The position numbers and the translations under genes are program-made. Positions 1-40,589 of a stretch of 40,589 nucleotides of DNA are shown here, one piece after another. Under the pieces are notes generated by a model. The model was not told the DNA's origin and did not search any database. It saw only the letters and a program-made list of their open reading frames with translations. Origin of the DNA: an uncultured Pelagibacteraceae bacterium (GTDB lineage Bacteria; Pseudomonadota; Alphaproteobacteria; Pelagibacterales; Pelagibacteraceae); the NCBI GenBank assembly GCA_902589765.1, contig CACIUF010000007.1:1-40589 (forward strand), in the 5' to 3' direction. Each line of letters opens with the position of its first letter. The first letter of the stretch is position 1.

Positions 1-485
1 TTAAAATTGATAAAGAAAAAATAAAAAAAGAAATTTTACAAAACCCTCAGAGACAAAATCAAAAAGAACTTTTGCTATCTGAAATAGTTTTTAATACTAA
101 TGATAAGATTGAATTTGAAAAAAAATATGAAAAAATTCTTTTAGATATAAAAAAATTAGGTTTCAAAAAAAGTGCACTAATTCATAGTAATTCTGATACT
201 GCCTCAAATGGTGGTCTTATCGGTTGGGTAAAAGAAGATAATTTGAACCAATCAATAAAAAAGATAATCTCAAAATTGCAACCAGGTCAATTTTCGAAAC
301 CGATTAGAACTTCTTCAGGATTTATAATTGTAAAGATTGAAGATAAAAAAGTCTATAAGTCAGAATTTAATTTAAATGATAAAATTGATGAACTTATAAG
401 ATTTAAAACAAATTATCAGCTTAACCAATTTTCTAGTATTTATTTTAATAGACTAAAAAAAAATTTATCAATATATGGTCTATAA
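1..485 (+). CDS. surA: SurA-type periplasmic peptidyl-prolyl isomerase, C-terminal part (5' end outside window)
   Basis: The reading frame is open from base 3 with no stop upstream, so this is the 3' part of a longer gene and the TTG at 72 is not a real start. The visible protein has a parvulin-type rotamase domain: LSEIVF opens the first strand, followed by the S-N-G-G-L-I-G-W core and the PGQFSKPIRTSSGFIIVKI segment typical of SurA. SurA is a periplasmic chaperone and prolyl isomerase that escorts outer-membrane proteins to the BAM complex. The signal peptide and N-terminal chaperone region lie outside the window. The end overlaps pdxA by 11 bases, matching the surA-pdxA-rsmA order common in Proteobacteria. 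Confidence 0.88.
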   Translation, partial: KIDKEKIKKEILQNPQRQNQKELLLSEIVFNTNDKIEFEKKYEKILLDIKKLGFKKSALIHSNSDTASNGGLIGWVKEDNLNQSIKKIISKLQPGQFSKPIRTSSGFIIVKIEDKKVYKSEFNLNDKIDELIRFKTNYQLNQFSSIYFNRLKKNLSIYGL

Positions 486-1443
486 ACCTATCATAGTAGT
501 TGCAGGAGAACCAAATAGTATTTTTTCTGAGATTTTTTTTAAATCAATAAAGTATAAAAAATTCAAAAGTCCAATTATCTTAATTGCCTCACAACAATTA
601 ATCCAACTTCAGATGAAAAAATTAAATTTTAAAAGAAAAATAAGATTAATAAATTTTTTAAATTTAAAAAAATATAATTTAGACAATACAAAAATAAATT
701 TGATAAACGTAAATTTTAATCAAAATAAACCATTTGATATAATCACTGGTAAATCTAATGTTTATATAAAAAAATCTTTTGATATTGCCCTTAAAATTTT
801 GAACAAAAAAATTACAAATAAATTAATTAATGGTCCTATTTCCAAAAAATATTTTTTAAAAAAAAAATATTTAGGTATCACTGAATACTTAGCGTATAGA
901 ACTAATTCAAAAAATTTTGCTATGCTTATTCACAATGAAAAATTGTCTGTCTGTCCTCTGACAACTCATTTACCATTAAAAAAGGTTCCAAAATATATAA
1001 ATAAAAAAATGATTAAACAAAAAATTAAACTGTTAAACATGTTTTATAAAAAATATTTAAATCGAAAACCTCTTATAGCAGTTACTGGTTTAAATCCGCA
1101 TTGTGAAAGCATTGATGCTTTTAATGAAGATGAAAAAATTGTAAGACCTATAGTAAAATCTTTAATCAAATCCAATTATAAAACATCCGGGCCCCACGCG
1201 GCAGATACAATTTTTTTGAAAAAAAATAGAAAACAATTTGATGTTATTGTGGGCATGTATCATGATCAGGTATTAACACCCATGAAAACTTTATTTGAAT
1301 ACGATGCAATTAATATTACTGTAGGACTTCCATTTTTAAGAATTTCTCCTGATCATGGCCCTAATGAAAAAATGATTGGAAAGAATAAATCAAATCCTTT
1401 AAGTTTAATTAAAGCACTAACCTTTTTAGATACTAAGAAGTGA
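475..1443 (+). CDS. pdxA: 4-hydroxythreonine-4-phosphate dehydrogenase PdxA
   Basis: NAD-dependent oxidation of 4-phosphohydroxy-threonine in pyridoxal 5'-phosphate synthesis (DXP-dependent route), cytosolic. The protein has 322 residues, about the usual family length. The divalent-metal histidines are visible as H165 in TTHLPL, H209 in GLNPH and H263 in MYHDQ, with the GLPF.R.S.DHG signature near 284-295. The glycine motif usual at the N-terminus is present in modified form (GEPNSI). The ATG at 475 overlaps the end of surA by 11 bases, and the stop overlaps the GTG start of rsmA (GTGA), implying translational coupling. Family assignment is secure; the protein is unusually lysine-rich, as expected from base composition. 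Confidence 0.95.
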   Translation: MVYKPIIVVAGEPNSIFSEIFFKSIKYKKFKSPIILIASQQLIQLQMKKLNFKRKIRLINFLNLKKYNLDNTKINLINVNFNQNKPFDIITGKSNVYIKKSFDIALKILNKKITNKLINGPISKKYFLKKKYLGITEYLAYRTNSKNFAMLIHNEKLSVCPLTTHLPLKKVPKYINKKMIKQKIKLLNMFYKKYLNRKPLIAVTGLNPHCESIDAFNEDEKIVRPIVKSLIKSNYKTSGPHAADTIFLKKNRKQFDVIVGMYHDQVLTPMKTLFEYDAINITVGLPFLRISPDHGPNEKMIGKNKSNPLSLIKALTFLDTKK

Positions 1444-2228
1444 TCAAAGCGAAAAAAAGCTTAGGTCAAAACTTTTTAATAGATCAAAATATTCTCAAAA
1501 AGATCGTAAACATAGTAGAAATAAAAAATAAAACTATACTTGAAATCGGACCTGGGACTGGAAATTTGACTTCACATATTTTATCAAAAGAACCAAAAAA
1601 AGTTTTTGTTATAGAAAAAGACAAAAATTTAGCACTTAAACTTTTAAATGATTTTAAAGATAAAATAAAAATTATTAATAAAGATATCTTATTAATTAAT
1701 GAAAAAAAACTTGACGACGACAAATTTGTTGTCTTCGGTAATTTACCCTACAACATTTCAACTGAAATATTATCTAAATGGATTTTAAACCTGGATAAAA
1801 GTAAATTTTGGTTTAGTTGTCTTATTTTAATGTTTCAAAAAGAAGTTGCCGAGCGAATAATTTCAAAATTTAACTCATCTAAGTATGGACGTATTTCAAT
1901 TTTGTCTAATTGGAAGTTAGATGTAAAAAAGATATGCGATATAAAATCAAACAGTTTTTCACCAAGACCTAAGGTCAATAGTTCTCTATTATATTTTAAA
2001 CCAAAACAATTTTTTTTTGATTTTGATAATCCAAAAAATTTAGAGAAAGTTACAAAAATTTTTTTTAACCAAAGAAGGAAAATGTTAAAAAAACCTTTTA
2101 ATCAATTATTTAATGGAAATATTGAAATAGCTAGAAAACTAAATATTGATCTTAGTTTAAGACCACAAAATCTTGATTTTGAAACATACTATAAACTAGT
2201 CAAAGAATACGAGAGTTTACGAAGTTAG
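1440..2228 (+). CDS. rsmA: 16S rRNA (adenine1518-N6/adenine1519-N6)-dimethyltransferase RsmA (KsgA)
   Basis: Dimethylates two adjacent adenines in the 3' hairpin of 16S rRNA using SAM during late 30S assembly. The 262-residue protein begins with [11 protein letters not shown]. It carries the SAM-binding loop [11 protein letters not shown] (34-44) and the catalytic NLPYNIST motif (101-108), all diagnostic of KsgA/Dim1. The start is GTG, overlapping the pdxA stop by 4 bases. The 3' end overlaps the convergent gmk by 12 bases, so no terminator fits between them. Confidence 0.96.
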
Positions 2229-2849
2229 CTTTTCTACATGTTTTCTAATAAATTCTTCATCGTAATCCTTAGAGCTGTTTTTAATTTCTGCTTCAATCAA
2301 TTTTTTTATCTTCGAATAACAACTTTTTAGATTATCGTTAATAACAACATAATCATAATTTATCCAATGCAAAACATCATGTTCAAATTGTTTCATTCTA
2401 TCATCTACAATAAGTTTATCTTTCATATCTCTGCTGGATAATCGTTCAAATAAAATTTCCTTACTTGGAGGTAAAATAAAAAAAGTTATTAATTTGTAAT
2501 CTAATTTTTTATTCTTTATTTGATCTGCACCTTGCCAATCAATGTCAAACAAAACATTTTTTCCGTTATTCAAATAATTTATTACTTGAGTTCTTGTAGT
2601 TCCATAAAAATTATTAAAGACTTTTGCATATTCCAAAAACTCTTGATTTCTTATAAGTCTTTGAAATTCTTGTTCATTTATAAAATAATAATCTTTATTT
2701 GGAATTTCGTTCGATCTTGGTTTTCGTGTTGTATGAGAAATTGATACTTCGAAGTTGTTTAGTTTTGACAACAAAGCTACAAGAGAGGTCTTTCCCGCTC
2801 CCGACGGAGAGGATAAGATTATCATTACCCCATCATTTTCTATGGGCAT
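2217..2849 (-). CDS. gmk: Guanylate kinase
   Basis: Phosphorylates GMP to GDP with ATP. The 210-residue protein has the P-loop SSPSGAGKT at 13-21, followed by the GMP-binding region SHTTRKPR and NKDYYF, and the DIDWQGA segment typical of guanylate kinases. It is the last gene of the minus-strand run fabD-fabG-acpP-gmk, starting 8 bases after acpP. Its 3' end overlaps the convergent rsmA by 12 bases. In many alphaproteobacteria other genes (fabF, mltG, a YicC-family gene) sit between acpP and gmk; they are absent here. Confidence 0.96.
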
Positions 2850-2857
2850 TTATAAAA

Positions 2858-3097
2858 TTAGTTGGCTTTTCCTTCAATAAACTTTACAGCATCACCTACT
2901 GTTAAAATTTTTTCAGCTTCACTATCAGAAATTTCTGAACCAAATTCTTCTTCGAAAGCCATTACTAATTCGACTGTGTCTAAGCTATCAGCTCCAAGGT
3001 CATCAATAAAACTTGATTCTTCTGTAACTTTTGATTCATCAATCCCTAAATGATCTGCAACTATTTTTTTTACTTTGCTTGAAACATCTTCTGACAT
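2858..3097 (-). CDS. acpP: Acyl carrier protein
   Basis: Carries growing acyl chains as thioesters on 4'-phosphopantetheine during type II fatty-acid synthesis. The protein is 79 residues and strongly acidic, with the [10 protein letters not shown] motif in which S38 is the prosthetic-group attachment site. A good ribosome-binding sequence (AAGGA) precedes the ATG by about 6 bases. It lies 48 bases after fabG and has its own promoter-like sequence, in keeping with the high demand for this protein. Confidence 0.98.
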
Positions 3098-3121
3098 TTT
3101 GATCCTTTTTGTTTTAAATTC

Positions 3122-3149
3122 TTATTAGTTTAAAAACTTGTTTTGTCAA
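3122..3149 (-). promoter_or_regulatory. Putative acpP promoter
   Basis: On the minus strand a perfect -35 hexamer TTGACA (3149-3144) overlaps the stop codon of fabG. It is followed after 16 bases by an imperfect -10 (TAATAA, 3127-3122). It would start acpP-gmk transcription with a short leader carrying a clear AAGGA ribosome site. Prediction by eye only. Confidence 0.5.
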
Positions 3150-3883
3150 GCCATATACATGCCCCCATTAACATGTATAGTTTCGCCATTAATGTAATCT
3201 GATTGATCTGAGGCTAAAAAAAGAACTGCATTAGCGATATCTGCGGGTTCACCTAACCTTGCGGAAGGTATTTTAGATATAATTAATTCTTTGAATTTTT
3301 CGTCCAACTTTTCTGTCATAGCTGTTTTTATGAAACCAGGCGAAATACAATTTACATTAATATTCTTTTTAGCGTACTCAATTGCCAAACTTTTTGACAT
3401 GGCAACTATACCCGCTTTTGATGCTGTGTAGTTTGATTGACCTAAATTTCCAGTATGACCAACAACAGACGTGATATTTACAATTTTTCCTGATTTATTT
3501 TTTAGCATTTTTTTTATAGCAAATTTACTTAATAGGAAAGTAGATGTTAAATTTACATCTATTACTTTTTTCCACTCATCCAAACTCATGCGAATTGCTA
3601 AATTATCTTGAGTCAATCCAGCATTATTAACAATACAATCTAGTTTTCCTCCAAGTTGGCCAGTCGCATTTTCTATAAATTCTTCAATTTTTTCACTTTG
3701 AGAAATGTCAAAACTTAAAATTTTAACGTTCTTAACATTTGACTTTAGTTCCTCCAATTTTTCAATTTTCGTACCTGTGGCCAATATATTAGCTTCAAAC
3801 TCACTTAACTTTTTTACTATCGAGTTACCTATTCCTCCTGATGCCCCAGTAATGATAATGTTTTTATTTTTTAAATTAATCAT
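3146..3883 (-). CDS. fabG: 3-oxoacyl-[acyl-carrier-protein] reductase FabG
   Basis: NADPH-dependent reduction of 3-oxoacyl-ACP in fatty-acid elongation. This is a 245-residue classical short-chain dehydrogenase with the cofactor loop TGASGGIG (12-19), NNAG (86-89), catalytic S139, Y152 and K156 (YTASK), and the C-terminal INGETIHVNGGMYMA ending typical of FabG. The start overlaps the fabD stop by 4 bases. FabG identity, rather than another SDR, is supported by the fabD and acpP neighbours. Confidence 0.95.
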   Translation of the reverse strand: MINLKNKNIIITGASGGIGNSIVKKLSEFEANILATGTKIEKLEELKSNVKNVKILSFDISQSEKIEEFIENATGQLGGKLDCIVNNAGLTQDNLAIRMSLDEWKKVIDVNLTSTFLLSKFAIKKMLKNKSGKIVNITSVVGHTGNLGQSNYTASKAGIVAMSKSLAIEYAKKNINVNCISPGFIKTAMTEKLDEKFKELIISKIPSARLGEPADIANAVLFLASDQSDYINGETIHVNGGMYMA

Positions 3884-4806
3884 AAATTTAAATCTTTTAT
3901 ATCACTCTCATTGTTAATTGTATTAATTTTTATACTCTTATCTATCCTTTTTATTAAACCTGACAATACTTTTCCTGGTCCAATTTCTATGAAATGATTT
4001 ACTCCATTTTTAATCATATGTATTACACTCTCTCTCCATCTAACTCTATTTTCTATTTGATCAATTAAAAGCATTTCAAGCTCATCCTTATTTGAAATTT
4101 CTTTTGCTGTCACATTAGAAATCAACTTGTTTTGTGACTCTTGAAAATTCAGTTTTTGGATTTCATTTCTCATAATTTTAGTAGCATTACTCATAAGATG
4201 ACAATGAAAAGGAGCGCTAACTGGTAATTTAATGTTTTTTACATTTTTAAATTTTAAAACTTGAATTAATTTTTCTATATCATTGTTCCTTCCACTTAAA
4301 ACAATTTGACCCTCAGAATTATCATTTGCAATTTCTACTTTAAAATTATTCTTATTTTCGTTTAAAAGATCTTCTATAATTTCTACTTTTGAACCTAAAA
4401 CAGCCAACATGCCCCCCTCTCCTTTTGGGACAGCATTTTGCATTGCTTCACCTCTAGTTTTTAAAAGTTTGATGGTATCTGAAAAACTCAGATATTTCGC
4501 AGCACATAAAGCAGAATATTCTCCTAATGAATGACCAGCAAAATATTTTGCATTATCAAGATCAATATTAAATTCTTTCTTCATTACTTGAAAAATTGAA
4601 TAACTAATCAGAAATATTGCCGGCTGAGTATTTATAGTAAGATCTAATTCATCTTTAGGTCCCTCTAAAATTATTTTTGATAGATTAATACCTAATGAGT
4701 CATCTGCTTGACTAAATAGATCTCTTACTAAATTATAATTTTCAAAGAAATCTTTTCCCATTCCAATTGTCTGTGAGCCTTGTCCTGGGAATACTAATGA
4801 AAACAT
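3880..4806 (-). CDS. fabD: Malonyl-CoA:ACP transacylase FabD
   Basis: Transfers malonyl from CoA to ACP, supplying the elongation substrate. The 308-residue protein has FPGQGSQ near the N-terminus (6-12), the nucleophile elbow GHSLGEYSA with S93, and the catalytic histidine at 201 (SAPFHCHLM), matching the serine/histidine spacing of E. coli FabD. First gene of the minus-strand fatty-acid run; it diverges from rpsF across 86 bases of A+T-rich DNA. Confidence 0.96.
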   Translation of the reverse strand: MFSLVFPGQGSQTIGMGKDFFENYNLVRDLFSQADDSLGINLSKIILEGPKDELDLTINTQPAIFLISYSIFQVMKKEFNIDLDNAKYFAGHSLGEYSALCAAKYLSFSDTIKLLKTRGEAMQNAVPKGEGGMLAVLGSKVEIIEDLLNENKNNFKVEIANDNSEGQIVLSGRNNDIEKLIQVLKFKNVKNIKLPVSAPFHCHLMSNATKIMRNEIQKLNFQESQNKLISNVTAKEISNKDELEMLLIDQIENRVRWRESVIHMIKNGVNHFIEIGPGKVLSGLIKRIDKSIKINTINNESDIKDLNL

Positions 4807-4832
4807 CTAAAAAACTTATATTTTATATTGTT

Positions 4833-4860
4833 TTTGCTATTGTAATTAAAGGTTTATAAT
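4833..4860 (+). promoter_or_regulatory. Putative promoter of rpsF-rpsR-rplI
   Basis: A perfect -10 hexamer TATAAT lies at 4855-4860, with a T-rich -35-like TTTGCT about 16 bases upstream (4833-4838). The predicted start leaves a leader of roughly 25 bases before the ATG at 4893. The -10 box is clear; the -35 is weak. Confidence 0.5.
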
Positions 4861-4892
4861 AGTATATCCTCATTTTTTATTAAAGAAATTAA

Positions 4893-5246
4893 ATGAATTT
4901 ATACGAGCATACTATAATTGCAAGACAAGACACTTCTCCGAGTGAAATAAAACAGTTAACTGAAAAATATTCAGGCATTATTGAAAAAAATGATGGTGAG
5001 ATTGTAAAAACTGAAAATTGGGGTCTATTAAATTTATCATATTTAATTAAAAAGAATAAAAAAGGAAGTTACATTCACTTTAAATTTAAGGGTAAAGGTA
5101 ATGTAATTAGTGAACTTGAAAAAAATGAGGCGATTGACAAGAAATTATTAAGGTATTTAACCGTAAAAGTAAAAAAATTTGATCTTGAAACAAATTTTTT
5201 TTTAAAAAAAGATGAGATTGATAAAAAAGAAAATCTTAAAAATTAA
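4893..5246 (+). CDS. rpsF: 30S ribosomal protein S6
   Basis: Small-subunit protein that binds the central domain of 16S rRNA together with S18. The 117-residue protein starts with the family pattern [13 protein letters not shown] and contains the [16 protein letters not shown] region and the RYLTVK strand. It heads the S6-S18-L9 operon, with S18 starting 2 bases after its stop. Confidence 0.97.
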
Positions 5247-5248
5247 TT

Positions 5249-5521
5249 ATGCCTAAAAGACAAAGTGGAAATAAAAAAAATAAACAAAGTAATTTTGCAA
5301 AATTAAGTATTTTCCAACCCAATAAATATAAATTTAAAAAAAATTGTCCGCTGTCAGTTAAAGGTGCTCCAAAAATTGATTATAAAAACATTAAATTATT
5401 AAAAAGATATGTATCAGAAAATGGTAAAATTCTTCCATCAAGAATTACTAACGTTAGCCAAAAAAAACAAAGAGAGCTATCTCTATCAATAAAAAGGGCA
5501 AGGAATCTAGCTTTACTGTAA
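5249..5521 (+). CDS. rpsR: 30S ribosomal protein S18
   Basis: A 90-residue basic protein. It has the conserved S18 core: [20 protein letters not shown], then [20 protein letters not shown] and RARNLALL. Its usual partner S6 is immediately upstream, and the L9 ATG directly follows its stop codon with no spacer. Confidence 0.97.
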
Positions 5522-5980
5522 ATGAAAGTAATATTATTAGAAAATATTAAAAGAATAGGATCTATAGGAGAAATTATAGATGTAAAAAGAGGTTTTGCTA
5601 GAAACTTTTTGATCGCAAATAAAAAAGCGTTATATGCCTCAAAAGAAAATATAAATCAAGTAGAAAAAATTAAAACTCAGCTGTCAAAAAAAGATAACGA
5701 AAAAAAACAGGAGGCAAAAAAAATAGCTGAAGTATTAAATAAAAAAGAATTTTTTGTAAAAAAACTTTCAACAGAAAATAAAGAATTGTATGGTTCAGTC
5801 AAACCTACAGAGATTTCTAAACTAATTAAAGAAAAAGAAAAGTTAGATATAACACCATCAATGATTCAACCAATTAAAGAAATTAAATCTCTTGGAAAAT
5901 TTAAAGTAAAAATTTCTTTACACTCTGAGATTGATGCAGAGATACACATTGTAGTTGAGTCAGCTGAGACTATTCAATAA
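5522..5980 (+). CDS. rplI: 50S ribosomal protein L9
   Basis: The 152-residue protein shows the L9 N-terminal domain signature MKVILLENIKRIGSIGE followed by VKRGFARNFLI, a long charged connecting helix, and a C-terminal domain with LYGSVKPTEI and the closing IHIVVESA strand. Length is close to the usual 147-150. It is the last gene of the S6-S18-L9 operon; a 69-base A+T-rich gap separates it from dnaB. Confidence 0.97.
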   Translation: MKVILLENIKRIGSIGEIIDVKRGFARNFLIANKKALYASKENINQVEKIKTQLSKKDNEKKQEAKKIAEVLNKKEFFVKKLSTENKELYGSVKPTEISKLIKEKEKLDITPSMIQPIKEIKSLGKFKVKISLHSEIDAEIHIVVESAETIQ

Positions 5981-6049
5981 TTATACAACTTTTTCCCCAA
6001 TTAATATTTAAGATTCTTTTGTAATATAAATTAACATAAGATATCCAAC

Positions 6050-7468
6050 GTGGAAAATAATTTAACAATTGTTAAAGATAGATTTAAAGAATTACCTAAT
6101 AATATTGAAGCTGAACAGGCGGTGATTGGTTCTATACTTGTTTCTAATGAAATTTTTGATGAAATTAATATTATTATAACAAGTAATAACTTTTATGATC
6201 CAATGCATCAAAAGATTTTTGGAGCAATTGAAAGTCTTATTTATAAAGGATTGTTAGCTAATCCTATTACTTTAAAAAATTATTTTGAAGATGAAAAAGA
6301 TGAATTAAATGTCCCAGAATATTTAGTAAAAATAACAAAATTTTCTACCTCTGTAAGGCAAGCAATCGAATACTCAAAAATTATCTATGATATGTTTGTG
6401 CGAAGAGAACTTATAAAAATTTCTGAACAAACTATTGATGATGCTAAGTTAGGTGATCTTAATACAAATGGGCAACAAATAATTGAAAATTCAGAAAAAG
6501 AATTATTTAAATTAGCTGAAAAAGGATCTTTTAGTTCCTCTTTTATAAAATTTGATAAAGCACTAAAAGATACAATTGATATGGCTTCAGCTGCTTATAA
6601 AAATGATGAGGGGATAGTGGGGGTTCCAACTGGATTGCGAGATTTAGATGATAGATTAGGAGGACTGCACAAATCTGATTTGATTATTATTGCAGGAAGA
6701 CCTGGCATGGGGAAGACAGCACTGGCAACTAACATCGCTTTTAATGCGGCTCAAAAATTACAAGAAAGTGGCAAGAAATCATCTATTGCTTTTTTTTCAT
6801 TAGAAATGTCATCTGAACAATTATCTACTAGAATTTTAGCAGAACAATCTAGAATTAAATCAAATGACATAAGAAGAGGTAAAATTTCTGATGAACAATT
6901 TGAGAAATTTATAGAGACTTCAAAAAATATATCTGAACTTCCACTTTATATTGACGAAACACCAGCAATAACAATTGCAGCAATGAGTAATAGAGCAAGA
7001 AGAATTAAAAGGACTCATGGTCTAGACATGATTATTGTTGATTACATTCAGCTGATGAGAGGAACATTAAATTATAAAGATGGAAGAGTTCAAGAAGTGT
7101 CTGAAATTACTCAAGGTTTAAAAGCAATTGCTAAAGAATTATCAATACCTGTAGTTGCACTTTCACAATTATCAAGACAAGTAGAACAGAGAGATAATAA
7201 AAAACCCCAATTATCTGATTTGAGGGAATCTGGCTCGATAGAGCAAGATGCAGATGTGGTTATGTTTGTATATAGAGAGTCTTATTATTTAGAAAATAAA
7301 GAACCAAAACCAGCAACAGTAGAGCATGCTGAATGGCAAGCAAAGATGAATGAAGTATCTAATCTGGCAGAATTAATTATTGGTAAACAACGACATGGCC
7401 CAACTGGAAATGTTTTTTTAGAGTTTGAGGCAATGTTTACTAAATTTAAAGATACTCAAATTAACTAA
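6050..7468 (+). CDS. dnaB: Replicative DNA helicase DnaB
   Basis: Hexameric 5'-3' helicase that unwinds DNA at the replication fork and interacts with primase. The 472-residue protein has the N-terminal collar domain (about 15-115), then GVPTGLRDLDDRLGGL and the Walker A loop GRPGMGKT (216-223), a Walker B-like IIVDYIQLM, and a C-terminal SDLRESGSIEQDAD segment with an arginine-rich KQRHGPTG loop. The start is GTG; I chose it because the conserved collar domain begins just after. No intein is present. The next gene starts 21 bases after its stop. Confidence 0.96.
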   Translation: MENNLTIVKDRFKELPNNIEAEQAVIGSILVSNEIFDEINIIITSNNFYDPMHQKIFGAIESLIYKGLLANPITLKNYFEDEKDELNVPEYLVKITKFSTSVRQAIEYSKIIYDMFVRRELIKISEQTIDDAKLGDLNTNGQQIIENSEKELFKLAEKGSFSSSFIKFDKALKDTIDMASAAYKNDEGIVGVPTGLRDLDDRLGGLHKSDLIIIAGRPGMGKTALATNIAFNAAQKLQESGKKSSIAFFSLEMSSEQLSTRILAEQSRIKSNDIRRGKISDEQFEKFIETSKNISELPLYIDETPAITIAAMSNRARRIKRTHGLDMIIVDYIQLMRGTLNYKDGRVQEVSEITQGLKAIAKELSIPVVALSQLSRQVEQRDNKKPQLSDLRESGSIEQDADVVMFVYRESYYLENKEPKPATVEHAEWQAKMNEVSNLAELIIGKQRHGPTGNVFLEFEAMFTKFKDTQIN

Positions 7469-7489
7469 ATTCCAATATAAAAGGGTAAG

Positions 7490-9877
7490 ATGATTGCCCA
7501 ATTTTACCAAAATACAATTCTAAAAAATCCAAAGGCGATATTGATATTTTTAGTTATAGCCTTATTTACTTTTGGTTTTTACTCCAAAGATTTCAAATTA
7601 GACGCCTCATCAGAAACATTACTAATTGAGGGAGATCCTGACCTTAAATATCTAGAAGAAATTACAAAAAGGTACGGGTCAAAGGAATTTTTAATACTAA
7701 CTTATACCCCTAATGAAGGGATGATCTCTGATGTTTCTATAAACAACCTTCTTAGTTTAAAATATAAAATTCAAAGTTTAAAGTGGGTCCATAGTGTCAT
7801 TACTCTTTTAGATATTCCTTTATTAAATAATTCAGATGCACCTTTGCAAGAGAGATTAGAAAATTTTAAGACTTTAAAAGATGAGGATATAGATAAAGAA
7901 AGAGGATTTAATGAAATTTTAAGTAGCCCCGTATTTAGAAATTTTGTAATTAGTGAGGATGGTAAAACCTCTGGAATCATAGTTAATATTAAAAATAAAA
8001 AATCAATAGAAAATATTTCTAATAAAACAAAAGAAGAAATCGAAGCTCATAAAGACTTTATAAAAAAACAAAATCATCAAAATATTCTTGAAATTAGAGA
8101 TATCATTAAAAGTTACAGTAATATTGGAAAAATAAATTTAGGTGGGATACCTATGATCGCTGACGATATGATGACATTTATAAAAAGTGATATAGTAGTA
8201 TTCGGACTTGGTGTTTTATTATTTATTATCGCAACATTATGGTTTGTATTTAGAAAGCTAATTTGGATTATCGTTCCAATAAGTAGTTGTTTTTTTTCAG
8301 TAATAATCATGACAGGCTTACTTGGGTTGCTAGGGTGGAAAGTTACAGTTATTTCGTCAAACTTCATTGCATTAATGCTAATTTTAACAATGGCAATGAA
8401 TATTCACATGAGCACAAGATTTTTACAAATTCAAGAAATTCATCCAAACAAAAAAATTATGGAGCTAATTACTTTAACAACCAATAAAATGTTTTGGCCA
8501 ATTTTGTATACTGCTTTAACTACTATCATTGCTTTTTTGTCTTTAATTTTTAGTGAAATAAAACCAATTATTGATTTTGGTTGGATGATGACCTTGGGTT
8601 TGATTTCATCGTTTATTATTACCTTCACATTACTTCCATCTCTAATTAACTTTATGCCTAAAGAGAAAATATTTCTAAAAAAACAAGAAGAGTCAAAAAT
8701 TACCTCTTTCTTTGCACAAGTTTCCCTAAATAATCACAAAACAATTTTTACCCTAACTATTGTAGTAATCATTTTTAGTTTAATCGGTATAAGCAAACTA
8801 GAAGTTGAAAATAGTTTCATTAATTATTTCAGTAAAAAAACTGAAATTTATAAAGGTATGAAACTTATAGACGAAAAATTAGGTGGAACAACTCCGCTTG
8901 AAGTAATTTTAAAGTTTCCAAAGAAAGAAAATAAGAAAAATGATGATGAGGATGATTTTGAAGATTGGGGAGATGAGGAAAATGAGAATGATGATAAATA
9001 CTGGTTTACCAAAGATAAAATAGATAGAATTTCCACTGTTCATAACTATCTTGATGATTTGCCCCAAGTTGGAAAAGTTTTATCCTTTTCATCAATAATC
9101 GATGTAGCAACAATGCTAAATAATAATAAGCCCTTAGGAACATTAGAAATGGGTGTCCTTTATTCAAAAATACCTGAGAGTATCAAAACTGAAATAATTG
9201 ATCCATATATTTCTATAAAAGATAACGAAGCAAGAATTAATCTTAGAATTATTGATTCCCAAGACAATTTAAGGAGAAACGACCTCATAAAAAAAATTAA
9301 TTATGACTTGAAAAATAAGTTGGGTTTAAAAGAAAGTGAGTACAAACTTGGTGGTGTTTTAATTTTATTTAATAACTTACTCCAAAGTCTTTTTAAATCT
9401 CAAATACTAACTTTAGGTTTTGTGATGATAGGAATATTTGGGATGTTCGTTATTCTTTTCAAAAATATTAAACTTGCTCTAATTGGTGTAGTTCCAAATT
9501 TTATAGCAGCTTTTTTTATATTAGGAATTATAGGTTTACTTGGTATTCCATTGGATATGATGACAATCACAATAGCTGCAATTACAATTGGAATAGCTGT
9601 TGATAATAGTATTCATTATATTTATAGGTTTAAGGAAGAATTTAGTGACTCTAAAGATTATAATAAAACTCTTATTTTGTGCCACTCTACAGTTGGTCAA
9701 GCAATTTTAAATACCTCTATAACAATCGTTTTTGGATTTTCTATTTTGGTATTGTCAAAATTTATACCTACAATCTATTTTGGTGTTTTTACTGGACTGG
9801 CAATGTTATTAGCCATGACCTCAGTTTTAACATTGCTTCCTTCTTTGATTTTATTGATCAAACCATTTAATAAATAA
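7490..9877 (+). CDS. RND/MMPL-superfamily membrane exporter
   Basis: A 795-residue inner-membrane protein built as two related halves. Each half has one transmembrane helix (about 14-31 and 418-437), a large periplasmic domain, and a block of about five helices. This is the layout of the MMPL/RND predicted exporters that move hydrophobic molecules. The second block carries a GIAVDNSIHYIYRFKEEF segment characteristic of the family. An acidic insert rich in Asp and Glu occupies roughly residues 478-505 in the second periplasmic domain. The substrate cannot be read from sequence, and no membrane-fusion partner or outer-membrane channel lies nearby. It is placed between dnaB and cvpA, with a 4-base gap to cvpA. 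Confidence 0.85.
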   Translation: MIAQFYQNTILKNPKAILIFLVIALFTFGFYSKDFKLDASSETLLIEGDPDLKYLEEITKRYGSKEFLILTYTPNEGMISDVSINNLLSLKYKIQSLKWVHSVITLLDIPLLNNSDAPLQERLENFKTLKDEDIDKERGFNEILSSPVFRNFVISEDGKTSGIIVNIKNKKSIENISNKTKEEIEAHKDFIKKQNHQNILEIRDIIKSYSNIGKINLGGIPMIADDMMTFIKSDIVVFGLGVLLFIIATLWFVFRKLIWIIVPISSCFFSVIIMTGLLGLLGWKVTVISSNFIALMLILTMAMNIHMSTRFLQIQEIHPNKKIMELITLTTNKMFWPILYTALTTIIAFLSLIFSEIKPIIDFGWMMTLGLISSFIITFTLLPSLINFMPKEKIFLKKQEESKITSFFAQVSLNNHKTIFTLTIVVIIFSLIGISKLEVENSFINYFSKKTEIYKGMKLIDEKLGGTTPLEVILKFPKKENKKNDDEDDFEDWGDEENENDDKYWFTKDKIDRISTVHNYLDDLPQVGKVLSFSSIIDVATMLNNNKPLGTLEMGVLYSKIPESIKTEIIDPYISIKDNEARINLRIIDSQDNLRRNDLIKKINYDLKNKLGLKESEYKLGGVLILFNNLLQSLFKSQILTLGFVMIGIFGMFVILFKNIKLALIGVVPNFIAAFFILGIIGLLGIPLDMMTITIAAITIGIAVDNSIHYIYRFKEEFSDSKDYNKTLILCHSTVGQAILNTSITIVFGFSILVLSKFIPTIYFGVFTGLAMLLAMTSVLTLLPSLILLIKPFNK

Positions 9878-9881
9878 CTAG

Positions 9882-10427
9882 ATGCAAGATTTTGTTGTAG
9901 ATTTTTATAAAACTACAAACTTTATAGACATAGTATATCTAATAATTACAATTTTTACATTAATTGGGTGTTACAGGAGAGGTTTTATTTTAAGTATTCT
10001 GTCAATGGCTAAATGGTTGCTAGCCTACATAATTACATTGATAATATTTCCAAGAGTAAAACCTTATTTGAAGGGTATAATTGATAACGAATATGTTCTA
10101 GATATTGTTTTGAGCGTTACAATATTTGTAATCGTTATATTTTTAATTTTAATGATTAACAGAGGTATCAAAAAAGCTGTCCGATTCACTGGCCTTGGGA
10201 GTTTAGATACAATGTTTGGATTCTTTTTTGGATTTATCAAGGCATATATTATCTCTGTATGTATCTTCTCAGGTGTACACATTGTATATAATTACGATAA
10301 ATGGCCAGTAAATTTAAGTAAATCATTAATCTTCCCATATTTAGAAAAAGGTAGTAATTATTTATTAGAAAAATTTCCTGATGAAAAAACATATCAAAAA
10401 TCTAAAGAGAAAATTGAAAATATTTGA
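9882..10427 (+). CDS. cvpA: CvpA family membrane protein
   Basis: A 181-residue protein with four hydrophobic helices in its first 130 residues (about 18-35, 45-60, 76-96, 117-137) and the conserved YRRGFI and SLDTMFGFFFGFIKAYI segments of the CvpA/colicin V production family. The biochemical role of the family is poorly understood. It usually lies just upstream of purF, as here. The C-terminal tail is hydrophilic, and its end overlaps the purF start region. Confidence 0.88.
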   Translation: MQDFVVDFYKTTNFIDIVYLIITIFTLIGCYRRGFILSILSMAKWLLAYIITLIIFPRVKPYLKGIIDNEYVLDIVLSVTIFVIVIFLILMINRGIKKAVRFTGLGSLDTMFGFFFGFIKAYIISVCIFSGVHIVYNYDKWPVNLSKSLIFPYLEKGSNYLLEKFPDEKTYQKSKEKIENI

Positions 10428-11862
10428 TCCTAAGCTCAAAGAAGAATGCGGTATATTTGGAATAAGTAATACTAAGGATGCTTCTGCACTTACTGCCTTA
10501 GGACTTCATGCCCTTCAACACAGAGGCCAGGAAGGATGTGGAATCGTTACCTTTAATGGTAAACAATATTTTTCTGAAAAAAGATTTGGTTTAGTGGGCG
10601 ATAATTTTAATAAAGAAAAAATATTAAAAAAACTTCAAGGAGATTATGCCATTGGACATAATAGATATAGCACAACAGGTGAGAATACTCTTAGAAATAT
10701 TCAGCCTTTCTTTGCTGATACTAATGCTGGAGGAATCGGTGTAGCTCATAATGGAAATTTAACCAATTCTATTTCGTTAAGAAAAAAATTAGTTGATGAA
10801 GGTGCGATTTTCTACACAACATCTGATACAGAAACAATAGTTCAATTAATTGCTAAGTCAAAACGAGCAAAAACAATAGATAAAATTGTTGATGCAATTT
10901 TTCAAATACAAGGGGGATACGCTTTAGTAATGTTGACTCAAACTTCATTAGTAGGTGTTAGAGATCCCTTTGGTATCAGGCCTTTAGTAATTGGAAAATT
11001 AAATAATAGTTATGTCCTAGCGTCTGAAACATGTGCTTTAGATATAATAGGTGCAAAATTCATACGAGAAGTTGAAAATGGTGAGATAGTTTTAATTGAA
11101 AATAATGAATTAAAAAGTATTAAACCATTTCCACCAAGAAAAGTTAGACCTTGTGTTTTTGAATATATTTATTTTGCAAGACCGGATAGCATGCTTGATG
11201 GAAAAACTGCTTATGAACACAGAAAGAATCTAGGTTCTGAACTTGCAAAAGAAAATGATATAGATGCTGATATTGTTGTACCAGTGCCAGATTCTGGAAA
11301 TGCAGCTGCTTTAGGTTTTGCACAATTCTTAAACGTAAAATTTGAGCTTGGTTTAGTCAGAAATCATTATGTCGGAAGAACTTTCATTGAACCAAGTCAG
11401 AAGATTAGAAGTTTAGGTGTTAAATTAAAATTAAATGCCAATCAATCAACAATTCAAGGTAAAAAAATAATTTTAGTAGATGACTCACTAGTAAGGGGTA
11501 CAACATCTCATAAAATAGTTAAAATGCTATATGATGCTGGCGCAAAAGAAGTTCATGTTAGAATTGCCTGTCCAGAAATAAAATTTCCTGATTTTTATGG
11601 AGTTGATACTCCAACCAAAAAAGAATTACTCGCTGCTAATAAAAGTAACTCAGAAATTTGCGAGTACATAGGTGCAAAATCATTAAAATTTTTGTCAGTG
11701 AATGGAATGTATCGTGCAATCGGTTTTGATGGGAGAAATGAGAGTTATCCTCAATTGACTGATCATTATTTTACTGGGGAATATCCTGTTAAACCAATTG
11801 ATGAACTCGGTGATAGTAAAATTACACAATTATCATTATTAAATACTGCATCAAATAATTAG
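10414..11862 (+). CDS. purF: Amidophosphoribosyltransferase PurF
   Basis: First committed step of purine synthesis: PRPP plus glutamine to phosphoribosylamine. The N-terminal-nucleophile glutaminase domain starts at the cysteine in EECGIFG. The phosphoribosyltransferase domain has the PRPP loop IILVDDSLVRGTT. I placed the start at TTG 10414 because it gives exactly 11 residues before the catalytic cysteine, the length of the cleaved propeptide of Bacillus subtilis PurF, and follows AAAGAG. An upstream ATG at 10381 would give 22 residues and a 47-base overlap with cvpA. The cysteine pair that binds an iron-sulfur cluster near the C-terminus of the B. subtilis enzyme appears to be replaced (TDHYFTGEYP). 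The gene is followed directly by the HD-domain gene. Confidence 0.95.
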   Translation: MKIFDPKLKEECGIFGISNTKDASALTALGLHALQHRGQEGCGIVTFNGKQYFSEKRFGLVGDNFNKEKILKKLQGDYAIGHNRYSTTGENTLRNIQPFFADTNAGGIGVAHNGNLTNSISLRKKLVDEGAIFYTTSDTETIVQLIAKSKRAKTIDKIVDAIFQIQGGYALVMLTQTSLVGVRDPFGIRPLVIGKLNNSYVLASETCALDIIGAKFIREVENGEIVLIENNELKSIKPFPPRKVRPCVFEYIYFARPDSMLDGKTAYEHRKNLGSELAKENDIDADIVVPVPDSGNAAALGFAQFLNVKFELGLVRNHYVGRTFIEPSQKIRSLGVKLKLNANQSTIQGKKIILVDDSLVRGTTSHKIVKMLYDAGAKEVHVRIACPEIKFPDFYGVDTPTKKELLAANKSNSEICEYIGAKSLKFLSVNGMYRAIGFDGRNESYPQLTDHYFTGEYPVKPIDELGDSKITQLSLLNTASNN

Positions 11863-12429
11863 ATGAAAAAAGTAAGTTTTACTGAAATGAAAAAAGGTAC
11901 TAAAGAAGATTATCTTTTTTTAGACAAACATGAAAAGGATTTTGCTAGTAAAACTGCTGATAGAATATTAAAATTTATGTCTGGATTAAATGAAACCTTA
12001 GAAGGTTATCAGGTATCAAGGCTTGAGCACTCACTTCAAAGTGCTACGAGAGCTCATAGAAATGGCGAAAGTGAAGAGATGGTTGTAGCTTGTCTGTTAC
12101 ACGACATTGGTGATGAATTGGCACCAATGAATCATTCTGAGTATGCTGCTTCAATTTTGAAGCCCTATGTATCAGAAAAAACTCATTGGATAATTGAAAA
12201 GCATGGAGAATTTCAAATGTATTATTATGCACATCATTTAGGTGGTGATAAAAACAGAAGAGACAAATATAAGGACCATAAATATTTTCAAGATACAATA
12301 GATTTTTGTGAAAAATATGATCAAAATTCTTTTGATCCTAAATATAAGTCTTTACCATTAGAATTTTTCAAACCAATTGTAAAAAAAATTTTTTCTAGAA
12401 AACCATACTCTTCTCTTAAGAAAAATTAA
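11863..12429 (+). CDS. HD-domain protein related to MIOX/PhnZ-type diiron oxygenases
   Basis: A 188-residue soluble protein of the HD superfamily. Putative metal ligands visible in order are H56 (RLEHSLQSA), H80 and D81 (LLHDIGD), H91 (NHSEYAA), H114 (IEKHG) and an aspartate near 153 (KYDQNSFD). The 24-residue spacing between the first histidine and the HD pair matches PhnZ, the mixed-valent diiron oxygenase acting on 2-amino-1-hydroxyethylphosphonate. The extra histidine pair sets it apart from ordinary HD phosphohydrolases. The family is often called COG4341 predicted phosphohydrolase. The substrate is unknown, and no phosphonate genes are nearby. Its ATG follows the purF stop directly, and gshA begins 17 bases after it. 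I am confident of the fold, less so of oxygenase activity. Confidence 0.75.
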   Translation: MKKVSFTEMKKGTKEDYLFLDKHEKDFASKTADRILKFMSGLNETLEGYQVSRLEHSLQSATRAHRNGESEEMVVACLLHDIGDELAPMNHSEYAASILKPYVSEKTHWIIEKHGEFQMYYYAHHLGGDKNRRDKYKDHKYFQDTIDFCEKYDQNSFDPKYKSLPLEFFKPIVKKIFSRKPYSSLKKN

Positions 12430-12446
12430 AAATAAAATTTATATCT

Positions 12447-13742
12447 ATGATTACAAAAAAAGAACAAATAATTAAATATTTCAACTCTGGTATTAAAAAT
12501 AAAAAAGAATTTAAAATCGGTATAGAGCATGAGAAATTTCTATTTAATAGCCAAAATAACAAGAGGGTTGATTATCAAAAAATAAAGGAGATGTTCTCAG
12601 CTCTGCTTGAATTTGGATGGAATCCTGTATTAGAAAACGATAGTATTATTGCCTTAAATAAGGGTGGTAAAAATATTACTCTCGAGCCAGGTAATCAAAT
12701 TGAATTATCTGGTGATAAACTTATTAATATTCACCAAGCGTGTGCAGAATCTTATGATTACTTATTTGAGTTAAAGCAGGTCACAAAAAAACTTAATATA
12801 AAAATTGTTAGCGCAGGTTTTGATCCAATATCAAAGCTGAGTGAAATACCTAATAACCCAAAAAAAAGATACAAACTGATGACAAAAGATATGCCCATGG
12901 GTGGAGAATTAAGTCTAGATATGATGTATCGAACTTGTGGAACACAATTAAATTTAGATTACAGTTCAGAAGAAGATTTTAAAAAAAAATTTAAAATAGT
13001 AAATTCTCTGGTACCTATTTCTATTGCTTTATTTGCTAATTCATCAATAGTTGAAAAGAAAAAAAGTAATTATTTATCTTACCGATCAAAAGTATGGCAA
13101 AACACTTCCCGAGGTGGTTTGCCTAAATTATTCCTGGAAGATTTTGATTTTGAAAAATATTCAGATTTTGTGATCAATTTTCCAATTCTATTTATACAAC
13201 AAAAAGAAAATTATTTTTCAGGAAAAGGATATAATTTCAGCGATTTCATGTTGGGAAATATAAAAGAAATTAACAATCGTCTGCCCGATGAGAATGATTT
13301 ATCGATTCATTTAAGTACAATCTTTACCGAGAATAGACTTAAAAAATATATTGAATTGAGGTCGATGGATACGTGTGGTTGGGATTGTTTATGTGCCGGT
13401 CCAGCATTTAATGTTGGAATGTTATATGGAAATTTAGATGAAGTTTATGAATTAATTTCTAATTGGGACAAAGATAAAATTATGAATGCATATTTAGAAG
13501 CACCACAAAAAGGTTTTAATACCCAACTTATGGGTAAAGACCTGCTTTATTGGTCTTCAGTATTATTAGATTTATCAAAAAAGGGATTGGAAAAAAGAGA
13601 TATAGTCAATAAAAGTCAAAAAAATGAGACTATATTTTTAAATCATTTACAAAAAGTGATTGATAATAAAACTACAAATGCACATCATATGATTATTAAA
13701 TTTTCTAAAGATGAAGATTTAACTGAATTATATGACAAATAA
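12447..13742 (+). CDS. gshA: Glutamate--cysteine ligase (GCS2 family)
   Basis: ATP-dependent formation of gamma-glutamylcysteine, the first step of glutathione synthesis. The 431-residue protein has the family signature KIGIEHEKFLF near the N-terminus, ALNKGGKNITLEPGNQIELS around 70-90, MMYRTCGTQLNLDYSSEEDF, the KVWQNTSRGGLPK block, and the late YIELRSMDTCGWDCLCAGPA motif. This is the alphaproteobacterial/plant type (COG3572) rather than the E. coli type. The stop overlaps gshB by 11 bases, so both pathway enzymes are translated together. Confidence 0.92.
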   Translation: MITKKEQIIKYFNSGIKNKKEFKIGIEHEKFLFNSQNNKRVDYQKIKEMFSALLEFGWNPVLENDSIIALNKGGKNITLEPGNQIELSGDKLINIHQACAESYDYLFELKQVTKKLNIKIVSAGFDPISKLSEIPNNPKKRYKLMTKDMPMGGELSLDMMYRTCGTQLNLDYSSEEDFKKKFKIVNSLVPISIALFANSSIVEKKKSNYLSYRSKVWQNTSRGGLPKLFLEDFDFEKYSDFVINFPILFIQQKENYFSGKGYNFSDFMLGNIKEINNRLPDENDLSIHLSTIFTENRLKKYIELRSMDTCGWDCLCAGPAFNVGMLYGNLDEVYELISNWDKDKIMNAYLEAPQKGFNTQLMGKDLLYWSSVLLDLSKKGLEKRDIVNKSQKNETIFLNHLQKVIDNKTTNAHHMIIKFSKDEDLTELYDK

Positions 13743-14658
13743 AATTATTGCCATCCAAGGGAATCATCCCGCTAAACTTAACCCTTTAACCGATACCAGT
13801 ATTTTTTTAGCTCATGAAATACAAAAGAAAAATTATAAAATTTTCTATTATGATCCAAAGGATTTATCTATTATTAATTTTAAAGTAATTGCTAAAGGAT
13901 TTTTCGTCAAATTTGATTACAAAAAAAAAAGATTTTTTAAAATTTTAAAAAAACAAAAACTAGAGCTAATTAAATGTAAATATTTACTTATTCGTCAAGA
14001 TCCACCATTTGATTTAGAATATATTTGTTCAACTCTTATTTTAGATAAAATAAAAAAAAAGATTAGAATTATTAATGATCCAACAGCAATAAGAAATGTT
14101 TCTGAAAAACTTTTTTCTACAAAATATCAAAAATTTATGCCAGATACTATTTTTTCACAAAATATTGATGAAATTAGAAAGTTTTTTAAAAAACATAAAA
14201 AAGTGATAGTAAAACCTATCAATAGTTATAGCGGAAACAATATATATTTGTTGATCAAGTTTAATCTAAAATTTTTTCAAAAATTTATTAAAAAACACAA
14301 TCATATTATGTGTCAAAAATATTTACCTAAGATCAAAGAAGGAGATAAGAGAGTTTTTTTGATAAATGGTAAAGTTTGTGGCGCAATATCAAGAATTCCA
14401 AAAAAAGGCTCATTTTTAAGTAACTTAAGCAAAGGTGCAAAACCAATAAATATAAAATTAACAAATAAAGAAATGAAAATATCAAAATTGATAGGCATAG
14501 ATTTAAAAAAAAGTAAAATTTTCTTTGCTGGAATTGACTTTATAGATGAGCGACTTAATGGTGATATAAATGTAACATCACCTACTGGATTAAAAACTTT
14601 CTACGACCTCTCAAAAATAAATTTAGCTACAACCTTCTGGAAAGAATTAAAAGCGTGA
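13732..14658 (+). CDS. gshB: Glutathione synthase
   Basis: Joins glycine to gamma-glutamylcysteine with ATP. The 308-residue protein is an ATP-grasp enzyme of the prokaryotic GshB type. It shows RQDPPFDLEYI, the NDPTAIRNVSEKLFS segment, VIVKPINSYSGNNI for nucleotide binding, DKRVFLINGKVCGA, and a C-terminal GIDFIDERLNGDINVTSPTG carrying the metal ligands. It is cotranslated with gshA (11-base overlap), and its stop overlaps the GTG start of the following permease by 4 bases. Because it consumes glycine, it links to the glycine-centred genes elsewhere in the window. Confidence 0.94.
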   Translation: MTNKIIAIQGNHPAKLNPLTDTSIFLAHEIQKKNYKIFYYDPKDLSIINFKVIAKGFFVKFDYKKKRFFKILKKQKLELIKCKYLLIRQDPPFDLEYICSTLILDKIKKKIRIINDPTAIRNVSEKLFSTKYQKFMPDTIFSQNIDEIRKFFKKHKKVIVKPINSYSGNNIYLLIKFNLKFFQKFIKKHNHIMCQKYLPKIKEGDKRVFLINGKVCGAISRIPKKGSFLSNLSKGAKPINIKLTNKEMKISKLIGIDLKKSKIFFAGIDFIDERLNGDINVTSPTGLKTFYDLSKINLATTFWKELKA

Positions 14659-15515
14659 AAAATCTTACAGACCAACAAAAGGGATCGTTATTGGCCTTTG
14701 TTGCAGTAATGTTTATTACACCAGACTCACTATTCATTAGGCTTTCAAATATAGATACTTGGGGTTTAGTTTTTTATAGGGGAATTATTCCTTTTATGAC
14801 AGTTTTGTTAGGTATGTTAATTATTTATAAGTTAAATTTCTTTAAAATTCTTTTCACTAGTGGTTATCATGGAATATTTTATGTAATTACATTTAGTGTA
14901 ACCAATATAACTTTTGTTGTTTCTATTCAAAATACAAATGTTGCAAATACCCTGGTTATGATAGCGACTGCTCCGATGTTATCAGCTATTCTTGGAGCAA
15001 TATTTCTAAAAGAACCACCTGATAAAAAAACTTGGATTTCTATAATAATTACTTTTTTAGCAATAATATATATTTTCTATGACTCTTTGAAGTTAGGTAA
15101 TTTTTATGGAGATGTTTTGGGATTTGTCACCGCAATTGGTTTAGCGGTTGGAGCAGTTATAATCAGATCTGCTAAAACTAAAAATTTAGTTCCAGCTGCG
15201 GTAGTTGGTAAATTATTTGTAGCAACTTTTGCATTACTTTTTATCGAAAGTTTTGCATTAGTTGGTAAAGATCTTTTGATTGTTCCTTTGATGTGTATTT
15301 TATGTGTAGCGATACCATTTGTGTTAGTGACCATTGCACCAAGGTTTATACCTGCTGCAGAAGTAAATCTTTTTTTTCTGCTAGAGACTATAATTGGTCC
15401 AATTTGGGTTTGGTTAATCATAAAAGAACAGCCTAGTTTAGAAACACTTCAGGGTGGTCTAATTATAATAACCACCATCGCAATTCACTCATACTTAAAA
15501 CTCAAAAATTCTTAA
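14655..15515 (+). CDS. EamA/DMT-family permease
   Basis: A 286-residue inner-membrane protein with about ten hydrophobic segments in two repeats, as in drug/metabolite exporters with two EamA domains. The FYRGIIPFM and VANTLVMIATAPMLSAILGA stretches are characteristic. The GTG start overlaps the gshB stop (GTGA), so it is translationally coupled to the glutathione operon. The transported compound is unknown; a thiol or related metabolite is only a guess from position. Confidence 0.85.
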   Translation: MKNLTDQQKGSLLAFVAVMFITPDSLFIRLSNIDTWGLVFYRGIIPFMTVLLGMLIIYKLNFFKILFTSGYHGIFYVITFSVTNITFVVSIQNTNVANTLVMIATAPMLSAILGAIFLKEPPDKKTWISIIITFLAIIYIFYDSLKLGNFYGDVLGFVTAIGLAVGAVIIRSAKTKNLVPAAVVGKLFVATFALLFIESFALVGKDLLIVPLMCILCVAIPFVLVTIAPRFIPAAEVNLFFLLETIIGPIWVWLIIKEQPSLETLQGGLIIITTIAIHSYLKLKNS

Positions 15516-15517
15516 GC

Positions 15518-15545
15518 TTGTCACAATTAAGACTTGATTTAATAA
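15518..15545 (+). promoter_or_regulatory. Possible promoter of the MFS permease gene
   Basis: TTGTCA (15518-15523) is followed after 16 bases by TAATAA (15540-15545) in the 58-base gap before the MFS gene. The -35 has five of six consensus bases; the -10 is weak. Confidence 0.35.
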
Positions 15546-15573
15546 TACATCGCGAATAATTACCTCAATTTTT

Positions 15574-16929
15574 ATGAATAAAGTTTTAAAAAACTCCTGG
15601 GCATTGTTTTTGGGAATGGGCTTCATCATGATGGCTTATGGATTCCAAGGATCTCTCCTAGGGGTAAGAGCTGTTCAGGAAGAATTTAGCCTTACCTCAA
15701 CTGGATTTATGATGTCTGGTTATTTTGTAGGATATTTTATTGGTGCCGCAACTATTCCAAATATAATTTCGAGAGTTGGTCATATAAGAGTTTTTGCAGC
15801 TTTTGCGTCTTTAGCTTCACTAGTTGTTTTAATTCACTCAGTTATAATTCATCCATTCATATGGTTTTTATTAAGAATACTTACAGGTGTAAGCATGGTC
15901 TGTATTTATACAGTTGCAGAAAGTTGGTTAAATGACAGATCAAGTAATAAAAATCGAGGCAGCGTGCTTTCAGTTTATATGGTCATACTTTATGGAACCA
16001 TGGGCATCGGTATGTTTTTACTTAACTTTAGTAGTCCTAAAAACTTTCAACCTTTTATCTTGGTTTCAGTAATAACTTCTGCTGCTTTAATTCCTATTTT
16101 GCTAACTAAAAAAAAACCGCCAAATTTTAAGAAAATACAAGCCATGAATATGAGAGAGTTATACGAAGCTTCACCTTTTGGTATGGTGAGCTCTCTTTTT
16201 TATGGAACAATACAATCTGCTTTATTCACATTACTAGCGGTTTACGCTACCTCCATGAACTTCACAATTTTAGAAATTTCAATTGTAACTTTTCTATTAG
16301 CGATATCAGGCGCGGTAGCCCAATTTCCAGTTGGTAAAATTTCTGATATTTATGATAGAAGAAGAGTAATTGTTTTTTCAACATTTGGAGCAGCAATATT
16401 CGCAATAATTGCTATATTTGTTTCAAGGCAAATGTATTTACCTGGCGGTCTTGCAACTAGTAAAACATGGTTTTATTTTTTCTTTATTCTTTTTTCATTT
16501 TGTAGTTTGCCAATGTTTTCTTTAATCCTAGCACATACAAATGATTATATTTCAAAAGAAAAATTTGTTGCAGCTGGTGCAGGACTGCAATTTGCTTTTG
16601 GATTAGGAGCAATGAGTGGGCCATTTCTTTGTTCAATATTTATGGATTTTGTTGGACCAAATGGTTTTTTTGTATTTCTCTTTATTTTTCACTCTTTCAT
16701 AGGATTTTTTGGAATATATAGAATGAAAGTAAGAAACACTGTTGAAAATCCAGACTCTCAGTTCGTTGCCATGCCGCAGACCATTACTCCTGCGGGTATT
16801 GAACTTAATCCTACTACTGAACACATAGAAGAACCATACTCTGAAAAAGTTAAAGAAATTTTAGAAAGAAAAGGTGTAAAATATAAAAAAGACAAGAACG
16901 AAGATAAAAAAGAAGAAGCGACATACTAA
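15574..16929 (+). CDS. Major facilitator superfamily permease, YcaD-like
   Basis: A 451-residue membrane protein with twelve predicted helices and a charged, lysine/glutamate-rich cytoplasmic tail after about residue 390. Key family segments are the GVRAVQEEF loop after helix 1, LRILTGVSMVCIYTVAESWL with the following NDRSSNKNRG between helices 4 and 5, and FPVGKISDIYDRRRVIV at the start of the second half. This pattern resembles YcaD-type transporters of unknown substrate. It has its own short upstream gap and is not overlapped by neighbours. A weak hairpin (about 16973-16990) follows but is not convincing as a terminator. Confidence 0.85.
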   Translation: MNKVLKNSWALFLGMGFIMMAYGFQGSLLGVRAVQEEFSLTSTGFMMSGYFVGYFIGAATIPNIISRVGHIRVFAAFASLASLVVLIHSVIIHPFIWFLLRILTGVSMVCIYTVAESWLNDRSSNKNRGSVLSVYMVILYGTMGIGMFLLNFSSPKNFQPFILVSVITSAALIPILLTKKKPPNFKKIQAMNMRELYEASPFGMVSSLFYGTIQSALFTLLAVYATSMNFTILEISIVTFLLAISGAVAQFPVGKISDIYDRRRVIVFSTFGAAIFAIIAIFVSRQMYLPGGLATSKTWFYFFFILFSFCSLPMFSLILAHTNDYISKEKFVAAGAGLQFAFGLGAMSGPFLCSIFMDFVGPNGFFVFLFIFHSFIGFFGIYRMKVRNTVENPDSQFVAMPQTITPAGIELNPTTEHIEEPYSEKVKEILERKGVKYKKDKNEDKKEEATY

Positions 16930-17036
16930 ATATATCCCTTTCAGGTTGTAACTCATTTTAGTCAGACTACATAGATTTTTTTAAGAATCTTATTGAATAA
17001 TTTTCATTTATCTAGTGAAATAATTAAAATTAAAAA

Positions 17037-17768
17037 ATGCCATTAAAAAAAAAGAAAACAAAGATTAAAAAAAAAACTAACGGACTTGCTAAAATAGCAT
17101 CTTTGACAACAAGTTCACTAAGTAGTGCATTATCCAATTATAAGAAAAAAAAAGAACAAGAAAAAATCAAAGCTATAAAATTACAAAAACTTGAGGAAAG
17201 AAATTCTTATCAAAAGGAAAAAAAAGAATTGAAACTTTGGGAGGACAGGCTCAATAAGGAGAGTAGCAAAATTCGCTCAAATGAAGAAGAGCTGAGAATA
17301 AGAGAAAAACAAATTAGATCTAAAGAAGATCAACAAAAAATTGAAAGTGAAAGACTAACGAAAAAAGACGAGGAGTTGGTACTCGTTGCAAAAGAATTAA
17401 GAGAAAAGGAAAAACAATTAAAAACTAGAGAAGAAGAACAAAATAGAAAAGATATTGATTTAAAAGTAAGAGAAGATGAGCAGAAAAATAAAGAATTAAA
17501 AGAGCAAAGACGTAAAAATAGAGAATTAAAAGTATTGAAAGAAGAGGAAGATAGACAAAAAGAGGCTGAGTTTATTAAAATAAGAGAGTGGGAAGAAAAA
17601 TTTGATAGAGAACAAAAGCAAAAAGAACAGCAAGAAATTAGACGAGAACAAAGACTTATTCAAAAAGAAATCGAAAAAAGAGCGAGATTTGAGGAAATTG
17701 ATAAAAATCTCAAAAGTTCATCAAGTGGATTAGAGAATTTTAATATAGATAAATCAAAAGAAAACTAG
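17037..17768 (+). CDS. Highly charged coiled-coil protein of unknown function
   Basis: A 243-residue protein without a recognised catalytic domain, signal peptide or membrane helix. It has a very basic N-terminus (about 1-17), a short Ser/Thr/Ala/Leu patch (24-36), then almost continuous Lys/Glu/Arg/Gln helix from about 38 to 225. Degenerate repeats occur around a REKQ-I/L-(R/K)-(S/T) core, for example near residues 88 and 122. The last 18 residues (SSSSGLENF and after) are non-helical. It could be a long single helix or coiled coil acting as a scaffold. The neighbours give no hint. The unbroken frame over 730 bases and the ordered repeats argue that it is a real gene. Confidence 0.7.
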   Translation: MPLKKKKTKIKKKTNGLAKIASLTTSSLSSALSNYKKKKEQEKIKAIKLQKLEERNSYQKEKKELKLWEDRLNKESSKIRSNEEELRIREKQIRSKEDQQKIESERLTKKDEELVLVAKELREKEKQLKTREEEQNRKDIDLKVREDEQKNKELKEQRRKNRELKVLKEEEDRQKEAEFIKIREWEEKFDREQKQKEQQEIRREQRLIQKEIEKRARFEEIDKNLKSSSSGLENFNIDKSKEN

Positions 17769-17787
17769 ATCTAAAAATTCTTTCCTT

Positions 17788-17828
17788 TTATTTAAGTCTA
17801 AAGACTATTATTTAAGTCTAAAGACTAT
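17788..17828 (+). repeat. Two tandem copies of a 20-bp unit with internal dyad
   Basis: The unit TTATTTAAGTCTAAAGACTA occurs at 17788-17807 and again, perfectly, at 17808-17827, with one further matching base. Each copy contains the inverted repeat AGTCT-AA-AGACT. The second copy overlaps the expected -35 zone of a TAAAAT box (17836-17841) in front of the 75-residue unknown gene. The arrangement looks like a two-site binding region for a dimeric regulator, though a chance slippage duplication is possible. Confidence 0.75.
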
Positions 17829-17861
17829 GCTACATTAAAATAAATCAAGATCTTGGGATGT

Positions 17862-18089
17862 ATGAATAAAGAAAACGCTAGTAAACTCTGGAAGATTATT
17901 CAGGAAGCTGGCGATTATTTGGTAGGTCAATTACCTGATCATCCTAATCATCCTAAAGGAAGAAATCCTTATGCCCATGTAGCAATTTGTATAAAAAATA
18001 AATTCAATGCAAGTTATAAAGATATTCCAGATGATAAATTCAATGAAGTTTTACAATATATTAATTTTTTAAAAAAAAATCCTAGCTAA
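17862..18089 (+). CDS. Conserved-looking small protein of unknown function (75 aa)
   Basis: I start it at ATG 17862; a TTG nine bases upstream in frame is less likely. The 75-residue soluble protein has an N-terminal helix (KLWKIIQEAGDYLVGQL), a proline/histidine turn (PDHPNHPKGRNPYAH), then IKNKFNASYKDIPDDKFNEVLQYI. The last part recalls, from memory and weakly, the small helical ORF6C-type module at the C-terminus of some phage antirepressors. There are no other phage genes nearby. It lies between a tandem repeat and the convergent amidinotransferase gene (16-base gap). Function unknown. Confidence 0.65.
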   Translation: MNKENASKLWKIIQEAGDYLVGQLPDHPNHPKGRNPYAHVAICIKNKFNASYKDIPDDKFNEVLQYINFLKKNPS

Positions 18090-18105
18090 TTAAATTATAT
18101 TTTTT

Positions 18106-19221
18106 TTATTGTTTAGGAAAATAATCTTTAAATTCACTTTCTCTATAAACATCAGCAGTACAACAATGAAGACCGCCGCCAAAAGCATAGGCGTCTCTTA
18201 ATTCTACCGGAATTACTTCCATACCAAGTTTATCGAGCTGCTCTGCTTGATATTTTTCACTTTTTTCTACACAAACTGTCTTTGGATCTATTACCAAAAC
18301 ATTCATAGAAAGCCAAACAGATGAGTAACAAAGTGGTGGTGGTTCGTTGTGAGCAGGTTGTGCAGCATCTATAATTTCCCAACCATTATTTTCAAATAAT
18401 TTTCTTTGTTCTTTAGGTAATCTTCTTTGAGGATTGTTAATAATCAATCCTTCTTTTATTGGTGTGAAGGTTGCATCTATATGAATTGGGTATGGATCAC
18501 CAGGAAAGTTTACTGCATGAACTCGATGATCTTTATAATGTCTTTTTAACCAATCAATTCCTTTAAGATTTGTCGTAAAACCATGTTGCACCACTAAGTC
18601 TTTACCAAATCTCAAAACATCAGCTGCATCGAACAAAGGTTCTTCCTCAGTTGTTACGAAAAATTTATCTTCAGTCCATTTTAATCTCTTTTGAATTCCG
18701 ATTTTGTCAGATAAATAATCTTTTCTATAATCTGCATCTGTTAATCTTGGTTTTGGCGCTGATTCATGTCTCATGTTTGGATCTAAATCGTAATATTCTT
18801 TAAGAAGCGGACGATAACAAAGATACTCAAACCATCTGCATCTATAACTCATAGTTGCCTCTAAAATTTCATTTCCAACTGTTAATAAAACGTCCCTAGG
18901 AGGCATGCAACCAAACATAGTTTCAGATTCCCAATCAGGTGTTGAAGTTTTTTGATTAAAATTTAAAGGTGTTGGTCTATCAACTTTAATACCTCTTTTA
19001 ACCAAAATATTTGAGAAATCATCAAGTAACTGATTTGCTTTATCTACAGTGTCTTTTGTTCTAGGACCAAATTTCCCTCTCATATCTGAGTCTTCAGGAA
19101 CTTTTGCATCTAAAGCAGGCTCTGGTGCGGGTATACATGTGCCGTCGGCCCTTCCAACAATAACATGCTTTAAAGGATCCCACTCATTCCAACTATTTAC
19201 AATCCTTTTTCCTTTTTTCAT
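18106..19221 (-). CDS. Glycine amidinotransferase-like enzyme
   Basis: Amidinotransferase of the AGAT family, which moves the amidino group of arginine to an amine acceptor; with glycine this gives guanidinoacetate and ornithine. The 371-residue protein contains the catalytic triad pattern of human AGAT: D198 (FDAADVLRFG), H247 and D249 (HIDATF), and the nucleophile C353 (GGGLHCCTADVYR), with spacings close to the human D254/H303/C407. No transit peptide is present, so it acts in the cytosol. It begins one base after the creatinase stop (TAAAATG). Related enzymes use inosamine phosphate, lysine or other acceptors, so the acceptor is not proven; the creatinase neighbour favours glycine/guanidinoacetate. 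Confidence 0.88.
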   Translation of the reverse strand: MKKGKRIVNSWNEWDPLKHVIVGRADGTCIPAPEPALDAKVPEDSDMRGKFGPRTKDTVDKANQLLDDFSNILVKRGIKVDRPTPLNFNQKTSTPDWESETMFGCMPPRDVLLTVGNEILEATMSYRCRWFEYLCYRPLLKEYYDLDPNMRHESAPKPRLTDADYRKDYLSDKIGIQKRLKWTEDKFFVTTEEEPLFDAADVLRFGKDLVVQHGFTTNLKGIDWLKRHYKDHRVHAVNFPGDPYPIHIDATFTPIKEGLIINNPQRRLPKEQRKLFENNGWEIIDAAQPAHNEPPPLCYSSVWLSMNVLVIDPKTVCVEKSEKYQAEQLDKLGMEVIPVELRDAYAFGGGLHCCTADVYRESEFKDYFPKQ

Positions 19222-19222
19222 T

Positions 19223-20440
19223 TTAACCTTTTATAACATTATGCTCAGGACCAAATGGAAACTTCGTAATATTTTCTGCACTATTCTTTCCTATTACCAA
19301 AATATCATGCTCTCTATACCCTCCTGCACCTGGATTTCCTTCTGGAATAAGTATCATAGGCTCCATTGAAATAACCATATTTTCCTCAAGAACAGTGTCA
19401 ATATCCTCTCTCAATTCAAGACCCGCTTCCCTTCCATAAAAATGGGACAATACTCCAAATGAATGTCCATACCCAAAAGTTCTGTATTGCAAATATCCTA
19501 GTTCAGCAAAAAGTTCATTTAATTCATTACATATGTCAGAACATTTTACTCCAGGTTTTATTAACTCAAGCCCCCTTTTGTGAACCTTCACATTTGCCTC
19601 CCATGCTTTTAAAGATTTATCATTTACATTATCTAAAAATAAAGTCCTCTCTAAAGCAGTATAATATCCAGAAATCATTGGAAAAGTGTTTAAGGATAAA
19701 ATATCACCATTTACTAATTTACGATTTGTTTTTGGATTATGTGCGCCATCTGTATTGATACCTGATTGAAACCATACCCAAGTATCCATGTATTCAGCAT
19801 CTGGATATGTTTTGGCTATTTCTTTTTCCATTTTATCTCTTCCAGTTATTGCAATTTCTAACTCTGTTGCTCCTTCTTTAATATTTTTAACAATTTCTTC
19901 TCCCCCAATATCAGCAATTCTTGCCCCATTTTTTATAATTTCTATTTCTTCTTTAGATTTTATCATTCTTAACTTCATCAGTTTTTTTGAAATATCTGTA
20001 AAAGCAGAGGCTAAAAAAATTGATTGAATTTTTTCATTCATTTCTAAAGTAATATGATCATTTTCAATTCCAATATTTTTAGGTATTTTATTCTCATCAA
20101 TTATTGAGGTTATCGCTTTTAAAAAATTGTCTTTTTTCCAATCAGTAAAAATAATATTTTCACAATGTGATCTCCTCCAGGGCTGACTTGCATCAATATT
20201 AGCTGAAATAGTTACAATTTTGTTTTCAGTAATGATACATCCGTATGGTCTACCAAAAGAGCAGTAAATAAAACCAGAGTAGTAAGCTATATTGTGCATT
20301 GAGGTTAAAATAATCATATCAAGATTATCGTTATCCATTATAGATCTTAATTTATTTAACCTATGATTATATTCTTCGTTAGAAAAAGGTAGTTTAGCCT
20401 TTTCACCATTCTTTAAAGTAAAAAAATCAGGCCTTTCCAT
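19223..20440 (-). CDS. Creatinase (creatine amidinohydrolase), M24 peptidase fold
   Basis: Predicted to hydrolyse creatine to sarcosine and urea. The 405-residue protein follows the Pseudomonas putida creatinase pattern over its whole length, including IAYYSGFIYCSFGRPYG with R64, WFQSGINTDGAHNP with H234, YYTALERTLFLD with E264, FGYGHSFG, and SMEPMI with E360, followed by GAGGYREHDIL. These align with P. putida R64, H232, E262 and E358 with a constant two-residue shift in the later part. The match is much closer than to prolidases, which need five metal ligands. It lies between an EamA permease (13-base gap upstream) and the amidinotransferase. Substrate preference (creatine or a related guanidino acid) is inferred. 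Confidence 0.9.
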   Translation of the reverse strand: MERPDFFTLKNGEKAKLPFSNEEYNHRLNKLRSIMDNDNLDMIILTSMHNIAYYSGFIYCSFGRPYGCIITENKIVTISANIDASQPWRRSHCENIIFTDWKKDNFLKAITSIIDENKIPKNIGIENDHITLEMNEKIQSIFLASAFTDISKKLMKLRMIKSKEEIEIIKNGARIADIGGEEIVKNIKEGATELEIAITGRDKMEKEIAKTYPDAEYMDTWVWFQSGINTDGAHNPKTNRKLVNGDILSLNTFPMISGYYTALERTLFLDNVNDKSLKAWEANVKVHKRGLELIKPGVKCSDICNELNELFAELGYLQYRTFGYGHSFGVLSHFYGREAGLELREDIDTVLEENMVISMEPMILIPEGNPGAGGYREHDILVIGKNSAENITKFPFGPEHNVIKG

Positions 20441-20453
20441 AAATTTTATGAAT

Positions 20454-21359
20454 TTAATTAAGAGCTATATATCTCTTATTCCATCTCATTATAAGGCTAT
20501 AGTAAATAAGTGAAACAAAAAGAAAGAAGCCACCCACTATTGTGTTAGTAGATGGAATTTCATTAATCCCAAACAATGGTAACCATACCCAAAAAATTCC
20601 TCCAATAACCTCCGTCAGAGACAATAATGTCAATTCTGCAGCTTGAATTGCTTTGGATCCTATAGAATATAAAATAAGACCTAAACACACTAATACTCCA
20701 TGAAGAGAAAACATTGCACTATTATAACTAGTAGCAAAAAAAGTTTGTTTATTAACCAAAATCATAATCGTAGCAGTTATAAAACAAAATAAACCAGCTA
20801 CAGCAACTGTTGTAAATTTTGGAGTTTCTTTTCTCCATCTTAAAGTGACTGAAAAAATTGAAAATCCAATTGATGATGTAAGTCCAAAAACAAAACCTAT
20901 TAAAGAATTTTTTTCAGTATTACCAAAAGCCATGATTATAATACCCACAGTTGCAATAAGCATTGATATCCAGACATTTAGAGAAATTTTTTCCTTTAAA
21001 AATAAAAAAGCTAATAATGCAGTGAAAAAAGGCATTGCTGCTAAACATAATAAAGTAATTGCTGCAGTAGTGTTTGTAATTGAATAAATAAATGAAATCA
21101 TTGCAATACCAAGACCAATGCCACCAACCACTCCTGATTTACCTACTTTTTTGTAATTTTTGTAAAAATTTATTCCCTCTTCGAAATATAAATATAAATT
21201 TAAAATAATAAAAATAGTTAAACCTCTACCAAAAATATATTGCCAAGGAACCATATGAGGATCATTCATATATCTCACTACTAGAGGGCCAAACGACCAA
21301 AGTATCCCTGCAAATAAAACTACCGGTACAGCTATTTTTTCATTTCTAAGTTCAACCAT
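20454..21359 (-). CDS. EamA/DMT-family permease, first gene of the creatinase operon
   Basis: A 301-residue membrane protein with ten hydrophobic segments in two EamA repeats; the ITNTTAAITLLCLAAMPFFT and FLFLKEKISLNVWISM segments are typical. It is the promoter-proximal gene of a three-gene minus-strand set with creatinase and the amidinotransferase. Its position suggests transport of a pathway compound such as creatine, guanidinoacetate or an end product, but EamA substrates cannot be read from sequence. It diverges from the SufU-like gene across 86 bases. Confidence 0.85.
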   Translation of the reverse strand: MVELRNEKIAVPVVLFAGILWSFGPLVVRYMNDPHMVPWQYIFGRGLTIFIILNLYLYFEEGINFYKNYKKVGKSGVVGGIGLGIAMISFIYSITNTTAAITLLCLAAMPFFTALLAFLFLKEKISLNVWISMLIATVGIIIMAFGNTEKNSLIGFVFGLTSSIGFSIFSVTLRWRKETPKFTTVAVAGLFCFITATIMILVNKQTFFATSYNSAMFSLHGVLVCLGLILYSIGSKAIQAAELTLLSLTEVIGGIFWVWLPLFGINEIPSTNTIVGGFFLFVSLIYYSLIMRWNKRYIALN

Positions 21360-21406
21360 AATCGACTATTTAGATCTAATTGATTAGCACTACAACATAA
21401 ATTAAA

Positions 21407-21437
21407 TTGTTATACAAAGTATTGGTACTAGTATAAT
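21407..21437 (+). promoter_or_regulatory. Putative promoter of the SufU-like gene, possibly leaderless
   Basis: A perfect TATAAT lies at 21432-21437, only 8 bases before the ATG at 21446, with TTGTTA (21407-21412) 19 bases upstream of it. A start at the usual 6-8 bases after the -10 would give an mRNA beginning at or next to the start codon. No ribosome-binding site is present in the 8 bases. Confidence 0.5.
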
Positions 21438-21445
21438 AAATTAAT

Positions 21446-21844
21446 ATGAATTTGGATATTCTTAAAATAGCCTCTGATACCAACAATAACAAAAGTATCA
21501 AAAACTATACACACCACTCAAAATTGAAAAATTCAATGTGCGGTGATGAGATGCAAATAGATTTAGTTATCAAAAAAAATAAAATTGTTGACTTTGGTTA
21601 TCAAGGTAAGTCCTGCGTTTATTGTCAAGCCTCAGCAAGCTTACTTTCAAAAATTTCAATTAATGAAAATAAGTCTAAAATTAATGAATTGTGCGACGAT
21701 GCAAAATATTATTTTGAGGGAAATGTTGAAAATATCGAGAAAAAATGGAAATCGCTTAATAAAATATTTAATGATAAAAATTTATCTCGTAAAGAATGTA
21801 TTTTATTGCCTTTTAAAACAATAAAAAAAATAGTATCAAAATAA
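21446..21844 (+). CDS. SufU/IscU-like iron-sulfur cluster scaffold
   Basis: A 132-residue soluble protein of the NifU N-terminal fold. Ligand candidates are C32 and D34 (MCGDEM), C57 and C60 (GKSCVYCQASASLL), and C118 (RKECILLPF). The 25- and 61-residue spacings between C32, C57 and C118 match SufU of Bacillus subtilis. SufU-type proteins accept sulfur from SufS and help build Fe-S clusters, but no other suf gene is in the window. It is followed 4 bases later by an HPP membrane protein. The ATG was chosen because a -10 box ends 8 bases before it. Confidence 0.82.
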   Translation: MNLDILKIASDTNNNKSIKNYTHHSKLKNSMCGDEMQIDLVIKKNKIVDFGYQGKSCVYCQASASLLSKISINENKSKINELCDDAKYYFEGNVENIEKKWKSLNKIFNDKNLSRKECILLPFKTIKKIVSK

Positions 21845-21848
21845 TTTT

Positions 21849-22313
21849 ATGGGCAATTTAAAACAATCTTTTATTGCGGGTTTATTTTCAATTATCACTA
21901 TAGGTATTTTAACTTTATTAACTTATAAAACTGAATTTGGAATTTTCCTTGTAGCATCTTTTGGATCATCAATGGTTCTATTGTTCGGATATCCTGAAAG
22001 CCCTTTTGCCCAACCCAAAAATGTTTTTTTTGGGCATCTGGTAACTGCAATTGTAGGAATGTTTTTTTTATATTTAATTCCTTTGCCATTATTTATAATA
22101 ATACCATTAGCGGTTGGTTTTGGAGTGGGTCTAATGATATTGTTAAATGTAACTCATCCACCTGCAGGTGGAAATCCAATCATAGTTATTATGGGCAGTG
22201 TCTCACTAGACTATTTGTTAAGCCCAATAATTTCAGGATCAATAATTATTCTGGTATTTGCTATTATAATTAATAAATTTATACTTAAAAAGAGTTATCC
22301 AAAAACAAAATAA
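21849..22313 (+). CDS. HPP family membrane protein
   Basis: A 154-residue inner-membrane protein with five hydrophobic segments, the THPPAGG motif that names the HPP family, and GSSMVLLFGYPESPFAQPKN near the first loop. Plant chloroplast members have been implicated in nitrite transport; bacterial members are largely uncharacterised. The ATG follows the SufU-like stop by 4 bases, so the two are probably cotranscribed. The role here is unknown. Confidence 0.85.
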   Translation: MGNLKQSFIAGLFSIITIGILTLLTYKTEFGIFLVASFGSSMVLLFGYPESPFAQPKNVFFGHLVTAIVGMFFLYLIPLPLFIIIPLAVGFGVGLMILLNVTHPPAGGNPIIVIMGSVSLDYLLSPIISGSIIILVFAIIINKFILKKSYPKTK

Positions 22314-22390
22314 TTTGTTTGCTAGCGACATTAAAATAATGTTAGATGTCTCAAAATAAATTAATGATCGAAAGTAACGCAGGAGAATAA

Positions 22391-23590
22391 ATGAAAATAT
22401 TATGTGTATTATATGATGATCCAAAAGGAGGAATGCCTAAGTCATATCCACTTAAAGATCTTCCTAAACTAGAAAAATATCCAGATGGGATGACCTTACC
22501 TTCACCAAAAGGAAGAGATTTTAATCCAGGGGAATTGTTAGGATGTGTTTCAGGAGAATTAGGATTAAGAAAATTTTTAGAAAGTAATGGACATGAGTTA
22601 GTAGTTACTAATAGTAAAGATGGAGATGGATGTGAGGCTGATAAGCATATCGTTGACGCTGATATAGTAATTTCACAACCTTTTTTTCCTTACTACTTAA
22701 CTAAAGAAAGAATTGCTAAAGCTAAAAACTTAAAAATGGCTATTACAGCCGGAATTGGCTCTGATCACGTTGATTTACAAGCAGCTATGGATAACAAAAT
22801 TGATGTAGTTGAAGTAACTTTTTGTAATTCAAGATCTGTTGCTGAACACATTGTAATGATGATTGTATCAATGGTGAGAGACTATCACAATCAACATAGA
22901 ATTGTTAATGAAGGTGGATGGAACATAGCAGATGCTGTGCAAAGATCTTATGATGTTGAAGGTATGCACATTGGAACTGTTGCTGCTGGCCGTATCGGTT
23001 TAGATGCATTAAGGAAAATGAAACCATTTGATGTACACTTACATTATTTTGATAGACATAAATTACCAGATAGTGTTGAAAAAGAATTAAACCTAACATT
23101 TCATGAGTCAGTAGAGTCTATGGTTAAAGTTTGTGATGTCGTGACTATAAATTGTCCCCTCCATCCTGAGACTGAGAACTTATTTGACGATGCAATGATA
23201 AGCAAAATGAAAAAAGGTGCTTATATTGTAAACACTGCAAGAGGTAAAATTTGTAATCGTGATGCAATTGCAAAAGCATTGAAGAGTGGTCAACTAAGTG
23301 GTTATGCTGGAGACGTTTGGTTTCCACAGCCAGCTCCAAATGATCATGTATGGAGAACAATGCCTAACCATGGAATGACACCTCACACTTCTGGAACGTC
23401 TTTGTCAGCCCAAACAAGATATGCTGATGGTGTAAGAGAAATCTTAGAATGTTTCTTTGAAGGAAAAGAAATTAGAGATCAATATCTTATAGTCAAAGAT
23501 GGACAATTAGCTGGAATGGGTGCTCACTCATATAGTAAAGGATCTGCCACAGGTGGTTCTGAAGAGGCAGCTAAATATAAGAAAAAATAA
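22391..23590 (+). CDS. fdh: NAD-dependent formate dehydrogenase
   Basis: Oxidises formate to CO2 with NAD, a metal-free enzyme of the D-2-hydroxyacid dehydrogenase superfamily, cytosolic. The 399 residues follow Pseudomonas sp. 101 FDH end to end, with identical numbering of key residues: N146 (CNSRS), GTVAAGRIG at 195-203, D221 (FDRH, NAD specificity), R284 (NTARGK), Q313 (FPQPAP) and H332 (MTPHTSGTS), plus the C-terminal GAHSYSKG. A strong ribosome site (AGGAG, 6 bases before ATG) stands out among weakly marked starts, suggesting high expression. Its own gap of 77 bases upstream and a strong hairpin downstream suggest a single-gene unit. Confidence 0.95.
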   Translation: MKILCVLYDDPKGGMPKSYPLKDLPKLEKYPDGMTLPSPKGRDFNPGELLGCVSGELGLRKFLESNGHELVVTNSKDGDGCEADKHIVDADIVISQPFFPYYLTKERIAKAKNLKMAITAGIGSDHVDLQAAMDNKIDVVEVTFCNSRSVAEHIVMMIVSMVRDYHNQHRIVNEGGWNIADAVQRSYDVEGMHIGTVAAGRIGLDALRKMKPFDVHLHYFDRHKLPDSVEKELNLTFHESVESMVKVCDVVTINCPLHPETENLFDDAMISKMKKGAYIVNTARGKICNRDAIAKALKSGQLSGYAGDVWFPQPAPNDHVWRTMPNHGMTPHTSGTSLSAQTRYADGVREILECFFEGKEIRDQYLIVKDGQLAGMGAHSYSKGSATGGSEEAAKYKKK

Positions 23591-23602
23591 ATCATTCTTT
23601 TA

Positions 23603-23644
23603 ATTATTAAAGGTAAGCTACTTAAGGTAGCTACCTTTAATAAT
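23603..23644 (+). terminator. Strong hairpin after formate dehydrogenase
   Basis: The arms 23603-23621 and 23627-23644 pair over 18 base pairs with one bulged A and a 5-base loop (TTAAG). The upper stem is GCTAC/GTAGC and the lower stem is A+T-rich. It starts 12 bases after the fdh stop and is the most stable-looking hairpin I found in the window. There is no clean T-run directly after it, so it may stabilise the mRNA 3' end as well as terminate. Confidence 0.65.
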
Positions 23645-23682
23645 CTAGACTCAATTCCCAATTTTTGTATAAATTTTTAATC

Positions 23683-24258
23683 ATGAGATTTTTATTATTT
23701 ATACTTTTAAACTTAATAATTAATAATTCAGTATTAGCATCTGAAAAAAGTAAAGCATATTTTGCTGGTGGTTGTTTCTGGTGTATGGAAGAGTCTTTTG
23801 AAAAATTAACAGGTGTTGAGAAAGTGATTTCAGGATACTCTGGAGGAAAAACCAAAAATCCAACCTATGAAGAAGTTACTTATGGAAATACAGGTCACCT
23901 TGAAGTTGTAGAAGTAATTTATGATGCAAGTTTAATATCTTTCGAAGAATTACTTAAAAATTTTTGGCTCAACATAGATCCATTTGATCCTTTTGGTCAG
24001 TTTTGCGACAAAGGTTATAGCTACAGATCTGCAGCTTTTTATACAAATCAAAAGGAAAAAGATTTAATTGAAAAAGATTTTAAAAGACTAGAAAAAAAAT
24101 TTAATAAAAAAGTTGTTACTTATATTAGAGAATTTGAAAAATTTTATATAGCTGAAGACCGTCATCAAGATTATTATCAAGTATATTTTTTAAATTATTT
24201 AAAATATAAAAAAGCTTGTAGAAGAGAAGAGATTTTGAATAGAATTTGGAAAATGTAG
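23683..24258 (+). CDS. msrA: Peptide-methionine (S)-S-oxide reductase MsrA, exported
   Basis: Reduces methionine-S-sulfoxide in proteins. Starting at ATG 23683 (191 residues) gives a signal peptide (hydrophobic FLLFILLNLIINNSVLA, then SEKSK), so it probably works in the periplasm. The active-site motif GCFWCMEE follows at about 30-37 with catalytic C31. GYSGG, the HLEVVEVIYD strand and a late CRR that may hold the resolving cysteine are also present. A TTG 18 bases upstream is an unlikely start. SelO follows 6 bases later. Confidence 0.93.
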   Translation: MRFLLFILLNLIINNSVLASEKSKAYFAGGCFWCMEESFEKLTGVEKVISGYSGGKTKNPTYEEVTYGNTGHLEVVEVIYDASLISFEELLKNFWLNIDPFDPFGQFCDKGYSYRSAAFYTNQKEKDLIEKDFKRLEKKFNKKVVTYIREFEKFYIAEDRHQDYYQVYFLNYLKYKKACRREEILNRIWKM

Positions 24259-24264
24259 CAATTT

Positions 24265-25719
24265 ATGAAAAATAATATCAATTGGAATTTTGATAACACA
24301 TATTCCAAATTGCCTGAGCCATTTAGAGAAAAGATAAATCCAGTAAAAGTTAAAAATCCTAAACTGATTTTATTAAATGAGTCTTTGGCCAAAGATCTAA
24401 ATTTAGATTTTTCTGAAATAAGTCAGTCTGAATTATCAGCGATATTTACAGGAAACGAATTGCCAAAAAATAGTAATTCAATAGCACAAGCTTATGCAGG
24501 TCATCAATTTGGCCATTTTACAATGCTTGGTGATGGTAGAGCAGTTTTGATTGGAGAACATGTATCTAAAAATAATCATAGATACGATATTCAATTTAAA
24601 GGCTCGGGAAAAACTGCTTTTTCAAGAAATGGAGATGGAAGAGCTGCATTAGGGCCTATGCTTAGAGAATATTTAATCAGTGAAGCAATGTATGCCCTAA
24701 ATATACCAACGACGCGAAGTCTGGCGGTTGCAAAAACTGGAGAAAATGTAATTAGAGAGACACCATTAGAAGGTGCTATACTCACCAGAGTAGCATCAAG
24801 TCATATTAGAGTAGGAACTTTTCAGTATATTGCAGCAAGGAATAAAAAAAGTGAGTTAGAGACATTGTTTGATTATGTTGTCAAAAGACATTACTCAGAA
24901 ATTGAAAATTCAAAAAATAAAGCCTTAGATCTTTTAAAAGTTGTTTTAGATAAACAGATTGATTTAGTTGTCAATTGGATGAGAGTTGGATTTATTCATG
25001 GTGTAATGAATACAGATAACATGAGTATAGCTGGTGAGACCATTGACTACGGACCCTGTGCTTTCATGGATATTTATGATCCAAAAACTGTATTTAGTTC
25101 AATTGATAAATTAGGAAGATATGCTTATTGCAATCAGCCGGTTATAACAAAATGGAATCTTTCAAGATTTGCTGAGTGCTTGATACCTTTGATTGATAAA
25201 GACCAAGACACAGCTGTAAAATTAGCAACTGAAATAATTGACACTTTTGAAAAAATATATGAAGAAAAGTGGTTAAATATGATGAGAGCTAAGCTGGGCT
25301 TAATTGGCTCGGATAAAAAAGATAAGTACCTAATTTTAGACTTACTCACTTGGATGCATCAAAATAAAGTTGATTACACAAATACATTTTGCCACTTGAT
25401 GAACTTTAAAACTCAAAAAGATAATATTTATGAAGGTGCTGATTTTAGCAACTGGAAAAAAAGGTGGCAGGAAAGATCATCAAGTCATGATAATTCAAAG
25501 GAAAAGCATAAAAAATTGATGAGAAGTACAAACCCTCTATTAATTCCAAGAAATCATATAGTTGAAAATACTCTTAGAGATGCAGATCAAGGAAATTTGG
25601 AACCTTTGCTTAACTTTTTAAAAATCTTAAATAGCCCCTATACCGATCAAAAAGATATCAGTGAATACCAAATATTATCCAGTTCAAATGAAAATTATCA
25701 AACTTTTTGTGGAACTTAA
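24265..25719 (+). CDS. selO: Protein adenylyltransferase SelO (YdiU/UPF0061 family)
   Basis: Pseudokinase-fold enzyme that transfers AMP to protein hydroxyls; in E. coli and mitochondria it is tied to redox stress and glutathionylation. The 484-residue protein has YAGHQFGHFTMLGDGRA, the nucleotide loop GSGKTAFSRNGDGRAALGPM, the REYLISEAMYALNIPTTR helix, and the catalytic HGVMNTDNMS and DYGPCAFMD motifs. The C-terminus ends F-C-G-T, keeping the redox cysteine that is selenocysteine in vertebrates. It follows msrA by 6 bases, consistent with an oxidative-damage pair. It abuts the convergent FAD gene. Confidence 0.93.
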   Translation: MKNNINWNFDNTYSKLPEPFREKINPVKVKNPKLILLNESLAKDLNLDFSEISQSELSAIFTGNELPKNSNSIAQAYAGHQFGHFTMLGDGRAVLIGEHVSKNNHRYDIQFKGSGKTAFSRNGDGRAALGPMLREYLISEAMYALNIPTTRSLAVAKTGENVIRETPLEGAILTRVASSHIRVGTFQYIAARNKKSELETLFDYVVKRHYSEIENSKNKALDLLKVVLDKQIDLVVNWMRVGFIHGVMNTDNMSIAGETIDYGPCAFMDIYDPKTVFSSIDKLGRYAYCNQPVITKWNLSRFAECLIPLIDKDQDTAVKLATEIIDTFEKIYEEKWLNMMRAKLGLIGSDKKDKYLILDLLTWMHQNKVDYTNTFCHLMNFKTQKDNIYEGADFSNWKKRWQERSSSHDNSKEKHKKLMRSTNPLLIPRNHIVENTLRDADQGNLEPLLNFLKILNSPYTDQKDISEYQILSSSNENYQTFCGT

Positions 25720-26823
25720 TTAAAGAACATATGGCTCATGTCTCGCCTGTTTACCTAAAACTCTCTCTACAGCCATATTTGAAATATCAATTGATTGATA
25801 AGCACCCGTCGTAATCAGTTCTGTTAATGCTCTACCAATTCCCGGAGCTTGCATTAATCCTCTTCCTGTGAAACCTGTTGCTAAGTAAACATTTTCAAAT
25901 TTTGGATGTTTTCCAACAACTGCATTGTTATCAAGTCGATTGCAATCATAATATCCAGCCCATCCACCAGTTAATTTTAATTCTTCCATAGCCGGTATTC
26001 TATGAGCTAATGCTGGCCAAACTAATTCTTCAAAATCATCCCATGCAGGTTCAAGATCTTTGGCATCAAAGACTGATTTTGGTGAACCTGCTAAATATTC
26101 TTTACCTTCAGGTCTCCAATAAACTCCTGTTGTTAGATCTCCTGTTAATGGCATTTCAGGAATATGTTTCGGACACTTTACTCTGAAAACTGTATGTTTT
26201 TGAGGTTCAACAGGAATATCTTCTAAAAGCTCTTTAGTCCAACATCCAGCTGCTGAAATAATTGTCTTAGCATTAATTTCTGAAAGAGATTTAACTTCAC
26301 CCTTAACAAATTCTGCGCCAAGATCAATTGCTTTACTTTTTAGAGCACTATGAAACATGAAGGGATCAATCCATCCCTCACTTTGATTGTCAGTAAAAGT
26401 CGCTGTTTCTATTCCCTCAATATTGATATATGGAAAAAAATTATTCAACTCAGAGCCTTTGATATTTTTTGTTCCCGCATCACAAGCTTTATGATTTTCG
26501 AGCGCTTTATATTGTTCATCTGCATGCTCAGGTCCAAACATTAATAAATAACCATTGGTCACCATACTAGCGGTGGGTTTTGGATTTTTTTCAGTTTTTA
26601 ATAAATCTGGAATTTGAAAAATAAATTCTCTGGCAAATTTTCCTAATAAAATATTTTCTTTTTGGAAAAATTGTCTTCTAAAGCCACCTAATGACAAAGG
26701 AAAAGAAGCAGTTTTATAAGTTGGGTCTTTTTCTATAACTTTAACTTTTCTGCCCTCTTTTGATAAAAAATAAGCAGTCGCGGCTCCAATTATTCCACCA
26801 CCAACTATTACAACATCATCCAT
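25720..26823 (-). CDS. FAD-dependent oxidoreductase, FOXRED1-like (DAO family)
   Basis: A 367-residue flavoprotein with the dinucleotide loop VGGGIIGAATAYFLS at the N-terminus and a late GGWAGYYDCNRLDNNAVVGKH...GFTGRGLMQAPGIGRALTE region. The late region resembles human FOXRED1, a mitochondrial complex I assembly factor, more than true sarcosine oxidases. DAO-family members oxidise N-methyl or D-amino acids, so a sarcosine-type substrate remains possible given the creatinase nearby, but nothing in the sequence proves it. Its start overlaps the tspO stop (TAATG). Confidence 0.78.
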   Translation of the reverse strand: MDDVVIVGGGIIGAATAYFLSKEGRKVKVIEKDPTYKTASFPLSLGGFRRQFFQKENILLGKFAREFIFQIPDLLKTEKNPKPTASMVTNGYLLMFGPEHADEQYKALENHKACDAGTKNIKGSELNNFFPYINIEGIETATFTDNQSEGWIDPFMFHSALKSKAIDLGAEFVKGEVKSLSEINAKTIISAAGCWTKELLEDIPVEPQKHTVFRVKCPKHIPEMPLTGDLTTGVYWRPEGKEYLAGSPKSVFDAKDLEPAWDDFEELVWPALAHRIPAMEELKLTGGWAGYYDCNRLDNNAVVGKHPKFENVYLATGFTGRGLMQAPGIGRALTELITTGAYQSIDISNMAVERVLGKQARHEPYVL

Positions 26824-27290
26824 TAATTTAATATTAGTAAGTTAATATTCAGAAATAATGCATAGCAACACCAAAGTAAATAGGGAATCATTAAATAATA
26901 ACTCACAAAATTGACACGTTTATATCTAATTACTAAAGTAATTATTAAACCAATTAAGATTACCAAAACAACTAAAGCTAAAAAAATTTGGTGTAATCCA
27001 AAAAAAACGATACTCCAAGTTGTATTAAATATAATATGAATAAAATAAATATAAATCGTGTTCATGTCTCTACTTTTACTATGCCAAAAAAACCAAACAG
27101 CGACTGTCATCATTAGATATAGCGTTGTCCAAACAGGTGCAAATATCCAATCAGGTGGGTTAAAATCAGATTTGACTAATTGAGAATACCAAGGGTCTTT
27201 AAAATTAATTGTGACTAAACTTCCAATAAATGAGGCTGAAAATGTGATAATAAAAAAAAGTATGAATGATAAAAATTTATTTTTTAGCAT
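26823..27290 (-). CDS. tspO: TspO/MBR family membrane protein
   Basis: Five-helix membrane protein related to the mitochondrial translocator protein, which binds porphyrins. About 155 residues, with WYSQLVKSDFNPPDWIFAPVW and WTTLYLMMTVAVWFFW, the tryptophan-rich signature of the family. I use the ATG at 27290: a perfect minus-strand TATAAT (27302-27297) lies 6 bases before it, so an ATG at 27305 would put the promoter inside the gene. The stop is shared as TAATG with the downstream flavoprotein start. Confidence 0.9.
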   Translation of the reverse strand: MLKNKFLSFILFFIITFSASFIGSLVTINFKDPWYSQLVKSDFNPPDWIFAPVWTTLYLMMTVAVWFFWHSKSRDMNTIYIYFIHIIFNTTWSIVFFGLHQIFLALVVLVILIGLIITLVIRYKRVNFVSYYLMIPYLLWCCYALFLNINLLILN

Positions 27291-27296
27291 TAAAGT

Positions 27297-27302
27297 ATTA
27301 TA
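27297..27302 (-). promoter_or_regulatory. -10 box of tspO, leaderless arrangement
   Basis: TATAAT on the minus strand, 6 bases before the tspO ATG at 27290. On the plus strand the same bases read TATTAT (27296-27301), 13 bases before the ATG of the divergent short-chain dehydrogenase. One short A+T box may therefore serve both directions. Confidence 0.45.
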
Positions 27303-27314
27303 CATCTTTAGATT

Positions 27315-28076
27315 ATGAATAAAAAAACAATTTGGATAACGGGAGGGAGTACTGGAATCGGCAAAGCTCTTGCAATAAAATTTGCTAATGAAGGATGGAA
27401 TGTTGCTATTTCAGCCAGACGTGAGAATCTTCTTGATGAGATTGCAGACAATCATGAAAATATAAGTCCATTTCCATTAGATGTGACTGATAAATCAAAA
27501 TGTAAAGAGGTTTTTGAAAAAATTAAGAATAAATTTGAAAATATAGATATTTGTTTTTTTTCCACTGGAACATGGAATCCAAAAAAAGAAAGAGATATTG
27601 ATGTTGAACAAATTGAGGAAGTTTTTAAAATTAATTTTTTTGGGACATTAAATGCTATTAAAGCAGTTGAAGAATATTTTAAAAAAAAGAAAAGTGGAAC
27701 AATTACTATTGTTTCCTCAATTGCTGGTTATAGAGGTTTACCAAATTCAACTGGATATGGACCTTCAAAATCTGCTCTAAATAATTTAGCAGAAAGTCTA
27801 TATTTTGACTTTGGTCGATCAAATGTAAGAGTGTGCTTGGTATCTCCAGGTTTTATCAAAACTCCAATGACTGATAAAAATGATTTTAAAATGCCTTTTT
27901 TAAAAACTACTGAATATGCGGCTGAAAAAATATATGATGGCTTGGTCAATAAAAAAACTTTTGAAATTCATTTTCCAAAATCATTAACTATTGTACTGAA
28001 AATCTTAAGTTTTCTTCCGAGTAAGATTTATTTTGGTTTAGTTGGAAAATTAACAAAATATCAAAAGAAAGATTAA
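27315..28076 (+). CDS. Short-chain dehydrogenase/reductase
   Basis: A 253-residue NAD(P)-dependent oxidoreductase with TGGSTGIG (10-17), catalytic serine near 134-135, Y148 and K152 (YGPSKSA). The usual NNAG is replaced by a S-T-G sequence near 83-85. The C-terminal hydrophobic helix (SLTIVLKILSFLPSKIYFGLVG) suggests membrane association, as in SDRs acting on lipids. It converges on the DUF3833 gene with a 4-base overlap. Such SDRs are often found with the COG2907/DUF1365/CFA lipid genes, so a lipid substrate is a reasonable inference. Confidence 0.85.
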   Translation: MNKKTIWITGGSTGIGKALAIKFANEGWNVAISARRENLLDEIADNHENISPFPLDVTDKSKCKEVFEKIKNKFENIDICFFSTGTWNPKKERDIDVEQIEEVFKINFFGTLNAIKAVEEYFKKKKSGTITIVSSIAGYRGLPNSTGYGPSKSALNNLAESLYFDFGRSNVRVCLVSPGFIKTPMTDKNDFKMPFLKTTEYAAEKIYDGLVNKKTFEIHFPKSLTIVLKILSFLPSKIYFGLVGKLTKYQKKD

Positions 28077-28621
28077 TCTTTTAGAAATACTACAGTCAAT
28101 TCAGCGACTTTGATTCCAAATTTAGTCATTGTAGCTCTATTAATTGCTACTCGATCATCCTGTTTGAAAATCCAATCATCGAAAGTAATCTTAATTTCTT
28201 TACCTTTTACTGGAACTAATAAAACATACTCAAATTTAAATGCGGGACCATATGAATATCCCCTGGCTTTACCAACTACATCTCCAGCAGTTCCCTCATA
28301 ATTGTTGTCGTCTATTTTAGTAATTTGCCATTGTCTAGTTTGTACTTCACCATCATCCCAATTAAATTTTTCATCAAGAATTAATTGCTTGCCATCCCAC
28401 TTACCATCTAAATCTGCTGAAAATTGTCTAGTAACTTTTCCAGATCTATTCTGAAGAACTCCCCAAGCTTTAACATTGCCTGACAAGTAATTTTCTATGA
28501 TTAATCTCGGTTCTTTACCTTTAAAATCTTCTGGTTTCATATCGCTATTATTTGAGCAGTTTGTAATTAAGAATAAAGAGATTATCAATAAAATTGATCT
28601 TAAGTTTATTATTTTGCTCAC
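28073..28621 (-). CDS. DUF3833 putative lipoprotein
   Basis: A 182-residue protein with an N-terminal signal of lipoprotein type: hydrophobic residues ILLIISLFLIT followed by N-C, with C22 as the likely lipidated cysteine (Asn at -1 is unusual for a lipobox). The body is beta-rich with GKVTRQFSADLDGKWDGK, NWDDGEVQTRQW and FDDWIFKQDD, matching the DUF3833 family as I remember it. It is the last gene of the COG2907-DUF1365-CFA-DUF3833 set, 13 bases after the methyltransferase gene. Function unknown; likely periplasmic, anchored in a membrane. Confidence 0.8.
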   Translation of the reverse strand: MSKIINLRSILLIISLFLITNCSNNSDMKPEDFKGKEPRLIIENYLSGNVKAWGVLQNRSGKVTRQFSADLDGKWDGKQLILDEKFNWDDGEVQTRQWQITKIDDNNYEGTAGDVVGKARGYSYGPAFKFEYVLLVPVKGKEIKITFDDWIFKQDDRVAINRATMTKFGIKVAELTVVFLKD

Positions 28622-28634
28622 AAGCCCCCTTTAT

Positions 28635-29813
28635 TTATTTATTTTGAATTGAAAATTGTATCAGATCAATATTTTTCGATTTAAATCCAGCCTCACAATA
28701 AGATAGGTAAAACTCCCACATTCTTTTAAAAGTTAAATCAAAACCTTGTTTTTTAATAAGATTCCATTTTCTATTAAATTCATTTTTCCAAATAGCTAAT
28801 GTATTTGCATAATGATCAGCATATGAATCGTAAGACTTAATTGTTAAACCATTGTCTGAAACATATTTGTTTAAGCTATTTTTACTTGGCAAAAATCCTC
28901 CTGGAAAAATATATTTTTGAATAAAATCTTGTTTCGTTTTATATCTATCAAATAAACTATCATCTATTGTAATTGCTTGAATGGCAGCCCTACCATCTGT
29001 AGAAAGGTTTTTCTTAATAGTTTTAAAATAACTTTCCAAATAATTTTGCCCTACTGCCTCAATCATTTCTATTGACGCTATTGAATTATATTTATTCTTT
29101 AAATCTCTATAATCTTTTATTTCGATATTTACTTTTTCATTTAAACCACAATTATGAATTCTTTTTTTTGCGTATTCGAATTGTTTTTTTGAAATAGTAA
29201 TACAATCTAATTTTACATCATATTTTTTTCCTAAATATTCTGCAAAACCACCCCAGCCACATCCAATTTCTAAAACCCTATCACCATGGTTTGGTTTTAT
29301 TAAATCTATCATTTTTTGATATTTGTTATTTTGTGCATCTGAAAGATCTTTAGTGTTATCGCTAAAAATTCCGCTTGAGTAAGTTAAAGTTTCATCAAGC
29401 CATAAAGAAAAAAAATCATTTCCTAAGTCATAATGTTTTGCAATATTTTCCTTACTTCTATTTTTTGTATTTTTTATAAAGATCCCTTTTAAAAAATTTA
29501 TAATTGGAAAATCGAGTAAACCTGAAAACTTGTATATGATTTTGATGTTTCGAGCTGTTATTTCAATGAGATTGGATAAATTATCAGTTTCAAATTCTCC
29601 TCTCATATAAGACTCAGCAAAACCAATGCTGCCACCCTTTATAAGATTAAAAGAAAAATTTGGTTTTTTAATTTTCAATTTAGCTTTTAAATTATCCTGA
29701 GGATTTCCAAATTTAAAAACTTCTCCTTGATAATTTGTAATTTCTAGATATCCAACATTTATTCCGGCTAATATGTTAAAAACCAGTTTATCTGAAAGTC
29801 TATTTAAGGACAT
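28635..29813 (-). CDS. Cyclopropane-fatty-acyl-phospholipid synthase-type methyltransferase
   Basis: SAM-dependent enzyme modifying unsaturated phospholipid acyl chains. The 392-residue protein has an N-terminal lipid-binding domain (about 1-110), then HYDLGNDFFSLWLDETLTYS (127-146), the SAM loop VLEIGCGWGGFAEYLGKKY (180-198), and the C-terminal FYLSYCEAGFKSKNIDLIQF. All fit the CFA synthase family. Members next to COG2907 and DUF1365 proteins form a subgroup whose product may be a methylated rather than cyclopropanated chain. The start shares one base with the DUF1365 stop. Confidence 0.9.
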   Translation of the reverse strand: MSLNRLSDKLVFNILAGINVGYLEITNYQGEVFKFGNPQDNLKAKLKIKKPNFSFNLIKGGSIGFAESYMRGEFETDNLSNLIEITARNIKIIYKFSGLLDFPIINFLKGIFIKNTKNRSKENIAKHYDLGNDFFSLWLDETLTYSSGIFSDNTKDLSDAQNNKYQKMIDLIKPNHGDRVLEIGCGWGGFAEYLGKKYDVKLDCITISKKQFEYAKKRIHNCGLNEKVNIEIKDYRDLKNKYNSIASIEMIEAVGQNYLESYFKTIKKNLSTDGRAAIQAITIDDSLFDRYKTKQDFIQKYIFPGGFLPSKNSLNKYVSDNGLTIKSYDSYADHYANTLAIWKNEFNRKWNLIKKQGFDLTFKRMWEFYLSYCEAGFKSKNIDLIQFSIQNK

Positions 29814-30571
29814 TAATTTTCAAAAGATATGTTGTTTCTTATTTTCAATTTTTTTTGAATAAACTTTATTCCTTTGGTCCATAATTTAAACGCTTCAAAA
29901 TGTATCGCTGCAATAATTTTAAACGTCATTAGGGGATGTTTTAAATAAGATTTAATTAACTCTGAAGTTGTAAAATCTTTTCTTTTCCCATCTTGAGAGG
30001 CATATAATATTTTTTCGTTTAATTGATATTGATCTATGATTACTGAGATCTTATCTGCAGGTTTTAAAATTCTAAAAAAATAACTACAATTCATTTCAAT
30101 GAATGGTGAAACATGAAATTTTTTCTCGCAATTGTGTTGCAATAAATTGTCATTTTTAACTTTAAAAACATAAGTGTGTTGCTCACCAAAAGTATTTTTG
30201 ACTTCATATAATATGGATATCAAATCATTGTTATTATTGTACACATAAAAAACACTTAATGGATTAAAAACATATCCAAAGATTCTTGGGTAACATAAAA
30301 GTTTAATTTTAATATCTTCACTACTTACATTATTTTGTTTAAGATTTTTTTTAACCCAATCGATTAATAGTGATCCATCTCTATCTCCATGGTCTTTATC
30401 AAAAAAACTTACTAAATTAAATTTATTGTATGAAAAAAAACTAATTGTTTTATCTAATTTTTCTAATTCAGAAAGATCAATTAAAAGTGAAAATACCCTG
30501 TATTTAAAAAAATGTATCTTTGGTTTAAATCTTTTGTGAATTACAGTGCCATTATATATACAACTAGTCAT
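29813..30571 (-). CDS. DUF1365 family protein
   Basis: About 252 residues. I prefer the ATG at 30571, where the protein begins MTSCIYNGTVIHKRFKPK, the usual DUF1365 opening, over an ATG seven codons upstream. Conserved segments include FFKYRVFSLLIDLSEL, CYPRIFGYVFNPLSVFYVY, YEVKNTFGEQHTYVF and KKFHVSPFIEMNCSYFF. The family is almost always encoded beside a COG2907 flavoprotein. In Rhodobacter sphaeroides such a pair is needed to form furan fatty acids, where this protein is the proposed oxygenase partner. It overlaps COG2907 by 8 bases and the methyltransferase by 1. Confidence 0.88.
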   Translation of the reverse strand: MTSCIYNGTVIHKRFKPKIHFFKYRVFSLLIDLSELEKLDKTISFFSYNKFNLVSFFDKDHGDRDGSLLIDWVKKNLKQNNVSSEDIKIKLLCYPRIFGYVFNPLSVFYVYNNNNDLISILYEVKNTFGEQHTYVFKVKNDNLLQHNCEKKFHVSPFIEMNCSYFFRILKPADKISVIIDQYQLNEKILYASQDGKRKDFTTSELIKSYLKHPLMTFKIIAAIHFEAFKLWTKGIKFIQKKLKIRNNISFEN

Positions 30572-31802
30572 TAAGGGTTTTGAGCATTTCAATAGATGAT
30601 TTTATTCCATCTTCATGAAAACCGTAACCAAAATAACTACCACAATAAAGAATATTTCTTTTATTTTGTAAATTTTTAAGCTGACTTTGAAAATTAAGTG
30701 CAGATTGATCAAAATATGGATGTGTAAATCTTACTTTTTTTAAAATTTTCTTCTCATCAATTTTAAAATAAGGATTTAAGGTAAGAAAAATATTTTCATC
30801 ACATTTAAGGTTTTGTAATAGATTTAACCAATATGTAATTGAATTTTTTTCTATTTCATCCTTTTCCATTGATGAATTCCATGAGCACCAAGCTTTTTTA
30901 TTTTTTGGCATAGCTTGTTCATCAGTATGAATATAAGCAATATTTTCCTTATACTTATAATTTGAAAGCACATTCTTTTCCTGGTCAGTTGGATTATCAA
31001 TTATTGATAAAGCTTCATCTGCATGTGTTGCTAAAACAACTTTGTCGTATCCAAAATATTCACTTTCTCCTCCATAATATAAATCTATACCTGTTGTTTT
31101 TGGTTTAATTTTTTTGATTGGATAATTTTTGAAATGTTCGCCGCTAATTTTTGAAATAATGTTTTGAACATAAGTTCTGCTCCGATTTGATACTGTGTAC
31201 CATTGGGGTCTATTTTTTAATTTAAACAAACCATGATTTTGGAAAAATTTTAAGAAAAATCTTAACGGCATTTGACTGGCAGCACTTGGTGGCATTGACC
31301 ATATGGCTGAGACCATCGGTATCAAATGAAAGTTGATAAACTCTTTTGAAAGATTTTCCTTTCTCAAATAATCACCAAGTGTAGTCTCTTGATCAATTTT
31401 TTTTATATTATCACATTTTTTGTAAAACTTTATTATATCAAAGAACATTTTGAGGAATCTTAGATTAAACAGATTGGTCTTATTTGAAAAAATTCCATTT
31501 AATCCTCGACCGCAATATTCGAATGAAGATTTTTCAACCGATACAGAAAAAGACATATCGCTTTTTTCAATTGCAATATTATTCTCTTCGAGAAAATTTA
31601 TTAAATTTGGGTAAGTTGCGTAATTAAAAACAATAAAACCTATATCAACAGGAACTTTTTTTGTACCAAACGGTAAATCAATAGTATGAGAGTGACCACC
31701 GAAACGATCTTCCTTCTCGAAAAGATCTACATGATGTTTTTTTGATAAGTAATATGCAGCGCTTAATCCTGATATGCCTGAGCCGACAACAGCAATCTTC
31801 AT
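30564..31802 (-). CDS. NAD(P)/FAD-dependent oxidoreductase (COG2907, UfaD-like)
   Basis: A 412-residue flavin amine-oxidase-fold protein with VVGSGISGLSAAYYLS (5-20), an EKEDRFGGHSHT FAD segment, PVDIGFIVFNYATYPNLI, and a C-terminal CGSYFGYGFHEDGIKSS block. Family members are proposed desaturases of methylated fatty acids in furan fatty-acid formation (R. sphaeroides), with DUF1365 as partner. The start lies 6 bases after the gcvP stop, so the lipid genes appear to be an extension of the glycine cleavage operon. The exact reaction here is inferred. Confidence 0.88.
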   Translation of the reverse strand: MKIAVVGSGISGLSAAYYLSKKHHVDLFEKEDRFGGHSHTIDLPFGTKKVPVDIGFIVFNYATYPNLINFLEENNIAIEKSDMSFSVSVEKSSFEYCGRGLNGIFSNKTNLFNLRFLKMFFDIIKFYKKCDNIKKIDQETTLGDYLRKENLSKEFINFHLIPMVSAIWSMPPSAASQMPLRFFLKFFQNHGLFKLKNRPQWYTVSNRSRTYVQNIISKISGEHFKNYPIKKIKPKTTGIDLYYGGESEYFGYDKVVLATHADEALSIIDNPTDQEKNVLSNYKYKENIAYIHTDEQAMPKNKKAWCSWNSSMEKDEIEKNSITYWLNLLQNLKCDENIFLTLNPYFKIDEKKILKKVRFTHPYFDQSALNFQSQLKNLQNKRNILYCGSYFGYGFHEDGIKSSIEMLKTLND

Positions 31803-31808
31803 TAATTG

Positions 31809-34679
31809 TTAAGCTGCATCTTCTTTAAATTCATCTATGCTTGGACAAGTACAGAATATATTCTTGTCACCATAAACATTATCAACTCTCGCAACTGGAG
31901 GCCAAAATTTATTAGCTCTTAAGAATTTTGCTGGATAAGCAGCTTCTGCTCTTGAGTATTTATGTGTCCAATCATCAGAAGCTAGTTCGCTGTCTGTGTG
32001 AGGAGCATTTTTTATTGGATTATCTATTTTATCAAATTCACCTGATTTAATTTTTTCAATTTCTTCTTTAATTTTAATTAAAGTATCACAAAATCTATCG
32101 AGTTCTGACAAGCCCTCACTCTCAGTTGGCTCTATCATCATTGTACCAGCTACTGGCCATGACATAGTTGGTGCATGAAACCCATAATCTATTAATCTTT
32201 TTGCGATATCTTCTTCGGTTACTCCTGTCTCTGATTTAATATTTCTAATATCAATAATACATTCGTGAGCAACATTTCCATTCGATCCTTTATACAAAAT
32301 TGGAAAGTGATCTTTTAGTCTATGAGCAATATAATTTGCATTTAATATTGCTACTTCAGTAGCAAGCTTTAACCCTGCTGATCCCATCATTTTAATGTAC
32401 ATCCAAGAGATTGATAGAATACTTGAACTACCCCAGGGAGCTGCCGAGACTGCTCCAATGCCAGATGTTGGTCCACAATCTTTAATCACTGGATGATTAG
32501 GTAGATAAACTTGTAAATGTCTTTTACAAGCAATTGGTCCCATACCTGGTCCTCCCCCACCGTGTGGAATACAAAATGTTTTATGTAAATTAATGTGACA
32601 GACATCTGGACCAAAATTTCCAGGCTTTGCAACTCCAACTAAGGCGTTTAAATTTGCTCCATCCATATACACTTGTCCACCATGTTTGTGAACTAACTCA
32701 CAGATATCAGTTATTTTTTCTTCAAACACTCCATGAGTAGATGGATAAGTTACCATTAGTGCCCCAAGATTTTCTGAATGTTGTTCAGCTTTTTTCTTTA
32801 AATCATCAAAATCAACATTTCCCTCTTTATCACAATTAACAACAACCACCTTCATTCCAACCATTTGTGCACTTGCTGGGTTAGTACCATGTGCTGAACT
32901 TGGAATTAAACATATATTACGATTAGCCTCACCCCTATCTAAATGATACTTTCTGATAACCATCAAGCCCGCATACTCACCTTGAGCACCTGCATTAGGT
33001 TGCAAAGAAACACCTGAAAAACCAGTTATAGAACGCAACCAATTTTTTAGATCAGTAAATAAATCTCTAAAACCCTCCATTTGTTCAATTGGAACAAACG
33101 GATGAGGTTCTGCAAATTCTTTCCATGATATTGGTATCATTTCGGCAGCAGCATTTAATTTCATTGTACAAGAACCAAGTGCAATCATAGTTCTGTTCAA
33201 TGCTATATCTTTATCTTCTAATCTTTTTAAATATCTTAGCATTTCAGTTTCTGAATGATATGAGTTGAAAACTGGATGTTCTAAATATTTTGAAGTTCTT
33301 AATAAATTTTTTGGGAGATTAGGTAAACTTACCGATGGATCTTCTTTTTTGATTGATTCTGCTGCATTAAAAATTTTTAATAGTTGATTTACTCTATATA
33401 CATTTTTTCTCTCATCAAATGATACAGCAAGCATTTCAGAATTTACTTTTCGAATATTAACTCTCTGATTCAGAGCATTCTTATAAATTTGATCAGTCTT
33501 TTCTTTGGTAATAATCGTTACGGTATCAAAAAAATTATTCGAATAAAGCTCGTATCCAGATTGTTTTATTTTGTCAGCAAAACTTTTTGCTAATTGAGAC
33601 ACTCTTTCTGAAATATTTTTAATTCCATCCGGACCATGATAAATAGCATACGCTGCTGACACAATTGCTAATAAAGCTTGGGCGGTACAAATATTACTCG
33701 TCGCCTTATCTCTTCTAATATGTTGCTCTCTAGTTTGTAATGATAATCTATATGCTTTATTACCATGTCTATCAACTGATACACCAACAATTCTTCCGGG
33801 CATTGATCTTTTAAACTCATCTTTTGTAGCAAAAAAAGCTGCATGTGGACCTCCATATCCCATTGGAATTCCAAATCTTTGGGAGCTTCCAACTGCAATG
33901 TCGGCACCAAGTTCTCTTGGCGTTTTTAATTTTGCTAGGGCTAACAGATCACAAGCTAATACAGCTTTCCCATTCTTTTTGTGAATTTTGCTAATTGCTT
34001 CACTTGGGTCTTTTATATCTCCTAAAGTTCCAGGATATTGCAAAATTCCACAAACTAAATCTTCTTTTAGCTGGTCTAAAACTTCATCTTCTTTACCGAC
34101 TAAAACCTTTAAACCCATTGGTTCAGCTCTTGTTTGAATTACATTTATTGTTTGAGGATGACAATCTTCAGAAACAAAAACTAAATTACTATCTTTTTTA
34201 TTTAATCTGTGACTTAGACCCATAGCCTCTGCTGCTGCTGTGCCTTCATCTAATAAAGAAGCATTGGCAATATCCATTCCTGTAAAGTCAACAATCATTT
34301 GTTGAAAGTTTAATAACATCTCAAGTCTTCCTTGAGCTACCTCAGGCTGATAAGGTGTATAGGAAGTATACCAACCTGGATTTTCTAGTATATTTCTCAA
34401 AATTACATAGGGTGTATAAGTTCCATAATAACCCATACCAATAAAATTTGAGTAAACTTGATTTTTTTTCGAAATTGCTCGTAACTTTCTTAACGCCTCG
34501 TATTCTGAATTTGAGTCACCAATATTAAGTTCACCTTTAAACTTTATTTTTTCAGGAACAGTATTGTCAATCAAGTCATCGAGTGATTGATAATTTAATT
34601 CTTTTAACATTTTTGATTGTTCTTCTTTAGAAGGGCCAATATGTCTTCTTAAAAAATCTTTTTCTGAATTTGGTAACAT
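31809..34679 (-). CDS. gcvP: Glycine dehydrogenase (decarboxylating), glycine cleavage P-protein
   Basis: PLP enzyme that decarboxylates glycine and transfers aminomethyl to the lipoyl arm of GcvH. The single-chain 956-residue protein (homodimeric type) starts with DFLRRHIGPS. It has the N-terminal pseudo-catalytic half with GSSQRFGIPMGYGGPHAAFFA, then the active half with the PLP lysine K700 in HINLHKTFCIPHGGGGPGMG. Length fits the family (about 950). The start shares one base with the gcvH stop, and COG2907 follows 6 bases after the stop. Confidence 0.98.
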   Translation of the reverse strand: MLPNSEKDFLRRHIGPSKEEQSKMLKELNYQSLDDLIDNTVPEKIKFKGELNIGDSNSEYEALRKLRAISKKNQVYSNFIGMGYYGTYTPYVILRNILENPGWYTSYTPYQPEVAQGRLEMLLNFQQMIVDFTGMDIANASLLDEGTAAAEAMGLSHRLNKKDSNLVFVSEDCHPQTINVIQTRAEPMGLKVLVGKEDEVLDQLKEDLVCGILQYPGTLGDIKDPSEAISKIHKKNGKAVLACDLLALAKLKTPRELGADIAVGSSQRFGIPMGYGGPHAAFFATKDEFKRSMPGRIVGVSVDRHGNKAYRLSLQTREQHIRRDKATSNICTAQALLAIVSAAYAIYHGPDGIKNISERVSQLAKSFADKIKQSGYELYSNNFFDTVTIITKEKTDQIYKNALNQRVNIRKVNSEMLAVSFDERKNVYRVNQLLKIFNAAESIKKEDPSVSLPNLPKNLLRTSKYLEHPVFNSYHSETEMLRYLKRLEDKDIALNRTMIALGSCTMKLNAAAEMIPISWKEFAEPHPFVPIEQMEGFRDLFTDLKNWLRSITGFSGVSLQPNAGAQGEYAGLMVIRKYHLDRGEANRNICLIPSSAHGTNPASAQMVGMKVVVVNCDKEGNVDFDDLKKKAEQHSENLGALMVTYPSTHGVFEEKITDICELVHKHGGQVYMDGANLNALVGVAKPGNFGPDVCHINLHKTFCIPHGGGGPGMGPIACKRHLQVYLPNHPVIKDCGPTSGIGAVSAAPWGSSSILSISWMYIKMMGSAGLKLATEVAILNANYIAHRLKDHFPILYKGSNGNVAHECIIDIRNIKSETGVTEEDIAKRLIDYGFHAPTMSWPVAGTMMIEPTESEGLSELDRFCDTLIKIKEEIEKIKSGEFDKIDNPIKNAPHTDSELASDDWTHKYSRAEAAYPAKFLRANKFWPPVARVDNVYGDKNIFCTCPSIDEFKEDAA

Positions 34680-35059
34680 TATGCTGAAGTCTCCTTTGCA
34701 AATTTATCGTAATCGTCTTTATTCATTAAAGTATCCATTTCCGATGGATCTTTTATTTTAAGTTTAAAAAACCACGCTGAGTCTTCTGGGTCTTGATTAA
34801 TCTTTGATGGATCATCTACTATAACTTGATTAGTATCAACTACTTCACCACTAACAGGGGTATATACATCACTAGCAGCTTTAGTTGACTCCACAACGCC
34901 AGCTGTACCATCTTTCTCTACGCTAGAACCTTTTTCTGGAAGCTCTGCAAAAACTATATCACCTAACATCTCTGTAGCATGTTTTGTGATACCAATTGTT
35001 GCAACATCTCCATCTAATTTAATCCACTCATGCTCTTTTGAATATTTTACTTCACTCAT
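34679..35059 (-). CDS. gcvH: Glycine cleavage system H protein
   Basis: Lipoylated carrier of the aminomethyl group. The 126-residue acidic protein has [20 protein letters not shown] at the N-terminus and the lipoylation site K60 within [20 protein letters not shown]. Both ends are joined to neighbours by TAATG (one shared base), so gcvT, gcvH and gcvP are translationally coupled. Confidence 0.97.
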
Positions 35060-36162
35060 TAGTTTACCCCTTTGACATAACTTTTTTTATAAAATGGTAA
35101 GCTGCAAATACTTGCAGGATGTTTTTTACCTCTGACTTCTAAAAATACTTTAGTATTTTTTTTTGAAAATTCATTTTCCACATAACCCATTGCAACAGGT
35201 CCATTAACACTTGGTCCAAATGTACCACTTGTAATTTCTCCAATATGAACATCTGATTGATTAAATATTTTTGTTTTTTCTCTAGCAATAATTCTTCCCT
35301 CAGGTTTGATACCAACTCTTATTTTACTGACACCATCATTTAATTGTTTAATGATTATGTCAGAGCCAATAAAATCTCCTTTAGAGATTCTTTCTTTTGA
35401 AATAGCCCACTTTAAATTTGCTTCCACTGGTGTTTTGTCTTTATCAAGATCATGACCATAAAGACATAAACCAGCCTCCAATCTTAGTGTATCTCTTGCT
35501 CCAAGACCTATCAATTTAGATCCTTTATTGATTAATTCTCTAGTTAATTGGTCTACAAAATCATTTGTGATTGATATCTCAAAACCATCTTCACCCGTAT
35601 AACCAGATCGCGTAATATAAACTTTCTGATTTTCAAATTTAAACCAGTTTCCAGACATAAAGTTAAGATCTTTTACACCATTAATAACATCATTAAGAAT
35701 TTCTGATGATTTAGGACCCTGAATGGCAATTAGAGATCTATTTTCATCCAGAACCATTTTGTACTTCTCTTCAAGAAGTTCTTTTAAAATTTTAAAGTCA
35801 TTATCTTTACATGCTGCATTAAGGATTATCAAAAAGCCCTCATTTGTTTTTGTGATAATTAAATCATCATGTATCCCAGCATCTTTATCCATTAAGAAGC
35901 TGTATTTCGAATGATTTAATTTCAAATTTTTAAGATCTAAAGGAAAAATTTTTTCTAAATCTTTACTTAAGTCTTCACCACCATAAATAAATAGCTGACC
36001 CATATGGGAAACATCAAAGATACCTGAGTGATTTCGTGTGAATTTGTGTTCCTCTACAATACCTTCCGAATATTGTATCGGCATTTGATAGCCTGCAAAT
36101 TCAACAAATTTTGCATTACAATCTTGATGTAATTGGTACAGCGATGTTTTTTTTGTTTCCAT
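35059..36162 (-). CDS. gcvT: Aminomethyltransferase, glycine cleavage T-protein
   Basis: Transfers the one-carbon unit from aminomethyl-GcvH to tetrahydrofolate, releasing ammonia. The 367-residue protein has [28 protein letters not shown], the folate-site region [14 protein letters not shown], and [20 protein letters not shown], all T-protein signatures. It is first in gcvT-gcvH-gcvP, preceded by a tandem glycine riboswitch. The sequence AAAGAG five bases before the ATG is the only ribosome-site candidate, and both it and the ATG can pair with the riboswitch linker. Confidence 0.97.
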
Positions 36163-36321
36163 ATTAACTCTTTGTACCCATCTGTATATTTGCCTGAGAG
36201 TTTTGCTCCTTCGGCGAGAATTAAATCTCTTTCCAGAGTTAATATGTTACGGTCCTTTTTGCCTGAGAGATTCCTGGGTGGTTGCTCCTTCGGCGCTACG
36301 ATAGTCTGTAGTCTCTCCCGT
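36160..36321 (-). ncRNA. Tandem glycine riboswitch with expression platform at gcvT start
   Basis: Two glycine aptamers on the minus strand. Aptamer 1 (about 36321-36249) has GGGAGAG, GCGCCGAAGGAGCAA, CTCTCAGGCAAA and a closing ACGG/CCGT stem. Aptamer 2 (about 36237-36181) has GGAAAGAG, CTCGCCGAAGGAGCAAA, CTCTCAGGCAAA and a TCTG/CAGA stem. The linker is 11 bases. The mRNA segment CAUAUUAACUCU (36246-36235) is perfectly complementary to AGAGUUAAUAUG (36171-36160), which holds the gcvT ribosome site and start codon, so control is probably at translation start. Glycine riboswitches before gcv genes are known in SAR11. Confidence 0.95.
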
Positions 36322-36332
36322 GGCAGGATATT

Positions 36333-36356
36333 CTTACATGTGTGGAAAAAAGTCAA
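36333..36356 (-). promoter_or_regulatory. Possible promoter of the glycine riboswitch-gcv operon
   Basis: A minus-strand TTGACT (36356-36351) overlaps the stop codon of the upstream EamA gene. It is followed by a poor -10 region (TAAGAATAT, from about 36336) roughly 14-17 bases downstream. Position upstream of aptamer 1 is right; the -10 is unconvincing. Confidence 0.35.
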
Positions 36357-37231
36357 TCAGAAACAATTTTTTTTTGCTTACTTAAAAGCGAGTAAAATTG
36401 TAATAAAACCGCAGAAAGTATAATTGCGCCACCAATTAATCCAAATACAGAGGGTCTTTCACTTACGAAAAGGAATGCCCATATCGGTCCTAGGACAGAT
36501 TCGGATAACATTATGATTCCAACCATTGCAGACGGTGTTGTTCTTGCACCGATAGTTATAAATATAAAACCAAAACCAACTTGAAAAAAACCTGCGAGAA
36601 AACCTAAAAAGATATCATGAGGAGAAATCATGATTTTAGTGGAAAGCAAAAAACCAATTAGACATGAACTCACACCAGCAACGAACTGGGCTGGCACCAT
36701 ATCCACAGAGGGAAATTTTCTCACAATCATTATTAAAACTGCAAAAGTAATTGGCATTGTAAATGCTGCAAGGTTTCCAGATAATTCTCCAGGAGATAAT
36801 GAATTGCCAACCATTAATAAAACACCTGTCATCGCCAGACAGATTGAAAACAAAGTAATTAAATTTATTTTTTCCTTAAGGAAAAAATACCCAAATATTG
36901 CAAGAAATAGTATTTGAAGTGAAATGATAAAATTAGTATTAGCAACAGTGGTGTTGTACATAGCAAACACATATCCACAAAAACCAAAAGATAAAATAAT
37001 TCCACCAAAAAATCCTGGTAATCCAGATTTATAAAATGACTCAATTGTTTTTCCTCTATAACTTAAAATTAAGAAAGCTAGAACTGTTAAAGAAAAAAAT
37101 AAAGATCTCCAAAATAGAATTTGCCATAACGTAGCTCCCTCAAAAGATTTTACAATTAATCCACCAAAACTTAAACTTAATGCACCTAAAAAAATTAATA
37201 ATGGTCCAGGTAAGTTTCTTATAAAAGTCAT
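36353..37231 (-). CDS. EamA/DMT-family permease linked to pxpBC
   Basis: A 292-residue inner-membrane protein with ten hydrophobic segments and the two-repeat EamA layout (GALSLSFGGLIVKSFEGA, FWRSLFF, TTVANTNFIISLQILFLAIF). The start overlaps the pxpC stop by 4 bases, so it is coupled to the 5-oxoprolinase genes. Transport of 5-oxoproline or a related compound is possible but not shown by sequence. It ends just upstream of the gcv promoter region. Confidence 0.85.
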   Translation of the reverse strand: MTFIRNLPGPLLIFLGALSLSFGGLIVKSFEGATLWQILFWRSLFFSLTVLAFLILSYRGKTIESFYKSGLPGFFGGIILSFGFCGYVFAMYNTTVANTNFIISLQILFLAIFGYFFLKEKINLITLFSICLAMTGVLLMVGNSLSPGELSGNLAAFTMPITFAVLIMIVRKFPSVDMVPAQFVAGVSSCLIGFLLSTKIMISPHDIFLGFLAGFFQVGFGFIFITIGARTTPSAMVGIIMLSESVLGPIWAFLFVSERPSVFGLIGGAIILSAVLLQFYSLLSKQKKIVSD

Positions 37232-38175
37232 AAAATTTGTGAAATTAAATTTTGCGTCTCTAAGTCATATAATTTAAATAATGTTTCTGCATCAGCTAAT
37301 TCAACTTTTTTAAATTTAATCTTTGAACCTGGGGTTAATTGAACCAACTTGTCATAATCTGCACTGATAACAACTCCTATTTTAGGATAACCTCCAATAG
37401 TGCCATGATCTGAAAGCATAATTATTGGATTTCCATCTGCTGGTACTTGAATAACACCTTTTAATAAACCTTCTGATTTAATATTGGTATCAACAATATT
37501 TTCTATTTTTGGTCCCTCTAGCCTCATACCCATACGATCTGATAATTTTGATATTACAAATTCTTTCTCAAAAAAAATCTTTTTTCCTTCGTCAGAAAAA
37601 TAGTCAAAATTTGTTCCTTGGATAACTCTGATATTTTCAATTTTTGTATTAATGTAATTTAATTTTTTATCACTTAAATTTTTATTGATATTTAAAATAT
37701 AAATCTTTTGTCCATCTTCTATTTTTTTTCCATTATTTGCACCAATATTTGCTTTTGTGTTAACAGAGCAACTTGACCATTGATAATTAACATCAAATTC
37801 ACCACTTACTGCTAAATATCCATAAACAGATTTATTAGTGCTTATAATATCTAACTCATCACCATTTTCTAAAGCGAAAGATTGATAACATTTTCCTTCG
37901 ATAGTATTTTTTTTTTTTCTAATTATAAATTTTACATCCCCCGTGATTGCAAAATTAATATTTTCACCAAAATACTTTAACAAAGGACCTTGATAAGCAA
38001 ATTCAATTATTGGAAAATTTACTTCATTACCAACAAGTTTATTAGAAATTTGAAAATTTCTATTATCCATTGCTCCACTAAATGGAATACCAATATGATA
38101 AAGATTTCCTCTACCCTGATCTTGAAATGTTGTGTTAATTCCAGCTCTTTTTATTTCAAAATAATTTTTATTCAT
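37228..38175 (-). CDS. pxpC: 5-oxoprolinase subunit PxpC (KipA-like)
   Basis: One of three proteins of bacterial ATP-dependent 5-oxoprolinase, which opens 5-oxoproline to glutamate. I start at ATG 38175 (315 residues), giving NYFEIKRAGINTTFQDQGRG, the normal family opening; an in-frame TTG 36 bases upstream lies inside pxpB. Family blocks are GIPFSGAMDNRNFQISNKLVGN and the late MLSDHGTIGGYPKIGVVI. It overlaps pxpB by 8 bases and the EamA gene by 4. Older annotation calls it biotin-dependent carboxylase-like or urea amidolyase-related. Confidence 0.92.
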   Translation of the reverse strand: MNKNYFEIKRAGINTTFQDQGRGNLYHIGIPFSGAMDNRNFQISNKLVGNEVNFPIIEFAYQGPLLKYFGENINFAITGDVKFIIRKKKNTIEGKCYQSFALENGDELDIISTNKSVYGYLAVSGEFDVNYQWSSCSVNTKANIGANNGKKIEDGQKIYILNINKNLSDKKLNYINTKIENIRVIQGTNFDYFSDEGKKIFFEKEFVISKLSDRMGMRLEGPKIENIVDTNIKSEGLLKGVIQVPADGNPIIMLSDHGTIGGYPKIGVVISADYDKLVQLTPGSKIKFKKVELADAETLFKLYDLETQNLISQIL

Positions 38176-38842
38176 TGTTATTGTAATATTGTTCTTTAGT
38201 AATTTGCTCAAAAGTAACTACATCACCTGGATTAATTAAATTTGGATTATTCTCATTAGTGCTATCAAAAATAACTTGTGGTGTATTTCCAATGATATTC
38301 CACCCACCAGGACTTTCAAATGTATAAACATTTGCAAATTGTTCTGTTAATCCAACTGAGCCCTTAGGCACTTTTACTCTCGGTGTTTCCAAACGTTTTG
38401 CCTGCAACTCATTTTCCAGATCACCAAGAAAAGGCATACCTGCAATAAAACCAGTCATATAACAAAAAAATTCCTTACCAAAAAATTTCTCATAGATTTT
38501 ATCACGAGTTATTTTTAATTTTTCCTCTAATCTTTTTATATCTAATGAAAAATTTTCATCACAACAAACAGGTATCTTTATTCTATTTGTCTCTAATTCA
38601 TCATCATTAGTAATATTTAAATTTTCGATTAATTTTTTGATCATTTGAAAATTTTTTTTTCGAAGATCGAATGAAATAATTAATTTATTATATGAGGGAG
38701 TTAAGTTATTGATCCCATCAATATTTTCTTTTTGAATACTTTTAAAATATCGTATTACTTTACTATTTATTTCTTTGTTTACCTCAGACCCGAAATCACA
38801 ATACAAAGCTGCGTCACCAAGATTTGATATATTTTTAATCAT
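38168..38842 (-). CDS. pxpB: 5-oxoprolinase subunit PxpB (KipI-like)
   Basis: A 224-residue partner of PxpC. Signature segments are NLGDAALYCDFG near the N-terminus, FLGDLENELQAKRLETPRVK after GFIAGMP, and GSVGLTEQFANVYTFESPGG with the following GWNIIGNTP. It is first in the minus-strand run pxpB-pxpC-eamA and diverges from pxpA over about 21 bases. A minus-strand TATAAC lies 5 bases before its ATG. Confidence 0.92.
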   Translation of the reverse strand: MIKNISNLGDAALYCDFGSEVNKEINSKVIRYFKSIQKENIDGINNLTPSYNKLIISFDLRKKNFQMIKKLIENLNITNDDELETNRIKIPVCCDENFSLDIKRLEEKLKITRDKIYEKFFGKEFFCYMTGFIAGMPFLGDLENELQAKRLETPRVKVPKGSVGLTEQFANVYTFESPGGWNIIGNTPQVIFDSTNENNPNLINPGDVVTFEQITKEQYYNNNE

Positions 38843-38847
38843 GCCAT

Positions 38848-38855
38848 GTTATACT
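38848..38855. promoter_or_regulatory. Overlapping divergent -10 elements between pxpB and pxpA
   Basis: The eight bases GTTATACT give TATAAC on the minus strand (38853-38848), 5 bases from the pxpB ATG. They also give TATACT on the plus strand (38850-38855), with an upstream TGT that makes an extended -10, 8 bases from the pxpA ATG at 38864. A minus-strand TTTCCA (38876-38871) sits 17 bases from its -10. Both transcripts would start at or beside their start codons. Confidence 0.5.
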
Positions 38856-38863
38856 TACAAATT

Positions 38864-39643
38864 ATGAGTATGGAAATTAATATAAATTGTGATTTAGGTG
38901 AAAAATCAAAACATCACTCAAATAAGTATGATCCAGATTTATTAGAAATCGTAAATTCAGCAAATGTTGCTTGTGGCTATCACGCTGGAGATGAGCAAAC
39001 CATGAATCAAGTAGTAAAAATTTCGAAAAAAAATGGAGTGAGTATTGGTGCACATCCTTCTTTTAACGATCCAGAAAATTTTGGTAGAGAAAGAATGAAT
39101 CTTTCTGAAAGTGAAATAAAAAAACTTATAATTGATCAATATGAAATTCTTCAAAAAATAGCTTCTTCTCATGGAGAAAGTGTATCTCATGTAAAACCTC
39201 ATGGGGCCTTAAATAATATGGCATGTGAGGATATAGAGTTAGCTACAATTTTAGCCAAAACTATTAAGGATATTAATAAAGACATAATATATCTCGTACC
39301 TACTGGATCAAAAATGCAAGAAGCTGCAAAGAAATTAGATATGAAGTTCGCTTGTGAAATATTTGCTGACAGAAATTATGAGGATGATGGCAATCTTGTA
39401 TCGAGAAAGAAATCTCATGCATTAATAACTGACCCTGAGCTAGCAAAAAAACATGTATTAAAGATGGTGCAAACTCAGTCGCTTAATTGTCACAGCGGGA
39501 AGCAAATACCTTGTGAAATCGACTCTGTTTGTATACATGGTGACAATCTAAGTTCATTAGCAACGGCTAAGTCGATAAGAAATAACTTAGTTGAAAATGG
39601 TTTAGAATTAAAAACTTTAAACAAAATGAAAAAATTTATTTAA
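38864..39643 (+). CDS. pxpA: 5-oxoprolinase subunit PxpA (LamB/YcsF family)
   Basis: Third 5-oxoprolinase component. About 259 residues, with INCDLGEKSKHHSNKYDPD, SANVACGYHAGDEQTM, GAHPSFNDPENFGRERM and HVKPHGALNNM, the LamB/YcsF signatures. The usual GESFG after NCDLG is changed to GEKSK, with a H-H-S-N sequence following. I prefer ATG 38864 (or 38870) over ATG 38846, because the latter lies upstream of the only -10 box and 3 bases from the divergent pxpB start. A TPR protein gene begins 1 base after its stop. Confidence 0.92.
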   Translation: MSMEININCDLGEKSKHHSNKYDPDLLEIVNSANVACGYHAGDEQTMNQVVKISKKNGVSIGAHPSFNDPENFGRERMNLSESEIKKLIIDQYEILQKIASSHGESVSHVKPHGALNNMACEDIELATILAKTIKDINKDIIYLVPTGSKMQEAAKKLDMKFACEIFADRNYEDDGNLVSRKKSHALITDPELAKKHVLKMVQTQSLNCHSGKQIPCEIDSVCIHGDNLSSLATAKSIRNNLVENGLELKTLNKMKKFI

Positions 39644-39644
39644 T

Positions 39645-40130
39645 ATGAAAAAAATTATCTTAACTTTATCTATTGCCTTCTTTATCACAACAAACGTTTT
39701 TGCAGCTGGTTCGTCTTCTAGCGGATCAAGTTCAACAAAAACAAACTATGATAAAGCGGTAGTGCATATTAAAAGTGCTAAAAAATACGAAAAAAAAGGA
39801 AAATTAGAAAAAGCGCAAAAAAGTTATGCAAAGGCACAAAAGCTTTTAATCAAATCAAATGAAAAAAAACCTGGTAAAGCTGATACTCTTAACTACTTAG
39901 GTTTCACAACTAGAAAGCTTGGTGATTTTGAAAATGGTGAGAAGTATTATCTTCAAGGTTTAGCTATTGATCCAAAACATAAAGGTATTAACGAATATCT
40001 TGGTGAATTGTATGTAGCAACTAACAGGCATAATCTTGCAGTTGAAAGGCTCGGAGTTTTAGAGGGTTGTAATTGCGAAGAATATGATCAGTTAAAAGCT
40101 GTCATAGCTGGCGAGAAATCAAAATATTAA
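39645..40130 (+). CDS. Secreted TPR-repeat protein
   Basis: A 161-residue protein with a clear signal peptide (KKIILTLSIAFFITTNVFA, then AGSSSSG), a Ser/Thr-rich linker to about residue 34, and two to three tetratricopeptide-like helix pairs. One runs from AVVHIKSAKKYEKKGKLEKA, another around ADTLNYLGFTTRKLGDFENG with YYLQGLAIDPKHKG, then YLGELYVATNRHNLA. A C-N-C near residue 145 could form a metal or disulfide site. It starts 1 base after pxpA, so probably cotranscribed, but the functional link is unclear. It overlaps the convergent TRAP gene by 4 bases. Confidence 0.85.
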   Translation: MKKIILTLSIAFFITTNVFAAGSSSSGSSSTKTNYDKAVVHIKSAKKYEKKGKLEKAQKSYAKAQKLLIKSNEKKPGKADTLNYLGFTTRKLGDFENGEKYYLQGLAIDPKHKGINEYLGELYVATNRHNLAVERLGVLEGCNCEEYDQLKAVIAGEKSKY

Positions 40131-40589
40131 TTTATATTTTTAATCATCTGTTCTGGCATCCATAAAGCTATTTCTGGAAAAATTACAACTAATATTACTG
40201 CTAGAACCATTAGTAAGAATAATGGAAATGCACTCCTCGCAATGTAACCCATATCTTTTTTTGCCATACCTTGAAGTACAAATAAATTAAAACCAACGGG
40301 TGGGGTAATTTGTGCCATCTCAACAACAATGACTAAAAAAATACCAAACCAAATCATATCAAATCCTGCTTGTCTTATCATTGGCTCAATAATTGCCATC
40401 GTTAAAACAACAGCTGAAATACCATCAAGAAACATTCCTAAAATTATATAAAAAATCATTAAAACAAATATCAAAACATATGGAGATAGATCCATATTTT
40501 GTATCCAAAGAGCTAGATTTCTTGGTAGCCCTGTAAATCCCATTGCCAAAGATAAAAACGTTGAGCCCGCTAAGATAAATGCAATCATA
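40127..40589 (-). CDS. TRAP transporter large permease (DctM), C-terminal part
   Basis: The C-terminal 153 residues of a DctM-type subunit, running off the right edge of the window. Hydrophobic segments alternate with the family motifs SLAMGFTGLPRNLALWI, IILGMFLDGISAVVLT, and the conserved VEMAQITPPVGFNLFVLQG. TRAP large permeases import organic acids, amino acids or osmolytes using a sodium or proton gradient with a periplasmic binding protein. The other subunits must lie beyond the window, so the substrate cannot be judged. Confidence 0.92.
   Translation of the reverse strand, partial: MIAFILAGSTFLSLAMGFTGLPRNLALWIQNMDLSPYVLIFVLMIFYIILGMFLDGISAVVLTMAIIEPMIRQAGFDMIWFGIFLVIVVEMAQITPPVGFNLFVLQGMAKKDMGYIARSAFPLFLLMVLAVILVVIFPEIALWMPEQMIKNIN

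Follow-up and report, generated by a model that had tools for sequence, protein, structure and literature searches.

Three genes on the minus strand of the window (the whole 40,589-nt stretch analysed, from an uncultured Pelagibacteraceae bacterium) lie close together. In order of transcription, they encode a permease of the EamA family, DMT superfamily (20454..21359, 301 aa; PF00892 at 62 bits, cut-off 28.2), a creatinase, or creatine amidinohydrolase (19223..20440, 405 aa), and an AGAT-family amidinotransferase (18106..19221, 371 aa). The intergenic gaps are 13 nt and then 1 nt, and the tight codirectional operon described in an earlier note on this DNA is thus confirmed. None of the three proteins matched an NCBIfam model above cut-off in the profile search. 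EamA proteins are frequently exporters. Between positions 17700 and 21600, promoter-like sites showed no excess (14 seen, 20.7 expected from shuffles), and three terminator-like sites were seen where shuffles predicted 1.4. A weak terminator-like hairpin on the minus strand (20555-20530) falls within the EamA gene, and the end of the creatinase gene contains a promoter-like site on the same strand (19401-19374), so that signals internal to the operon are possible. Riboswitch control of the operon was rejected: a search of the window against Rfam, to E 1, matched only a glycine riboswitch aptamer at 36240..36330 on the minus strand, upstream of gcvT (RF00504, 63.8 bits, gathering threshold 32).

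The middle gene product matches the P. putida creatinase 1chm over nearly its full length (E 6e-160). Three creatinases, 1chm, 7yto and 1kp0, matched at 536, 521 and 500 bits, and the best non-creatinase M24 protein reached 98 bits; a generic prolidase or an ectoine hydrolase is ruled out by these scores. In the pairwise alignment, residues F62, R64, H232, E262, H324, R335 and E358 of 1CHM, which we take to be catalytic or substrate-binding, are all identical in the window protein. The full-length match and these seven identities bear out the original assignment as a creatinase with its catalytic residues intact. Creatinases convert creatine to sarcosine and urea.

Enzymes of the AGAT type exchange arginine and glycine with ornithine and guanidinoacetate. 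Of the 371 residues of the window protein, 8-367 align with human AGAT (E 4e-84, 43% identity), with the catalytic residues D110, D198, H247 and C353 conserved, so the family assignment in the earlier note and its statement that the catalytic residues are present both hold. The arginine/ornithine donor site is also conserved: D249, R266, S300 and S301 correspond to human D305, R322, S354 and S355 (the human roles, for these as for the catalytic residues, are taken as background). In the same alignment, SxtG has F and V at the positions of human R322 and S354, and an AGAT paralogue at a second SAR11 locus, discussed below, has Y at the S354 position.

The 300-flap, however, reads DPYPI in the window protein, with Y244 and I246 at the two specificity positions held by N300 and M302 in human AGAT, and the small partner may therefore not be glycine/guanidinoacetate. 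The flap of CyrA, an Arg:Gly enzyme, departs from the human one too (F245, S247), so glycine as the partner is not excluded by Y244 and I246. The substitutions are one reason to consider a different guanidino substrate for both enzymes, or for AGAT by itself, e.g. guanidinopropionate, guanidinobutyrate, taurocyamine or a hydroxylated guanidino acid. Guanidinopropionase/guanidinobutyrase-like ureohydrolases, found in the window's own genome and in relatives, would fit such a substrate, and the EutA-like and DoeA-like partners of related genes in other genera (see below) hint at different solutes. We nevertheless consider this unlikely, if worth keeping in view: the creatinase is full length and identical at every creatine-site residue considered, and a human guanidinobutyrase relative is described, in the available part of its report, as hydrolysing longer guanidino acids and not guanidinoacetate or creatine (PMC9772407). 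With the longer compounds taken by that type of enzyme, AGAT and creatinase would naturally be left with the short guanidino acids.

Among the 51 genomes drawn from the genus, 50 have AGAT, which is thus near-core, and the creatinase is accessory. The latter was found in 24 of the 51 genomes, each time with AGAT, and was absent from 27; AGAT without creatinase occurs in 26. All 15 creatinase-bearing genus loci that were mapped have the gene only in the slot after EamA and before AGAT, in the order EamA, creatinase, AGAT, so the adjacency recurs. Presence and absence of the creatinase require at least eight state changes on the AGAT tree. Outside the genus, 16 genomes of the family carry a creatinase; 11 of these had no AGAT match and one more had only a 34% relative. 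Neither enzyme thus needs the other, and EamA-AGAT is the near-core unit, with a creatinase that comes and goes in its middle slot. The three genes do not form an obligatory set. The earlier note had named a failure to co-occur in related genomes as evidence against itself, and this was found in part: the creatinase, always accompanied by AGAT in the genus, is gained and lost in the slot, while EamA-AGAT stays.

Two further explanations bear on this pattern. The genes could have no functional link and be neighbours retained together through genome streamlining, as the compact gene order of SAR11 and the parts of the family with one enzyme and not the other would allow. We think this very improbable, given the repeated gain and loss of the creatinase in exactly the same slot and the repeated co-location of the genes in two different settings. 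Alternatively, the pair could work as a two-enzyme arginase, in which AGAT would move the amidino group of arginine to sarcosine, giving creatine and ornithine, and the creatinase would free urea and restore sarcosine. The 1-nt gap in the window and the presence of AGAT with every creatinase in the genus genomes drawn are compatible with such a cycle, but about half of the genus genomes have AGAT without creatinase, two genes of the arginase superfamily are already present in the genome of the window, and sarcosine as an AGAT acceptor is without support in the literature examined; the chance that it operates is slight.

Mobile elements were also searched. No creatinase relatives were found in viral contigs, and the AGAT search of viral contigs picked up a single contig (L283, 70%); judged by eye, its ORFs are those of bacterial-looking DNA next to a Mu-like prophage. 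In plasmid records, the best AGAT and creatinase among the matches listed were at 56% and about 60%, with no SAR11 names among the matches listed for either search. The AGAT matches at 56% and 54% lie in stretches without annotation.

In other genomic settings, AGAT trades places with hydrolases. A cassette of EutA-like, M24 and ABC-importer genes, found at 13 loci in other genera of the family, is headed by a creatinase in six, by AGAT in five and by both in two. At the second SAR11 locus, the AGAT paralogue adjoins EamA and a GMC-type gene in two loci, and a guanidinopropionase-like ureohydrolase, on the strand opposite to the EamA gene, lies between the EamA and GMC-type genes in seven loci and beside EamA in an eighth (8 of 10 ureohydrolase loci). 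None of these neighbours is present at L274 and L276, two of the 10 ureohydrolase loci, or at L082, one of the three AGAT-paralogue loci, and at L080 two other ORFs occupy the slot. Since AGAT thus exchanges position with two kinds of amidino-removing hydrolase, creatinase and ureohydrolase, a catabolic role is favoured. The gene next after AGAT belongs to the PF01212 beta-eliminating lyase/aldolase family in 34 of 81 cases in one count and in 14 of 47 in another. In another family, an AGAT at 72% (L160) adjoins genes for an enoyl-CoA hydratase, a 3-hydroxyisobutyrate dehydrogenase-like protein and a phosphoglycerate dehydrogenase, with no permease or hydrolase.

This trading bears on whether AGAT runs in its textbook direction, from arginine and glycine to ornithine and guanidinoacetate, with the product kept as a solute or exported by EamA and the creatinase a separate, creatine-degrading neighbour. 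Human AGAT and CyrA/AoaA, the closest relatives that have been characterised (43-44% identity), work in this way (PMC3684758, PMC4887976), and this direction suits the many loci with AGAT and EamA but no creatinase. However, it would spend glycine in an organism group where Ca. Pelagibacter ubique is reported to be a glycine auxotroph (PMC12478193), and it sits poorly with the exchange of position with amidino-removing hydrolases at two loci and with AGAT at the head of an ABC importer cassette in other genera. We judge it doubtful.

With about even confidence, we suggest that the operon serves to scavenge guanidino acids and that AGAT works in the amidino-unloading direction. From family knowledge and residue conservation, the creatinase would yield sarcosine and urea from creatine; enzymes from other parts of the genome would demethylate the sarcosine to glycine; and AGAT would convert guanidinoacetate and ornithine to glycine and arginine, saving the amidino group with no loss of urea. 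EamA may carry some substrate or product. Guanidinoacetate is reported to serve human AGAT and CyrA as amidino donor, and the characterised AGAT-family enzymes to be reversible (PMC3684758, PMC4887976). The glycine-directed salvage first proposed, with AGAT running toward arginine and glycine, remains the likeliest logic in view of the positional trading with creatinase and ureohydrolase and the frequent PF01212 neighbour, though not as a fixed three-gene set.

A sarcosine-oxidase-type soxA scores above cut-off in the window's own genome, although one of the two SAR11 soxBDAG sets may act on N-methylglutamate (PMC3160333). A neighbouring NAD-dependent formate dehydrogenase (22391..23590, plus strand; NF005750, 665 bits, cut-off 329) is possibly the end of a methyl-carbon route from sarcosine. 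Creatine biosynthesis would need a guanidinoacetate methyltransferase in addition to AGAT; the methyltransferase encoded in the window at 28635-29813 is cyclopropane-synthase-like. The glycine cleavage genes gcvP, gcvH and gcvT, outside the operon (31809..36162, minus strand; TIGR00461, TIGR00527 and TIGR00528 above cut-off), likely provide a sink for surplus glycine. Urease as a general outlet for urea was rejected. Only seven of the 197 family genomes had a urease above cut-off; each of the seven carries a creatinase, and the genome of the window (78% complete) is not among them. The model matches 144 of the 197 at E<=0.001, but outside the seven the listed matches are weak (<=35 bits) and were taken as other amidohydrolases.

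More specifically, and at slightly under even confidence, we propose that the near-core AGAT of Pelagibacter is catabolic: reversed, swapping position with creatinase and guanidinopropionase-like ureohydrolases, it would pass amidino nitrogen to arginine rather than urea and free glycine for an auxotroph. SAR11 is among the most abundant marine bacterial groups and is known to depend on a supply of glycine. If AGAT is reversed, guanidinoacetate and creatine from plankton would be sources of glycine, arginine and nitrogen for these cells, which would amount to a marine sink for guanidino compounds, and an enzyme known from biosynthetic work would prove to serve catabolism as well. A short list of substrates to test would follow for the near-core gene.

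The presence of creatinase in SAR11 has been published before. Creatine use via sarcosine to glycine has been predicted for oligotrophic marine alphaproteobacteria, in SAR11 (PMC3686209) and in AEGEAN169 (PMC11366302), where Ca. Indicimonas additionally uses urea. In the available text, the SAR11 creatinase cluster is listed as core to subgroup 1a (PMC3686209), whereas we find the gene in under half of the genus genomes, and neither prediction, as far as the available text goes, includes the amidinotransferase present in the operon described here. We found no report of a SAR11 AGAT, or of a creatinase-amidinotransferase operon, in the openly licensed (CC0, CC BY, CC BY-SA) PMC literature. Compared with the bacterial creatinases 1CHM, 1KP0 and 7YTO, the SAR11 protein is alike in full-length homology and all active-site residues considered, but its gene is optional and placed between a permease and an amidinotransferase. 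In other genera, the cassette includes relatives of the ectoine/hydroxyectoine utilisation proteins EutA and DoeA (DoeA/EutD), but these fall under the NCBIfam cut-offs (EutA-like 198/318 bits, DoeA-like 465/613 bits), and the window operon has no relative of either. Human AGAT and cyanobacterial CyrA/AoaA share the conserved catalytic and donor-site residues with the SAR11 enzyme and differ in the flap, theirs being DPNPM or DIFPS; the SAR11 operon and the positional trading suggest a catabolic rather than a biosynthetic use.

The window is one entire contig of a source genome of 954 kb that is 78% complete. As the earlier note had claimed, the EamA permease (20454-21359), the creatinase (19223-20440) and the AGAT-like enzyme (18106-19221; arginine:glycine amidinotransferase) form a same-strand operon, on the minus strand, with gaps of 13 nt between EamA and creatinase and 1 nt between creatinase and AGAT. 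EamA is divergent from its neighbour at 21446, which encodes a NifU-N domain. Both the genes and the operon are real, and the families involved are ordinary ones.

By phmmer, the best match of the creatinase was 1chm (6e-160, 536 bits), followed by 7yto and 1kp0, whereas the top non-creatinase M24 protein reached 98 bits. Among the NCBIfam models searched, none scored above its own cut-off. Every position regarded as catalytic or substrate-binding is identical in the alignment with 1chm, and gene 19223-20440 very likely encodes a creatine amidinohydrolase. The AGAT-like protein matched human AGAT at 4e-84, spanning residues 8-367. In a 12-sequence alignment its identity with human AGAT is 43%, and with a CyrA-like protein encoded on a Dolichospermum plasmid 44%; the catalytic D110, D198, H247 and C353 and the donor-site D249, R266, S300 and S301 are conserved, so the catalytic residues claimed earlier are in place in both enzymes. 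The R322 position holds F in SxtG and in one alphaproteobacterial relative (L164), and the 300-flap reads DPYPI. AoaA is presented as an Arg:Gly enzyme with F245/S247 in passages of PMC3684758. From the sequence, use of arginine/ornithine as one partner is well supported, and the other partner is likely to be glycine/guanidinoacetate. A divergent SAR11 amidinotransferase, 31-34% identical to the window AGAT, was also seen (L117, 7858-9042, plus strand; relatives in L116, L118 and L119); its closest PDB entry is inosamine-phosphate amidinotransferase 1bwd (E 5e-75). Another locus (L193) holds a partial second AGAT copy (G137:C15:491-931; 98% over residues 225-371, one internal stop) a few kb from an intact operon.

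Among 197 family genomes, creatinase was found in 40 (E<=1e-60) and AGAT in 63 (E<=1e-20). Within the window's genus AGAT is present in 50 of 51 genomes, a total taken from a listing in which the single AGAT-less genus genome stands ahead of more distant kin; one of the 50 (G152) has only a 74% relative in a different setting. All 24 genus genomes with creatinase also have AGAT, adjacent by coordinates in 23; in the 24th (G188) creatinase is cut by contig edges, and its counterpart L194 has creatinase sequence immediately ahead of AGAT. The creatinase match in G182 runs through a TAA, where a 403-aa ORF is nonetheless present. Creatinase also occurs in 16 family genomes outside the genus: 11 lack any AGAT match, one has only a 34% relative, and four have a closer AGAT or a fragment. 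The class draw of 289 genomes gave AGAT in 8 (E<=1e-30) and creatinase in 33 (E<=1e-60).

We took the best 80 of 567 confirmed AGAT loci, which were picked by nearness to the window and are hence biased (all labelled Pelagibacteraceae, Candidatus Pelagibacter or Pelagibacterales, which places the window in SAR11). Creatinase stands immediately ahead of AGAT at 50 of the 81 AGAT places in these loci and EamA does so at 27, with a contig end or nothing found at 4. Where creatinase is absent, EamA lies 0-45 nt ahead of AGAT in 21 mapped loci. A FastTree phylogeny of AGAT, built from 107 distinct loci after exclusion of those lacking a near-full EamA and AGAT, and with creatinase at 62 of them, requires at least 8 changes of creatinase state, against 26-40 in 100 label shuffles; the EamA tree needs 12. 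Slot occupancy and these state changes together reduce the three-gene set proposed earlier to a near-core pair, EamA and AGAT, between which creatinase is optional (24/51 against 50/51 for AGAT). At L216, EamA and the NifU-like gene are 99% and 97% identical to the window, AGAT is 93% identical and creatinase is absent, a pattern that suggests recombination swapping the creatinase-AGAT block.

In other genera of the family, creatinase and AGAT trade places at the head of a cassette that codes for EutA-like (TIGR02990; 198 bits, cut-off 318) and DoeA-like M24 (465 bits, cut-off 613) proteins together with an ABC transporter, namely its ATPase, permeases and a binding protein of polyamine type. 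Within contig reach, 13 such loci are headed by creatinase alone (6), AGAT alone (5) or both (2, one of them in G010, a genome with 8% contamination). Among 13 creatinase loci from other families, in which ORF calling was crude in GC-rich sequence, two (L168, L169) have creatinase by the same transporter and an EutA-like gene. After a 61% AGAT from another family (L161) come EutA-like, PALP and ornithine-cyclodeaminase-family genes, whereas a 72% AGAT (L160) has unrelated-looking neighbours. Ectoine-utilisation-type EutA-like/DoeA-like genes adjoin creatinase or AGAT in L094, L097 and L101-L112.

A second SAR11 locus (L080, L081, L273, L275, L277, L278, L279, L280, L281, L282) has EamA genes, a 2OG-Fe(II) oxygenase whose top PDB match is an ethylene/succinate-forming enzyme (E 1.5e-21) and a GMC-type gene, joined in several cases by genes for LLM monooxygenase, AA_synth and aldehyde dehydrogenase. 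Their neighbour is in some copies a paralogue of AGAT and in others a ureohydrolase resembling guanidinopropionase. The paralogue, 75% identical to the window AGAT with Y at the S354 position, adjoins EamA in L080 and L081; in L080 two other ORFs separate it from the GMC-type gene. The ureohydrolase, closest to 3-guanidinopropionase 3nip (6e-45), and EamA are encoded on opposite strands. Of the 10 loci that carry this ureohydrolase, 7 have it flanked by the GMC-type gene and EamA, 1 has it beside EamA only and 2 show none of these neighbours. The second locus possibly encodes a pathway for some guanidino compound. According to part of PMC9772407, a human guanidinobutyrase relative does not hydrolyse guanidinoacetate or creatine, so short guanidino acids left by such enzymes could fall to AGAT and creatinase.

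In the source genome soxA occurs once above cut-off, with a second, partial match (816 bits) at a contig end; one of the two SAR11 sox sets may use N-methylglutamate (passages of PMC3160333). A DAO-family FAD oxidoreductase at 25720-26823 (minus strand; best PDB match sarcosine oxidase 1y56_B, E 2.5e-24) is also found in the neighbourhood of loci without creatinase. The source genome has two arginase-superfamily genes, one adjoining decarboxylase-like and deoxyhypusine-synthase-like genes, the other closest to guanidinopropionase/guanidinobutyrase and beside an aldehyde-dehydrogenase-like gene (neighbours labelled by eye); urea would therefore not be a foreign product. Ornithine carbamoyltransferase matches of at least 272 bits occur in 53 of 61 genus genomes (275.5 in this one), 33 of the 61 exceeding the 280.85 cut-off. 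Urease exceeds its cut-off in 7 of 197 family genomes, all creatinase-positive; within the genus the association has a naive p of 0.003, weaker with relatedness counted, and urease was not detected in 17 of the 24 creatinase genomes. As to glycine, gcvT-H-P in the same window is preceded by a glycine riboswitch, and a PF01212 family gene, its best NCBIfam match below cut-off, follows AGAT at 34/81 and 14/47 places; it may be a threonine-aldolase-type glycine source. The window also holds a CT_A_B/CT_C_D carboxyltransferase-domain pair (37228-38842, minus strand), of the kind found in 5-oxoprolinase or urea-amidolyase-related proteins.

Taken as a whole, the operon has an even chance of being a guanidino-acid scavenging unit, in which creatinase would yield sarcosine and urea and a reversed AGAT glycine and arginine; the reverse direction, the partner assigned to AGAT and the part played by EamA are all putative. 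Parts of this have precedent: sections of PMC3686209 list a SAR11 creatinase cluster and propose conversion of creatine to glycine, portions of PMC11366302 predict creatine use for AEGEAN169, and the glycine auxotrophy of Ca. Pelagibacter ubique is stated in a passage of PMC12478193. Sarcosine and glycine betaine are covered by PMC3160333, where the word creatine is absent from the main text. We found no published account of SAR11 AGAT among the openly licensed PMC papers searched. Beside these accounts, the novelty lies in AGAT being near-core in SAR11 and in evidence from gene position that groups it with amidino-removing enzymes.
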